From assembly GCA_012031415.1 (NCBI GenBank), contig JAAUTN010000005.1, positions 1 to 59,327 on the forward strand: 59,327 nt of DNA, in the 5' to 3' direction. Origin of the DNA: Leptolyngbyaceae cyanobacterium SM1_4_3. GTDB taxonomy: Bacteria; Cyanobacteriota; Cyanobacteriia; Elainellales; Elainellaceae. Below, piece after piece: positions 1-59,327 of the stretch. The translations under genes were made by a program, and so were the position numbers. Numbering within the stretch: position 1 is the first letter of the stretch; every line of letters starts with the position of its first letter. Below the pieces are notes generated by a model that worked only from the letters and a program-made list of their open reading frames with translations, searched no databases and was not told the origin of the DNA.

Positions 1-308
1 TAGAGCCAGGGGAATCACCCGAAGTTGCCATGCGGCGCGAGTTGCTAGAAGAAATCGGCTACAGCCCTCCGTTTGTGGAAGAATTTAAAGACTATGCCGA
101 TGCTCACGCTATTCGTCACGTTTATCATGCTCCTCTCACGGTGCCCGTCGAAAGCCTGGAGCTAAATGAAGGATGGGATCTGGGATTGTTTACAGTGGAG
201 GATATTGTGCGGGGCGATCGCTACTCAGAACGCGCCGCACAAGTGCGCCCTCTGGGAAAACCCCACCAGCAAATTTTGCTAGACTTCCTCAACTGTTCTA
301 CCCCGTGA
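1..308 (+). CDS. Nudix hydrolase, 3' part
   Basis: The reading frame is open from the window edge (codons from base 3), so the gene starts upstream. The first visible residues form the end of a Nudix box: a GES segment followed by RRELLEEIGY, fitting the G-x5-E-x7-REUxEExGU signature in which the glutamates bind the catalytic metal. After it come about 90 residues of the alpha/beta fold with a conserved aromatic/acidic stretch, and the protein ends in NCSTP. Nudix enzymes hydrolyse a nucleoside diphosphate linked to another group; ADP-ribose pyrophosphatases have this kind of C-terminal half, but the substrate cannot be told from the visible part. The stop TGA directly abuts the ATG of the next gene, which suggests cotranscription. 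Confidence 0.85.
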   Translation, partial: EPGESPEVAMRRELLEEIGYSPPFVEEFKDYADAHAIRHVYHAPLTVPVESLELNEGWDLGLFTVEDIVRGDRYSERAAQVRPLGKPHQQILLDFLNCSTP

Positions 309-1076
309 ATGTCTTTTGTTACTTTATCTTTAAGACTGCCCTGCTTAAAAATTGTGGAATTTGCATACAGCATTCGGGAAAGCGCTAGAGCAAAACACGT
401 ATCGATTAAGATTTCTCTTCAAGGTGAAGTAGAGATCGTTGTCCCGCGTGGGTTTGATCAGCGGCGTGTGCCTGAAATCCTTCAGCGGCGGCAAGACTGG
501 ATCGCCAAAACGACTGAACGAATTGCCTCCGAGCGGCAGGCTACCCCGGCTGAACCAACGGGAGTGTTGCCTGACAAGATTGAGATGCGATCGCCCCCTC
601 TCACCTGGACGGTTGAATATCTTCCGTCTGACACGTCTAAGCTATCGCTTAAAACTTATAAGGCATCTCACCACATCATGCTGCGTGGGTCAACCCATCA
701 TCTAGAAGCCTGTAGACAAGCCCTGAAGCACTGGCTGACCCGACAATCCTATTTCCACCTGGTTCCCTGGCTAAAGCAAACTAGCAAAGACATTAACTTA
801 CCCTACAATCGTGCTTCCGTCCGGGGACAAAAGACCCGCTGGGCAAGCTGCTCTAGCCAAAAGTCAATTAGCCTTAACCACAAACTGCTGTTTTTGCCGC
901 CTGATTTAGTTCGATACGTGCTTATTCACGAACTGTGTCACACCGTTCACCTCAACCATTCCGCCAAATTTTGGGCACTCGTGGAGCAAAAAGAACCTAA
1001 CTACAGAGCGCTGGATGCTGAGCTAAATAAGGCTTGGCGCTACGTTCCTGCCTGGGTGGAGCAATCTTTTGACTGA
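309..1076 (+). CDS. YgjP-like (DUF45/M48-type) zinc metallopeptidase
   Basis: The 255-residue protein carries HELCH at residues 207-211 with another His at 217, the HExxH-x5-H zinc site of the YgjP/WLM group of gluzincins. Upstream, the segment RGQKTRWASCSS (about residue 175) is the other hallmark of the family. The N-terminal part (YSIRESARAKHVSI, VPRG) matches the usual start region of these proteins. There is no signal peptide, so it should be cytosolic. Physiological substrates are unknown for the family; homologues sit near restriction or repair genes in other bacteria. The ATG follows the Nudix stop codon without a gap; a later start is possible because the first 15 residues are not typical. 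It is cotranscribed with the Nudix gene by spacing. Confidence 0.88.
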   Translation: MSFVTLSLRLPCLKIVEFAYSIRESARAKHVSIKISLQGEVEIVVPRGFDQRRVPEILQRRQDWIAKTTERIASERQATPAEPTGVLPDKIEMRSPPLTWTVEYLPSDTSKLSLKTYKASHHIMLRGSTHHLEACRQALKHWLTRQSYFHLVPWLKQTSKDINLPYNRASVRGQKTRWASCSSQKSISLNHKLLFLPPDLVRYVLIHELCHTVHLNHSAKFWALVEQKEPNYRALDAELNKAWRYVPAWVEQSFD

Positions 1077-1132
1077 GGAAAAAGGACTACCAGTTCTTTT
1101 CACAAATCTGTTATTATGATGTTTCGTCGCCT

Positions 1133-1224
1133 GGAGAGGTGGCTGAGTGGTCGAAAGCGGCAGATTGCTAATCTGTTGTAGGAACAGTAATGCCCTACCG
1201 AGGGTTCGAATCCCTCCCTCTCCG
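1133..1224 (+). tRNA. tRNA-Ser(GCU)
   Basis: A 92-nt class II tRNA. The acceptor stem GGAGAGG pairs perfectly with CCTCTCC at 1217-1223, followed by discriminator G. The anticodon loop is TTGCTAA with anticodon GCT, which reads AGC/AGU serine codons. A long variable arm and the T-loop GTTCGAATC are present. The 3' CCA is not encoded. Confidence 0.97.
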
Positions 1225-1520
1225 TTTTATGTGGTCTACTGGCTATTTGGTTTACTAGCTTTTTGCGCTCGCATTTCTGAACGTTCGTATCGCTGCTTTT
1301 GATATCTGCCTGCTCACTGCATCTCCACAGCGTGCCTAAGTGATGCGTGAAAGTCTAGGAAGTTGTCATTTGTCTGTGGTCTGTTCTCTTTGACGTAATG
1401 TGCAGCTTTTTCTAGCCTCTTGTGGGATAGGCATCTTGCCCGTCCAAATCAAGCAGGCAAGATGCCTGCTCCACCAGGAAACCTCGGTTTCCTGAACTTG
1501 AGTTGCACATCGCCCCCCTA
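1225..1520. repeat. Intergenic region with two hairpins of dispersed type
   Basis: No gene is visible. An inverted repeat has arms GGCATCTTGCC (1430-1440) and GGCAAGATGCC (1456-1466), followed by a tight one at 1475-1494 (CAGGAAACC/GGTTTCCTG). The left part, TGTGGGATAGGCATCTTGCC, recurs with changes at 40899-40919, so it belongs to a dispersed extragenic family. Confidence 0.6.
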
Positions 1521-2063
1521 CTAGAAAATCAATCGCTCAACCTGTATCTGAATCTGGGGAAATGCCAGAGCCGTAACCGTTCCAGTGCTGATACGGGCTT
1601 GATTGGCATAATCTGCATTTGCGGGCTGACGAAAAACCAGAAGCTGATGATTTTTGAGATCAATGATCCAATATTCAGCAATCCCAGCTTTTGCGTAGGA
1701 CTGTTTTTTGGGGTCTAGATCGTAATCCAGCGTAGAGTAAGAAACTTCGATCAGCAGAAAGATATCTTCTGGATGGGGATGCCGAGTGTCGTAGAGCGTT
1801 TCAGGCAGACGAGCCAGCACAATATCTGGTTCAGGCTCTGAGTTTAGTAGGGTGATGAGGTGCCCAGAGCGCACATCCGCTAACCCATCAAAGCGCGACA
1901 GCAAGTATTTGTAGGCTTTGTTGTTGCAATTTGCATGATAGGGCGTTTCGGGACTCAACTCGATCAGATCTCCTTCTAGTAGCTCAATCTGGCGATCGCC
2001 CAAAATCCCAGCTTCCACAATTTTGTGATACTCAGCGACAGAGAGTTTAGCAGTTTGAATCAT
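1521..2063 (-). CDS. Uma2 family (DUF820) putative PD-(D/E)XK endonuclease
   Basis: A 180-residue protein with the DUF820/Uma2 pattern: an N-terminal EYHKIVEAGIL, then IELLEGDLIELSPETPYH, PEPDIVLAR (the acidic metal-site strand), DIFLLIEVSYSTLDYDLDPKK and YAKAGIAEYWIIDL. The glutamate of LLIEVS and the lysine of DPKK are expected to complete the nuclease-like active site. Such genes occur in tens to hundreds of copies in cyanobacterial genomes and their role is unknown; many are thought to be mobile or selfish. It stands alone, flanked by repeat-rich DNA on both sides. The start ATG is at 2063; no strong ribosome binding site precedes it. Confidence 0.9.
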   Translation of the reverse strand: MIQTAKLSVAEYHKIVEAGILGDRQIELLEGDLIELSPETPYHANCNNKAYKYLLSRFDGLADVRSGHLITLLNSEPEPDIVLARLPETLYDTRHPHPEDIFLLIEVSYSTLDYDLDPKKQSYAKAGIAEYWIIDLKNHQLLVFRQPANADYANQARISTGTVTALAFPQIQIQVERLIF

Positions 2064-2359
2064 CTCAGTTGAGCTAACCTAAATATTGCCATCACACTGA
2101 AGTGAGGGAGGTTATCAGCATTTTATCTAGCTAACTGTAGCAGGAGTTACGCAGTTGGCGTGAGAACAAAATGGGGAGCCGCCAGGTAAGCACGAACGGC
2201 ATCCCGCACGATCGCTAACTTTGCCTCATATAGCTGTAGTCATACAGGTTAGGACACTCCTGCACGTGAAGCACTTATTCCGTGAACAAGGGGCTTAAGC
2301 CCCTTGTCCTAACTTGAGTGACTATCGCTATACCAATACATTTGGAGTAACCTAAGACC
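2064..2359. repeat. Repeat-bearing intergenic region with a perfect 22-nt palindrome
   Basis: No gene is visible. Positions 2286-2307 are a perfect palindrome built on AAGGGGCTTAAGCCCCTT that recurs exactly at 16699-16720. The stretch 2246-2256 (CAGGTTAGGAC) also recurs at 16874-16884, and AGGAGTTACGCA near 2142 resembles the AGGACTTACGC end of the element at 16640. Together these indicate related dispersed elements. Confidence 0.65.
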
Positions 2360-2724
2360 ATGACTGCCCCATCTCCGATGTCCCAGCTTCCCGCCTAGAG
2401 AAAAACCTGACGCACCTCACCCTCGATCGCACCCAGCTTGCAGAATTTTGTCAGACGCATGGCATTCGCAAACTATCGCTATTTGGCTCTATCCTGCGCG
2501 AAGACTTTAACCCCGATCGCAGCGATGTCGATTTTCTAGTGGAATTTTTGCCAAATGCGACCCCTGGTTTCTTTGGGTTAGTCGGTATGGAAAACGAACT
2601 ATCCACCATGATTGGCAGAAAAGCCGATCTCAGAACTCCTCAAGAATTGAGCCGCTACTTTCGGCAAGAAGTTATGGATGAAGCGATGCCACAGTATGAG
2701 CAACTCACCGAAAAAACGCTATGA
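2360..2724 (+). pseudogene. mntA: MNT-type nucleotidyltransferase antitoxin, frame disrupted near its start
   Basis: Codons from about 2395 read as a minimal nucleotidyltransferase: IRKLSLFGSILREDF, then SDVDFLVEF, which is the GS-x9/10-DxD signature, then GMENELSTMIGRKADLRT and SRYFRQEV. This is the MntA antitoxin of HEPN/MNT systems, which neutralises the HEPN RNase toxin, in characterised cases by AMPylating it. The only plausible ATG (2360) lies in another frame and hits a stop at 2396-2398; one missing base between about 2380 and 2395 would join the two and give about 121 residues. Otherwise only a GTG at 2539 inside the fold is available, which would delete the catalytic motif. Its TGA overlaps the ATG of the HEPN gene (ATGA at 2721-2724), the usual coupling for this pair. 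Confidence 0.75.
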
Positions 2725-3074
2725 CCAAACTGGATGACCCTACTCGGCTTCAGCACATGATGGATTCTGCCCAGAAATTACTGAAGTTTTCTGCGGACAA
2801 AACTAAAGAGGCGATCGAATCAGATGAAGTTTTATCTCTGGCGATTGTGCGACTCACTGAAATTATTGGAGAAGCGGCTGCAAATGTCTCCCAAGAGAAA
2901 CGCGATCGCTATTCCCAAATTCAGTGAGGAAGAATAATTGGCATGAGAAATCGCATCGTCCATGCCTACTTTGATATTGATATGGAAGTGGTTTGGCAAA
3001 CCATTACCCAAGATATTCCTATCCTGATTTCTCAACTTGAAGCCGTTTTCAGAGACGAGGGAATAGAGCTATGA
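2721..3074 (+). pseudogene. hepT: HEPN (DUF86) RNase toxin, interrupted by an in-frame stop
   Basis: The frame beginning at ATG 2721 gives a helical DUF86 N-terminus (HMMDSAQKLLKFSADKTK, LAIVRLTEIIGEAAANVS) up to a TGA at 2925-2927. In the same frame, immediately after, comes GRIIGMRNRIVHAYFDIDM, which holds the catalytic RN-x3-H motif (R-x4-6-H type) and HAYF typical of HepT, and the protein would end at 3072-3074. In this family the position of the stop is normally Trp (a W just before IIGMRN), so a single TGG to TGA change explains it. The RNase active site lies after the stop, so the 68-residue product should be inactive. With the damaged partner, the whole module looks decayed. Confidence 0.8.
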
Positions 3075-3257
3075 GTGTGGGCGATCGCCAGTGGAGCGAT
3101 CGCAAAAAATTTGGGAGGATGCTTGAAAAGTAGCTAATGTCCCCTGTAAGGGTGTAGCATTCGGCAGGTAAACTCTGGAACAACCCAAGATCTGTGCCCA
3201 AATGCCACGCCCCTACAGACTTTTGGGTTGCAGATTAGACTTCTCAAACATCCTTTA

Positions 3258-3290
3258 AGATCTGCGACTTCTCGAAGAAGTCGCAGATCT
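3258..3290. repeat. 33-nt perfect hairpin, second copy at 42179
   Basis: Arms AGATCTGCGACTTCT (3258-3272) and AGAAGTCGCAGATCT (3276-3290) with a 3-nt loop. It sits 3 bp beyond the stop of the polysaccharide export gene on the minus strand and may serve as its transcript end, though no T-run follows. The same arms occur at 42179-42211 with a TGA loop in place of CGA. The stretch 3137-3225 upstream also looks like degenerate repeat DNA. Confidence 0.75.
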
Positions 3291-3293
3291 GGC

Positions 3294-4406
3294 TTAGAAT
3301 ATTGCTTCCAAAATTCTGACAATACCCAGCACGGGAGACAAGATAAAGCCAGCCGTATCAGAGAAGGAAGCTGCACTTGACCGCTCCACAATTACCGTGT
3401 CGTTGCTGCGAAGCGGCGGGTTTGCTTCGGGGTCAGCCGCCTGAGCTAAGTCAATCTCAATGACTTCACGAGAAACGGTGCCATTGGGGTTAAGCCGCAC
3501 TAGCTCAACTTCGCCTTCACTGGCGCGAGTGTTAAAGCCGCCTGCCGCCAAAATTGCCTGATTTAGCGGCGTGTTGGGTGGAACGGCGATCGCCCCCGGC
3601 TGAGCCACTTCCCCCACCACGTTTACCGTAATCGTGTCGGGCGAAAAGCTAGCCGAGGCAATTTCGGTCGCTTCGGCGGGGCTAAGGGCAGTCGCAGTAG
3701 GAATCACAATCGTGTCGCCATCCCGCACCACCAAATCCTGGCTGATGTCACCCGTTCTCAGCAGTTCCCAAAGATTAACCTGAATTTCCTGGCTAGCCCC
3801 GCCCAGACGAGGTGCAGGACGGCGCACCAGCACCTCCTGCACATTCGCATCTTGAGTAATGCCGCCTGCTAGCTTAATCACCTGCGTCACCGTTGGAATG
3901 CCTGCAATCTCAGCTTCAGACACAACATAGGTGCCGGGACGCTGAACTTGTCCGGCGATCGCAATATTAATCGCCCCCGCTTCCAGCAGCGTAATCGTCA
4001 CAAACGGACGGCGCACATACGTGGCATAGCGGTTTGAAATTTCGGCAGAAGCCTGATCGATGGTCAGTCCCCGCACGGGCACTATGCCAATTCGAGGCAA
4101 ACTCAGCGTACCGTCCGACAAAACTTGATATTCGCCGCTATATTCAGGTACTTCAAACAGGTCGAGCCGAACCCGATCGCCAGCCCCTAGCGTGTAGTCC
4201 TGAAATTGCGATCGCGCGGGGTCAGCCGGAATCGACTGATCCGGTACGCTGGGTTCTAATGGAGGGGCAGCAGGAGGCGTTGGGTTAGGAGTAATCCCGT
4301 CGTTTAGAGGGATTTGGGCGATCGCCAGAGAAGTATGGCTCAACACAATCAAACTGCTCAAGGCGATGCTGACAAACTGCGTTGTACGCTCTAAGCTCCT
4401 AACCAT
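3294..4406 (-). CDS. Polysaccharide export outer-membrane protein (Wza-like, SLBB domains)
   Basis: 370 residues. A signal peptide covers roughly residues 1-30 (hydrophobic VSIALSSLIVLSHTSLAIA), then a Pro-rich linker, then the polysaccharide export domain (YTLGAGDRVRLDLFEVPEYSG, then LSLPRIGIVPVRGLT, about residues 70-150), then two SLBB domains (INIAIAGQVQRPGTYVV and ITVNVVGEVAQPGAIAV). Wza-type proteins form the periplasm-to-surface channel for capsule or released polysaccharide. There is no obvious lipobox. GGAGGG lies 6 nt ahead of the ATG. The WcaJ-like transferase gene lies upstream on the same strand (with a small gene between), so initiation and export of the same polymer are probably encoded together. 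Confidence 0.93.
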   Translation of the reverse strand: MVRSLERTTQFVSIALSSLIVLSHTSLAIAQIPLNDGITPNPTPPAAPPLEPSVPDQSIPADPARSQFQDYTLGAGDRVRLDLFEVPEYSGEYQVLSDGTLSLPRIGIVPVRGLTIDQASAEISNRYATYVRRPFVTITLLEAGAINIAIAGQVQRPGTYVVSEAEIAGIPTVTQVIKLAGGITQDANVQEVLVRRPAPRLGGASQEIQVNLWELLRTGDISQDLVVRDGDTIVIPTATALSPAEATEIASASFSPDTITVNVVGEVAQPGAIAVPPNTPLNQAILAAGGFNTRASEGEVELVRLNPNGTVSREVIEIDLAQAADPEANPPLRSNDTVIVERSSAASFSDTAGFILSPVLGIVRILEAIF

Positions 4407-4421
4407 TCAACCCTCCGAGTG

Positions 4422-4622
4422 TTACTGAGTTATCTCAGCCAGACCCACCGCACGAGACGACAACTCAACTCGGCGTGCAGCATTGGCCCAGTCCGTCCAA
4501 ATTTCACCAATCAGGTTCAACTCTTCGCGAGTAACTTTTTCAGCAGCTTTTACAGCCTTTTGGGGTTCGACGCCTGCCTTGATCAATTGTTCCTTGTAGG
4601 ATTGCTTCAGGGTGTCAATCAT
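4422..4622 (-). CDS. Small hypothetical protein
   Basis: About 66 residues from ATG 4622 (a TTG at 4637 would add five). The sequence is helical and charged (LKQSYKEQLIKAGVEPQKAVKAA, EELNLIGEIWTDWANAARRVELS). I do not recognise a family. It ends 15 bp before the Wza-like start on the same strand. Composition and the lack of a good opposite-strand alternative favour a real gene; the start is uncertain because GGAG lies either too near the TTG or 14 nt from the ATG. Confidence 0.5.
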   Translation of the reverse strand: MIDTLKQSYKEQLIKAGVEPQKAVKAAEKVTREELNLIGEIWTDWANAARRVELSSRAVGLAEITQ

Positions 4623-4860
4623 AGGTTCGTCATTCAACTCCGTCGATGGATTTACATGAACTTGGTTGCTGTAGCTGCTACCTCCTAAGAGGTAATCAAT
4701 GAAGCAGACTATAGCAGTGAGAAATGTTAAGAGATGTGATGTATCTAACAGGCCACCCAGAAATCTGATATCTCAGGGAAAAAACCGTACTAGATCTGCC
4801 TTTGGGCATAGAGCGATGGCTAGTTTAGGATTCACAAAGTCGCTATTTCTACTAACTGTT

Positions 4861-6264
4861 TTAGTAGGCGTTGCGGCTGTGAAAAAAGACGAAAGCAGTT
4901 CTAAAAATGATGCTCAAATCTAACCCTAAAGACCAGTTCTTCAGATACTGCAAGTCATATTCGACGCGCTGCTTCATTTTGTCGAGGGTATCTGTTTCTC
5001 CTCGAAAACCATTTACCTGTGCCAATCCAGTGATGCCAGGTTTGACTTTATGACGCAGCATATAGCCGTCAATTAACTTGCGATACTGCTCGTTGTGATA
5101 AACCGCATGAGGACGTGGCCCAACGATGCTCATTCGCCCTTGCAAGACATTGATAAACTGAGGCAGTTCATCGAGTGAAGTACGGCGCAAAAATCCTCCA
5201 AACGTTGTAATTCTCGGATCGTTTTGCTTAGCTTGAACGACGTTTTCGCCATTTTCCATTACCGTCATTGAGCGAAATTTGTAGACGATAATTTCTTGCC
5301 CATTTAAGCCATAGCGCCGCTGCTTAAACAGAACAGGTCCAGGTGAAGAAAGCTTTACGCCAATCGAAATGATCAGCATTAAAGGAGACAAAAGGGCGAT
5401 CGCCAAACTTGCAACAACAATGTCAATCGATCGCTTCAAAACAGACTGTACTCCCGAAAAAGGAATTGTCCAGGCCGCAATAAGAGGAATGCCATTAATC
5501 TCATGCGTTCTATCTCGCATCAAACTAAATTTGAGGACATTTGGCACAAAATAAACGCAGGCAGTTGTGTCCTGGAGTTCGTGCATTAGAGTATTAAGAG
5601 TTTCCTCATTCTTGATTGATGTGGCAATGTAAACCACGTCAACATGGTGTTTGCGAACGTATTCCGGCAGTTCCTCCAGAGTACCGATTAGCTTGCTGCT
5701 TAGGAGTTTTGGCTGAGAGGACGTGATCTGGTCAAAGAAACCGTGCAGGTTAATTCCTAGTTTCGGCGAGTTGCGAATTTGTGTGGCCAAATCTAGCCCT
5801 GCTTCGCTAATACCTGCGATCACAGCTGTTCTTGTGTTGCATCCTAAAGCACGAAGCTGATGCAAAAGCGCCTTCAAATTCAGGTGAAAGACGTACAGCC
5901 CAATTGGAACAGAGAGTGCCCAAGTCAGCAACAGCTTGTGAGAGAAGTAATCTGAACTATGGGTGAGATAACCTAATAGCCACAGCAGTGCTAAAACGAT
6001 TCCCCAGCCTAGCAGAATTCGGGAAGATTTAGCGATTAGCTCATCATTTTGCTCGGCACTGTAAAGCCCTGTTGCTTTAAAGATAGAGGGCGCTAAAAGG
6101 AAGGTCAAAGCCGCTAGTAGAATGTAAGGTGTGGTGAATGGGACACCGTACAACTGATTCAAAATTGACAGTAGAGCGATCGCCACGATCGGATCAAACG
6201 CTCTTTGTAAGGGCAGTAATGTAGAGCTATAGTCTCCCAGCAACTTCAGATTATTGGCTTGCAT
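4861..6264 (-). CDS. Undecaprenyl-phosphate glycosyl-1-phosphate transferase (WcaJ-like)
   Basis: 467 residues with the architecture of polyprenyl glycosylphosphotransferases: hydrophobic segments in the first 135 residues, a central Rossmann-like domain (TAVIAGISEAGLDLATQI), another membrane segment (IVVASLAIALLSPLMLIISI) and the C-terminal catalytic domain with SPGPVLFKQRRYG, YKFRSM, RRTSLDELPQ, SIVGPRP and VKPGITGLAQVNG. It moves a sugar-1-phosphate onto undecaprenyl phosphate at the inner membrane, the first step of exopolysaccharide repeat-unit synthesis. AGGAG lies 7 nt before the ATG. It is about 240 bp upstream of the small gene and in the same direction as the Wza-like gene. Confidence 0.94.
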   Translation of the reverse strand: MQANNLKLLGDYSSTLLPLQRAFDPIVAIALLSILNQLYGVPFTTPYILLAALTFLLAPSIFKATGLYSAEQNDELIAKSSRILLGWGIVLALLWLLGYLTHSSDYFSHKLLLTWALSVPIGLYVFHLNLKALLHQLRALGCNTRTAVIAGISEAGLDLATQIRNSPKLGINLHGFFDQITSSQPKLLSSKLIGTLEELPEYVRKHHVDVVYIATSIKNEETLNTLMHELQDTTACVYFVPNVLKFSLMRDRTHEINGIPLIAAWTIPFSGVQSVLKRSIDIVVASLAIALLSPLMLIISIGVKLSSPGPVLFKQRRYGLNGQEIIVYKFRSMTVMENGENVVQAKQNDPRITTFGGFLRRTSLDELPQFINVLQGRMSIVGPRPHAVYHNEQYRKLIDGYMLRHKVKPGITGLAQVNGFRGETDTLDKMKQRVEYDLQYLKNWSLGLDLSIIFRTAFVFFHSRNAY

Positions 6265-6930
6265 TCAACAACTCCTACACTACGCAGAATCTTGATAGCT
6301 AATCGGTCATTACCGACAAATTATTTGCTTGATTCAGGTAGATGTCCTGTCATCGGCAGCATCTTTTTCTAGAGGCTTGCCCATGTGCGATAGCAGATTA
6401 AAAGGATAGGAGATTGGAAAGTCACTAACTTAAATCGACGGGTTTGTTGTTCCTTAAGTTCCAAATTTACACCCATCAAAACAACTCGTGCTGCTCTAAC
6501 TTTTCACGCTTAGAGCTTTCCATTATTGCTGCTGTACGTGCAGTATAGCGACTGCAATCGAACTTTATCCTGTGCCTAAACTTACACTTCATAAAAACTT
6601 AAAGGGTAGCTTCATGAAAACTTAACAGTAGGCGCTATCTCTGCCATCGCTTTTTCAAAAACTTCCTAAAAAAATCCACCCTGAAGAACATTAGAAATAG
6701 TTAAAAGCTATACCAAACCATACTTTTGGAAGGGTTTTTAGGCTTCTCAACCCGTAATCCTTTGAGAAATGCAGGAGATCCGGATCAGATGAGATTAAAG
6801 ATGACATTGGTAAACTAGAAGGAGATCAGGACTTCACCTAACCCGTAAGTCAGATGCACTACCATATGAGAAATTTAAGGCTATTGCCTAGAATCTCATC
6901 CCGTCGATTCTATTTACTCCCAACCCGTTC
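6265..6930. promoter_or_regulatory. Long divergent intergenic region with a 23-bp-spaced direct repeat
   Basis: No gene is visible in these 666 bp between two divergent genes. Two near-identical 16-mers, CTTCATAAAAACTTAA (6587-6602) and CTTCATGAAAACTTAA (6610-6625), are 23 bp apart and in the same orientation, as expected for a dimeric or tandem-binding regulator. No strong sigma70 promoter stands out. Confidence 0.45.
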
Positions 6931-7521
6931 ATGGTTCTATCGTTTAGCGTTATGCCACTTCTGCCTTCAATCTTTGCTGCGTTCTGGTCTTTGCCGCTGG
7001 ACAGCCTGATGTCCACTCAAGGCATCATGGTCATGCTGCTGGTTGCCTATGCTGGGGCGATGTGGATGTTTCTAACCAGTGCGCCTAAGGTTCACACGGT
7101 AATGGTGTCTGATCTGGAACTGGCAAAGCAGTTTTACGAAGGACTGCTTGATTTGGCGGTTGCCGATGTGCCGCTGCACTATTACTACAACTATGAGCAG
7201 ACGTTAGGAACGGCCGGAATTGATCCTTTCTATATGTCGGCTGGGTCTATGGGACAGCCTGCGACGCAACAGTTGAGCAATCCCGATGGGTTGTGGTACC
7301 AGCTAAAGAAGAATACTCAGCTTCATATTATTGGGGGAGCTAGTTTGGGGCAAAAAGAACGACAGCGGCACGTTTGCTTTGACCATGATTGTCTAGAACA
7401 GGTGTTGCTGCGGGTGCAGTCGCGGGGCGTGCGATACAAGATTCGGCGAGAACAGCCGCTTAACTTTTTGGTTAAAGATATAGACGGTCGCGTGATTGAG
7501 ATGGCAGAGATCTCTAACTAG
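6931..7521 (+). CDS. Membrane-anchored glyoxalase/VOC domain protein
   Basis: 196 residues. A hydrophobic N-terminus with a clear transmembrane helix (GIMVMLLVAYAGAMWMFLTS) is followed by a vicinal-oxygen-chelate fold: VHTVMVSDLELAKQFYEGLL, a middle part with HIIGGASL and HVCFDHDCLEQVLLRVQSRG, and a C-terminal LNFLVKDIDGRVIEMAE. Soluble VOC enzymes are metal-dependent; here likely metal ligands are not complete enough to name a reaction. The start is uncertain: ATG at 6931, 6952 or 7009 are all possible and none has a good ribosome binding site. The end overlaps the convergent kinase gene by 8 bp. Confidence 0.75.
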   Translation: MVLSFSVMPLLPSIFAAFWSLPLDSLMSTQGIMVMLLVAYAGAMWMFLTSAPKVHTVMVSDLELAKQFYEGLLDLAVADVPLHYYYNYEQTLGTAGIDPFYMSAGSMGQPATQQLSNPDGLWYQLKKNTQLHIIGGASLGQKERQRHVCFDHDCLEQVLLRVQSRGVRYKIRREQPLNFLVKDIDGRVIEMAEISN

Positions 7522-8839
7522 TAGCAGGAAACATCACAGTGAAGGTTGTGCCCTGATTGGGTTGGCTTTCAACCTGAATTTGTCCCTGGTGGTTTTCTAC
7601 AATTACTTTGGCGATCGCCAACCCTAATCCCGATCCAGTCGTTTTTTCAACGGGATAAATAGCTAAAGGTTTAGCGTGGGTTCGTGCCGGATCAACCCGG
7701 TAAAAACGGTCAAACAAATGCGGCAGGGACTCTTCAGGAATGCCGATACCCGTATCCTTAATTTGAATCTGAAGTTGGTTTAGCCCGTGATGTTTTGAGT
7801 GCTGAAGCATGATCTGAACTTTGCCGCCAGAAGGTGTGTACTGGACAGCATTGCTAACCAGGTTGGTAAACAGCCGAGTAAACTGGTCGCGATCGCCCTG
7901 AGTTTTGTATCCTAAAGTTCCTTCGTCATCGGTTTGGAATGAGAGCGCGATCGCTTTTTCGCTGGCGATCGCCCCCTGCTCTTCTAAGACTTCTTCAATC
8001 AACTCGTCTAACGCGATCGAATCAGTGCGTTGAGCCATTCCCCCGTCCTGTCGAGCCAGAAATAGCAGGTCATCTACCAGCCTTCCCAGGCGACGAGTTA
8101 GTCGCTCGACTACTTTCAACTGGCTTTGCAGCAGATGCGGATCAGGGTCAGGATCGGTCAAAGCCACCTGCACGTTGGTTTGAATGACCGCAATTGGATT
8201 TCGCAACTCATGGGACGCATCGGCGGTAAACTGCTTGAGCCGCTGATAGGAGTCGCGCACAGGGGCGATCGCCAACCCCGACAGCAGCCACCCGATCGCG
8301 GCGACTGCTCCAACCGTCAGTACCGTTCCTAAACTTAAATCGATGATCAGTTGCCGACTCGGTTTCGTCACCTCAAACCAGGGATGGCTAACTCGTAAAT
8401 AGCCCAACACCTGTCGCCCAACCTGGACTCGCTGGGTCAACTGACGCAGCAAATGATCAGCCGTCAGGTGAATCGTCTCGCCGTCGCTAGGATGCAGCGG
8501 GATGTCGAGTGGGCTAGAGAGGGTAGACCAGAGCAACTCTCCGGTTGGGCTAAACCACTCCAGATCAATATGATCGTCTTCAACAGTTGCAGCGTTGTCG
8601 CGAAAGCTAGCTTCAACATTGATGTGTAGGGGGGCTTCCAGGGTTGTTCCATTCCAGGCAGATCGCTCAATCACGAGCGATCGCTGCACCACCTCCACAA
8701 CATGATTGAGCGTATCGTCCACCCGCTCCACTAACGTACTTCGGACATAAAGATAAAATCCGCTGGCAAACAGCAGCAGCAGTACGGCTGTTACGGTGGT
8801 ATACCAAAGTGCAAGACGACGACGAGTGGCTTGAAACAT
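7514..8839 (-). CDS. Membrane sensor histidine kinase
   Basis: 441 residues from ATG 8839 (MFQATRRRLALWY); an upstream in-frame start at 8881 is less likely. The order is: TM1 (VTAVLLLLFASGFYLYV), a periplasmic sensor part of about 140 residues, TM2 (LIIDLSLGTVLTVGAVAAIGW), HisKA with the phosphorylated His in DASHELRNPIAVIQ, and HATPase_c with the N-box LFTNLVSNAVQYTPSGG, G1 DTGIGI and G2 GSGLGLAI. It is an OmpR-class kinase. The N-terminus resembles cyanobacterial kinases of the ManS type (manganese sensing in Synechocystis), but that is from memory of the family and not certain. No response regulator gene is next to it. Confidence 0.92.
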   Translation of the reverse strand: MFQATRRRLALWYTTVTAVLLLLFASGFYLYVRSTLVERVDDTLNHVVEVVQRSLVIERSAWNGTTLEAPLHINVEASFRDNAATVEDDHIDLEWFSPTGELLWSTLSSPLDIPLHPSDGETIHLTADHLLRQLTQRVQVGRQVLGYLRVSHPWFEVTKPSRQLIIDLSLGTVLTVGAVAAIGWLLSGLAIAPVRDSYQRLKQFTADASHELRNPIAVIQTNVQVALTDPDPDPHLLQSQLKVVERLTRRLGRLVDDLLFLARQDGGMAQRTDSIALDELIEEVLEEQGAIASEKAIALSFQTDDEGTLGYKTQGDRDQFTRLFTNLVSNAVQYTPSGGKVQIMLQHSKHHGLNQLQIQIKDTGIGIPEESLPHLFDRFYRVDPARTHAKPLAIYPVEKTTGSGLGLAIAKVIVENHQGQIQVESQPNQGTTFTVMFPATS

Positions 8840-9195
8840 GTTATGGTTTGTGAATTCTATCTCGCTGCTTTTATACTCCAATATTTCATCTTGCTCTCGC
8901 TAGGGTGGAAAGCAACGAAGCCTAAGAGTAGCTTTTTGCTTGAAAGTCAAGCCTTTGGTCATTATGCAGTTTTAGGGAACAAGAATCGGTTGCTCAAATT
9001 TACGGATATTGCTAACTAAAATTGCTCACATCGCTTGTCAAGCAAAGGCTACAGAGCTTTACATATCTACATAGTTATGCCTACATCCGGCTTGATCCTG
9101 TGTTAAAGTTACATCGAGCATTAAGTTCGGTTGATAAGGTTTCGTTTTCATATCTCCGAATCTCAATCTCTACACACTCGATTTGGAGATTTTCC

Positions 9196-9504
9196 ATGTC
9201 TATTTACGTTGGCAACCTTTCTTACGAAGTCACTTCTGAGGATGTCAGTGCGGTTTTTGCCGAATACGGAACTGTAAAGCGGGTTCAGTTACCCACTGAC
9301 CGCGAAACTGGACGGATGCGGGGTTTTGGCTTTGTTGAAATGTCGTCTGATGCCGAAGAAGCCGCTGCAATCGAAGCTTTGGACGGCGCTGAGTGGATGG
9401 GGCGCGACCTGAAAGTAAACAAGGCCAAGCCTCGCGAAGAGAGAAGTCCCGCAGGTGGCAACCGTAGAAACAACAACCGGGATGGGTTTTCTCGTCGTTA
9501 CTAA
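9196..9504 (+). CDS. rbp: RRM RNA-binding protein (cyanobacterial Rbp, cold-inducible type)
   Basis: 102 residues from ATG 9196, which has GGAG 8 nt upstream. A single RRM domain holds RNP2 (IYVGNLSY) and RNP1 (RGFGFVEM), followed by a Gly/Arg/Asn-rich tail (GGNRRNNNRDGFSRRY). In cyanobacteria these proteins bind single-stranded RNA; many are induced by cold and some localise photosystem mRNAs to thylakoids. rpsU lies next downstream, matching the rbpA1-rpsU arrangement known in Anabaena. The roughly 350-nt region upstream is free of genes and could hold a long leader, which would fit cold regulation, but no specific element was identified. Confidence 0.95.
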   Translation: MSIYVGNLSYEVTSEDVSAVFAEYGTVKRVQLPTDRETGRMRGFGFVEMSSDAEEAAAIEALDGAEWMGRDLKVNKAKPREERSPAGGNRRNNNRDGFSRRY

Positions 9505-9560
9505 ACCCTTGCGACCAATGCTTTCGCCTGATTGAGGCGCTGGCTCTAAGCTGTTGAGCA

Positions 9561-9600
9561 AGCGGGGTAGGCTTCTTGTTCTACCCCGCTTTAACGTTTT
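9561..9600 (+). terminator. Terminator or attenuator between rbp and rpsU
   Basis: Arms AGCGGGGTAG (9561-9570) and CTACCCCGCT (9581-9590) form a perfect 10-bp stem with a 10-nt loop, followed by TTAACGTTTT. As it lies between two genes of a probable operon it may reduce rather than stop read-through into rpsU. Confidence 0.75.
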
Positions 9601-9683
9601 ACGCCTTTGCGAGATCCTAGTTTGTTAGTCTGGATGAACTTGAGGTAAAGCAGGCAACTAATCTATAAGCAAAAGGAGATGAC

Positions 9684-9866
9684 ATGACCCAGGTTATTGT
9701 TGGTGAAAATGAAGGGATTGAGTCAGCTCTACGTCGGTTTAAGCGGCAAGTTTCTAAAGCCGGAATCTTTTCAGATATTAGGAGATTGCGCCATTTTGAG
9801 ACTCCTATTGAAAAACGTAAGCGTAAGGCGATCGCCAGAAGACGCAAGCGCCGCTTTACCCGCTAA
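9684..9866 (+). CDS. rpsU: 30S ribosomal protein S21
   Basis: 60 residues, the normal size: [20 protein letters not shown], then [17 protein letters not shown] and a basic C-terminus [10 protein letters not shown]21 binds near the 3' end of 16S rRNA and helps mRNA selection. AAGGAG lies 6 nt before the ATG. It follows rbp by 180 bp with a hairpin between them. Confidence 0.97.
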
Positions 9867-9903
9867 CCATTTTTGCCTGTGATGACAACTCCAAATCACT
9901 TGT

Positions 9904-9940
9904 GAAAGGCGTATCTCTCTAGAGGTGCGCCTTTCGCATT
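9904..9940 (+). terminator. Hairpin after rpsU
   Basis: Arms GAAAGGCG (9904-9911) and CGCCTTTC (9928-9935) with a partly paired loop, then GCATTT. It is placed to end the rbp-rpsU transcript just before the convergent gene. Confidence 0.65.
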
Positions 9941-9958
9941 TCCGGGTATGGCACTATA

Positions 9959-12900
9959 TCATTGCTTTTGCCCTAGCTCAGTCAGGAAGCGCAACGCCCT
10001 GGCAATGTAACTCGCGCACAGATAAGGCGAACTTTCATAAAACGATCGCCATGCAAATCCTTTGTTTTCGTCGTAGCGATCTGCTTGCTCTAGATTTTTG
10101 TCCAACCAAGACAGGCGAACTGCGTGTCCGATCAAGACATCCAGGACGATGTACTCCTCAATTTGCAGGTTGGGGTTACGGTCGGCGATCGCTGCCAGTT
10201 CCATCAGCGCCTCAATATTGACGTGACGGTACTCCGGAGCTTCCATCTTGTTGAGCAAATGTTCAATCCGCAGGGCAAAATTCTTCTCACCAGCGGTCAT
10301 TTCAGCTAAGATTAATTCGCTGTCTAGACGGTTTCGGCGGTCGAGCTTATCGCCAATGACCAATCCCTTCGCGTGTTGCAGAACCTGCCAGACCTTTGGG
10401 TAGAAGTTTCTGGGAACACGATTGAGTGCGCCGTCTCGCTGTCGCTGTCGCCACCAGCTATCGGTTGGCGGCTCCACCTCCTTCGTTTCAGGAGAGACGA
10501 CCCACTGAATATCATTTTGCTGCCTGACGTGCAGGGATTCTCGTTGAAAAAGCGTCTGGTTTAATCCGGCATAGCCTTCCAGAACCTGACGTAAACGGGT
10601 TTTCACCTCAAACGGGCTAAGCTGCATCAGGTGTTCGTATGCTTCATCCTGAGTCATGCTTAGCTCCCGTGCTAGTTCGCTGGTGATTAGCAAAGTCAGG
10701 TAGCCGACTCTTAAGGTAAGCAGCCCGTTAAACAAATGGGGATCAGTTTTGATCAAGATGCCCAGGTATATCAGAATTTCTTGAGTGAGGGAGCGATCAC
10801 GCACGTCCTTGCCGCAAAACTCCCGAATCTTGTCCATGACTTCGGTGTGCGACATCGGGCGGTTGATCAGCGACGCTTCACTATAAGCCTTGCCGACTGT
10901 AATCTGCTTTTGGCGGACGATAATATCCGTCACTGCATCCGATAGACCAATATCTACCTTGTTGAGCAAGCTTGCTGCCCGTCGAATGATAGCCCAAAGT
11001 TTCACCTGTCCGGCTTTGGTGTAAACCTCATTCAGCAGATCAGCAACTGTCACAGGTTGCCCCGGTCCCGCAAACCCTGTGTCAAACTCCAGACCTCGCA
11101 ATTGCGTCAAAATATCCAGCAGTTCAATCTGTTCATAGAGATTAGTGGATTGACGCAAACTACTGATTAAAAGTTGAATGTTGGTTTCGCACTCCAGCAT
11201 AAATCCCTGAGTGCTGCTCAGGAGCCAGTTTTGGTCTGGATGAAAGATCAAATACTGAGCCAGGGGCAGGGCATCCTGTACGGGCGACTGCATGAATTCA
11301 GAACTGTGGATGTAGTCTACTCGTTCCGTTCCCGCTGTGAGCATTAGCTGCCGCAGTTGCCCTAGTTTTACAGCAACGCCATTGCATTCCCCGTCGCGTA
11401 ATTCTTTGATTAGCTCCAGCAGCGGAGCCTGATCGATTGACCCCTGACCGATTTCAAACATATTGTGGGTTAGCAGCAGGGTGACAACCGGACGACCCAA
11501 CTGATACCAGTGGCGCTTGATGTAAGCCAGTTCTCCTTTGACTTGGGCAACCAGAAAGTGATAGTCCAATGTCAGGTAAAACTGCTGCTGGTCAAGGAAG
11601 GCAGGCAAAAATACAATCGTCTCGCCTTGCACTCGAAAGATTCTAGAAGTGGTCAGACTGCGAAGACGACGCACCGGACGACCACTCAAGCCCAGGGGGT
11701 CGTTGCGCCCCACTTGAGCGTAAATCATCGACAGGTCTTCTGCCTGACGCACCTGGACTGGCTCAACCTGTTTAGGGGTTTGGGTGGCAATGCCGTAGGC
11801 AGCCAGTTCTTGCTGCAAGGACTCATCCTCGGTTAGCAGCGCAATTTGCACCAGCGGTTCACGGTGTTCTTCCAGACGCAGGTGTCGTCCCAGCGGATCG
11901 ATGTCGCCGATCGCCAATAATCCTTCTTGCAAAAATTGCCCTAATAGATATAGGCTTTGCGCCCAGACCAGCGGCAGGTTTTCGTTCGGTTGGCGCGGTT
12001 GGCTATGGGGAATGGCGCGTTCGGCAACAATATTCTCGGCGGGCACATAATATAGCTCTGGCAATAGCTGTAGCCCGTCCACGTTAACCAGTAGCCCTTC
12101 TAGCCGCTTTTGGTAGTCTTCGGCTCGGTGGCGATCGCCCTGACACAGCGCATCCAGCAGCAAATAGGTAAAAAACAACGGCCACTCGCACTCAATATGC
12201 TCAAACTGCTTCAGTTCCCAGGGTTCATAGTGCAGACGGCTAACGTCTTCTAGCACCGTCTGATGTCCGTCCCGCAAAAACCGCTTGCAGCCATACTTGC
12301 CCTGAAGCTTACTGACAACCTGATTGCGCGTCCGCTCTACTAGCGCTACATCCTCCACCGCAAAAGCCGGAAACCCAATCACACTCAGCAGCGCTGCATC
12401 GACTTCTTTAGAATTTGACTCTCTCGGCAGCAACGATCCCAGAGTGATTCGGGCGCGGGCAATTTCGTCGGGCAGAACGTGAATGACGGATGCCTGACTG
12501 CCCTGCACGCCAAATAGATTTAGCCCATTCATCGCCTCCAGAGCAGCTTTTGCCATGCCGACCGAGCTAGCGTTGAGTTCAGCTTTGCCATGATTAATTT
12601 TGTTGCCCCGCTCCCAGATGCCATAGTCCGGGGTGCGATAGGCGCGGCCGATGTAGTAAACCAAATTTTGGATGAAGTTGACCTCATCCAAAGTAAAGAT
12701 AATCTTCAACCCAGAAGCTGTCATCTGTGCCAGCATCAGCAAATACAGCGAGGTCGCATCTAGCTGCAAATGTCCCCACTCGTCATCGCCAACTACTGTA
12801 TCTCCCGTTGCCGTGTCGTACTTGGCGTGAAGCGAATCTAACGTTGCCTGGGTCTGTTTGAAGCGTTCTACCTTGTCAGCCTGCCGCATCATCGCAAACA

Positions 12901-13213
12901 GCAACCCGCGCATTAGCTTGACGACACTGTGTTCTAGCTCGTAGGTGTGCCCCTGGTCTTCGTCCACTTTGCGGTAAGCCAGCGCCAGCCCCCACACAGC
13001 CAGAATGCTGTACACGTTATCTCGAACCCAGGCATCCGTGTAATCTCCGTGAATGTTCACTGCTGTACTGGCAGGCAATAGTCCAGATACTGGGTTTTGA
13101 CGAGACAGAATAACTGCTTTAACCTCCTGGTAGTACGCCTCTAAGCGGTCTTTGAGCGATCTCAAAACGGTTGGACGAATAGTTTGAGCGTGACGGGAGG
13201 TTGTGGTTTGCAT
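9959..13213 (-). CDS. Glycoside hydrolase family 15-like / phosphorylase-kinase-alpha-like protein
   Basis: 1084 residues. The N-terminal half carries a six-hairpin alpha/alpha-barrel of the GH15 type: SGLLPASTAVNIHGDYTDAW followed by VRDNVYSILAVWGLAL, GDDEWGHLQLDATSLYLL, and YRTPDYGIWERG, which resembles the segment around the catalytic Glu of glucoamylases. The C-terminal half resembles the regulatory region of phosphorylase kinase alpha/beta subunits. Cyanobacterial homologues of this length are annotated as GH15 proteins; their substrate has not, to my knowledge, been settled, and a role in glycogen or other alpha-glucan metabolism is inference. No signal peptide is present. It stands alone with 380 bp upstream free of genes on its strand. 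Confidence 0.85.
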   Translation of the reverse strand: MQTTTSRHAQTIRPTVLRSLKDRLEAYYQEVKAVILSRQNPVSGLLPASTAVNIHGDYTDAWVRDNVYSILAVWGLALAYRKVDEDQGHTYELEHSVVKLMRGLLFAMMRQADKVERFKQTQATLDSLHAKYDTATGDTVVGDDEWGHLQLDATSLYLLMLAQMTASGLKIIFTLDEVNFIQNLVYYIGRAYRTPDYGIWERGNKINHGKAELNASSVGMAKAALEAMNGLNLFGVQGSQASVIHVLPDEIARARITLGSLLPRESNSKEVDAALLSVIGFPAFAVEDVALVERTRNQVVSKLQGKYGCKRFLRDGHQTVLEDVSRLHYEPWELKQFEHIECEWPLFFTYLLLDALCQGDRHRAEDYQKRLEGLLVNVDGLQLLPELYYVPAENIVAERAIPHSQPRQPNENLPLVWAQSLYLLGQFLQEGLLAIGDIDPLGRHLRLEEHREPLVQIALLTEDESLQQELAAYGIATQTPKQVEPVQVRQAEDLSMIYAQVGRNDPLGLSGRPVRRLRSLTTSRIFRVQGETIVFLPAFLDQQQFYLTLDYHFLVAQVKGELAYIKRHWYQLGRPVVTLLLTHNMFEIGQGSIDQAPLLELIKELRDGECNGVAVKLGQLRQLMLTAGTERVDYIHSSEFMQSPVQDALPLAQYLIFHPDQNWLLSSTQGFMLECETNIQLLISSLRQSTNLYEQIELLDILTQLRGLEFDTGFAGPGQPVTVADLLNEVYTKAGQVKLWAIIRRAASLLNKVDIGLSDAVTDIIVRQKQITVGKAYSEASLINRPMSHTEVMDKIREFCGKDVRDRSLTQEILIYLGILIKTDPHLFNGLLTLRVGYLTLLITSELARELSMTQDEAYEHLMQLSPFEVKTRLRQVLEGYAGLNQTLFQRESLHVRQQNDIQWVVSPETKEVEPPTDSWWRQRQRDGALNRVPRNFYPKVWQVLQHAKGLVIGDKLDRRNRLDSELILAEMTAGEKNFALRIEHLLNKMEAPEYRHVNIEALMELAAIADRNPNLQIEEYIVLDVLIGHAVRLSWLDKNLEQADRYDENKGFAWRSFYESSPYLCASYIARALRFLTELGQKQ

Positions 13214-13592
13214 CTTCTGGTTTTTGGAGGTAGGCCTACGGGGTGCTGAAGTGGTCAGTAGGCAGAAAGACTTGAAGATCAGGGCAATCGCGCTTCATTT
13301 CTAGAAGAACGTCCTTCTGATTATGTCCTGTTTAAGTCCTCGCTGAAGCTTTATTCACTACTTAAGACGGAAGCAGAAGATAAACGCTACTTCTGGCTTC
13401 ATGAATTCTTTGGATCTTTATCTAAGGTTGCCCAACTTGCCTGTATCTTTACGAAAAGCTTGATAGTCTGAAAAAGTAAATCTCTGAGCAAAAGATTTGT
13501 TGAAGCGATCGGTCATAGACCGTTAGGGCAACTCTAGCTCAGCCTCAGAAGCCCGATTTCTGAGAATAGTTGGATACGAAAGGTGAATCGCC
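13214..13592. other. Intergenic region upstream of GH15-like gene
   Basis: No gene is visible. It must contain the promoter of the minus-strand GH15-like gene and, if the downstream plus-strand terminator at 13835 is used, a plus-strand promoter as well. A small hairpin CGGTC-ATA-GACCG lies near 13510. Confidence 0.4.
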
Positions 13593-13700
13593 ATGTCTCG
13601 TCGCTACAATCACAACCAGGCTCCCCTAGTCAAAATCGTCTACTCCAAAGTCACAATCAACGGCAAGGTTGAACTTGTTCCCCTAGAACTATACGCTGAC
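13593..13700 (+). CDS. Possible 35-residue basic protein
   Basis: ATG 13593 is preceded by AAAGGTG with about 6 nt spacing. The product begins MSRRYNHNQAPLVKIVYSKV and ends in VPPRTIR. It is not a family I recognise. Support comes from the ribosome binding site and from an intrinsic terminator about 130 bp downstream on the same strand, with nothing else there to terminate. A single-base change in the C5 run at 13680-13684 would extend it by some nine residues, so the 3' end is doubtful given the missing bases elsewhere in the window. Confidence 0.35.
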
Positions 13701-13834
13701 GGTACTCTACAGCGCAGCGCGTAGCTAATTCGGAGATGAGCCTGCCAATTGAGATAATTCCCTGTTTCCAAGCTCATTCCTAAGCTTTATCCCTAAGTTT
13801 GTCCCTCCAACAGCTTTTCAAGTGTCTATCTCCC

Positions 13835-13864
13835 CAGGGCAGTGCAAACCGCCCTGCTTTTTTT
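13835..13864 (+). terminator. Intrinsic terminator
   Basis: CAGGGC (13835-13840) pairs with GCCCTG (13851-13856), followed after one C by seven Ts (13858-13864). It lies 114 bp upstream of the next plus-strand gene, so it terminates a transcript that starts within 13214-13834. Confidence 0.8.
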
Positions 13865-13977
13865 CACCATTTTTCTGCCCTAAAAATCCTGGCAATGGTG
13901 ATAAGCTGCGAATTGGCAATTTGTAGTGGCAATTCGCAGTGGCGATCGCCAGGTAATCAAGCTGATAAGGAGTGGGT

Positions 13978-14742
13978 ATGCCTGAGTCATTTCAAATGCC
14001 CAAGCAATTAACGGTGCTGGGGCTACCTGTGCATTTATTAGACGACTATTCAGGCTGGCTAGTTCAACGGTTGAATCAGCGAAAGGGCGTACACGTGGTG
14101 ACGCTGAATGCCGAGATGTCGATGATGGCAGAGCAAAACGCTGCCCTGGCAAATGTGATTCGGCAGGCTGATCTGGTGATCCCAGATGGGGCGGGGGTTG
14201 TGTTTTATCTGTGGCTGCGGGGTAAACAGGTACGCCGCCATCCAGGAATTGAGCTAGCAGAAGCTCTACTGCGGCGATCGCTCCCTTCTCCAGCCGACTC
14301 ATTTTCCCCCGACCGTCCGCTCACAATCTTTTTCTACGGCGGTGCGCCTGGTGTGTGTCAGGCGGCCGCTGAAATCTGGCAGCAGCGGGTTCCTGAATTG
14401 GCGATCGTGGGCACTCAGCACGGCTATCTTACGCCAGAAGACCAGCCCCAATTTCGTCAAATGCTCAAAGACTTGCAGCCTGACATCATGCTGGTTGGGT
14501 TGGGCGTACCCCGCCAGGAAATGTGGATCGCCGAACATCGATACCTTTGCCCTGAAGCCGTGTGGATTGGCGTTGGCGGCAGCTTTGATATTTGGTCAGG
14601 CACTAAAACCCGCGCCCCAAGTTGGCTCCGAGAAAATCATCTGGAATGGGTCTATCGGCTTTACCAGGAACCCTGGCGCTGGCGGCGCATGATAGCTTTG
14701 CCCAAATTTGCGCTTCGTGCCCTGGTACATTCTCGTAGCTAA
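13978..14742 (+). CDS. WecG/TagA/CpsF family glycosyltransferase
   Basis: 254 residues from ATG 13978; AAGGAG lies 5 nt upstream, which favours this over the GTG at 13972. Family hallmarks are VVTLNAEMSMMAEQN, LVIPDGAGVVFYLWLRGK, a Gly-rich FFYGGAPGVCQAAAE, and GLGVPRQEMWIAEH followed by GVGGSFDIWSGTKTRAP. Members transfer ManNAc(A) or similar sugars from UDP onto lipid-linked sugars in wall or exopolysaccharide synthesis, at the cytoplasmic face of the membrane; the exact donor here is unknown. rpsN follows 74 bp later in the same direction. Confidence 0.94.
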   Translation: MPESFQMPKQLTVLGLPVHLLDDYSGWLVQRLNQRKGVHVVTLNAEMSMMAEQNAALANVIRQADLVIPDGAGVVFYLWLRGKQVRRHPGIELAEALLRRSLPSPADSFSPDRPLTIFFYGGAPGVCQAAAEIWQQRVPELAIVGTQHGYLTPEDQPQFRQMLKDLQPDIMLVGLGVPRQEMWIAEHRYLCPEAVWIGVGGSFDIWSGTKTRAPSWLRENHLEWVYRLYQEPWRWRRMIALPKFALRALVHSRS

Positions 14743-14816
14743 GCGGTCCTACTCATCCAGACAAATTCCAGGTAAGATGGAGGATACTGTCTTAAATGGG
14801 GTTAACAGGATTTTTC

Positions 14817-15119
14817 ATGGCTAAGAAGAGCATGATCGAGCGGGAAAAGAAGCGTAAAAAACTGATCGAAAAGTACGCTCAAAAGCGGCAAGAACTAAAA
14901 GAGCAGTTTGAAAGCGCGACCACTCAGCAAGAGAGAGTCGCAATTCATCGTCAGATCCAGCAGCTTCCACGAAACAGTGCCCCTAATCGCCTCCGCAATC
15001 GCTGCTGGCTCACAGGTCGTCCTAGAGGGTACTACCGTGACTTTGGGCTTTCTCGCCATGTGATTCGGGAAATGGCGCACCAGGGTTTATTGCCGGGTGT
15101 GGTCAAGTCTAGCTGGTAG
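14817..15119 (+). CDS. rpsN: 30S ribosomal protein S14
   Basis: 100 residues from ATG 14817: [20 protein letters not shown], then [20 protein letters not shown] and [20 protein letters not shown]. The length and the absence of CxxC pairs show the long zinc-free form usual in cyanobacteria. The longer in-frame start at 14796 adds residues not found in S14. Like most cyanobacterial rpsN genes it is outside the main ribosomal operons. Confidence 0.98.
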
Positions 15120-15159
15120 ATTTTCTGCACGGGGGTCAAATAACAAGAAGCTCCCCAGA

Positions 15160-15187
15160 GTAGGGGCGTTCCACGAAACGTCCCTAC
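15160..15187. repeat. Extragenic hairpin
   Basis: GTAGGGGCGTT (15160-15170) pairs with AACGTCCCTAC (15177-15187), with one G-T wobble. It follows rpsN and precedes the convergent protease gene; similar GTAGGGGCG hairpins are common extragenic repeats in cyanobacteria. Confidence 0.6.
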
Positions 15188-15274
15188 AAGGTTTATGTAT
15201 TAAATTGGTAACGCCCAAGAAACTGCTGTTTTTGCCAGTCTCGCAGGACTGTCTCGGTCCCTGGCACCCTTCCC

Positions 15275-16471
15275 TCATTCAGCCGCAGCTTTAGCGATCG
15301 CCTGAAGCTGTAATCCCGGTGGATATGCCCCTTCTTCCTTAATCTGGCGAATGACTGCCTCTGAAATTGGCACGTTGAGTCTTTCTGCAACCGCCCGAAC
15401 CACGTCACCCCGGTCAATTACTCCAGCAACTGAGCCTGCGGGGGAAAGCACGGTGACTCGACCGAGGGATTGCGATTCTAAAACATCAATAACTTGAGTC
15501 AGAGGGGTTGTTTCCTGAACCGTTGGAATTTCGGTTAGGGGATGCACGACCCTATATAAGGACTGATCCCACTGGCTGCGATCAATTAAATGCAGCTCTT
15601 CAATTGAAACTATGCCCCGATAGCGCCCATCTGAGGCAGCGTAGTAAACGATCAGGTTCGATTCCTCATGCAAATATTTGTCCGCAAACTGGCGAATAGT
15701 CATGTCTGCGTCCGCTACACGAAACTCGCGAGTCATAACGGTCACTGCGGTTAAGCTAACCAACGCTTCCTGGAGGTCAACAACGCGACTGTAGGCACGA
15801 GCATTGCGAACCCCAAACCAGCCCAGCAGCGCTAGCCACAGCAAATCGAGCCGTCTGTAGCTCAGGTAGGCGGTGATGCCAAAGATGACCGCTGCCCAAC
15901 CCAGGGCCTGTCCGGTTCTGGCAGACCAGCGAACCCCTTTGTTGCGACTCCCGGTTATTTTCCAAACGGCTGCTTTGAGGACTTGCCCTCCATCCAGGGG
16001 CAGTCCTGGGATCATATTAAACAGCGCTAGTACCAGGTTAATGCCTGCCAGATCAGATATGACCGCAGCAAATGGCTCACTTATTGGAGCGAACTGACCC
16101 ATCAGTGTCAGGAACAGAAAAATTGTAAAGCTAACAGATGGTCCGGCGATCGCCACCTGAAAAGCCTGCCCCGGTGTTTTTGACTCTTGATCGATGGAAG
16201 CGATTCCACCAAACAGAAACAGGGTAATGGAGTTGACGATAATGCCTTGCGATCGCGCGACCAAACTATGGCCCAGTTCGTGCAGCAGCACTGACCCAAA
16301 CAGCAATAGCGCCATAACGAACCCGACAATCCAGGTTGCTGTTGGACTGAGTTCACCGCCTTGCAGCGACGAACCGTAGAAGAATGTCACCAGTGCCAGG
16401 ATGAAGAACCACGACGAGTCAATCAGCAGCGGAATGCCAAATACAGAACCAATTTGCCAACCTGTCCTCAT
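15275..16471 (-). CDS. Site-2 protease (M50) family membrane metalloprotease with CBS pair
   Basis: 398 residues from ATG 16471, which has AGGAAGG about 7 nt upstream; the ORF could extend to 16534 but that part is atypical. Residues 64-68 are the zinc motif HELGH within a membrane helix, and PLDGG (in NMIPGLPLDGGQVLKAA) is the second S2P signature supplying the Asp ligand. About six hydrophobic segments fill the first 230 residues. The C-terminal third has two CBS motifs (VMTREFRVADADMTIRQFA and EIPTVQETTPLTQVIDVLES), which usually bind adenine nucleotides and would link proteolysis to energy state. Its substrate is unknown; family members release membrane-held anti-sigma factors or transcription factors. 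Confidence 0.93.
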   Translation of the reverse strand: MRTGWQIGSVFGIPLLIDSSWFFILALVTFFYGSSLQGGELSPTATWIVGFVMALLLFGSVLLHELGHSLVARSQGIIVNSITLFLFGGIASIDQESKTPGQAFQVAIAGPSVSFTIFLFLTLMGQFAPISEPFAAVISDLAGINLVLALFNMIPGLPLDGGQVLKAAVWKITGSRNKGVRWSARTGQALGWAAVIFGITAYLSYRRLDLLWLALLGWFGVRNARAYSRVVDLQEALVSLTAVTVMTREFRVADADMTIRQFADKYLHEESNLIVYYAASDGRYRGIVSIEELHLIDRSQWDQSLYRVVHPLTEIPTVQETTPLTQVIDVLESQSLGRVTVLSPAGSVAGVIDRGDVVRAVAERLNVPISEAVIRQIKEEGAYPPGLQLQAIAKAAAE

Positions 16472-16639
16472 GCCGCCTTCCTGACTCCGCCTATGGTGCT
16501 TAGAGCGAGGGACAAGCCAATACAGAATTGGCAAATGCTAATCTGCACGGAGTTTGCACCTCTTTTTAATCTTACTGAAAACAGGTCTGGCGCAACGGGA
16601 GGGTGCAACTAGCGGACTAAGTGGACAAGAAACTAAACC

Positions 16640-16758
16640 AGGACTTACGCAAATAGAACGCAAAGTCAGGCGATCGACAAGTGGACATCGACAAGTGAAC
16701 AAGGGGCTTAAGCCCCTTGTTCTACATCCCTTGTTTTACAGAGAAACGCGCAAGTCCT
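16640..16758. mobile_element. Possible MITE-like element with imperfect terminal inverted repeats
   Basis: The left end AGGACTTACGC (16640-16650) and right end GCGCAAGTCCT (16748-16758) are inverted repeats with one mismatch, enclosing the 22-nt palindrome 16699-16720 that also occurs at 2286-2307. There is no ORF inside and no clean target-site duplication, so the limits are tentative. Confidence 0.4.
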
Positions 16759-16802
16759 ACAAACCACAGCGGTTCCCATCTGAGTAGAGGACGAAACGTG
16801 AC

Positions 16803-16835
16803 GTACAGCGATGGTACACCGCACCATCGCTGTAC
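16803..16835. repeat. Perfect inverted repeat, 13-bp arms
   Basis: GTACAGCGATGGT (16803-16815) and ACCATCGCTGTAC (16823-16835) with a 7-nt spacer, in the gene-free stretch between the S2P gene and psaK. It lies downstream of psaK and could act as a transcript end, but no T-run follows on either side. Confidence 0.65.
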
Positions 16836-16941
16836 ATCGTGCCGACTGAGAATGGCTATGTAGCTAGAGTCGTCCAGGTTAGGACAAAAAAGTGCAGTAG
16901 GGTAAAGCGCCGCCTTACTGAAATTTGTGAACTCTAGATCC

Positions 16942-17208
16942 TTAGAGCAGACCCGCGTTGCCTAACCCTAGAATTGCCCCAGCTCCCAAAACATGGCCAA
17001 AACTAGCAGTTGCTAACAGTTCTGGAATGCCAAAGCCCGTAAACATCGCAGGCATTTCGACGGGCAGCGATGGGCCAACGCCGCGCTTTTGAATTGCATA
17101 GTAGCCAACGGCGATCGCAAACAGATTGCAAACAATCATGACAACTGCCGTGCTAGCCGACCAGGGTGAGGTGGAAGGAGCAGCCGCGAGTAAAGTAGAG
17201 TAAATCAA
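16942..17208 (-). CDS. psaK: Photosystem I reaction centre subunit PsaK
   Basis: 88 residues, the normal size. A short luminal N-terminus is followed by two membrane helices (STAVVMIVCNLFAIAVGYYA and ATASFGHVLGAGAILGLGNA) joined by a loop IQKRGVGPSLPVEMP, which is the PsaK pattern. PsaK sits at the edge of photosystem I and takes part in phycobilisome or IsiA energy transfer. The start is a TTG at 17208 with AGGAG 8 nt upstream; no ATG exists before residue 24. Regulation by light is usual for psaK but no motif was found in the 165 bp shared with trpF. Confidence 0.93.
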   Translation of the reverse strand: MIYSTLLAAAPSTSPWSASTAVVMIVCNLFAIAVGYYAIQKRGVGPSLPVEMPAMFTGFGIPELLATASFGHVLGAGAILGLGNAGLL

Positions 17209-17372
17209 GATAAATCTCCTGGATTGTGCGTGTCGAACAGTTTTTTAGAAGTAGAAGCTTTCACCAGAAAAGCAATAGGATTATAAAAATCAGCCGGACT
17301 ATAATTTACGCTTTGTTTTAAGAGTTAACAGTTAGCGCTTAACCTGATACAAAAGTACGTAATTTTGTGAAT

Positions 17373-18025
17373 ATGAGGATTAAAATCTGCGGCATTACCC
17401 AACCCGATCAGGGAGTGGCGATCGCTCAACTGGGTGCAACCGCTCTCGGCTTTATTTGTGTTTCTCAATCTCCCCGCTACATTTCGCCTGAGCGAATTCG
17501 GCTAATTATCGATCAGTTGCCTGCTCATCCCCTAACTGGGGCGTTAATCGATCGGGTTGGAGTATTTGCCAATGTGACGGTGACAGAAATTTGTCAGGTG
17601 GTGGCGATCGCCAATCTCAACGCTGTCCAGCTTCACGGCAATGAGTCTCCCGAATTTTGTCAGCAGCTACGAGCCGCCCTGCCAGAAATTGAAATTCTTA
17701 AAGCTTTGAGGGTTCGCGATCTAAAGGTTTTGGCTGAAGCCGATGCTTATGCCAACCTGATTGACGCTCTCTTACTTGATGCTTACCATCCAAGCTGCTT
17801 GGCGGCACGGGAAAAGCCCTGGACTGGTCAAGCTTACAAAACTTCTGTCCAGGCTGCCCCTGGCTTCTAGCAGGCGGACTTACTCCTGACAATGTGCTAG
17901 ATGCCCTCATCCAGGCTCGTCCCGACGGCATCGATCTCTCCAGCGGTGTAGAGCAATCCCCTGGCAATAAAGACTTAACCAAAGTTGCTCAATTGTTTGA
18001 ACAGTTGAAGTCTTCCTGCATCTAA
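17373..18025 (+). CDS. trpF: Phosphoribosylanthranilate isomerase, with a frame break
   Basis: From ATG 17373: [37 protein letters not shown] and AVQLHGNES are classic TrpF motifs of the (beta/alpha)8 enzyme that converts phosphoribosylanthranilate to CdRP in tryptophan synthesis. The frame is right up to LLLDAYHP near 17790. The expected [11 protein letters not shown] follows in the next frame from 17795, through [12 protein letters not shown] and GIDLSSGVE to a TAA at 18023-18025. One missing base near 17793-17796 (most simply one C of a CC pair) accounts for this and restores 217 residues. The uncorrected product lacks the phosphate-binding end. A sequence error is more likely than loss, since both halves are well preserved. 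Confidence 0.88.
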
Positions 18026-18075
18026 GTGCCGCTCTGGGCAGAGCGACCCTTAAACCAACCCCGAACTCCAAATTT

Positions 18076-19167
18076 CTAATTGCTAATTTCTAACGCCACT
18101 TGATCCACCTCATCCATCTCATCTACCTCTGGCTCATCCATCTCATCTACCTCTGGCATCTCCAACTCCTCCATTTCCTCTAGCCGCTGCCAGATTTCTT
18201 GAAGTAGAGAGTCTAGCTCAATCCTGGCGACGGCTGAAATTTTGAACACGGTTGTTTGGCTCAATTCTTCGAGTTGATTGGCGATCGCCTCCAAGTTATT
18301 CATTCCTGGCGTAACCGCATCAATTTTGTTGAGTGCCAAAATTTGGGGACGGTCTGCCAAACCCCGTCCATAGGCCTGTAGCTCCGCCTGGATGGTTTGA
18401 TAGGCGGCGATCGGATCTTCTGCCGTTGCATCGATCAGGTGTAGCAACACACGGGTTCGCTCAATGTGGCGAAGAAAGTCGTGCCCCAACCCAGTTCCCA
18501 GGTGTGCGCCCTCGATCAGTCCTGGAATGTCTGCAAAGACCGTACCATCTCCGGTTGGCTTCCGGACAACGCCTAAATTTGGCACCAATGTAGTGAATGG
18601 GTAGTCAGCAATTTTGGGACGAGCCGCTGATAGGGCTGAGATCAGCGTAGATTTTCCTGCATTGGGTAGTCCAATAATGCCGACCTCTGCCAACAGCTTT
18701 AGCTCCAGGCGAATCAGCCGATTTTCTCCCGGCAATCCTGGCAGTGCGTGTTCCGGCGCTCGGTTGCGATTGCTGAGAAAATGTTTATTACCGAGTCCAC
18801 CTTTGCCGCCTTTGGCAACATAAAGGGTTTGACCCGGAGCAATCAAATCTCCCAGAACTTCCTCGGTTTCCGTGTCGTATACCATCGTGCCGCAGGGTAC
18901 TTCAATGAGGCGATCGCTCCCTGCTCCGCCCGTCATATTCTTAGGTCCACCCCGTTCCCCGTTCGCCGCCTTAAACCGATGGGCATACCTGAAATCCAGC
19001 AGCGTTTGCAAATGCTCAACCGCCACGAGAATCACCGACCCACCATTCCCACCATTTCCGCCCGCAGGGCCACCAGCAGGCACATATTTCTCTCGCCGAA
19101 ACGCTACGATGCCATCGCCACCGTCACCCGCCTGAACCTCAATCTCCGCCTGATCAATAAATTGCAT
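18076..19167 (-). CDS. obgE: GTPase Obg (ObgE/CgtA)
   Basis: 363 residues from ATG 19167 ([11 protein letters not shown], the standard start; the ORF extends to 19236 without support). The Obg fold holds the Gly-rich repeats ([20 protein letters not shown]), followed by a G domain with GLPNAGKST (G1), DIPGLIEG (G3) and NKID (G4). Obg is an essential GTPase in 50S ribosome assembly and stress control. Instead of the OCT domain of some bacteria there is a short acidic tail rich in Glu, Asp and Met, partly made by the tandem DNA repeat at 18110-18157. It converges with trpF, and the GHL10 gene diverges from its 5' end. Confidence 0.96.
18110..18157. repeat. Tandem 24-bp repeat in the 3' end of obgE
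   Basis: Two exact 24-bp copies, 18110-18133 and 18134-18157, each encoding eight residues (PEVDEMDE register). It keeps the frame and lengthens the acidic tail of ObgE. Confidence 0.85.
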
Positions 19168-19454
19168 AACAAAACTGCGTAACAGAACTTTTAATACGGT
19201 TTCTATATGAAGCTGCATTTGGAAATATGCACGCACGCTTCAAAAATGCAGCCTTAAAGAGAATTGGCACAACCAATTGCCGTTCCTTCAATCATAGGCA
19301 ATCCCAATCTCTTCTACTCCTTTAGTTCCGACTTCCCCTTTGCAGCTTCCCTTATTCCTCAGGGCAAACTATGCACGGTTGGAGAAACCTGGATCAATCG
19401 TCTGGGCGATCGCCCACTAAAGTAAGCGATCGCCCCCGTTCTACAATAAATCTC

Positions 19455-20702
19455 ATGCGTCGAAAACTGCCTCGCTGGTCAAGCGGTCTCCTGATTGCTG
19501 CATTAGCGCTCCTGGTTATCACCCGTTCCGCAATTCCTCAAGCCATCTCCGCGCCGTCCAATGAAATTCGGGGAGTTTGGCTAACCAACGTTGCCAGTGG
19601 AGTGCTGTTTTTGCCGCAGGGCGTGAGCCGAGCCGTCAACCAGCTAGCCCAGCTTAATTTCAACACCCTCTATCCCGTTGTCTGGAATCGCGGCTACACT
19701 ACCTATCCCAGTTCAGTTGCCAAAGCTGCTACCGGAGAAACGCAGCTTCCTCTGCTTCGCTCAACCCGACTTGGACGAAGTTTGCTGGCAACCTTCATCC
19801 ACCAGGGACACCAGCGAAACCTGCGCGTGATTCCCTGGTTTGAATATGGATTTATGGCTCCCAGGCATTCATCTCTAATAAAACGGCATCCTGAATGGCT
19901 CACCCAATACCGGGATGGTAGTCAAGTTTTGAAAGCGGGTACCGCAGAGTTGGGCTTACCCGACACGCCCGAAACTCTATGGCAGTCCCGCCGTTCCAGG
20001 CTGCGTCGCTTGGTGAGACGGCAAACTAGCAATCAGTTAGTTTGGCTTAATCCGCTGCACCCTCAAGTACAGGAATTTTTGCTAGACCTGATTTTAGAAG
20101 TAGTGACTCGCTATGACGTAGACGGAATCCAGCTAGATGACCACTTCAGCTTACCCGTTGAGCTAGGATACGATTCGTTTACAACTCAGCTTTATCGTCA
20201 GGAACATCAGGGCAACGCTCCTCCTGACGATCCGCTAGATGAGGAATGGATGCGCTGGCGAGCTGACAAGCTGAGTGACTTTATGCGGCGAGTCTTTTTA
20301 GCAGTCAAAATCGCTAAACCCGACTGCCTGATTTCACTATCGCCCAATTCGCCGGGGTTTGCCTATCGCCACTATTTGCAAGATTGGCAAACCTGGGTAA
20401 GACAGGGTTGGCTTGGAGAAGTCATCGTGCAAACCTATCGCAACGATCTCGATCGCTTTATTGCGGAACTAGAGCAGCCTGCCATGCGAGAAATGCATCA
20501 GCTTGTGCCGATGGGCATCGGCATCTTGACGGGCACCTGGAATAACCCAATTGCGATCGCCCAAATTCAGCAGCAAGTCCAGGCAGTGCGCGATCTGGGA
20601 TTTGATGGCATTTCTTTCTTCTACTGGGAAAGCCTCTGGGGATACATCACCCCCGAATCGCCGAGAGAGCGGCGCAGAGGGTTTCAATCGCTCTTCTCAT
20701 AG
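19455..20702 (+). CDS. Exported GHL10 family glycosyl hydrolase (DUF187-type)
   Basis: 415 residues from ATG 19455. A signal peptide (RRKLPRWSSGLLIAALALLV) leads into the GHL10 domain: EIRGVWLTNVASGVLF, LNFNTLYPVVWNRGYTTYPS, LRVIPWFEYGFMAP, YDVDGIQLDDHFSLP (the strand-end acidic pair is the likely catalytic region) and ISFFYWESLWGY at the end. The family is a (beta/alpha)8 barrel related to GH10/GH13-like enzymes; cleavage of glycan, perhaps peptidoglycan-linked sugars, is presumed for related proteins such as DigH. An ORF start at 19371 would place extra residues before the signal peptide. It diverges from obgE. Confidence 0.9.
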   Translation: MRRKLPRWSSGLLIAALALLVITRSAIPQAISAPSNEIRGVWLTNVASGVLFLPQGVSRAVNQLAQLNFNTLYPVVWNRGYTTYPSSVAKAATGETQLPLLRSTRLGRSLLATFIHQGHQRNLRVIPWFEYGFMAPRHSSLIKRHPEWLTQYRDGSQVLKAGTAELGLPDTPETLWQSRRSRLRRLVRRQTSNQLVWLNPLHPQVQEFLLDLILEVVTRYDVDGIQLDDHFSLPVELGYDSFTTQLYRQEHQGNAPPDDPLDEEWMRWRADKLSDFMRRVFLAVKIAKPDCLISLSPNSPGFAYRHYLQDWQTWVRQGWLGEVIVQTYRNDLDRFIAELEQPAMREMHQLVPMGIGILTGTWNNPIAIAQIQQQVQAVRDLGFDGISFFYWESLWGYITPESPRERRRGFQSLFS

Positions 20703-21256
20703 CACCACATCAGCCGGTCAGCCCTAAAGCTACAAATCTTAAAATTTTGCTCCTGATCTAGTTTTGCTCAGTCATCAAACCTTTAAGGTTGTGCAAAACC
20801 TCAAAAAACCATCCCATCAGTCTATTGGCAGGAGGAGCAATTAGCGCTATGAATAGCATTCATGTAGTGATTTCCGGTGGGCTGCGACTTACCCTTGCAA
20901 TTGGCTAGTTTGGAGATTGAATTATCTCGATCGCTCCAAAAACTGCTGACTGAGCAACGATATCTACCCAATATCTTTATCTACCCAATATCTTTAGGCA
21001 CTGTTTTCAAGCAATTTCTTCAGGCAATTTCTTCAGGAGTGTGGTTAACCCTACACTGAAGGGATCTACGCAGGTACAAGGTGGGTGGAAACTGGTACAA
21101 GTGATGCTGCGATCGCCACAGCTTTCGCTAAGATCTATATCCAATATCTGACCTACAGCCAGCCACAAAAAAACGCAAGTAAGCGCTTCACAAAATCCTG
21201 AATTTCCGTCCTCTCTATCGCAACTATCCTCTTCACCACATTGAAATGTTTCTCTA
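20703..21256. repeat. Intergenic region with two short tandem duplications
   Basis: No gene is visible. 20961-20994 holds two copies of a 17-mer (TATCTACCCAATATCTT), and 21011-21036 two copies of a 13-mer (GCAATTTCTTCAG). Both are exact. A 19-codon ORF at about 20849 is too short to support. Confidence 0.7.
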
Positions 21257-22695
21257 ATGACTGCTGCGCCCATTCCTAGACAGCCCTCTCAACCTTCTGA
21301 ACGTTCTGGCAGTAATACCTCGCCAGACATCACGCCTGTTTTTGCATTGAAAGAACTGGTGGCACGTTTACATCGGGAGCAAAACAAGATTCAGGATTTG
21401 CTCAGTTCTTTAGGGTTTGCGCTGCGTAGTTTCAACAACCTCAATCAGTTTCTAGAACTTACGCCCCTAATTGCCAGTCGTGTTACAGATGCAGATGGGG
21501 GCGCTCTGGTGCTGTTCAAACCCAACGGTCAAATGCGCCTGGAGCGACTACACTGCCAAGATACCAACCAGTGTCAGGACATTCGCAAAGCTATAGAAGC
21601 GGCTACTCGTCAAATCACGGCTTTTACACCCACATCTGGAAAGGCTGTTACTCCGGCTCAAAACTTGACAACCGCCCTGGACCATCAGGTGAGTCAGTCT
21701 CTTGGCGCAAACGTGCAGCTTTTTGGCACAGCAATTTTAGTTAAGAATGCGGAACGAGGTAGGCTCTATGTGTTTAGCCGCGATCCAGAATATAGCTGGA
21801 CGGAGACCCGTCAAAAGCTAGTGCGATTGGTGGCTGACCAAACCGCAGTAGCGATCGAAAATGACGAACTGACGGTAGAACTGCGAAAGAAAGAACGCCT
21901 GGATCGGGAACTAGAAATTGGCGCTGAAATTCAGCTTCAGCTTCTACCTCGAAACTGCCCTGCAATTGAGGGAATTGAGATGGCGGCACGATGCCAGACG
22001 GCCAGCCGTGTAGGAGGTGATTATTATGACTTCATTCCGACTAACTATGACCAGATTCGCCCTCGCAAGTCAGGACGCAACGAGTCAGGACGATGGAGCC
22101 TGACGATTGGCGATGTAATGGGCAAAGGGGTTCCCGCAGGGCTGATCATGACGATGCTGCGGGGAATGCTGCGGGCAGAGGTGCTAAACGGTCACTCGCC
22201 CGCTCAGATTCTTCAGCACCTGAACCATGTGATGTACAGCGATTTGGAAAACTCAAATCGCTTTGTCACGCTGTTCTACTCAGAATACGATGTCGCGACC
22301 CGAATGCTGTCCTACAGCAATGCAGCCCATAACCCACCTTTGCTCTGGCAGGCAGCGACAGGCTCAATCAAACGTCTGGATACGCTGGGGATGCTGATTG
22401 GGCTGGATATGGATACTCAATATCATGATGCTCAGGTGCAGCTTTGTCCAGGTGATACCCTGATCTATTACACGGATGGATTTACGGATGCGGCAAATCA
22501 GGGCGCGATCGCTTTGATGAAGATAATTTAACCCGTGCGTTTGAATGGGCTTGCCAGAACCATTACACGCCCCAGCAGATTCAGGATCATCTGTTTGAGC
22601 AAGTGCAGCAGTTTATCGGCACGGATCATCGCACCGATGACGATATGACGCTGATCGTCATGCAGATCAAGCCGGATGGGGCGATCGCTAACTAA
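21257..22695 (+). CDS. GAF-PP2C (SpoIIE-type) protein phosphatase, with a frame break
   Basis: A Ser/Pro-rich N-terminus, then a GAF-like domain (about residues 50-205, with NNLNQFLELTPLIASRVTDA and RLVADQTAVAIENDEL), a linker helix, then a SpoIIE/RsbU phosphatase domain (LDRELEIGAEIQLQLLPRNC, GGDYYDFIPT, IGDVMGKGVPAGLIM, SYSNAAHNPPLLW, YYTDGFTDA). The Asp of GDVMGKG and GGDYYD bind Mn/Mg. Such proteins dephosphorylate anti-sigma antagonists in partner-switching circuits. The frame fails after TDAANQG at 22502-22504; from 22504 the next frame continues RDRFDEDNLTRAFEWA to DDDMTLIVMQIKP and a TAA at 22693-22695. One base is missing beside a HIP1 site; corrected length 479 residues. Confidence 0.88.
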
Positions 22696-22924
22696 AGACT
22701 GCCGGTTGCGTCAACTGCATGGGTTAGTTGGAGAATGAAACCCAACACTCCAGCAACGTTCACTCCAAAAACGTTAAGTTTTACAAAGTTTAATCCAGCC
22801 GTATTTTTCTAGCTTAAGCAGAATTAATTAGACTTGAGGCTTTACAACGGCTAAAAATCTGCGACGCTATTGATGAGCGACTTTTGCTGCATCGATACAA
22901 GTCTTGTGTGAGGTTTATAGAGAA

Positions 22925-23173
22925 ATGCTACTCATTCATTTGGCGCAGGATATAGCAACCGGATTGACTAGTGTGGACACCTGGAGCGAGGTATGGCACC
23001 GCTACTGGCAATCACCAATAGACTGGAGCTTACTAGCCCAGCAGTTTGAGACGGATGTATTTGCTGATTTTCGCAGTGCTTTCAACAACTTCATGGAATC
23101 TGGACAGGTTTGGGCACTGATCATTGGACTAATTTTGGGCTATTTGATTCGTAGTCTTACCTCTTACGGCTAA
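22925..23173 (+). CDS. Small membrane protein, unknown
   Basis: 82 residues from ATG 22925. A helical N-terminal part (VDTWSEVWHRYWQSPIDWSL) is followed by one C-terminal transmembrane helix (VWALIIGLILGYLIRSL). I do not recognise a family. It lies 75 bp before argH in the same direction and may share its transcript. Confidence 0.6.
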   Translation: MLLIHLAQDIATGLTSVDTWSEVWHRYWQSPIDWSLLAQQFETDVFADFRSAFNNFMESGQVWALIIGLILGYLIRSLTSYG

Positions 23174-23248
23174 ACCAAGCCAGTTTCAGAAGCTCAATTC
23201 AGGAATAGGGTTTGATTGCTCACTGTGATTAACGGTAGGACAGCTAAC

Positions 23249-24646
23249 TTGAGTAACGAATCTCAACCACAAACCTGGAGTCAGCGGTTTGAATCGGTGC
23301 TGCATCCGGCGATCGCCCGGTTTAACGCCAGCATTGAGTTTGACATTGCGCTGATCGAGTACGACATCACGGGTTCACAGGCTCACGCCACGATGCTAGC
23401 CCACACTGGGGTAATCTCACCCCAAGAAGGAAGCCAGCTAGTTGCCGGATTAGAGCAAATTCGGCAAGAATATCGCCAGGGCTTTTTTCATCCAGGCATT
23501 GACGCAGAAGACATTCACTTTGCAGTAGAGCGCAGGCTGACCGAAATCTTGGGTGAGGTTGGCAAAAAGCTACATACGGGGCGATCGCGCAATGACCAAG
23601 TGGGCACTGACACTCGACTCTACTTGCTTGACCAAATTCGCCAACTCCGTCAACAGTTGCGTCAGTTTCAGAGTGTTTTGTTAGACCTGGCAGAGCAGCA
23701 CGTCGAAACTCTGATTCCCGGCTACACCCATCTCCAGCGGGCGCAACCTTTAAGTCTGGCGCATCATTTGCTAGCGTATGTGGAAATGACACAGCGAGAT
23801 TGGGAACGTTTAGGTGACGTATATCGGCGTACCAACATTTCTCCGTTGGGTAGCGGGGCGCTGGCAGGTACGACCTTTCCCATCGACCGCCACTACACCG
23901 CCGAACTGCTAGGATTTGAGCGTGTTTATGCCAACAGTTTAGATGGAGTGAGCGATCGCGACTTTGCCATTGAGTTTCTTGGTGCTGCCAGTTTGGTTAT
24001 GGTTCACCTCTCTCGCCTATCAGAGGAGGTGATTTTGTGGGCATCGGAAGAGTTTAGCTTTGTCACCCTCAAAGATAGCTGCTCCACAGGTTCCAGTATT
24101 ATGCCCCAAAAGAAAAACCCAGACGTGCCAGAACTGGTACGGGGTAAAACGGGGCGAGTATTTGGACACCTTCAGGCTATGCTGGTGCTGATGAAGGGCT
24201 TGCCACTGGCTTACAATAAGGACTTACAGGAAGACAAAGAAGCCCTGTTTGACAGCGTTAAAACCGTGCAGGTTTGCCTGGAAGCAATGTCAATTCTGTT
24301 TCAGGAGGGGCTTGAGTTTCGGGTGCCTCGCCTGACCGCAGCCGTTGCAGAGGACTTTTCTAACGCGACGGACGTTGCAGACTATCTGGCGACCAAAGGT
24401 GTGCCCTTCCGCGAAGCGTATAACCTGGTTGGCAAAGTGGTTAAAACCAGCATCACCGCTGGAAAACTGCTGAAAGATTTGACGATTGAAGAGTGGCGGG
24501 CGCTTCATCCGGCGTTTGAGCCTGACATCTATGAAGCGATCGCCCCACGTCAGGTTGTTGCTGCTCGCAATAGCTATGGCGGCACCGGATTTGAGCAGGT
24601 GAGACAGGCAATTTTAGCGGCGCGATCGCGCTTAAGCATTGAATAA
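23249..24646 (+). CDS. argH: Argininosuccinate lyase
   Basis: 465 residues from TTG 23249, which has TAGGA 8 nt upstream and gives the usual start ([15 protein letters not shown]); longer forms from 23216 or 23225 are possible. Motifs: [35 protein letters not shown] and the superfamily signature [12 protein letters not shown] with the catalytic Ser. It splits argininosuccinate into arginine and fumarate, the last step of arginine synthesis, in the cytosol as a tetramer. The small membrane protein gene lies upstream. Confidence 0.97.
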
Positions 24647-24880
24647 CTCTGCAACCTCCAGTCCGCGTGAAATTATGCAGAACGAAGATTGGAAGCATAA
24701 AAAAATTAAGCGATCGCCGCTATTTGCTTTTTCTTGACTTCAGCTAGATTGAATTTACAAATCAGTTCAAAGAACTCTTCCTACAGATCCAGAGATTGAC
24801 CCACTGCTCAACGTATTCTTCTGCACAAAACTTTCCTAAGCAAGTCTCCTGCCTTAGAAGGATTGTCTAAGGAGCCGTTA

Positions 24881-24910
24881 AGGTTAATAATCGGTTAAGC
24901 AAGGGTTAAA
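24881..24910. promoter_or_regulatory. Candidate Pho box (SphR-type direct repeats)
   Basis: Three 8-mers, AGGTTAAT (24881-24888), CGGTTAAG (24892-24899) and GGGTTAAA (24903-24910), have an exact 11-bp period. On the minus strand they read TTTAACCC, CTTAACCG, ATTAACCT, close to the cyanobacterial Pho-box unit CTTAACCT in three tandem copies. The next gene starts 150 bp downstream on the plus strand, so the box is reversed relative to it. Confidence 0.5.
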
Positions 24911-25059
24911 TAAAAACACCTTCTCTTGGGTTATGTCTAAGGTTCTATTCTTTAAGATATGTTAAGGGCATCCTACACGATGCAGCTTTTAGACATATCA
25001 CCAGGACGACAAACTGATTGAAAAGGCTGAAACTTAGCTTATGGGAGCAAATTGCAACA

Positions 25060-25305
25060 ATGGACGATATTTCTAATTTCCTTTACTCTTATGGTCGCTA
25101 TCACGGTGAGTTCAAACCAGAAAATCTGGTCTTTAACGCTAACCTACAGGAATTTGCTCAGCGCGTAAGTCTAATTTCTAATCTTGAAACTAACGGAAAA
25201 CTTACGCCCAGCGAGTCTTTTCGGGAGATTGAATTGCTCTGGAGAAAGCTTAAAGATTCTAAGAGACAGCTTGGCATCGGCAAGCACAGAGACGAGCGTA
25301 GCTAA
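25060..25305 (+). CDS. DUF7219 family protein
   Basis: 81 residues from ATG 25060. The core DISNFLYSYGRYHGEFKPEN followed by LVFNANLQEFAQRVSLI, NLETNGKLTPSESFREIELL and LWRKLKDSKRQLGIG matches a small family conserved in cyanobacteria and named only as a domain of unknown function. The reading frame opens from 25018 but the added residues are atypical. It lies 150 bp after the Pho-box-like repeats and about 70 bp before a strong bidirectional terminator, so it seems to be a single-gene unit. Confidence 0.8.
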   Translation: MDDISNFLYSYGRYHGEFKPENLVFNANLQEFAQRVSLISNLETNGKLTPSESFREIELLWRKLKDSKRQLGIGKHRDERS

Positions 25306-25374
25306 GACGGCGAGGATGTTCTACGCTGCAAGAGAACATCCTTCGGTGACTTTGCTATCAAACAAGTAGCCAAA

Positions 25375-25421
25375 CAAAAAATTTGAGCGTAAGGACATAG
25401 CACTTACGCTCAAATTTTTTG
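25375..25421. terminator. Bidirectional terminator, 19-bp perfect stem
   Basis: The arms at 25375-25393 and 25403-25421 are perfect inverted repeats (AAATTTGAGCGTAAG / CTTACGCTCAAATTT core) with a 9-nt loop. T6 follows the stem on the plus strand and the reverse complement gives the same on the minus strand. It separates two convergent genes. Confidence 0.9.
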
Positions 25422-25448
25422 CTTGGTTACAATACCCGTAAAGCGCAA

Positions 25449-26746
25449 CTAGCCAGGGTTGGACTGAGAGCTATTATCTCCTCGCCGCTTGATTGGCTTG
25501 GCGATCGGCTCTCGCCGCTGGGGGGGTGCCCCAACGGGCTTGTCTCCGCGTGAGGGGCGCTGCCCTTCGCGACTGCCCTCCCACCGTTTTTTGCTATAGC
25601 TGCCTGTGGGTCGTCCGCCCTTGCGTCCACCTTTGCTGTCTTTACGCTTTTTAGGTGGTACCAGACCGATCATCGTGCTATCTTGCACAACCAACAGGTT
25701 ATCTTGCCGCTGGACGTGTAAATCCCAGAAATAGCCGACCGCTTTGCCTGTTAAAGCGCCCTCCAGATTTAGCTTGAAAGCTTTACCCTGGCTGTCTCCC
25801 CGACGCGGGGACTGCTGGATTTTGACGATTAGCCGCTGATCCTCCTGCGACTGAAACAGCACTTCACCTCGAATAGAGAAGTAACCGTCTTCGTGCCCCG
25901 GGGACGCGGTTACAGTCTCCTGGGCTTGTTCGCTGCTGGGTTGAACGTCTGACTCAGCCTCCGCAGTTTGCTCAGAGGCTTCCGTTTCAGGAACTTCCCC
26001 TTCTGAGGTTTCTACTTTGTTTAACTTTTCAGGCTCCCAGACCCCTACAATCTGCACGTGCAAATTGGTGTTTTTCTCTCGTGTTCAGGATACACGACCC
26101 ACAGATGAGGCTGTTCTAAATCAATGTGCTTCTTGACTAGACTCATCACACGCCCCAACAAAACGGCATCAATCGCAATCCCGTCCTCCGTGTGTAAAAA
26201 GCCTCGGGTGAACTGCTCCTCAGATGGCTCATATCTCCCGCGCACCAGCCCGATCGCCCGATATTGCATGGGTTCACTAGCAGGCGGAATTGGCTGCTGT
26301 CGCATTGAAGCAACCTGGCTATCAGCGTCTTCAACCTCATCGCTCTCAGAATCAATCTCAGATGCCTCAGACTCAGGAAGGGCTGCGTTCTCAGGAGAGG
26401 CTGGGTTTGGCGCTGATGCTGGTTTGGACAAGGCCAAATCAGCCACCGCAACGGGACTCGGTGCTGGCGCTGGCGCTGGTGCTGGTTTTGGAGGCACTAG
26501 CGGGGGAATTGCCTTAGGTCTCTCCTCTGATTTCTCCAGATTTTCCTCTGACATTGCTTGTGAGGCATCTAAAACATTAGGGGGAGCGCTTTCAAGGGTT
26601 GCGTTGGGCTGCTGATCCATATTATTCGTACTGGTTTCTGCTGAATTTGCAGGTTCAGGTGAAGGACTAGAAGTAGCCTGTTCAGGCTGCTTGGGGGAGG
26701 AAGCCGATTGCGATGAATTAGGGAACTGGTTCTGAGAAGGACTCAC
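25449..26746 (-). CDS. Unknown protein, low-complexity N-terminus and basic tail, with a frame break
   Basis: The GTG at 26746 has AAGGAGG at 26752-26758, an excellent site, and is preferred to the ORF start at 26836. The first 150 residues are rich in Ser, Pro, Ala and Glu. Then follows a folded part (RAIGLVRGRYEPSEEQFTRG, HTEDGIAIDAVLLGRVMSLV, HLWVVYP) that should continue as LHVQIVGVWEPEKL. The two parts are in different frames; one missing A in an A5 run (T5 at 26071-26075 on plus) restores 432 residues. After a second acidic insert comes GYFSIRGEVLFQSQEDQRLI, LEGALTGKAVGYFW, then a strongly basic tail (KKRKDSKGGRKGGRPTGSYS) suggesting nucleic-acid contact. I know no function for it. Confidence 0.75.
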
Positions 26747-26986
26747 TAAAACCTCCTTGCGGTGGAAACCTGCCCGCCCACCATTGACCACTAAAGCAAG
26801 ATACCAGTGCAGATTAAACACTAGGTTAGCATCCACACTAAACCTACCTTGCTAAAGGAATGAGGCTAGTGTTCAGTGACACCCAATTTGTTTATACGGG
26901 CGCGATCGCCATCGTCAGGGATTTTTGTTGAGCAAGGCAGATGTAGTTAATCATGGCAGAATGGCAATAGAGTTTGGGAATGTTGT

Positions 26987-27877
26987 GTGTTTGATAAGCG
27001 CAATCGCTGGATTATCAATCTAATCATGGGCTTTGCGGTACTTTGCTTTGTCGGATTAGCGATTTTGCCGCTGGTTGGGCTATTGCGAACCAGCCCCACA
27101 GCGGCTAACGCTCCCACGTCAGACCTGGAAGCCCAGGCGCGAGGCTATGAGCTGGTACTGGAAGATGAACCCGACAACCAAACAGCACTCCGAAATCTGC
27201 TGAGGATTCGACAGGAGTTAGGCGACGTTGAGGGGACAATCGAGCCGCTGGAGAAATTGGCAGAACTCAACCCGACCCAGCTTGAATACACGATTCTATT
27301 AGCGCAGGCAAAGCAGCATATTGGCGATCTCGAAGGAGCAGCCCAGGTTTATCGCAGTGTCTTGGCAACTCAGCCCGGAAATCTCTACGCCCTGGATGGG
27401 CTTATTGCTTTGCTGATTGAGCAGGAGCGTCCAGAGGCGGCGGTCGGTTTGTTGCAGGACACGCTCCGCAATGCAAATCAGGCAAATCAAATTCAACCTG
27501 GCAGTGTGGATGTCACTTCGGTACGACTAATTTTGGGCAAGGTCTATGCGGCGGGTGAACGCTACGATGAGGCGATCGCAGTTTATGAACAGGCAATTCA
27601 GAGCGATCGCCAGGATTTTCGCCCCGTTTTAGCCAAAGCGCTGGTGCTGCAAGCTCAGGGCAAAAATAATGAAGCACAGCCCCTATTTACGACTGCCGCA
27701 TCGCTGGCTCCTGCCGAGTACAAAGATCCAATTAACCAACTCGCGACCGGAGGAGCAGAAGAGCTTCCGCCGCCGCTCATCGAAGGTCCTAGTCAATCTC
27801 CTGAGCAGCCTCCAGCGTCTTCTCCCTCCGCTCCCGCTGCTGCACCAGATCAAGCTCCAGCCGCCACACCTGAATAG
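26987..27877 (+). CDS. Membrane-anchored TPR protein
   Basis: 296 residues from GTG 26987. One N-terminal membrane helix (IINLIMGFAVLCFVGLAILP) is followed by about five tetratricopeptide repeats (YELVLEDEPDNQTALRNLL, LEKLAELNPTQLEYTILLAQ, YRSVLATQPGNLYALDGLIA, YEQAIQSDRQDFRPVLAKAL) and a Pro/Ala/Ser-rich tail. TPRs form a scaffold for protein contacts; the exposed side of the membrane is not determined. No partner is evident; purB converges from the other side. Confidence 0.85.
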   Translation: MFDKRNRWIINLIMGFAVLCFVGLAILPLVGLLRTSPTAANAPTSDLEAQARGYELVLEDEPDNQTALRNLLRIRQELGDVEGTIEPLEKLAELNPTQLEYTILLAQAKQHIGDLEGAAQVYRSVLATQPGNLYALDGLIALLIEQERPEAAVGLLQDTLRNANQANQIQPGSVDVTSVRLILGKVYAAGERYDEAIAVYEQAIQSDRQDFRPVLAKALVLQAQGKNNEAQPLFTTAASLAPAEYKDPINQLATGGAEELPPPLIEGPSQSPEQPPASSPSAPAAAPDQAPAATPE

Positions 27878-27905
27878 CCAATACCCGGAATTTTGACCGC
27901 AAGGG

Positions 27906-29197
27906 CTAAATATTTAATCGCTGATAGATCGTATCTAGATGTTTCAAATGCTGTTGAGGGTCGAAGCAAGCTTCGATTTCCTCGGCTGAAAGATGGGCTG
28001 TGACCGTTGGATTTTGTTGGATTAGGGCGTGAAAGTCGCCTGTAGAGGTGTTCCAGGCAGTATGGGCGCAAGATTGAACAACCGTGTAGGCTTCTTCTCG
28101 GCTCAGCCCTTTGTCAACCAGGGTCAGCAAAACCCTTTGACTGAAGACTACGCCACCATAGCGGTTCAAATTGTGCTGCATATTTTCGGGGTAGACGAGC
28201 AAATTCTTCACCAGGTCGGTCATTTCTACCAGCATATAGTGGGTCAAAATGCAGGCATCGGGCAAGATGACTCGCTCAACGGAGCTATGGGAAATGTCGC
28301 GCTCGTGCCACAGCGCCACGTTTTCAATTGCAGCAACGGCGTGCCCTCGGACAATTCTCGCCATTCCGGTCAGGCGTTCGGAGCGGATGGGGTTTCGCTT
28401 GTGGGGCATGGCCGAAGAGCCTTTCTGCCCTTTAGCAAAGTATTCTTCAACTTCCAGGACATCGGTACGTTGCAGGTTGCGGATTTCAACGGAAAATCGC
28501 TCAATTGAGGCGGCTACTAGGGCCAATGTTTGGACAAAATCGGCGTGGCGATCGCGCGATATCACCTGAGTCGAAGCTGTATCAGGCTCTAATCCTAGTT
28601 TTTGGCAGGCGATCGCTTCTACCTGCGGCTCAATATTGGCATAGGTGCCAACCGCTCCCGAAATTTTGCCAACCGCAATCTGACTGTGTAGACGACAGAG
28701 GCGATCGCGATGACGCAACACCTCAGCCAGCCAGCCAGCCAGCTTAAACCCAAACGTAATCGGCTCGGCGTGAATACCGTGCGATCGCCCAATCATCACC
28801 GTATCGCGATGTTGCTGGGCCTGATAGCGAATCGCCTGAATCAATGCCTCTAGCTGCCCTAGCAGCACGTCTAAACTTGCGACCAATTGCAGCGCCAGCG
28901 CAGTATCTAGCACATCAGAACTGGTCAACCCCAGGTGAATATATCGCCCGACATCTCCGACATACTCATTCACGTTAGTGAGAAACGCGATCATGTCATG
29001 ACGAACTTCTGCCTCGATTTCTAACACCCGCTGCGGTCAAAACCTGCCTTCGCCTTGATTGTCTCTACCGCCTCAGCCGGAATATATCCCAGTTCTGCCT
29101 GAGCCTCACAGACTGCAATCTCGACCTGTAGCCAAGTTTTTAGTTTGTACGTTTCGGTCCACAAGTTGCCCATCTCAGGCAGGGTATAACGCTCAAT
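27906..29197 (-). CDS. purB: Adenylosuccinate lyase, with a frame break
   Basis: The N-terminus IERYTLPEMGNLWTETYKLK is in one frame (start TTG 29197, or TTG 29221) down to KAGFD, and the rest, VLEIEAEVRHDMIAFLTNVN, then YIHLGLTSSDVLDTALALQ, GRSHGIHAEP and the signature SSAMPHKRNPIRSE, is in the next. One missing base near 29034-29036, such as one C of a CCC codon, joins them and gives 430 residues, the normal length. PurB acts twice in purine synthesis, cleaving SAICAR and adenylosuccinate. It is essential in most bacteria without purine supply, so the break is probably not real. The stop lies 28 bp from the convergent TPR gene. Confidence 0.9.
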
Positions 29198-29221
29198 CAA
29201 AGCTCGTGTCGCAGAATACAA

Positions 29222-29569
29222 CCGTCCTATTGTACAACTCTGCGCCTTGAATGGAGGTTTACTCCGTTGAGAAGTTATTTTTTTAAACTCTACCCAAAGA
29301 CATAGAAAAATTGGGAATCAAGTTTGGTTTTCCTTCGTCACAGAGAAAAGTACAGACAAAAGCTGAACAGTTTCATTTTTAGAAACCCAAAAATTGAGTT
29401 GTGTTGAGGCATTCAGAAGCTAGAAGCATGATATTTTGACCGCAATCAGATACGGAATTGTCATAGGTGTGAGTGGAGTGTGAATACTTTTAGAATGGCT
29501 TTAAGCCTGTCTTGAAGCGAGTTTCAGGACATTGCTCTGGTTGTTTAATGTTGGTAATCACCCAAATCA
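29222..29569. other. Intergenic region
   Basis: About 350 bp, A/T-rich, between the divergent purB and the next plus-strand gene. I see no gene, hairpin or convincing promoter. Confidence 0.4.
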
Positions 29570-30217
29570 GTGAGTCCAATCATTAAACTGCCACAGCCAA
29601 AGAAATTTGGTGCGGAAATCTCTCAAAGCTCTCTGTATAGCCTCGTTATGAAGCTCAATTTGGACGTTGAGAGTTTGATTATGCCGCCCTCACATATTCC
29701 ACAGTCCAATCTAATTGATCGATTGCACTACCCTTTGGTTGCCGCTGATTTAGTGCAGCCTGATTCAGCTCAACCCTTGCAACTAGGTTGTGTTGAGCTT
29801 GATTTTGAGGACTTATCTGCCTTTGAGCAAGTTCGAGATCAGTATTCCGGTTTGGGAATTAAGTTTGCCGGGGCGATCGCCCTTCAACCTTCTAACCCTG
29901 CGTTTCTGCCTCGTTCTGGCTCAGTTGTGTTAATGCCCATGACTAACGGTTTGAGCCTTAGCGCTTACCTTTATCGCACGGCTCAAACCGTTGGTGCATT
30001 TGTTACAGGAACGAAGCAAGTCAGGCTAACTGCCTTTAATAGGGAGGGCAAAGTCATTGCTCAGAGCGATACTGGCGCACGTCAATACGTGCAGGAGCAG
30101 CGGCAAACCGTTGATCCCCTGCCTCAGCGAAAGCTAGAGTTAACTGCTGGAGGAATTGCCAGAGTCGAGTTTGCCTCAGATGCACCCTTTACAATGGACG
30201 ATTTCTTTTGCGGCTAG
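29570..30217 (+). CDS. Beta-rich hypothetical protein
   Basis: 215 residues from GTG 29570, or 189 from ATG 29648. The middle (FEDLSAFEQVRDQYSGLGIK, SNPAFLPRSGSVVLMPM) and the end (GIARVEFASDAPFTMDDFFC) look like the jelly-roll region of cyanobacterial secreted proteins with 'quasi PEP-CTERM' folds, but there is no signal peptide and no sorting tail. No family is recognised with confidence. A 33-bp gap separates it from a tiny zinc-ribbon gene. Confidence 0.65.
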   Translation: MSPIIKLPQPKKFGAEISQSSLYSLVMKLNLDVESLIMPPSHIPQSNLIDRLHYPLVAADLVQPDSAQPLQLGCVELDFEDLSAFEQVRDQYSGLGIKFAGAIALQPSNPAFLPRSGSVVLMPMTNGLSLSAYLYRTAQTVGAFVTGTKQVRLTAFNREGKVIAQSDTGARQYVQEQRQTVDPLPQRKLELTAGGIARVEFASDAPFTMDDFFCG

Positions 30218-30249
30218 CGATCGCTGCTCACACCCCATTTAGGATGACT

Positions 30250-30387
30250 ATGGTAAGTCCTACGTTCAGAATATATATGCCCTACTCATGTGAATTGGCT
30301 CCATGTCAGAGCCTTGACTTGAGGTTGCAGTTTAAGGGCGATCGCTTCTGTCCTAACTGCGGACATCAACTTTCCTTCAAGGTTTGA
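30250..30387 (+). CDS. 45-residue zinc-ribbon-like protein
   Basis: ATG 30250 is preceded by AGGA 5-8 nt upstream. The product has four cysteines: C-x4-C (CELAPC) and C-x2-C (RFCPNCGHQ), which would bind one zinc. The last part, GDRFCPNCGHQLSFKV, is a textbook zinc knuckle. It is too small to do more than bind a partner or nucleic acid; it might instead be a remnant of a larger protein. No similar gene is nearby. Confidence 0.5.
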   Translation: MVSPTFRIYMPYSCELAPCQSLDLRLQFKGDRFCPNCGHQLSFKV

Positions 30388-30503
30388 TGCCCAAAAATTA
30401 AATTTCAGATTTCTCTCCAAATCCCCATGAAAGTACGGGTCACAGTATCAGATATCAATGTAAGAATGGATCAAAGTAAGTAAACCTGACATTTACGGTT
30501 TCC

Positions 30504-30878
30504 ATGGTTTTTAACCCTGATAACGCCAACTTTTTCAGTGGCAGTGCCGAAGAGAGCCAAGCAAATCAACTTCTGAAGTATCTCCAGCATCAGTCGCCTG
30601 AAGTTTTGGCAAGAGTTGCAAAGTCTGTCAGCCCTGAGATTAAGCAAATTATTTCTCAGAATGTCCAGGGTCTGGTAGGAGTTTTGCCATCAGAAACATT
30701 CAACGTCCAAATTACTACTGACCGAGAAAACTTAGCTGGTTTGCTGGCCTCTGCCATGATGACAGGCTATTTCCTGCGCCGTATGGAGCAGCGCATGGAG
30801 CTAGAAGACAGCATCAGCAGTTCTCTCTCTCTGCACCGTGAGTCTGGCAACGGAGATGCTCCAGATTCCCTGCTCTGA
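30504..30878 (+). CDS. DUF760 family protein
   Basis: 124 residues. The pattern ANQLLKYLQHQSPEVLARVA, then FNVQITTDRENLAGLLASAM and MMTGYFLRRMEQRMELED is that of DUF760, found in cyanobacteria and plastids. Members in plants are linked to chloroplast protease adaptors (inference from the family); the function here is unknown. Its stop is 16 bp before the glutamine-synthetase-like remnant. Confidence 0.88.
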   Translation: MVFNPDNANFFSGSAEESQANQLLKYLQHQSPEVLARVAKSVSPEIKQIISQNVQGLVGVLPSETFNVQITTDRENLAGLLASAMMTGYFLRRMEQRMELEDSISSSLSLHRESGNGDAPDSLL

Positions 30879-30893
30879 GCAGAAAACCTTTAA

Positions 30894-31067
30894 GCACAAC
30901 TGCCCGAAAATTGGGGGGAAGCGATCGCCCATCTGCAAGATAAGGTTTTGCTTGAGATGCTGAAACCAGGACTCGCACGGGCATTATTCGCCGTTCGCAC
31001 CGCTGAGTGGGAAGCCATAAAGCAATTCATCCTGGAAGAGGTTCAACTTTCGCTGGAGCGCTACTGA
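30894..31067 (+). pseudogene. C-terminal remnant of a glutamine-synthetase-like gene
   Basis: An open frame with no start codon at its beginning encodes QLPENWGEAIAHLQDKVLLE, then LARALFAVRTAEWEAIKQF and a final LSLERY. The pattern LP-x3-EA-x2-L, A(F/Y)xAVRxAEWE, ERY is that of the very C-terminus of glutamine synthetases. Everything upstream (some 400 residues) is absent and DUF760 lies there instead. Its TGA overlaps the ATG of the amidohydrolase (TGATG at 31065-31069), as if once coupled to it. In FluG-type proteins the same two domains are fused or adjacent. Confidence 0.6.
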
Positions 31068-32182
31068 TGGATTTAAGCAGCATTCCAGCAATTGACCAGC
31101 ACGCTCATAACCTGGTGCGCTCAGAAGCCGTTGCCCAAATGCACTATACGGCGGCTTTTACTGAAGGCTACGGTGCCCAGATTCTTGACCAGCACGCCCA
31201 GCACACGCTCTACTATCGGCGCAGCCTCAGAGATATCGCTGACTTGCTCAACTGCGAGCCGACCGAAGCCACAATTTTGGCGCGCCGCACGGCACTGGGG
31301 TTAGAGTCGCTAACCCGATTGTGCTTTGAGGCGGCTAACTTAAAATCAATCCTGCTGGACGATGGGTTTTTGCCAGACACAATTTTGCCCTCGGAATGGC
31401 ATCAGCAGTTCGTTGCGGTACATCGACTGCGGCGGCTAGAATGGCTGGCGGAACAGTTGATCAGCCAAGTCAGCCGTTTCGATATTTTCCTGGAATGGTT
31501 TCGTAGCGAACTTGACCCGCCACCCTTAGGAGTCGTGGGGTTCAAAAGCATTGCGGCTTACCGAACAGGTTTAGACATTCAGCCTATCCCTTATGAGTTT
31601 GCAGAAGACCAGTTTTATGCGGTTAAAGAGACGTTCGGGGATCGTCCAGTGCGGTTGACCAATAAGCCGCTGATCGACTTTTTGCTCTGTCAGGGATTAG
31701 CGATCGCCAATCAATATCAGCTTCCGGTGCAGTTTCACACGGGCTTTGGTGATCCCGATCTGGACTTGCGGCTCGCCAATCCGCTGCACCTGCGACCGCT
31801 GCTAGAAGATCCAGGATTTCGTCAGGCTCCTATCGTGTTGCTCCATGCAGGTTACCCGTTCGTGCGCGAGGCAGGCTATCTGGCTGCGGTTTACCCGCAC
31901 GTTTATGTTGACGTTGGCTCAGCCGTGCCGTTTTTAAGTACTGCCGGAATGCGACAGGTCGTGCAAATGCTAATTGAGCTATGTCCCACTAGCAAGATCA
32001 TGTATTCCTCAAATGCTCATCTGATTCCAGAGATGTATTATCTGGGAGCAAAATGTGGACGAACGGTATTAGGAAATGTGCTGCAACGTGCAGTTGAGGA
32101 CGCAGATTTGACTGTGAAAGAGGCGGAGGAGGGGGCGATCGCCATTCTCAACGGCAACGCCCAGCGGCTCTATCGCTGCTGA
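31067..32182 (+). CDS. Amidohydrolase (FluG-type, metal-dependent)
   Basis: 371 residues from ATG 31067. IDQHAHN near the N-terminus is the HxH metal motif, later joined by FHTGFGDPD (about residue 225) and a strand-end LLHAGYPFVREAGYLA, YVDVGSAVPF and MYSSNAHLIPE. These are the features of the amidohydrolase family branch related to the N-terminal half of fungal FluG and nodulin/glutamine-synthetase fusions. The reaction is not known. A longer ORF from 31007 overlaps the GS remnant in another frame and is unlikely. It overlaps the convergent kinase gene by 13 bp. Confidence 0.85.
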   Translation: MDLSSIPAIDQHAHNLVRSEAVAQMHYTAAFTEGYGAQILDQHAQHTLYYRRSLRDIADLLNCEPTEATILARRTALGLESLTRLCFEAANLKSILLDDGFLPDTILPSEWHQQFVAVHRLRRLEWLAEQLISQVSRFDIFLEWFRSELDPPPLGVVGFKSIAAYRTGLDIQPIPYEFAEDQFYAVKETFGDRPVRLTNKPLIDFLLCQGLAIANQYQLPVQFHTGFGDPDLDLRLANPLHLRPLLEDPGFRQAPIVLLHAGYPFVREAGYLAAVYPHVYVDVGSAVPFLSTAGMRQVVQMLIELCPTSKIMYSSNAHLIPEMYYLGAKCGRTVLGNVLQRAVEDADLTVKEAEEGAIAILNGNAQRLYRC

Positions 32183-34572
32183 ACCGGAATCTCAATCACA
32201 AACTCGGCTCCCTGCTCAGGAAACGAGTTACATTTAAGTGTTCCTCCGTGCCTTTCGGTCACAATCTGATAGCTAATAGACAGTCCCATACCCGTGCCCT
32301 TGCCAACAGGTTTTGTGGTAAAAAACGGGTCAAACAATCGCTTTTGAACTGCCTCGGTCATGCCCAACCCGTTATCAGCAATTTGAATACGAATCCAGTC
32401 TGGGTTAAACATTCGAGTCGAGATACGAATTAGCGGTTTGAAGGATTTAAGTCTCTGAGTTTGAGCAGCATTACAAAACCCGTCTGCTATTTGAATCAAA
32501 TACTCTTCTAAAGCATCAATTGAGTTACTCAAAATATTCATAAAAACCTGATTTATTTGTCCGGCATAACATTCTACTAACGGTAAATTTCCGTAGTCTC
32601 TGATGACTTGAATGGTTTGGCGATTATGTTGAGCCTTTAACCGATTCTGCAAAATCATCAGAGTACTATCAATTCCTTCATGAATATCGATTGCTTTGGT
32701 TTCTAGCTGATCAGTATGAGAGAAAACGCGGAGAGAGGCAATAATTTTTTCAATTCGATCTGCACCAACCCTCATAGAATTTAGCAGCTTGGGTAAATCT
32801 TCTACTAAGAAGCCCAAGTCAATTGCCTCTGCTTTTACCTGAATCTCTAAATTTGGGTTCGGGTAATGTTTTCGGTATAGGCTTAACAGCGCTAGCAAGT
32901 TATGAATGTATTCTTTTGCATGGGCAATGTTGCCATAGATAAAGCTAACAGGATTGTTGATTTCGTGAGCGACTCCAGCAACGAGTTGACCTAACGAAGA
33001 CATCTTTTCACTTTGAATAAGCTGAGTCTGCGTTTGTTTGAGTTCCTGTAGGGTTTTCTCCAGGTCAAGTGCCTGCTGCCTGAGTTGAGTTTCTGACTGA
33101 CGTAGGGCTTCTTCTGCCTGCTGCCGCTCGGTGATGTCGTCATAAGAACCTAGAATGCCAACCACGTTGCCCGCAGCATCGTGCAATGGAATTTTGCTAG
33201 AATCAATCCAAATTTGACTACCATCCGCTAAAAACATCGTTTCAATTACGTGCAGAGCAGAGGTTCCTGTTTCAATCAAATCAGCATCAGATTCTCTAAA
33301 ATGATCGGCTTGCTCTTTAGGAATTGGAAAATCATAATCCGTTTTTCCAATAATATCTTCAGACTTTTCAAGCCCCACTGCACGAGCAAGATTACGATTG
33401 CAGCCTAAATAAACGGAATTACGATCTTTCCAGTAAATCCACTGGGGAATATTGTTAATGATTAGCTGTAGAAATTCCTGAGATTCCTTTAGTTTATTTT
33501 CTGCTCGTTTGCGATCGCTAATATCACGCACGATTACTAAAACTTCATCTTCATCACTAACCACAATCCGAACTTCTTCAATTTGCACTTTGCCGTTAAT
33601 ACAAATTTGATGCTCATAAACTTGTGTTTCGCAAGTTTGCAAAGCCTTCTCTACATGATCCATTCGTAGCTGAGCTAGATCTGGAGGTAGCGTTTCGTAA
33701 ACACTTTTGTTTTGCCACTCCATTTGTGCCTTGAAAGTGACAAAATTCTTGGCGGGAATAAAGTCTAAATATATCCCCATCCGGGTCATTCTAATCATCA
33801 AATCTGGAATTGCATTGAGCAATGCTCGATGGGTTGCCTCACTCTGCCGGAGGGCGGCTTCTGCCTGCTGGCGATCGCAAACTTCTGCCTGCAAACGGGC
33901 AATAGTCGCCGTAAACAGCGTATGCATTCCTGCTTCAGTGTCGAGATATTTGCTATTTAAGTTGCGCTGATGCAGCAATAGCTCTGCTTGATGAATTGCT
34001 GTCGTAAGATGAGCCGCAATTTGTTGAACGGATTCAATTTCGCTAGCTTGCCACTGACGGGGGGCGATGCACTGATGTAGGCACAATATTCCCCAGAGGC
34101 GATCGCCCTGCATCAGCGGCGCAGTCAGACTGGCTTTAACCTGAAAATGGTTAAGCGTTTGCAGATCAGCCGCTGATAGATTAGCAGTGTTGATGTCAGC
34201 GATCGCCTGAAGCTGTACCCGCTGAATTTGCTCCGGGTGATGCTGTGCCCATACAAATTGACTTAAGGATCGCACAGAGGGGTCTACTGCCAAAACCGAG
34301 TTAAGTCCACCCGTAACCTCTTCCGCCACAAATTGCCCCGCATTCCAATCTTTTGCTGGATTTAAGCAAGGAATCTGAAGCACACTGACGCGATCAAGAG
34401 CAAAAAAATGCCAAACCTCTGCAACCGCCGCCTGCAAGATGGTGTTCAAATCTAGCGACGCTCGAATCTGGGTAACGACGCTCAGCAGAGTCTTTTGTTG
34501 CTCTAGTTGAAGCTGCTGTAACTCTGCCTGAGAGAAGCGATCGCCCTGCTGAGGCGGAGTATCTAAAGACAT
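32170..34572 (-). CDS. GAF-PAS-PAS sensor histidine kinase
   Basis: 800 residues with no membrane helix. In order: a GAF domain (about 30-200; ILCLHQCIAPRQWQASEIES is its end), a coiled coil, two PAS domains (about 245-360 and 365-485; the second contains WIYWKDRNSVYLGCNRNLA and GKTDYDFP), HisKA with the phosphorylation site LVAGVAHEINNPVSFI, and HATPase_c (VFMNILSNSIDALEEY, IADNGLGM, GKGTGMGLSISYQIV). The GAF has no Cys-His pair, so bilin binding is unlikely. The second PAS may bind a ligand or be structural. It has no receiver domain, so it must signal through a separate regulator, not found nearby. Confidence 0.92.
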   Translation of the reverse strand: MSLDTPPQQGDRFSQAELQQLQLEQQKTLLSVVTQIRASLDLNTILQAAVAEVWHFFALDRVSVLQIPCLNPAKDWNAGQFVAEEVTGGLNSVLAVDPSVRSLSQFVWAQHHPEQIQRVQLQAIADINTANLSAADLQTLNHFQVKASLTAPLMQGDRLWGILCLHQCIAPRQWQASEIESVQQIAAHLTTAIHQAELLLHQRNLNSKYLDTEAGMHTLFTATIARLQAEVCDRQQAEAALRQSEATHRALLNAIPDLMIRMTRMGIYLDFIPAKNFVTFKAQMEWQNKSVYETLPPDLAQLRMDHVEKALQTCETQVYEHQICINGKVQIEEVRIVVSDEDEVLVIVRDISDRKRAENKLKESQEFLQLIINNIPQWIYWKDRNSVYLGCNRNLARAVGLEKSEDIIGKTDYDFPIPKEQADHFRESDADLIETGTSALHVIETMFLADGSQIWIDSSKIPLHDAAGNVVGILGSYDDITERQQAEEALRQSETQLRQQALDLEKTLQELKQTQTQLIQSEKMSSLGQLVAGVAHEINNPVSFIYGNIAHAKEYIHNLLALLSLYRKHYPNPNLEIQVKAEAIDLGFLVEDLPKLLNSMRVGADRIEKIIASLRVFSHTDQLETKAIDIHEGIDSTLMILQNRLKAQHNRQTIQVIRDYGNLPLVECYAGQINQVFMNILSNSIDALEEYLIQIADGFCNAAQTQRLKSFKPLIRISTRMFNPDWIRIQIADNGLGMTEAVQKRLFDPFFTTKPVGKGTGMGLSISYQIVTERHGGTLKCNSFPEQGAEFVIEIPVQQR

Positions 34573-34929
34573 AGAGGCATGGATGCTAAAGCGGCTAAGG
34601 CTGATACAAACGCTAACAAACCTTCAACCAAGGCTATTTTTCTGAGAAGATCACCCTTAAACTTTAGAGCAAGTCTTAATCGATGCATCACTGGTAGCAT
34701 AACCTAATCGTTTTCGCGGAAGTGGTACATCAAGTCACAGATTAGTGTGCTGATGCTCACAATCCTTCGTCTCAGACAGGGCACCCGTGCAACCACTCTC
34801 CAGAGGTAGGTTTCGCCTTAGATTCCGCTAGCTCACATCTACAGCAGTTTTCATTTGTGTGGAACATGAATCTCGGACAGGGCAAACGGCCGTCCGCCCC
34901 TACTTATTCATCTGAAACCCGCTGTAAGC
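34573..34929. other. Intergenic region
   Basis: About 360 bp between two minus-strand genes. A fragment GGGCAAACGGCCGTCCGCCC near 34878 is G/C-rich and resembles an extragenic repeat, but no perfect hairpin or gene is visible. Confidence 0.4.
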
Positions 34930-35295
34930 CTAAAACTCTTCGTCGCCGTAGCCGTCTGTCATAGGAGCCTCGTTGTCCCGCTTGGACCCCAGCAAATCCA
35001 GTCGCTCGACCCGAATGACTGGTTTTGAACGATCAACCCCCGTACTACGGTCTTTCCAGTAGTCAAACTTTAATGCTCCAGTAACACCAATCAAGCTACC
35101 TTTGCGGACGTAATTGGCGGCAATTTCTGCTGTTTTGCCCCAAATCTCCAGGCTAAACCAGTCAGGCTGGTCGCTGTTGCGAGTGCGACGATTGACAGCC
35201 AGGGTCAAATTACACACAACGCTGCCCGACTCAAAGTACTTTACGTCAGGATCTCCACCTACTCGACCCACCAGCGTTACAATATTTAACCCCAT
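34930..35295 (-). CDS. ssb: Single-stranded DNA-binding protein
   Basis: 121 residues, an OB fold starting MGLNIVTLVGRVGGDPDVKY, then LAVNRRTRNSDQPDWFSLEI and YVRKGSLIGVTGALKFDYWK. It binds ssDNA in replication and repair. The tail is short and ends in GDEEF, a poor version of the DDDIPF-type tip that recruits partner proteins. Cyanobacteria often have two Ssb proteins and this may be the one of shorter type. AGGAC lies 8 nt before the ATG. Confidence 0.94.
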   Translation of the reverse strand: MGLNIVTLVGRVGGDPDVKYFESGSVVCNLTLAVNRRTRNSDQPDWFSLEIWGKTAEIAANYVRKGSLIGVTGALKFDYWKDRSTGVDRSKPVIRVERLDLLGSKRDNEAPMTDGYGDEEF

Positions 35296-35476
35296 AGCGC
35301 ACTGTCCTTCTCTGTATTGAATGCAATAAAACTTAATTGATTAGCTTTAATTGACTAGCTATCAGTTAACGACGTTGAACTGCGATACCATCCTGCCTGG
35401 GGGCGATCGCTCAACAGTACAGAAATTCCAAGTAAAACTATTCTACTGAATTCGTACAGCTACTACCACCAACCCT

Positions 35477-35512
35477 GAGGTGAAGCCTCTCTAGATTTGG
35501 CTTCACCTCTTT
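35477..35512 (+). terminator. Terminator-like hairpin without an annotated gene
   Basis: GAGGTGAAGCC (35477-35487) and GGCTTCACCTC (35499-35509) form a perfect 11-bp stem, followed by TTTG. It lies in the 550-bp region between divergent ssb and mreB. The T-run is short. If used on the plus strand, it would end a short transcript starting after about 35296. The rest of the region shows nothing else. Confidence 0.5.
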
Positions 35513-35848
35513 GAATTGCTGGAAGATCATCCTATGCAAGTGCTGAAAGCTCTAATTCTAAAAGCTCTAAATTGGTACAACTGGTACAACTGGAGTTCCA
35601 ATTTCATCCTGATCTTCACTCCGGAGATGAGGACAACTTACTTAATCGGTCTGATTTAATAAGCAAAGATATTATCATTGAGGACACAGATGACTGAAGC
35701 AAGTCTTAGGGTTAGACTAAAACATTCAGTCTGATATCTGACTAGACTGTAGCTACGAAACATAATAGAATCCACTTCGACCGCACTTCCGGTCGAGGTA
35801 GTAGTTTGGAAATAATCAAGATTTTGATTTTGGGGGCTTAGAAAGCTA

Positions 35849-36886
35849 GTGGGTTTCTTCAGTCGCTTCTCGCGGGACATGGGTATCGATCTCGGTACTG
35901 CTAACACGCTAGTTTATGTATCTGGCAAAGGCATCGTACTGCAAGAGCCTTCTGTCGTTGCAATGGATCAAGAGGACAAAGTGCCTCTGGCAGTCGGGGA
36001 GGATGCCAAGAAGATGCTCGGTCGAACTCCCGGAAACGTAGTTGCTCTGCGTCCGCTACGTGATGGGGTAATTGCAGACTTTGACACCGCCGAACTCATG
36101 CTCAAGCACTTCATTCGTCGCGTTCATGAGGGACGAACCTTAGTTTCACCTCGAATCGTGATCGGCATTCCCAGCGGTGTCACCGGGGTTGAGCGTCGGG
36201 CAGTGATGGAGGCAGCTTCTCAGGCAGGCGCACGCGACGTTTACCTAATTGACGAACCCGTTGCAGCGGCGATCGGCGCAGGCCTACCCGTCGCCGAACC
36301 AACTGGAAACATGATCATCGACATCGGCGGCGGCACTACCGAGGTAGCGGTGTTGAGCTTACAGGGAACTGTGCTGAGTGAATCGGTGCGAGTCGCTGGA
36401 GATGAACTGAGTGAAGCAATCTCTCAGTACATGAAGAAGGTGCATAACCTGGTCATTGGTGAAAGAACCGCTGAAGAAATTAAGATCTCTATCGGTTCTG
36501 CTTACCCCACCGACGATGATGATGAAACGCTGATGGATGTGCGCGGTTTACACCTGCTTTCTGGGTTGCCTCGCACCGTCATGGTCAAGAGTCCTGAAAT
36601 TCGAGAGGCAATGTCCGAACCCCTCTCCGTCATCATTGAGGCAGTTAAACGCACACTGGAACGCACACCGCCTGAGCTTGCGGCAGACATCATCGACCGG
36701 GGCATCATGCTAGCAGGCGGTGGGGCCCTCCTCAAGGGGTTGGATACTCTGATCAGCCACGAGACAGGAATCGTTGTACACGTTGCGGCAGATCCTCTCA
36801 GTTGCGTCGTGCTAGGAACAGGTAGGGTGCTAGAAAACTTCAAACAGTTGGAGCGGGTCTTTAGCGGTCGCTCTCGCAATATGTAA
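35849..36886 (+). CDS. mreB: Rod-shape-determining actin MreB
   Basis: 345 residues from GTG 35849. [20 protein letters not shown] and [10 protein letters not shown] start the actin fold; [31 protein letters not shown] and the C-terminal [17 protein letters not shown] are the phosphate and adenosine motifs. MreB filaments guide lateral peptidoglycan synthesis. It heads an operon with mreC (174 bp on) and mreD. The gene-free upstream 550 bp should contain the promoter. Confidence 0.97.
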
Positions 36887-37060
36887 TGGGGCATCCAAAA
36901 AACGTCACTCAAATTCAGCGAGTCATTACATCGTGTTTTGCTGGTAAGACGGGTGCTGCATCGTTTAAGTTGACCTAGTGTTTCCGTCATAGGAAGCTTG
37001 AACAGGTCGAAGGTTGTTCTCTGGAATTGACATCGCTAGTTTAGAGACGATTGGGGCTGA

Positions 37061-37822
37061 ATGTACACGCTGCGTCGCTGGTGGGATCGACACGGATTAA
37101 GAACGGGGCTGGTCTTTCTGGCTCTCGGTAGTGCTTGGGTGCTGCGGCAAACTCAGGGAGCAGCCGTTTTTGAAGTCTACCAAAGGGTTTCCCGCCCTTT
37201 TGAGTCAATGCCAACTTCGGCAGAACGGATAGAAACTGCCGAAATGCAGGAGTTACAGCAACGCCTCACTGAATTGGAGAGTCAGAACCAGCAGCTTCAG
37301 GAGATGCTGGGCTACGTTCAAAGCCGCCCAACTGAAGGAATTACCGCTCCTATCATTGGGCGTAGCGCTGACCACTGGTGGCAGCAGGTTACGCTGGGTC
37401 GTGGCAGCCGAGATGGTATTCAAGTGGGCGGCATTGTTGCTGGCCCTGGTGGACTGGTTGGGCGGATTACCCACGTTACACCCAGCACGAGCCGCGTTTT
37501 GTTGATTAGCGATCCGACGAGTCAGGTAGGTGTGACGATTAGCCGTTCGCGCCATATGGGGTATATGCGTGGACAGGCGGCAAATCGGGCAGTGATGGAA
37601 TTTTTTGATAAGGTGCCAGATGTTCAACCGGGCGATGTAGTATCTACTTCTTCGTTTAGCCAGCTTTTTCCGCCTGGTTTTCCGATCGGCCGGGTAGAGT
37701 CTGTCAATCTGAGCAAAAGCCCTGCTCCGGAGGCGGTGATTGAGCTATCTGCGCCGATTAATGCGCTGGAGTGGGTAGTCGTTTACCCCAACAGTCGCAC
37801 TGAAGTTTCCAATAATCCTTAA
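37061..37822 (+). CDS. mreC: Rod shape-determining protein MreC
   Basis: 253 residues. One N-terminal membrane anchor (TGLVFLALGSAWVLRQTQG), a coiled coil (EMQELQQRLTELESQNQQLQ), then the MreC beta-domain (GRSADHWWQQVTLGRGSRDG, GPGGLVGRITHVTPSTSRVL, VGVTISRSRHMGYM, GDVVSTSSFSQLFPPGFPIG). MreC links MreB with the periplasmic wall-synthesis enzymes. It lies between mreB and mreD, 43 bp ahead of the latter. Confidence 0.95.
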   Translation: MYTLRRWWDRHGLRTGLVFLALGSAWVLRQTQGAAVFEVYQRVSRPFESMPTSAERIETAEMQELQQRLTELESQNQQLQEMLGYVQSRPTEGITAPIIGRSADHWWQQVTLGRGSRDGIQVGGIVAGPGGLVGRITHVTPSTSRVLLISDPTSQVGVTISRSRHMGYMRGQAANRAVMEFFDKVPDVQPGDVVSTSSFSQLFPPGFPIGRVESVNLSKSPAPEAVIELSAPINALEWVVVYPNSRTEVSNNP

Positions 37823-37865
37823 TACCCAAGGACTCAAAATATCTAAGGCTCTAAATCTTGAGAAA

Positions 37866-38456
37866 GTGATTAAGTCGTTACTCTTTAACCTTGCTCAATC
37901 TGGCATCTACACTTCCCCCGTGATGAATTGGGTTGTGACTGCTTTCTCGGTGCTACTTTGCCTATTTATTTCGCCGACGCGGTTGCCAGGTATGGAGCTT
38001 TTGGGGGTTGGTCCAAACTGGCTGCTGATCTGGGTGGTTGCCTGGAGCATTCGGCGGACTGTTTGGCAGGGGGCGATCGCCGGACTCGTATTAGGACTCA
38101 TTCAAGATGGCATGACGGCTCCGCATCCCACTCACGCTATCAGTCTTGCTGTAGTAGGAATGCTGACTGCCCGCATTCAAAAGCAGCGCTACATTCAGGA
38201 AGACTTTATCTCGGTTGCGCTTATTGTTTTCGGTATGGCGGTTTTAGCAGAAACCATCACTGCGGTTCAGTTTAGCCTTCAGGGAATTGGGGCATCAGCT
38301 TATGCGGCCCATCGTGCCCTGGCAGAGGTGTGGTTCTATCACCAGCGCATTGCTCTAAGCTCGGCTATTCTCAGCAGCCTTTGGGCACCTGTGGTTTACT
38401 ATCCGTTGAATCGCTGGTGGCAACAAACGAATGCTGTCGAGCCGTCTCAAACCTAA
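37866..38456 (+). CDS. mreD: Rod shape-determining protein MreD
   Basis: 196 residues from GTG 37866 (ATG 37923 would also give a complete MreD of 177 residues). About five membrane helices (VVTAFSVLLCLFIS, LLGVGPNWLLIWVVAWSI, GAIAGLVLGLIQDGMTAP, FISVALIVFGMAVLAETI and a C-terminal one). The segment GLVLGLIQDG is typical of MreD. It is the third component of the elongasome operon. Confidence 0.92.
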   Translation: MIKSLLFNLAQSGIYTSPVMNWVVTAFSVLLCLFISPTRLPGMELLGVGPNWLLIWVVAWSIRRTVWQGAIAGLVLGLIQDGMTAPHPTHAISLAVVGMLTARIQKQRYIQEDFISVALIVFGMAVLAETITAVQFSLQGIGASAYAAHRALAEVWFYHQRIALSSAILSSLWAPVVYYPLNRWWQQTNAVEPSQT

Positions 38457-38610
38457 CCAAAAACTATCTTCAACCACCAGCCGCAATCTACTTGACAAAC
38501 TAGTCTATAATGTGGTTACGCTTTAGTCCTGCAAAATGGACTAAATAAGGGTTATCTACCGCTCTTCAGCCTTTGGGCTGTCTCAATTCGATACTTTGGA
38601 GCGGTCGCAG

Positions 38611-39750
38611 ATGAGCAGTTTTCCTCTACAGACGGTTATCTTACCTGCTGTACTGATATCCAGTGCGGTTTTTTCTACACTAACCCTACCATTCGTTCTC
38701 CTTAAAGAGCCGATCGCCATTGATATTCCTCCTTTGCTCAGCGGCGGCCGCATTGAGCCAATGTTTGACGCTGAAAATAAAGACGTAGCAATTCGCTATG
38801 TAGGAGTTGCTATTTTACTTAGTGTGGCAGCGGGCATTGGCACCGTCGAGTTTCTGCGGGCAAGACATTCTGCCGAGGAACTAACCCAAACCAAAAATCA
38901 ACTCTCTAGTTTGAAATTGAGTTTGCAGGAAAAGTCTGGTTCTGTTGAAGGTTCCCGCTCACTCAATTTGGAAGACGGTGAAACTAGTGAGCATGAAGAA
39001 GAGGATGCGTTTGAGGGCGATTTGGATGGACAGGAAGCAGATTCGCTAACGTTGACCTTTGACCAGTACGTTGCTGCGGAAAGTTTAGGACAGAACGTGG
39101 ATGCTGTTCCGCTGGTGTTGTCTGGACAGTTGCTTGAGTCTGATGCGGATAGTGGATTTGCGGATAGTAAATTGACGGAGCAGGCGATCGCTCCTCCTTC
39201 TGAACCCATCGACTTACCCTCATCACCATTAAAGGAAGCCCAGCAAGACATTTGGCAAAAGCCAGTTCAGAACAGTCATGCAGCGGATTTAAGTGCAAGT
39301 TTACGCGTGGATGATGGCGTTCAACTTGAGGAAACTCAAACTGATGCTGATTCAATCGGGCTAACTTCGTCTAATGGAATTCCTACCTACCCGCCTCAGC
39401 ATGATGCAGTCACCAGTAGGGTGACGGGTTACTTGCCTTCTCCCGGTGGCGAAGATCTAAAGCCCATTGATCGAGATTCAACACTGCCTGGAGTACCAAT
39501 TTTGAACTCTCGTGAACAGTATCAAACCTGCCGCGTTCGAGTGCCTCATTTAAAGAGCCGATTGTTTGCTGTGCTGGTTCAAGGAAAATACTACAGTCTG
39601 TTTAGGTCTGGAGTAGCTCAGGAGAGAGCTTTAGAGACCGCCGTAAAGCTAGAACATAGGGGCGATGAGCCAATCATCACGCAGACTAATAAAGGCTACA
39701 CAGTTTGGGTTTGGCAACCCAAAGCCATCGTAGACGATGTAATTGCATAA
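38611..39750 (+). CDS. Unknown membrane protein downstream of mreBCD
   Basis: 379 residues from ATG 38611 with GGAG 10 nt upstream. Two membrane helices lie in the first 90 residues (TVILPAVLISSAVFSTLTLP and YVGVAILLSVAAGIGTVEFL). Then comes a short coiled coil (EELTQTKNQLSSLKLSLQEK), about 200 acidic low-complexity residues rich in Ser, Asp and Glu, and a compact C-terminal domain (QTCRVRVPHLKSRLFAVLVQ, GKYYSLFRSGVAQERA, QTNKGYTVWVWQPKA). I know no function. The position 155 bp after mreD may mean a link with the cell envelope, but it has its own spacing and perhaps promoter. Confidence 0.75.
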   Translation: MSSFPLQTVILPAVLISSAVFSTLTLPFVLLKEPIAIDIPPLLSGGRIEPMFDAENKDVAIRYVGVAILLSVAAGIGTVEFLRARHSAEELTQTKNQLSSLKLSLQEKSGSVEGSRSLNLEDGETSEHEEEDAFEGDLDGQEADSLTLTFDQYVAAESLGQNVDAVPLVLSGQLLESDADSGFADSKLTEQAIAPPSEPIDLPSSPLKEAQQDIWQKPVQNSHAADLSASLRVDDGVQLEETQTDADSIGLTSSNGIPTYPPQHDAVTSRVTGYLPSPGGEDLKPIDRDSTLPGVPILNSREQYQTCRVRVPHLKSRLFAVLVQGKYYSLFRSGVAQERALETAVKLEHRGDEPIITQTNKGYTVWVWQPKAIVDDVIA

Positions 39751-39810
39751 GCTGCATTGGCTATAGCAAGTTGGTACTAGTTGAAATGAAATAAGGTAGG
39801 CGATCGCACC

Positions 39811-40824
39811 ATGAATGCGGGTGAACTTTTGAGGCGATATGCAGCAGGACAACGAGAATTTAGCGGCGCTACTCTGAGCAGTATCAGCTTAAATAACGCT
39901 GATTTACAGGGAAGTGACTTTTGGAATGCAAATTTGAGCGAGGCAAACCTGAGCTACGCCAGCCTGAGAGAAGTTAGCCTGCGAGAGGCAGTTCTCGACG
40001 AGGCAAACCTGAAAGGTGCCGATTTGAGTCAGGCAGACTTGAGAGAAACAAAATTAAACTGCGCTATTCTCTACGGAGTGACATTCAACGGCGCACTTTA
40101 TAACGAAACCACTCAATTTCCGCTAGAGTTTGACCCTATTGCCACTGGAGCTTATTTTTTGGCACCTCAAGCTAACTTAGCAGAGGCTAACCTCTGCGGC
40201 AGAGATTTGAGCGGCGTGGATCTCAGTCAGGCAAACCTGATGGAGGCTGACCTGAGCCAGGTCAATCTATTCGGCGGTGATCTAAGCAGCGCTAAGCTCG
40301 TTGGGGCAAACCTGACAGCGGCCGACCTGAGTGAAGCCACCTTAGCCAGGGCAAACCTGAGCGGCGCTAGTTTGCGGCAAGCCGACCTGACCAGAACCGA
40401 CCTGCGGCAAGCCGTCTTGCTGGGAGCCGACCTGCGGACTGAATGCCAAGAAGCAAACTTACAGGGCGCACTGTGCGACGACACTACCCGATTTCTAGAG
40501 GAGTTTGACCCGACTGCGGCAGGAATTTACGTTCTCAAAGCAGGTGCAGATTTGCAGGGCGTTAACCTGAGTGGCTTTAACTTAGCTGGGATCGATTTGA
40601 GTGGCGCAAACCTGAGCGGTGCAAACCTAGCTGAAGCTGACCTCTGGGGCGCAAATTTAGAAGACGCAGATTTGACAGGCGCAAATTTGATCAAAGCAAA
40701 CCTCTGGGGCGCAAATTTAACCAGAGCAAATTTGACCGACGCAGATTTGACCGATGCTAGTCTGAGCGCGGCGGATTTGACAGGGACGATGTTGGAGGAT
40801 GAAGAGTTGGGGATTGAAGAGTGA
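39811..40824 (+). CDS. Pentapeptide repeat protein
   Basis: 337 residues almost wholly of A(D/N)Lxx repeats in three blocks, broken by two similar inserts (TTQFPLEFDPIATGAYFLAP and TTRFLEEFDPTAAGIYVLKA). Each block would form a right-handed square beta-helix. There is no signal peptide, unlike thylakoid-lumen members. The function of most cyanobacterial members is unknown. It lies 60 bp after the membrane protein gene and may share its transcript. Confidence 0.93.
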   Translation: MNAGELLRRYAAGQREFSGATLSSISLNNADLQGSDFWNANLSEANLSYASLREVSLREAVLDEANLKGADLSQADLRETKLNCAILYGVTFNGALYNETTQFPLEFDPIATGAYFLAPQANLAEANLCGRDLSGVDLSQANLMEADLSQVNLFGGDLSSAKLVGANLTAADLSEATLARANLSGASLRQADLTRTDLRQAVLLGADLRTECQEANLQGALCDDTTRFLEEFDPTAAGIYVLKAGADLQGVNLSGFNLAGIDLSGANLSGANLAEADLWGANLEDADLTGANLIKANLWGANLTRANLTDADLTDASLSAADLTGTMLEDEELGIEE

Positions 40825-41270
40825 GAGCGTGACGAGGTGATGGGGCGACGGTGCGCCGTTGCATTCTAAGGGTCGTGAATTAAATAAACTGTACATTTTG
40901 TGGGATGGGCATTTTGCCCGTCCGGGCGGGTGAGACACCCGCCCCACAGGTTATTTAATCCATGATCCTAAAGATGCATCACTGGCATTCTGGAGAGGAA
41001 CGAATGAAGTCAAAAGATGCGTCGTTGCGCTTCAAGAAAGCTTTGCTGTATCTCAAAATTCCTGGTTGCCAAGCTGGAGCCTGTACGGGATTAGCGTCGT
41101 TTACACTTGTCGCCAAGCTGGAGTTTAGCAATGCAATTGAGGAAGCTCCCGCTCCCGTTGATACTGGAAGCGGGAGCTTCCAGAACGCGTTGCCAAGCAG
41201 GAGCCTGGTAACGAGGTTGAAAATGCTGCTTTGACGAGCAGGATTCGGCTTCATCCCTTATCCTTCGTTT
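40825..41270. repeat. Gene-free stretch made largely of extragenic repeats
   Basis: The motif CCAAGCTGGAGC occurs at 41069-41080, as CCAAGCTGGAG at 41114-41124 and as CCAAGCAGGAGC at 41194-41205. A perfect hairpin GGAAGCTCCCGCT/AGCGGGAGCTTCC lies at 41142-41182. A TGTGGGATGGGCATTTTGCC motif lies at 40899-40919, as near 1421. The short ORFs here are translations of these repeats. Confidence 0.75.
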
Positions 41271-42047
41271 CTACTGAAGAAACTCCTCAAGTCGGGCAGG
41301 TGCATCGGTTTTACGCTCTTCGGGAAATTCGTATTCCACTTCGGTTGGTGGTTCGGGCACCAGAACGTAGCGATTGCCCCAGCCGCCGTTGAGGTCTTCG
41401 GGGCGGGTAATGGGTGGGGTAGTTGTGCCAGTGGGAAGAGCGATCGCTTCCACCCTCACCGCCTGAATGTATTGCTCCCCTTCAGCAGTGGTGCGAACAA
41501 TATTGCTAGCAAACTCCAGCCCTCGCTGTGCCAAGCGTTGTTGTAGCTGGGTCAAAGTTTCTAAGGGAGCCAGCGTCGCCAGGAAAATCACTTTGCCATC
41601 TGCCTCAAAGGTTATTTCCAGGCGCGACTGCTCTAGCTGCCAGGTTTCCTGATAGCGACCGTCAGGGTCAACTTCCCATAGGTTTAGCTCGGCTTGCCAG
41701 GTGTCGCCTTCGGTTTTGACGGATTCATAGGCGAGGAGTGAGTAAACCGGGTCGGGGTCAGCAGCGATCGCCCCCTCAGGAGTCAGCAACCGCACGGCAG
41801 CAACAGTAATTTCGGTGCCTTCGGGTAGGTCGGTGTTTCCGGCGATCGCATACACTCCTGCGGGCTGTGGTGTAACCGTGCGAATGTCTAAACTGACATC
41901 GCCTCGCTGAACAGGCAGTTTAAGCTGTGTGCAGCCTGTTGATAGCAGCAACACTAACGCAATGCTCAGCCAGCAAGAAGTTTGTAGAAGTCGAACTTGT
42001 GTGAATTGGTGAATTAACCGCTGGACAAAGGAAAAGTAGGAAAGCAT
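41271..42047 (-). CDS. Putative lipoprotein, unknown
   Basis: 258 residues from ATG 42047 (the ORF extends to 42071). A hydrophobic N-terminal segment (LSIALVLLLSTGC) ends in an STGC lipobox, so a lipid-anchored protein is expected. The mature part is beta-rich (DVSLDIRTVTPQPAGVYAIA, TEITVAAVRLLTPEGA, LEITFEADGKVIFLATLAPL) with an acidic C-terminus. I do not recognise the family. It lies divergent to the cellulose-type operon with 850 bp between, so a link to it is possible but not shown. Confidence 0.7.
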   Translation of the reverse strand: MLSYFSFVQRLIHQFTQVRLLQTSCWLSIALVLLLSTGCTQLKLPVQRGDVSLDIRTVTPQPAGVYAIAGNTDLPEGTEITVAAVRLLTPEGAIAADPDPVYSLLAYESVKTEGDTWQAELNLWEVDPDGRYQETWQLEQSRLEITFEADGKVIFLATLAPLETLTQLQQRLAQRGLEFASNIVRTTAEGEQYIQAVRVEAIALPTGTTTPPITRPEDLNGGWGNRYVLVPEPPTEVEYEFPEERKTDAPARLEEFLQ

Positions 42048-42178
42048 AGGTATCTGACAAAGCCTGAGCAAGAGTGATTTTTTGTGAAACTGACCCGACG
42101 TAGCCTGAGTAGAATTAGTCTTATCGAAATGTAAGACTTAGGTTTAATGGCATTGAAATAAATAAAAATGCAGCGTTT

Positions 42179-42211
42179 AGATCTGCGACTTCTTGAAGAA
42201 GTCGCAGATCT
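42179..42211. repeat. 33-nt perfect hairpin, copy of 3258-3290
   Basis: Arms AGATCTGCGACTTCT and AGAAGTCGCAGATCT with loop TGA. It lies 108-132 bp upstream of the lipoprotein start, and about 700 bp upstream of the exopolysaccharide operon. Confidence 0.8.
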
Positions 42212-42897
42212 TGCCTCCCTAGTCAGGGCTACAAAAAATTGGGATTGATACTATTTACTAAAACCGCAATCGGCAACAGAAAAAATTGTATAGAGAATTG
42301 ATAGAAACTTAGCAATGCATTTGTGATATAGCCCATTAAGAAAGACAAAATCTATTATTCAAGTGATGGAAGTTAAAACAGGACTTTTTACTGATGAATT
42401 GTGATTTTTTCAACTTAAAAATATTGAACTTTCTTGGAGTTTTGATTAATTTTCTAGAGAGAAAATCCTGATTTAAGAAACTATATTTTTACTATAGAAG
42501 TTTGCGTCATCTTTATACAAATTCGGAAAGCCCTTTATTCTTTTTTCAAGAACTTAGGCTATAAAAGGGATTAGATTACGCCCTATGGCGACTTTGCATC
42601 TTACCTGATTATTTCTACACGTCTCACTTCTAACAGGTTAATGATGTGCATCTCCTTTAAAGGTTTTGACTAAAGAAGCTTTTAGAAGCGACTACCCAAA
42701 GCAAGACTGCTGCTCAAACGCTGACGGTTTAGGTCTAGTGCTATTTGACTTAGACCTCTGGTTTTATAGAGCAGTGCATGGGTTCTGCAATGGCGATCGC
42801 TCCTCATCTATTCATTTCAGGGCAGGCGCTCAGTTGTTGCCTGCCATCTAACTTGGTGTGTCCGGTTTCTAGGGCTACCTTCCCTCTGGTAGGAAAT
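42212..42897 (+). promoter_or_regulatory. Long A/T-rich leader region of the cellulose-type operon
   Basis: No gene is visible in 686 bp. Hairpins with 7-bp arms lie at 42731-42757 (AGGTCTA/TAGACCT) and 42821-42845 (GGCAGGC/GCCTGCC). Another, CTACC (42875-42879) with GGTAG (42888-42892), covers part of the ribosome binding site AGGA (42891-42894) for the first gene. I did not find a match to a known c-di-GMP riboswitch. Confidence 0.4.
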
Positions 42898-45110
42898 ATG
42901 AATGTAAACGCTAGTGATGCCAGCCGTTCAATTCAAACTCCTCTGCAAACGGTCTGGCGCAACTCTTTTTTTGGCGCAGCACTATTCTAGCTAGCCTGGT
43001 ACTGCTTAGCCTGGAAGCAATGGCAGCGTCCGCGCAAGCTAACACAACGGGCGATCGCGCCGAATCATCCTCGCTTGAAACCAATGCTCCAACAGAAGAT
43101 GCTCTAACAGAAGATACTCTAACGGAAGCCGCTCCAGCAGAAGATACACTGGCGGAAATAGACGCGACACCTCTCACTTCACAGAAATTTCCTCAACTCC
43201 CTGTATCTGCTCAGGTTACGGTTCAGATGGGTGAAAAGCCTCAAGATTTAAAGGCGACAGGGCAATCAGCAGAACAAATCGCAGAAACGGTTGCGCGTCC
43301 TGTAGCTTTAGCAGAATCTTCTTCAGAGGCACAGAGTAGGGATAGGCAGAATACTACAGCGCTGGCGGATGAAGGGTCAGCAGATGGAGCGCTGGAATCG
43401 GAGGCGGTAAATGCACCCTCAACTTCCCTTGAACTGGGCAGGCTGCACGCTGAAGCGGTCAGCGATACAACCGTTTCAGTAGAAACGGTTCAGGTGGTGA
43501 ATGCTAGAGAAGCGATCGCTGAGGAGATACCGGAAGCCGTTACTGCTCTCCGTATTCCTGATGTAAGAGATAACACAGCAAGCGATTGGTTACAAGTTCT
43601 GGATTCGCTCCAGACGGAATTCTTTACATCGAGTAATGAAACGGCTGCGATCAGTTCATCTACAGGCTCAGCCGATGAACTGACGCAGATCTTAGCTTCC
43701 TTAGAGGCAGAATTCTTTCGCTCAAATGACGAGATTATTCTGAATTTGCCGCAGGAAGATTTTGATCTGACTGAAGAGAATCAGTATCATTCTACACCTG
43801 AAGCAGCGGATGCTGTGGCGATCGCCCCTCTCACAATCCGAGAACCCGTTGCTGTTTCACTGGCGGGGGTAGAGGCGATCGCCTGGACCGGTGCAGAATC
43901 CGAACCAGACTGGCAGCCTTTAATTTGGGACTGTGAGGCTGAAACGGACTGCTACGAACTGAGCGAGGCAGATTTGAGGTTGCTCTCAGCGGTGCCGCTG
44001 ACTCAGGGTTTGGCTGAAACGCTAGCTCAAGCGACCGATAACGAAGCAGAACCCGTTCTAGATCAGGCTGAGCCGCCAGAGGCAAATGAAGCCGATAGCG
44101 AGTTGGCTACGTCTGGCAGTGCGCTGGTTTTGGGGATGCCCTACATTCAGCTTCAGGGCGCGTATGTGCTGCAAGGGGATGAGTCTTCGGCGCGGGCAAG
44201 GGCGACGGTGCTGTATCCTGCCAGTCCGAATTTGCTGTTTGGCGCAACGGTAGATTTGGCGGGCGGTGAGGCGTTTGGCAATGCGGATGGGTTTGGGCTG
44301 GAGTTGAACGAGCTATACGCTACGTTTCTGCCACCAGGAACCTCAGGACTGCGCTTCACGGCCGGTTTGATGGATCTGACTTCCTACTTTGACCGCAATA
44401 GTTTCGCTAAGGATGTAGTGACGCACTTCTTCAATCCGGTGTTTCAAACCAATCCGGCATTGAGTGCAGCAGGGCTGTCTTCGCGAATTGGGGCACTGGC
44501 AGTCTGGAATCCGACGGATAACGTAGACGTGAGAGCCACTGTTTTTTCCTCCAATCGTGACCTGAGCGAATTTGCCCTGGATGCGTTTGCTGGAGAGGTA
44601 GGCTTTCGGGCAGGCAATCTGGTTTTGCGCGGCACTTACATTTCGGCCGAAGATCCGGGCAGCGGCGACGGGTTTGAGGAGATTTTTGGCATCGATCGCG
44701 GCAACGCATTTGGCGTGCAGGAAGGCGATCGCGAAGAAGCCTTTGGACTCAACGCCGAATACTTTATCCCTGAAATCAACCTCGGACTGTTTGCCCGCTA
44801 CGGTCACTACACCAATCGTGAAGTAGACGAAAACGCCAACACCTACAGCTTTGGCATCAATTTGCTGGACTTGTTTATGCCAGACGATCGCCTCGGACTG
44901 GCTTACGGTCGGGGCTTGTCAAATGATGAACTGCGGCGCGATCGCGACGACGAGGTGCCCGATGTTCTGGAATTGTTCTATGACGTTCGGCTTTCGCCTA
45001 ACCTGCGGGCGGGGGCGACGATTCAACAGCGCAACGAATTCTCAGAGACTGTATTTGGATTCCGGGTTCGGGCTGACCTGGATGTAACAGGACTAGGGAG
45101 GCAGTTTTAA
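42898..45110 (+). CDS. Outer-membrane beta-barrel with acidic N-terminal extension (BcsC-barrel substitute), with a frame break
   Basis: From ATG 42898 (AGGA just upstream) the frame reads MNVNASDASRSIQTPLQ into a T7 run (42966-42972) and stops at once; adding one T joins it to STILASLVLLSLEAMAASAQ, a signal peptide with an ASAQA cleavage site. Corrected length is 737 residues. About 340 residues of Glu/Ala/Thr-rich sequence follow, including the duplicated motif at 43580-43735. The last 300 are amphipathic strands of an outer-membrane barrel (YIQLQGAYVLQGDESSARAR, ARATVLYPASPNLLFGATVD, EAFGLNAEYFIPEINLGLFA, FGFRVRADLDV). There is no TPR. Its stop overlaps the start of the TPR gene (TAATG). 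It probably is the export pore of the operon; OprB-like porin is the alternative. Confidence 0.75.
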
Positions 45111-47433
45111 TGAGGCGGCGCATGGAATTTCTCATACGAGGTAGTCAGGTGTTGCAACACACGCTACTGGGGTTGATGCTACTGGGGATGTCAGCAGGAA
45201 TGCTGCTGTCTCCAATTGGTTTAGGAATTTTGGCCGTGCAGGCACAGACCGTTCCTGCCGCAGTCAGCCGGGGCTATACGCTGCTAGAGCGGGGCTGGGT
45301 GGATGATGCGATCGCGCCTTTGAGCAAGCTTTGCAGCGCTATCCCGATTCGCTGGAAGCAAGGCTGGGGTTGGCGATCGCCTACCAGCGGGCCGGTCAAG
45401 ATGAAAACGCCTGGAATACCTACCGTCAGGTGTTAGCCCAAGACCCAACCAACCGCCGCGCCCTGGAAGCAATGGGGGTATTGGGCGGCTATCGTCCAGA
45501 GTGGCAGACAGGCGGCATCGAAGCCCTAACTACGCTGCTCAACCTCGACCCAAATAACCAAAGTGCCAGGGCACAGCAGGCACTGCTGTTAGGCTACCAG
45601 GGACGCTACAGCGAATCGCTAGCAGATTATCAAATCGCGCTGGCAAACAACCCGTCCGCCGAAACGATTCTGGGTGCCGCGCAAATCAACACCTTCAGCG
45701 GCAACTACAGCCAGGGTTTGGCGCTGTTTCAGCGGTATCAGGCAGCGGGGGAAACGATTCCCAATACGGGGATTACAGCCTATGCAACCGCGCTTCAGGA
45801 GACGGGCAATCCGGCTGAGGCGGTGCGAGTGTTGGAATCGCGGCTGAGGCAGTTTAACCGCCTGGATGCAACGGCAATCCAAATTCGGGCGGCGCTGGCG
45901 ATCGCCCATCAAGCTAACCAAAACCCAGAAGCGGCACTGGCAACCCTGGAACCGCTCCGCAATGCTGAGGGCGCAACTTTGCCGCTAGCACGGGCACTCA
46001 GCACGATCGGCAGGGAATCGGGCAATGCTCAGCTTTATGAAGAGGCGATCGCCCTTTACCGTCGAGTGCTTCAGCAAACGAGCAATCCGTCTCCCGGTCT
46101 GGTGACTGAAGTAGCAGATGTGTTGAGCGAGTCGCCTACTTCTCAGGCAGAGGCACTAAGACTCTATCAACAGCTTACCTCCCAGCAGCCCAACAACCTG
46201 AGCCTGCGAGTGAAGCGATCGGTGCTAGAGCGACAGCTTGGAGAAATTTCTAGCGCCCAGCTTCAGCAAGAGCTTCAGGCGGTTTTGCAGGCGAGTGATG
46301 GGGAGATTGAGAGAGGGGCGATCGCCCAGTCTCTCATTCGCCTCGATCCGCCCGAACCGGAACTGCTGCCAATTTACCAAAATCTGCTCCAGTCCAATAT
46401 AGATGCTCCCTTCCTCAACTTCCGGGTTGCCAAATTTTGATTCAGCAAGGCGACTATACAGGGGCAAGGGAAGCTTTGACCGTCTACGGGGCGACTGCCA
46501 CTGGTGCTGAAGATTTGGCAGCGGAATTGCTTTTGGCAGACATTGAGCGGCGTGAAGGCAACCTGGAAGCCAGCGCCAGCCGCTATGAGTCACTAATTTC
46601 CCGCAATCCCGAAGATCAGATTCTCACTGCTTCCCTGCGTGGCTTGGCAGGCATTCGGCTGACGCAAAATCGTCCAGAGGAAGCGCTGGCAGTTTACGAC
46701 CAGCTTCTAGCTAGAATCCCAACGACCTGCAAACCCAATTGGTCGAGCCAGTCTTGCCTATCAGGTTGATCAAATTTCCCAGTCGGAAGCTGAAACCGTG
46801 CTGGAAAGATGGCTAGCTGCCCGTTCCGCAACAGATGCACCACCAGAATTGTTTAGCTTAGTGGGAGCCTTGCCGCCCAACCCGCAGCGGGAGCAGCTTT
46901 ATGAAACGCTGTTGACCGTTAACCCCGATGACATTGGCGTGAATCGTCGGCTGGTGCAGGTGTTGGCGTTGCGCGATCCGGAGCGGGCACAGGCAAGAGT
47001 TGATCAGGTTTTGTCGCGTAATCCCGATGACATTAACGGCTATTTCCTTCAGGGTGAATTGGCTCAAGTTCTAGGGAATCTAGAGGTCGCTAGTCAAGCC
47101 TATCGGGAGGTGCTGAATCGCCAGCCCGAAAACACCGATGCGCTGTCGGCTCTGGGCGGCATTCGGTTTCAGCAGCAGCGCTACACCGAAGCAACCATGC
47201 TCTATGCCAGGGTGCTGTCGCTCAAGCCCAACGACTGGGAAACCCGCCGCATTCTAGCAGAACTCAGCGTTGCCCAAGATCGCCCAATGGCAGCACTCCA
47301 GCAGCTTCGACGCTTGCAGCAGGAACGTCTGGTCGCAGGCAACCCTGACACAGACCTGGATGACCGAATTGAGCAAATTCAGCTAGACCTGATGCGGCGA
47401 CGAGGGTTTCAGCCTGCATGGGAGAGGTATTAG
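45110..47433 (+). CDS. Periplasmic TPR protein (BcsC-TPR/AlgK-like), broken by four missing bases
   Basis: A signal peptide region (LLGLMLLGMSAGMLLSPIGL with VQAQT cleavage) precedes about 18 tetratricopeptide repeats, such as YRQVLAQDPTNRRALEAMGV, LLNLDPNNQSARAQQALLLG, YREVLNRQPENTDALSALGG and YARVLSLKPNDWETRRILAE. The frame moves at about 45314-45318, 46432-46438, 46718-46722 and 46739-46742; adding one base at each gives one 775-residue protein ending AWERY. The four stand-alone pieces have no plausible starts of their own. There is no C-terminal barrel domain (BCSC_C). It matches the TPR half of BcsC, which in the periplasm guides the polymer to the outer membrane. Confidence 0.8.
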
Positions 47434-47709
47434 GAGGGATGAAGAATGAGGGATGAAGGATGAAGTTAGAGGGTTTTCCTGGTTTCCTGGTTTCCAAGCT
47501 CTAGTTTGGAAACTGCTCCAGAGAAGCTCTAGCTTCTCTCAAACTGAACACAAGGAAGCTGGAGCTTCCAAATTTCATTCCCAAGCTGGAGCTTGGGAAC
47601 GAGGAACACGAGGAACGAGCAAAAGGATGAGTTATGTGCATTTTTTCATCCTTCATCTCTCATCCTTCCTATGCTCCTAATCCCCTTTAAACTTGACAGG
47701 TTTTGCAGA
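47434..47709. repeat. Cluster of four perfect hairpins inside the operon
   Basis: 47491-47512 (TTTCCAA/TTGGAAA), 47521-47538 (GAGAAGCT/AGCTTCTC), 47554-47569 (GGAAGCT/AGCTTCC) and 47578-47599 (TTCCCAAGCT/AGCTTGGGAA). Three have two-nt spacers and all three share the AAGCT/AGCTT core. No gene is present. They are related to the repeats at 41069-41205. Confidence 0.8.
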
Positions 47710-49083
47710 ATGTTGCTGTATTTTTCCTGGTTCCGAATATTAGTTCTGGCTGCGCTGCGAATTTTGTCAAACGGTTTGTCTCAACTGTTGTTGGGTTTGC
47801 CGGGACGGTGGCACACCAGGGGCAGACGGCGATCGCTCCTCACGCTAATGGCGCTGCTCCTCACGCTTACAACAGGTTGCCAGAAGCCGTCTCAGGCAGA
47901 GGTGCCGATGTGTTTGCAGGATGTGGTGGGGCAGCAGTCTTCTGAAATTGTGGCGAGTACGCCGAATACGCTGTCGCTTCCCTTGCGGGCTGAGAATTTG
48001 CCGCTGCTGCAAGAAAGCTGGATTGCTTATCGTCAGCGGTTTATCCAGGAAGATGGGCGGGTGATCGATCGGGAAGATGGCGATCGCTCCACCTCTGAGG
48101 GGCAGGCTTACGCCATGCTGCGAGCGGTACTGATCAACGACCCCGGTACGTTTGTCAGAACGTTGAACTGGGCAGAGCAAAATTTGATGCGAAAGGGGGA
48201 GGATGGCGATCGCCTCGATCAGCTTTGGTCATGGAAATGGGGACGCACCACTGCTGGACGATGGACTACGATTGACTCCAACTTTGCCAGCGATGCTGAT
48301 ATCGATGCCGTCACGGCCCTGATTTTTGCCTCTCGTCGCTGGGGCTGTTCAGAATATCTGGAGCTAGCAAAAGTTAAGCTGACCGACATCTGGAATTACT
48401 CCACCGCTGAAATCTCTCCCAACAGCCGAATTCTCTTACCCGGCCCCGCCGAAGCCTTTTGGAATCAGCCCGACACGCTGATTCTTAACCCTTCTTACTT
48501 TGCCCCCTACGCTTTTCGCCTGTTTGCCCAGGTTGACCCAGAGCGCAACTGGATGAGCCTGGTGGATAGCAGCTATCAGCTTCTCGAAGCCTCATCGGAC
48601 GTGTCGGCGGTGGGGCTACCGAGCGACTGGATTTCGCTCAACCCGCAAACCGCAGAACTCAGCCCGGTCAGCGATTCTAACCTGCAAAGTCAGTATGGCT
48701 TTGATGCTTATCGGGTGTGGTGGCGGGTGGCGCTAGACGCAGCCTGGTTTCAGGAACCGCAGGCAGAGCAATATTTGCGTCAGCATTTGGCGCATTTAGA
48801 GCAGTTTTGGCAGGACGAACAGCGGATTCCTGCCCGATTCGATATGCAGGGAAGGGCGATCGCCGACTACGAAGCCACAGCCCAATACGCCACTCTTTAC
48901 GCGGCATTCGTTCTAACGCAGCCGCAGATCGCCGAGCAAATCTACCAGCAAAAGCTAGAGCCGCAATATCGGCAAGGCTTTTGGGATAACAACTCTGCTT
49001 ATTACACGCAAAATTTGGTCTGGTTTGGACTGTTGCCCCCTGCCCCTCCTTCTGCACAATTGATGCAAGCATCTGGCTCATGA
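47710..49083 (+). CDS. bcsZ: Glycoside hydrolase family 8 endoglucanase, lipoprotein (BcsZ-type)
   Basis: 457 residues from ATG 47710 (the ORF extends to 47593 through repeat DNA). A signal segment with lipobox TTGC puts Cys57 at the lipid anchor, unlike soluble BcsZ. The GH8 acid Glu130 is in TSEGQAYAMLRAVL, and the aspartates of NFASDADIDAVTAL (195-199) hold the base. Later motifs are WNQPDTLILNPSYFAPYAFR and LQSQYGFDAYRVWWRVALDA. BcsZ trims or releases nascent beta-glucan in the periplasm and is needed for good cellulose output. Its TGA overlaps the ATG of bcsB (ATGA at 49080-49083), so the two are translationally coupled. Confidence 0.92.
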   Translation: MLLYFSWFRILVLAALRILSNGLSQLLLGLPGRWHTRGRRRSLLTLMALLLTLTTGCQKPSQAEVPMCLQDVVGQQSSEIVASTPNTLSLPLRAENLPLLQESWIAYRQRFIQEDGRVIDREDGDRSTSEGQAYAMLRAVLINDPGTFVRTLNWAEQNLMRKGEDGDRLDQLWSWKWGRTTAGRWTTIDSNFASDADIDAVTALIFASRRWGCSEYLELAKVKLTDIWNYSTAEISPNSRILLPGPAEAFWNQPDTLILNPSYFAPYAFRLFAQVDPERNWMSLVDSSYQLLEASSDVSAVGLPSDWISLNPQTAELSPVSDSNLQSQYGFDAYRVWWRVALDAAWFQEPQAEQYLRQHLAHLEQFWQDEQRIPARFDMQGRAIADYEATAQYATLYAAFVLTQPQIAEQIYQQKLEPQYRQGFWDNNSAYYTQNLVWFGLLPPAPPSAQLMQASGS

Positions 49084-51476
49084 AACGCGATTTACATTCA
49101 CTCACCCCTAATCGGACTGCTTCTCAGCGGCGATCGCGCCCCACTGCTTCCCGACGCATTCGCCCCCTCTGGGCTTTTGTGGGAATGCTGCTTAGCTGCG
49201 GCTTGCTGTTGGGATGGGCGGTAATTCTGCCCACATCCGCCCAGACTGAAGCCCCCATTCCCGCTGAAGAGTCGGGTGAGCCTCAGCCTGACCTGTCTCG
49301 CTCTGAATTTGCCCTGCCCGACCCGCCCACTGCCCCGCCCACCGTCGCACCCGAAGCAGCCGGACAGTATGTGCTGGAATTTAACCGCAGCCCAATCGTA
49401 GGAAATCGCCTGCGGATGGAGGGCATCTACGATGAGCGACGGCTACGCTTCACCCGTCCGCGCAACTGGGAACCCGAATCGGTGCAAATCTCGCTGCGGT
49501 TTCGCCACTCGGCAGCGCTGTATGCGACCCGTTCTAATCTAACGGTGCTGGTCAACGGCACGAGTATCGGCAGCGTGCCGCTGAACAAACCTCAGGGCGA
49601 AATTGGCAATGTTGTGTTTAACGTACCGTCAGGGGTAATTCGAGATTACAACGAGGTGGTGCTGGCGGCGCTGCAAAACAATTCCCCGACCTGTACCCAG
49701 GACCCGTTTGACCCGTCGCTGTGGACGGAGATTCTGCCTGATTCCAAGCTGGTGTTTAACTTTCAGCCGAAGGCGATCGCCCTCGACTTTCACCGCTATC
49801 CCTACCCCGTATTTGACGATCTCAGCCTGGAGCCAAATCAGGTTGCCTACCTTCAGCCCAGCGAAACTGATGAAACCTGGCTGACCGCCACCAGCCGCCT
49901 ACACACTTCTCTGGGACGGCTAGCAGAATTTCGCCCATTGGATACTCGCATTGTTGAGACGATTGACCAGATTGCAGGGCGGGAAAGGCTGATCGTAATT
50001 GGAACTCCCGCCATTCAGCCCGCTCTCTCATCTCTGGATCTGCCGCTCTCGATCGAGAATGGTCAATTTCTGGACGCAGAACAGCAGCCTTTTCCCGGAG
50101 AGGTCGGTTTGCTGATGCTGACTACTTCACCCGATGGAGCGGCTCCTGTGCTGGTGGCAACGGGCAACGGGGCTGAAGGCGTGGCAAAAGCCGTGCAGTT
50201 CCTGGTGCAAAAAGAAGATCGGCAGATTGGCACAGGGAATCTTGTCGTCGTCAGCCAGATTGACCAGGTTGAAACGCCCGATCCGCGTGCATGGCAGGGC
50301 TACTTGCCCTTAGAGAATTCGTTTAAGCTGAGCGACCTGCGGACCTTTGACGAGCAGGCGTATGGTGACGTGACGGTGCGCGGTTCCCATTCTCCCAGTT
50401 TGGAACTAGATTTTCGGGCGCTACCCGATGACCAGTTTTCACCGGGCAACACGATGACCTTGCGCTATAGCTATGGGCCGCAGATTAACCCGCTGACTTC
50501 TCTGGTGGAAGTAGAACTGGATAACGTCGTGGTTGCTGGAAAACGCCTCACCTCCATCAGCGGTGGCAATCGGGAAACGCTGAAAGTCACCTTGCCCGAA
50601 GACCAAATCAAGCCCAATTCGCGAATTCAGGTAAATTTCCGGCTTGATCCGCGAGAACGCCGCTCTTGTAGCCGCGTCACCGACCAGCAGCTTTGGAGTA
50701 CGATTCACTCCGACACCGAATTTAAGCTAAATCGTGAACAGGTAGTGCGACTGCCTGATTTGGAGCTACTGCGGGCGGGCTATCCGTTTGCGGCACCGCA
50801 GGATTTGTCGAGTACGGCGATCGCCCTCCCCGAAAACCCTACCCAGTCTGATCTGCTGCTGCTGCTAGAAGTGAGTGAACGCCTGGGCAGACTCAGCCGC
50901 GCCGCATCGGTGAAGCTAGATGTCTACCGCGCCAGTAAGCTACCCGTTGAGCAACGAGATAGTCGCCATATTATTGCGATCGGCACCGAATCTCAGTTTC
51001 CGCTATCTGAAGCCTTCGAGCAGGGAGACGGGTTTGCTTTACGCGATTTGTTCTCCCGGCACTGGGGTCAAAAGCAGATTCAAACCTTGCCCGATCAGGA
51101 AGGACTGGTAAAGCAAATCATTTCACCCTGGAATCAAGATCGGGTGATGTTGGCGCTCAGCGCCCAAACGGAAGTGGGCTTGCAGCAGGTGCGCGACCTG
51201 CTCAGCCAGGACAATCTGTTCTTTCAGCTTGAGGGTGACACGGTGCTGATAGCCGCAAACGAACCCGATCCTTCGCCCTACGATCCCAATGCTTACTCAC
51301 TGGAGTTTTTGCAGCAGTCATCCCAGCGGCAGCTAGCATCCGCTAACCTTTCTAGCCGAATTGCGTCCGCGCTGCGCGGCAACTGGTTTATTTTGGCTCC
51401 TGGCATTGTGGCAGCGTCACTGGTGCTGTATGGGGTGATTCAACTCTACTTAAAGCGACTCACGGGGCAGGAATAA
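49080..51476 (+). CDS. bcsB: Cellulose synthase regulatory/periplasmic subunit BcsB
   Basis: 798 residues. A signal anchor (WAFVGMLLSCGLLLGWAVIL) is followed by the BcsB fold: jelly-roll carbohydrate-binding domains and flavodoxin-like domains (VQISLRFRHSAALYATRSNL, NEVVLAALQNNSPTCTQDPF, CTQDPFDPSLWTEIL is the typical Cys loop, FHRYPYPVFDDL, ERLIVIGTPAIQPA), and one C-terminal membrane helix (WFILAPGIVAASLVLYGVIQ) that packs on BcsA. It receives the glucan as it leaves BcsA. Its TAA is followed at once by the ATG of bcsA. No frame break was found. Confidence 0.93.
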   Translation: MKRDLHSLTPNRTASQRRSRPTASRRIRPLWAFVGMLLSCGLLLGWAVILPTSAQTEAPIPAEESGEPQPDLSRSEFALPDPPTAPPTVAPEAAGQYVLEFNRSPIVGNRLRMEGIYDERRLRFTRPRNWEPESVQISLRFRHSAALYATRSNLTVLVNGTSIGSVPLNKPQGEIGNVVFNVPSGVIRDYNEVVLAALQNNSPTCTQDPFDPSLWTEILPDSKLVFNFQPKAIALDFHRYPYPVFDDLSLEPNQVAYLQPSETDETWLTATSRLHTSLGRLAEFRPLDTRIVETIDQIAGRERLIVIGTPAIQPALSSLDLPLSIENGQFLDAEQQPFPGEVGLLMLTTSPDGAAPVLVATGNGAEGVAKAVQFLVQKEDRQIGTGNLVVVSQIDQVETPDPRAWQGYLPLENSFKLSDLRTFDEQAYGDVTVRGSHSPSLELDFRALPDDQFSPGNTMTLRYSYGPQINPLTSLVEVELDNVVVAGKRLTSISGGNRETLKVTLPEDQIKPNSRIQVNFRLDPRERRSCSRVTDQQLWSTIHSDTEFKLNREQVVRLPDLELLRAGYPFAAPQDLSSTAIALPENPTQSDLLLLLEVSERLGRLSRAASVKLDVYRASKLPVEQRDSRHIIAIGTESQFPLSEAFEQGDGFALRDLFSRHWGQKQIQTLPDQEGLVKQIISPWNQDRVMLALSAQTEVGLQQVRDLLSQDNLFFQLEGDTVLIAANEPDPSPYDPNAYSLEFLQQSSQRQLASANLSSRIASALRGNWFILAPGIVAASLVLYGVIQLYLKRLTGQE

Positions 51477-54127
51477 ATGGTCAGTCCTTCTAAGGTTCGG
51501 GCACAGCGACGGTGGATTCGAGCAGGAGTGCCTTCTAACTCTGAATGGCTGGCAACGCTGCTGGTCGATCGCCTGCCGCAAACGTTTGACCATGTGCTGA
51601 AGTGGCTGAATCGGCGACAACTGGTGATCCTGCTGGGGTCGCTGTTGATCATGTGTTTGCCGCTGGTAACGGTGCGTCCTAGCATCTGGCAGCAGGGTTT
51701 AATTGCCGTGCTGCTGATTTTGGTGGGACGAGCGGTACTGCAAATGGAAGATCGGCGCAGCGACAACCACAGCAGCGAGTACCTGCACCTGTTTTTGATT
51801 GTGCTAAGCGTGGTAACGACGATGCGGTATTTCTATTACCGCACGAGCTACACGCTTAACTTTGACGGCGTGGTGAATGGCTTGTTCTGTCTGCTGCTGT
51901 ATGCGGCAGAAATGTATGCGATCGCACTCTTATGCTGGCCTATTTCCAGACCTTAAAGGTTCGCGATCGCCAGCCGATCAACCTGAACACCTTTCCTAAA
52001 GACCAGTGGCTCAGCGTTGACATTTACATTCCCACTTACAACGAAGAAGTTGAAATTGTCCGTAAAACCGCACTGGGCGCTCTGGCAACCGATTACCCTT
52101 ACGACAAAAAGCACGTTTACATTCTGGATGACGGTCGGGCAGAGAAATATCGCGATCGCCGCGAACAGCTTCGTCAGATGTGCGACGAACTCGGCTGTAC
52201 CCTGCTAACGCGAGACAACAACGACCACGCCAAAGCCGGAAACATCAACACCGCCCTTCCTAAAACTGGCGGCGACCTGGTGCTGATTTTGGACTGTGAC
52301 CACATTCCGGTTCGCAGCTTTTTGCAGGAAACGGTCGGCTTCTTTATGGTTGACCCCAAAGTAGCGATGGTGCAAACGCCGCACTGGTTCTACAATCCTG
52401 ACCCGTTTGAGCGCAACCTGATGACCGAGGGACGAGTGCCCGTCGGCAACGAACTGTTCTATAAGGTGCTGCAAAAGGGCAACGATTTTTGGAATGCGGC
52501 CTTCTTTTGCGGTTCAGCAGCCGTCATCCGGCGAGAATACGTGCTGGGCATTGGCGGCATTGCGACTGAAACCGTTACTGAAGACTGTCACACCTCCCTG
52601 CGGCTGCATTCCCAGGGCTACGAAACCGTCTACTACGACAAAATCATGGTGGCGGGACTGGCACCCGAAAAGTTTTCCTCCTACGTGGGGCAGCAGGTGC
52701 GCTGGGCAAGGGGAATGGCACAAATTTTGCGAATCGAAAACCCGATGCTCAACCGCAAGCTAAATCTGCGGCTGGCGCAGCGGGTGTGCTATTTCAGCGC
52801 TACGTCACACTTCTTTTTTGGGTTTCCGCGTTTAATGTATGCGATCGCCCCCAACCTCTTCCTCCTCTTTGGCATCAACTCGGTCAAAGGCTTAGGACTG
52901 GAAACGCTGTTTTACGCTCTGCCTCACATCATTCTCTCAATGCAGGCAAACCACATTCCCTATAAGCACGTTCGCTTTTCCTTCTGGAACGAAATCTACG
53001 AGTTTGCCATGTCCTTCCAGGCAGGCATTGTCACCCTGCTAGCGCTAATCAACCCCAAACTGGGCAAATTTAACGTCACTGACAAAGGGCTAACCGTTGA
53101 AGAACGCAGCTTTGACCTGGATTCTGTGCGCTATCTGGTGATTCTGGGCGCAATTACCGCCGCATCACTGGTCGCCGTTCCGTTTTGGCTGGTGCTGAGT
53201 CCACAAGACACACAGGCGGTGCTAATCAACACCCTTTGGTGCGTGTTTAACCTGCTGCTGGTGATGGCGGCCTGCCTCGTTGCCTTTGAGCAGCCCCAAC
53301 TGCGCCGCGCCCATCGCCTGCCCCGACGCTTAGCCGCCGTGATTCACAGCGACACCCAAAGCTGGATGGCTGAAACGGTAAACGTGAGTGAAACCGGAGC
53401 GCAAGTGTTGCTGGATGTGTGGCCAAATGTGACTGATGAAATTCGGGTAGAGCTAATTGGAGACTACGGGGCGCGGGTGCTGCTGGATGCTCACATTATT
53501 CGGGCGATCGCCACCGACCGATTACAAACTTTGTTGGCTCTCGATTTTGTCAACGTCAGCCAAACCCAACTTGATGACCTCTCAGTGGTGATCTACTCAG
53601 ATGTAAAAGAATGGTATTCCCAAAAGCGGGAAGAAACAGACAACCCGCTCCAGTCGCTCAAATTCATTGCCACTAGCATCCAACGTGTCTATCGTGAGTT
53701 TCGTCCAGAGGTGGGAGTCAAAGTCCGCAAACAGGTTCGGGCTGACGCTCAGCTTTTCTGGGAGAACTGGGAAGGCACCTCTTACACCGCCAGAGTCACC
53801 GAAATGGGAACCCGAGACATTCGGCTGGAGCTAGAAGGAAACCCGCTGCACCTGGAAATGATGGAGCAAACCAACCCCCTGATTGGCTTGCTGATCAGCA
53901 GTGACACCAACGACTTCACGCCTCAAAGTCTGTTAGCCCAGGTGCAGTCCGTAGAGATACTCAGCGTCATGCCCGTCGTCACATTTCAACCACCTGGCAT
54001 TAGCCTGGAAGCTGACTCAGACTACGACATTCCACCCTTTCGGATCGCAATGGAGCTAACTTTCCCAGAATCCCTCAACCCCCAGCAGCGCAGCAAAATT
54101 CGAGATCTGCTGCGATCGCTGGAGTAG
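51477..54127 (+). CDS. bcsA: Cellulose synthase catalytic subunit BcsA with PilZ domain, with a frame break
   Basis: The N-terminal membrane helices lie in the frame from 51477, which fails after MYAIALL near 51925-51931; the next frame continues MLAYFQTLKVRDRQPINL. One missing base beside a HIP1 core restores 883 residues. The GT2 motifs are all present: ILDDGR, LILDCDHIP (DxD), FFCGSAAVIRRE, VTEDCHTSLRL (TED) and QQVRWARGMAQI (QxxRW). After the C-terminal helices a PilZ domain follows with HRLPRR and VNVSETGAQV, matching RxxxR and NxSxxG, the c-di-GMP site that opens the active site in BcsA. It polymerises UDP-glucose into beta-1,4-glucan across the inner membrane. No GGDEF or EAL gene lies in the window. 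Confidence 0.93.
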
Positions 54128-54256
54128 TTATTTAGCATGACCTTGAGTATAAACAACAACCCTCTAAAGTTAGTTTTGTAGCTATACCTTCTATGCGATC
54201 GCATCTCAAGCGGCTTGTCTTAGCCTGAAGACGTTAACGTAACAAGAGTCTAAGTT

Positions 54257-54985
54257 ATGCAAGCTACTTTTTACTCCCGAACCATGAGAGCGATCGCCGT
54301 CCTGCTGGGCGCTACTGGAATCTCTATGGTGGCGATCGCTCCCCTACTGGCGCAAACTCAGCCTGCTCCTGCACCCACCGCACCAGGCACAGCGGAACCA
54401 GGCGCAGACACACCGGGTACGACGGAACCCGGTACAGTGGAACCAGGCACAGCGGAACCCGGTACAACGCCGCCAACAGCACCAACCCCCGACGCTGCAA
54501 CACCTCCAACTTCCAGCAACGCCAGCCTCACCGAACTGCTGCAACAGGTATCTACTCAACAAAACCCCAGTGGTAACTCCTTCAACACCCTGGCACAGGC
54601 GGTAGCCGCCGCAGACGTAGCGCCTCTGCTCCAAAACAGCGGGCCCGTTACCATCTTTGCGCCCACTGACAGCGCCTTTGCAGAACTACCCGATGGTGCG
54701 CTTGAGTTGCTGCTGCGCCCCGAAAACCGCAACCTGCTGAGACAAGTTCTGGCTTATCACGTTGTTCCGGGTGAAGTGACTTCCGGTCAGCTTCAGACCG
54801 GAGGAGTTGACACCCTCAACGGCGGTATTGCCGTTCGTGTCACCCCCGAACGAATCGTAGTGAATGACGGCAGTGTGATTCGGGCAGACATTCAGGCAAG
54901 CAACGGAGTCGTTCACGCGGTCAACCGAGTGTTGCTGCCACCCCAAATTCGCCAGCAGCTTACAACGGCCTTAAACGCACAGTAG
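54257..54985 (+). CDS. Secreted fasciclin (FAS1) domain protein
   Basis: 242 residues. A signal peptide (AIAVLLGATGISMVAIAPLL with LLAQT cleavage) leads to a Pro/Thr/Glu-rich linker of EPGT-type five-residue repeats (about residues 45-85), then one FAS1 domain: FNTLAQAVAAADVAPLLQNS, VTIFAPTDSAFAELPDG, LLRQVLAYHVVPGEV and IQASNGVVHAVNRVLLPP. FAS1 domains mediate adhesion. It follows bcsA by 130 bp in the same direction with no visible terminator, so it may be made together with the polysaccharide. Confidence 0.94.
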   Translation: MQATFYSRTMRAIAVLLGATGISMVAIAPLLAQTQPAPAPTAPGTAEPGADTPGTTEPGTVEPGTAEPGTTPPTAPTPDAATPPTSSNASLTELLQQVSTQQNPSGNSFNTLAQAVAAADVAPLLQNSGPVTIFAPTDSAFAELPDGALELLLRPENRNLLRQVLAYHVVPGEVTSGQLQTGGVDTLNGGIAVRVTPERIVVNDGSVIRADIQASNGVVHAVNRVLLPPQIRQQLTTALNAQ

Positions 54986-55219
54986 TCAAAGCTGGTCTGC
55001 CTCACTGCTGCATTGAATCAGAATGGCAATGTTGCGATCGCGGCAGCGCAAGAATACAGTTGATATGGGCGACTGAGAACTGGAACCAGTGGTGTGAGTG
55101 GATGACGCACGATCGGTTAGGAGATTGTGCTAAAAGAAGTGCCAGAGCAGTTGCGTTATCAATAAGATTGAATTTAGGATTGCTGCAATTCGCCCTTAAA
55201 GTCAGCAACACCTAAATTT

Positions 55220-58200
55220 TTAGCCACTGGCATGGCTGGGGTTATTGGGTACGAGTGTCATTACCGCTCGAATCAATTGCTCCAGTTCAAGGGGTTTAGC
55301 AACGTGCCATTGATAGCCACTAGTTGTAATGCGCTGCTGATCTTCTTCTCTGGCATAGGCAGTCAAGGCGATCGCTGGAATCTGTCCCCCCTTTTCGGAA
55401 GGTAAAGCCCGAATTTGTTGGATTAGGGTATAACCATCAACTTCGGGCATTCCAATATCGCTGACCAATACATCGGGTTGAAAGGATTCTAGGGCCGCTA
55501 TCACTTCTGCGGCAGAAGTTGTTGTCACCACTGTTGCACCGTATTGCACCAGCAATGCCGTCAATAGTTCACGGGCATCGGGGTCATCATCAACTGCAAG
55601 CACCCGAATCCCCGTGAGATTAAGTTCCTGTTTTAACAATTCATCGGACTGCTGGAGTTCGGGTTCAGCATTCAACAATGGCAACTGGACGGTAAAGGTG
55701 GCTCCCTGCCCTTCACCGGGGCTATCAGCCATAATTGTGCCACCGTGCGCCTCGACCAGTTGACGAACGATCGCCAACCCCAGCCCTAATCCTCCATACT
55801 TGCGAGTGGTCGAAGTATCTTCCTGTCGAAACGATTCAAAAATGTGCGGCAGAAAGTCGGGACTGATACCTTTACCAGTATCCTGCACTGTAATTTCAGT
55901 CTGCCGACCGACTTGTTTCAACCAGATCTCGACTCGTCCACCGTTGGGCGTAAACTTGATAGCATTCGCGAGCAAATTCCAAACAATTTGCTGAAGGCAG
56001 GCAGCGTCTCCAAAAACTTGTCCAACGTTAGGCAAGGTGGCATGAAGTGAGATGGATTTGGCGGCAGCGGCTGTTCTGACGGTATCGATCGCCGCTTCGA
56101 TGAGAAAAGACAGATTCACGACGGTCATATTCAGGCTTAATTTGCCGCGCAAAATTTTGGCGACATCGAGCAAATCATCAATCAGTTGCGTCTGCAATTT
56201 GGCGTTCCGCTCGATTGTCGCGAGGGCTGCGGCAATTTGGGCTTCATCAAATTTGCGGGTTTGTAATAACTTCGTCCAACCCAGAATCGGGTTCAGTGGC
56301 GAGCGCAGTTCGTGGGAAAGAATCGCCAGAAATTCATCTTTAATGTGGTTAGCCCGTTCAGCTTCGGCTCTGGCAGCCTGCTCCCGGACAAGCAATTGTT
56401 CGCGTTCAGCTTCGGCTCGCTTCTTCTCGGTGATGTTCAGGACAGTGCCAATGAATCGCAAGGGCACTCCTGTTGAATCAAAAATGACTTTCCCTTTTGC
56501 CGCAATCCAGCGTTCGATTCCGTCTTCAATGCCAATCGCACGATACTCTACATCAAAGTTGCCATCTTCAAAATGGAGAGCTTGTTGTCCACTTTCATAG
56601 ACATAATCGCGATCGTCTGGGTGCAGTCCTGCCAGATGAGTTTCGTAAGTCACAGTTGCATCTGGCGATAGTCCAAACATGGCTTTGCAACCCGCATCCC
56701 AGGTCAATTCGTTGGTAATCAAATTCCAATCCCAGGTGCCCAACTGAGCAGACTCGATCGCCATGCGGAGACGGTCTTCACTCTGGCGCAGGGCAGTTTC
56801 TGCCTGCTTGCGATCGCTGAGATCGAGAATGAACGCCACCGACTCTTCTCTTGCCTCTCCCACCAAGCTATAGCCGATTAAAACGGGAACGCGGCTGCCG
56901 TTCTTGCGAATGTATTCTTTCTCGTAAGGGGTACAGGCTCCGTCTGTCCGTGCTTGTGCGATTGCCTGTTCATCTAACGGTAAGTGTTCTGGTGGTGTGA
57001 TATCAATCCAGCGAAGCTGACCTGTCCGCAGGTCTTCTCGCGTATAGCCGATGATTCTCAACAATTCATCGTTGGCTTGATGAATATTGCCGTAAATATC
57101 GCCGTAGAGAATGCCGACTACATTAGCATCGACAAATCCTTGCAGCCGCGCTTCGTTGTCTGCAAGAGCAATTTCTGCCTGTTGGCGTTCGGTTTCCAGG
57201 CGTACTCTGTCGCTAATATCGATCGCCGCACAGGTAATGCCAACCATGCGATTTTGGCTATCCCGCAGCGGGTCAATGGTCAAATCGTAGTAAGCGGTTT
57301 GTCCATCTCTTGTCACCTTGACTTCTTCCCGCAAGCCCACACCTGTCTCTAGCACCTGACGCTTGAGTTGGGTCAGACGGGCAGCAGTCTCTGGAGAAGC
57401 TAAATCTTCATCCCGTTGATCGATGATCTCTTCGATCGAATAGTTTTGCGTGGGGTTGTAAACCCAGGTATAGCGGAGATCTAAGTCTTGAGTAAAGAGG
57501 GTGAGAGGCGCACTTTTGAGCGCAATGTTGAGTCGCTCTGTCGTCTGCTGCAAGGCAGTTTCGGTTTGTCGTAGCTCGGTAATGTCTGTATTCGTACCAA
57601 ACCACCGCAATATCTTGCCCCGTTGATCGCGAATGGGAATCGCCCGTGAAAGAAACCAGCGGTATTGACCATCTCGACCGCGTAAGGGAAACGTATCCTC
57701 CCAGGTTTCGCCGGTTTCAAAGCAGCGGCTAATTCTCTCGACCACTCGCTCAACATGGTCTGGGTGATGCACTTTCTGCCAGCCCCAGCCTTGCATTTCC
57801 TCCAGGGTTGTGCCCGTGTAGTCGAACCAACGTTGGTTATACCAGAAAATCCATCCGTTCTCATCGGTCATCCAGACAAGCTGGGAAATGTGATCTGCTA
57901 GGGTGCGGAAACGCTCTTCGCTGTCGCTGAGTTCCTGATCTGCCTGTTTGCGATCGTGAATGTCGCGGTAGTAAATCCCCAGACCATCGATCGAAGGATA
58001 GGCATGAATTTCATACCATCGCTGCCTCGGTTCATAGAAATACTCAAAGTGGACGGGTATTTGTTCGGTCATTGCCCGCAGATAATTTGCTTCACAAACC
58101 GTCCCTCTGGATGCCGCCCACACGTCCCAATGGGATTTGCCAATCAGGTCTTCTGCTGCAATTTGATTGATTTGAGCCGTCATCTGGTTGACATAGGTAA

Positions 58201-59327
58201 TGCGCCAGTCGCGATCCACCGCCACATACGCATCAGTGATACTTTCCAGAATGCCGACGATTTGCTGGTTAGCGGCTCGCAAATCTTGTTCGATGCGCTG
58301 ATGCTGAGTAATCTCATTCAGTAACCTTTGTTCTAACTGTTTCTGGTGATCAATATCGGTAATTGTGCCAATCCATCCCGTGGGGTTTCCCTGGTTGTCG
58401 CCTGTGGGAATTGCCCGACAGATGAACCAGTGAGACACACCGTCCCAACGACGGATGCGGTATTCGATCTCAAATGATTCCCCGTTGATGGTGGACTGGC
58501 TCCACTGTTCCAGAGTGCGATCGCGATCGTCTGGGTGAACCGTATTAGCCCCTGCCAATCCGATCGACTCGGTTTCACTCAAGCCCGTATACTCATACCA
58601 GCGCTGGTTCCAGTAATTCACGGCTCCGGTTGCATCAGCCGTCCAAACCATCTGGGGCATGGCTTCTGCCAACTCTCGATAGCGTTGTTGACTATCTTTG
58701 AGGGCAGCCTGTGCTTGCTTTTGTCGCGTCAAATCTACAGCAAACGCTATATGCTCATCCGTGCCGTCCATCCACTGCATGGCACTAATCCAGATAGGAA
58801 GTCGCGTTCCATCCTTGCGAAGCAGTTCTTTCTCCTCCGATGGAAGAAAACCCTGCTGCTGTAATTGGGACATTGCCTGCTCGGTTCGCTCAGTTTCCTC
58901 TGGTGAGACAAAATCGCGCCAGTTCATCCCCTCTCGGTCAAACTCTTCCCGCGTGTAGCCGTGCAGACGCAGCATGGCATCGTTGACCACTCGGACTTCG
59001 CCATTTGCTGAACCAATGCCAATACCGATCGGGGCGGTATCGATCAGCCGTTGGAGTTTGTGCTGCTGCTGTTGCAAAGCAGCGACAGTCTGATTCAACT
59101 CCACCTCCATTTGCTTGCGATCAGTAATATCTCGCCAGGAGGCTACAAACCCGTCGTTCAGCTTAGTTGCACGAATATCAAATGCTCGAACCAGCCGTTG
59201 CTCACCAAAAGTGTCATCGTAGATCAGCGAATCTTTGACCAACGGTTCTCCCGTTTCAACCAATCGACAATATTCGTTAAACAGGCCTGTTTCACAGTGA
59301 GCAGGTAGCAATTCAATCACCGAAGTC
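55220..59327 (-). CDS. Multi-PAS hybrid histidine kinase with receiver domain, 5' end outside the window
   Basis: The reading frame is still open at the window edge (codons before the GTG at 59320 continue a PAS domain), so more than 1366 residues are coded. About eight PAS/PAC units in tandem end in the typical (D/S)ITDRKQ-type linkers. HisKA follows with FLAILSHELRSPLNPIL, HATPase_c with NLLANAIKFTPNGG, DTGKGI and GLGLGLAIV, and a C-terminal receiver (VLAVDDDPDARELLTALL, phospho-Asp in VLVSDIGMPEVDGY, then IALTAYA). There is no membrane helix in the visible part. Inputs and target are unknown. Confidence 0.94.
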   Translation of the reverse strand, partial: TSVIELLPAHCETGLFNEYCRLVETGEPLVKDSLIYDDTFGEQRLVRAFDIRATKLNDGFVASWRDITDRKQMEVELNQTVAALQQQQHKLQRLIDTAPIGIGIGSANGEVRVVNDAMLRLHGYTREEFDREGMNWRDFVSPEETERTEQAMSQLQQQGFLPSEEKELLRKDGTRLPIWISAMQWMDGTDEHIAFAVDLTRQKQAQAALKDSQQRYRELAEAMPQMVWTADATGAVNYWNQRWYEYTGLSETESIGLAGANTVHPDDRDRTLEQWSQSTINGESFEIEYRIRRWDGVSHWFICRAIPTGDNQGNPTGWIGTITDIDHQKQLEQRLLNEITQHQRIEQDLRAANQQIVGILESITDAYVAVDRDWRITYVNQMTAQINQIAAEDLIGKSHWDVWAASRGTVCEANYLRAMTEQIPVHFEYFYEPRQRWYEIHAYPSIDGLGIYYRDIHDRKQADQELSDSEERFRTLADHISQLVWMTDENGWIFWYNQRWFDYTGTTLEEMQGWGWQKVHHPDHVERVVERISRCFETGETWEDTFPLRGRDGQYRWFLSRAIPIRDQRGKILRWFGTNTDITELRQTETALQQTTERLNIALKSAPLTLFTQDLDLRYTWVYNPTQNYSIEEIIDQRDEDLASPETAARLTQLKRQVLETGVGLREEVKVTRDGQTAYYDLTIDPLRDSQNRMVGITCAAIDISDRVRLETERQQAEIALADNEARLQGFVDANVVGILYGDIYGNIHQANDELLRIIGYTREDLRTGQLRWIDITPPEHLPLDEQAIAQARTDGACTPYEKEYIRKNGSRVPVLIGYSLVGEAREESVAFILDLSDRKQAETALRQSEDRLRMAIESAQLGTWDWNLITNELTWDAGCKAMFGLSPDATVTYETHLAGLHPDDRDYVYESGQQALHFEDGNFDVEYRAIGIEDGIERWIAAKGKVIFDSTGVPLRFIGTVLNITEKKRAEAEREQLLVREQAARAEAERANHIKDEFLAILSHELRSPLNPILGWTKLLQTRKFDEAQIAAALATIERNAKLQTQLIDDLLDVAKILRGKLSLNMTVVNLSFLIEAAIDTVRTAAAAKSISLHATLPNVGQVFGDAACLQQIVWNLLANAIKFTPNGGRVEIWLKQVGRQTEITVQDTGKGISPDFLPHIFESFRQEDTSTTRKYGGLGLGLAIVRQLVEAHGGTIMADSPGEGQGATFTVQLPLLNAEPELQQSDELLKQELNLTGIRVLAVDDDPDARELLTALLVQYGATVVTTTSAAEVIAALESFQPDVLVSDIGMPEVDGYTLIQQIRALPSEKGGQIPAIALTAYAREEDQQRITTSGYQWHVAKPLELEQLIRAVMTLVPNNPSHASG

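Follow-up and report, generated by a model that had tools for sequence, protein, structure and literature searches.

How does cellulose leave the cell in a cyanobacterium that carries a BcsA-BcsB synthase and no recognizable BcsC? A phylum-wide survey detected no BcsC_C domain among the cyanobacteria it covered and made no confident assignment of AlgK or AlgE (Pereira et al., 2015; PMC4594306), the Phormidesmis genome paper restates this result (PMC4971617), and according to a 2025 review the operons of cyanobacteria lack bcsB and the cellulose secretion route is poorly defined (PMC12430437). In the type III operons of alphaproteobacteria, BcsK stands in place of BcsC and the pore is not named (PMC6559018). 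The window studied here, 59,327 nucleotides, is a whole contig of the 7.79 Mb, 700-contig genome of Leptolyngbyaceae cyanobacterium SM1_4_3, and it holds a five-gene operon (42898-54127) that suggests an answer. We label its first three genes P (barrel), T (TPR protein) and Z (GH8); BcsB and BcsA-PilZ follow. We consider it probable, with good confidence, that P-T-(Z)-B-A is a c-di-GMP-controlled trans-envelope secretion system for cellulose (beta-1,4-glucan) in which P and T jointly fill the role of BcsC. The features of the locus are as follows:

42898..45110, + strand: P, outer-membrane barrel gene with an OprB match; the ATG at 42898 is the natural start if the frame changes at a T7 run
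from ATG 43020, + strand: open frame of P as read from the ORFs, without a signal peptide
42966..42972, + strand: T7 run shifting the frame within the P signal peptide
44121..45107, + strand: barrel domain of P, 16 strands in the predicted model
44376..44480, + strand: highly conserved segment of P, lying between strands 5 and 6 (LTSYFDRNSFAKD...FQTNPAL), at the position of porin loop 3
45110..47433, + strand: T, signal-peptide-bearing solenoid of TPRs in the periplasm; its reading frame is shifted in this assembly
47383..47430, + strand: conserved C-terminus of T (LDLMRRRGFQPAWERY)
47593..49083, + strand: Z, GH8 endoglucanase (BcsZ-like), probably lipid-anchored; its true start is likely an ATG inside 47671-47845
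49080..51476, + strand: BcsB
51477..54127, + strand: BcsA with a PilZ domain (53297-53581), frameshifted near 51926 in this assembly
54257..54985, + strand: fasciclin-domain protein, found next to the operon in three genomes of the genus and at no other locus seen

The initial annotation had read five same-strand genes in the order barrel-TPR-Z-B-A, the mirror image of A-B-Z-C, with three of the four junctions overlapping or abutting, and ORFs and domain matches agree with it on each point. P runs into T through TAATG (45108-45112), Z into BcsB through ATGA (49080-49083), and the TAA of BcsB abuts the ATG of BcsA (51476/51477); only T and Z are separated, by at least ~160 bp of repetitive DNA after 47433. 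Pfam and NCBIfam give a weak OprB match for P, many TPRs and no barrel for T, GH8 for Z, BcsB, and a GT2 domain with PilZ for BcsA. Such a layout is far beyond chance, since dozens of relatives repeat it. The fasciclin gene is not a core part, given that it sits beside the operon in three congeneric genomes only.

Two genes are interrupted in this assembly: T carries four single-base deletions (near 45316, 46432, 46717 and 46741), and a fifth lies in BcsA (near 51926). These five lesions, and the presence in the same genome of a second P-T and a second BcsB-BcsA at contig ends, would be expected if the operon were decaying in this organism, its T and BcsA being truly frameshifted and the work being left to the second system (contigs C304 and C445). 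We regard this as unlikely. A same-genus locus (L129/L117), 92% identical to the window over 11 kb, retains all five missing bases and shows a break of its own, in BcsB, at a site where the window reads through, as assembly error predicts; dN/dS between the two is low in all operon genes tested (0.05-0.18; T 0.08, BcsA 0.06), and decay would in any case concern one strain and not the conserved system. Because dN/dS is low and the relative keeps the missing bases, assembly error or very recent damage is the more likely origin of the deletions than old decay. Two of the five deletions (near 45316 and 51926) directly follow a GCGATCGC (HIP1) site. The T7 run at 42966-42972, because of which ATG 42898 and the signal peptide of P lie in different frames, is a separate case: its state is identical in the independent same-genus L129, and in the congener FACHB-471 (L130) the run is absent and the frame continuous. 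The frame shift at this run could be real, for example by slippage or phase variation.

The five-gene order recurs widely. A P profile scan of 84,980 species genomes returned 197 relatives, the best 80 of which were examined as loci; all 80 are cyanobacterial by name, including Leptolyngbyaceae, Nodosilinea, Calothrix, Scytonema, Moorena, Rivularia and Microcoleus. Among these best 80, T directly follows P in 78, the other two stopping at a contig edge, and the genes normally run P-T-Z-B-A or P-T-B-A; no locus seen has P and T in one gene. In Moorena, one P-T pair lies apart from B-A, in genomes that hold at least two BcsB genes. In Allocoleopsis PCC 7113 (L209), the set lies on a 93-kb plasmid, pMIC7113.02, as two divergent halves, P-T and B-A.

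P and BcsB are also present or absent together. In the window's taxonomic order (36 genomes), both are present in 30 and both absent in four, with one weak P hit (G015) scored absent, and in the remaining two, which have P and no BcsB, the assembly is incomplete (72% and 77%). Every P copy of this order with enough contig (33/33) has BcsB downstream on the same strand within 9 kb, the other 11 copies lying close to a contig end. Of 386 genomes sampled across the phylum, 17 have a full-length BcsB; P is present in 16 of these and in none of the 369 others (Fisher p=2e-27, a value that overstates the number of events, as genomes are not independent draws; the genera are, however, many). P hits in this sample are well separated, the strong ones at E < 1e-40 and the weak ones, which are short, general porins, at E > 1e-9. 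The BcsB genome without P (G377) falls outside the window's class and carries two tandem BcsB genes (L095, 8695-13436), with no BcsA, P or T recognised within ~8 kb of them.

Shared ancestry points the same way. In trees of the 50 complete loci, P, T and BcsB recover the same 20/30 bipartition (support 0.98, 0.85 and 1.0, respectively), and the tree of BcsA seems to agree with it. Seven genomes carry two systems, and in these every gene lies closest to the corresponding gene of its own system in another species, not to its paralogue. P, T and BcsB share a deep split into two paralogous systems. Their distance matrices correlate at 0.77-0.96, to which shared species history contributes.

What, then, is P? 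Its predicted structure is a 16-stranded barrel (pLDDT 84.7), whose best match among the structures listed is OprB 4gey (Z 27.1, rmsd 3.0 over 300 residues; the next scores 23.0). OprB is also the only sequence family matched: the P of the window scores 31.1 bits against PF04966 in Pfam (gathering score 22.9), 17 of 26 P barrel domains match at E 0.01 or better, and a few relatives fall below the cut-off. General cyanobacterial OprB-like porins score weakly against the P profile, and P is distinct from them. No SLH domain or Alginate_exp match was found in P with Pfam, nor any match in NCBIfam, and a PDB sequence search gave nothing relevant; one deposited P gene (Allocoleopsis PCC 7113) is annotated 'hypothetical protein'. 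An identity with BCSC_C is rejected, Pfam giving OprB only and hhalign returning a probability of 3.9% against six diverse BcsC barrels, a set of six with which a very remote kinship could be missed. The initial annotation had spoken of a BcsC split into two genes, an idea that finds no support: since P has no detectable kinship with BCSC_C, BcsC looks to have been replaced, from the OprB side, rather than split.

The N-terminal tail of P is rich in P, A, S and T and varies in length from ~30 to 650 residues, and one of its best conserved parts lies between strands 5 and 6 of the barrel (88% mean identity over 35 residues). By analogy with its placement in porins, this inter-strand segment would be a loop folding into the pore; it could narrow the pore, which counts against an export role. 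OprB relatives are known as uptake porins, which likewise counts against P as an exporter. P might in that case recover cello-oligosaccharides released by the GH8 enzyme, the chain leaving through another channel, for example a TolC-like one. OprB being both the only sequence family and the best fold match of P speaks for this scenario, and OprB is cited as serving carbohydrate uptake in Pseudomonas (PMC6528568). Still, we give the scenario little probability: P is locked to T and BcsB and not to GH8, it is missing from BcsB-less genomes, where sugar uptake would help too, and the operon holds no other pore. P as a partner of GH8 is rejected on similar grounds, as P persists where the operon has no GH8 (13 of the 50 complete loci). 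The initial annotation had considered that the barrel might be a general OprB porin without conserved linkage to bcsA; the OprB-like fold is indeed there, but the linkage to bcsB and bcsA is near perfect.

T is predicted to form a continuous helical solenoid of ~730 residues (pLDDT 88.5); this length is close to that of the part of E. coli BcsC made up of 19 TPRs, the first of which binds BcsB (PMC11379886). The single-protein predictions yield a barrel for P and a solenoid for T. Most T proteins carry a non-lipoprotein signal peptide (AxA-type cleavage motif in 61/65), the repeats are ordinary TPRs with no Sel1 match in Pfam, and a structure search with T returned general TPR and helical-repeat proteins only. 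Against the NCBIfam PgaA model, T reaches 45.3 bits, across the repeats only, for a cut-off of 366.65, and P has no NCBIfam match; a PgaA (PNAG exporter) identity is therefore not retained. Some T proteins (e.g. L130, 11050-13347, 91.9 bits for a cut-off of 70) exceed the cut-off of the model for SctY, a type III secretion chaperone (NF052415); we reject this as a general TPR match, and it is a possible misannotation trap.

Conservation in T peaks at residues 76-100, near the first repeats, and in the last 16 residues. Of the 52 P-linked T proteins in the alignment, 51 carry the ending RGFQPxWERY. Four T proteins whose loci show no P, and which come from three genera, lack it; at one further locus (L233) the ending is kept, with no P beside T and a P elsewhere in the genome. 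Over the few lineages compared, this distribution of a sequence motif fits a possible T-to-P docking role.

The P-less loci (L229, 8248-18538; L230, L231 and L232) read T-Z-B-A or T-B-A, with T lacking RGFQPxWERY. Ahead of T, L229-L231 have a gene for a small two-TM coiled-coil membrane protein of ~250 aa. T and BcsAB may thus also work with another partner, which counts against the proposed role of P. BcsB-like hits were also seen in four small (~3 Mb) cyanobacterial genomes (L112-L115). In one of them (L112, 8950-13288), a BcsB-like gene of divergent sequence overlaps a gene for a GT2 protein whose N-terminus is an MshEN domain, of a type that binds c-di-GMP, with no P or T; this is possibly another c-di-GMP-controlled synthase pair.

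The synthase core is that of a Bcs system, comprising a BcsB domain (Pfam, E 3e-99) and a GT2 cellulose synthase with PilZ and QxxRW; in BcsA, the DDG, DCD, TED and QQVRW motifs and the PilZ NVSETG motif are intact. Z has a GH8 domain (Pfam, E 8.7e-42) with EGQAYAM, SDADID and FDAYR, and scores 178 bits against the NCBIfam BcsZ model, below its cut-off of 299. The same architecture could in principle export a different or modified polymer and not cellulose, and the BcsA fragment, lacking its frameshifted N-terminus, does score 651 bits, below the CelA cut-off of 699; with the catalytic and PilZ motifs present and the GH8 protein matching BcsZ, we find such a polymer quite improbable. The membrane-tethered glucanase of the initial annotation stands in part. 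A lipobox is usual in the GH8 proteins of these operons (30/48 by a strict pattern, 37/48 by a loose one) and, although that of the window (LTTGC) is slightly off consensus, a lipid anchor is probable; GH8 is, however, a common and not a constant member of the operon, and genomes without an operon GH8 often carry a GH8 gene elsewhere.

No BCSC_C domain was found in the organism's own genome and no full-length BCSC_C hit in the 386-genome phylum sample. The full trans-envelope Bcs set first proposed for this one locus, in which barrel and TPRs are encoded apart, is conserved across cyanobacteria. From gene content, linkage, co-occurrence, shared ancestry, predicted folds and the lack of BcsC, we propose the following path. 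BcsA would make the chain and extrude it across the inner membrane to BcsB, as follows from the known biochemistry of this pair. T, a free periplasmic solenoid of BcsC length, would dock on BcsB via its conserved first repeats and guide the chain, and its other end would hand the chain to P, a 16-stranded OprB-type outer-membrane pore. The lipid-anchored GH8, where present, would trim stalled or misrouted chains. We infer that the polymer passes through P, that T links BcsB with P by docking at its two ends and that the polymer is cellulose, the roles of T as guide and P as exit following from their position, co-inheritance, the size match with BcsC and the lack of any BcsC. The exporter would thus combine a porin related to OprB with a solenoid encoded on its own, P not being a BcsC barrel. 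We further lean, with more reserve, towards the view that recruitment of an OprB-family porin together with a separate BcsC-length solenoid is the standard exit of cyanobacterial BcsB-type systems, a non-homologous replacement of BcsC that predates the split into two paralogues.

We found no description of the P-T pair in the open-licence literature, and none there of OprB or other porins joined with BcsB in export. P-T-(Z)-B-A is a concrete candidate for the cellulose exit that occurs in cultured strains and can be knocked out, and it can serve as a marker for annotating cyanobacterial cellulose export. If the proposal is true, a sugar-porin fold can yield a polysaccharide exporter, and the one-chain BcsC is one solution among others.

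The gene set, conserved in many filamentous cyanobacteria, is a variant of synthase-dependent cellulose secretion in which BcsC is replaced, and it shares parts with several known systems. OprB carbohydrate porins have the fold of P and a weak sequence match to it, but P is locked to a cellulose synthase operon and has its own conserved inter-strand segment and a long, variable N-terminal tail. In alginate export, AlgE and AlgK are likewise a separate outer-membrane barrel and TPR scaffold, and the likeness to this pair put forward by the initial annotation holds for the layout only; in contrast, T is much longer, with ordinary TPRs and mostly a non-lipoprotein signal peptide, P has 16 strands and no Alginate_exp domain, and the synthase is BcsA/BcsB. 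The type III bcs operons of alphaproteobacteria place a TPR protein, BcsK, beside BcsA, BcsB and BcsZ without BcsC (PMC6559018); going by the description of BcsK in that work, no barrel is named there, whereas here P adjoins T. The cyanobacterial XcsA-XcsB(HlyD)-TolC model also pairs a PilZ-bearing cellulose synthase with an endoglucanase, but where that model has HlyD and TolC, our system has BcsB, T and P, with every gene in a single operon (PMC12430437 for the model). A proteobacterial Bcs system with BcsC, such as E. coli bcsABZC, has BcsA-PilZ, BcsB, GH8, a TPR solenoid of similar length and a 16-stranded barrel (PMC11379886); here, by contrast, barrel and TPRs are separate proteins, the barrel is of the OprB kind and not BCSC_C, the GH8 protein mostly carries a lipobox, and the gene order is mirrored.
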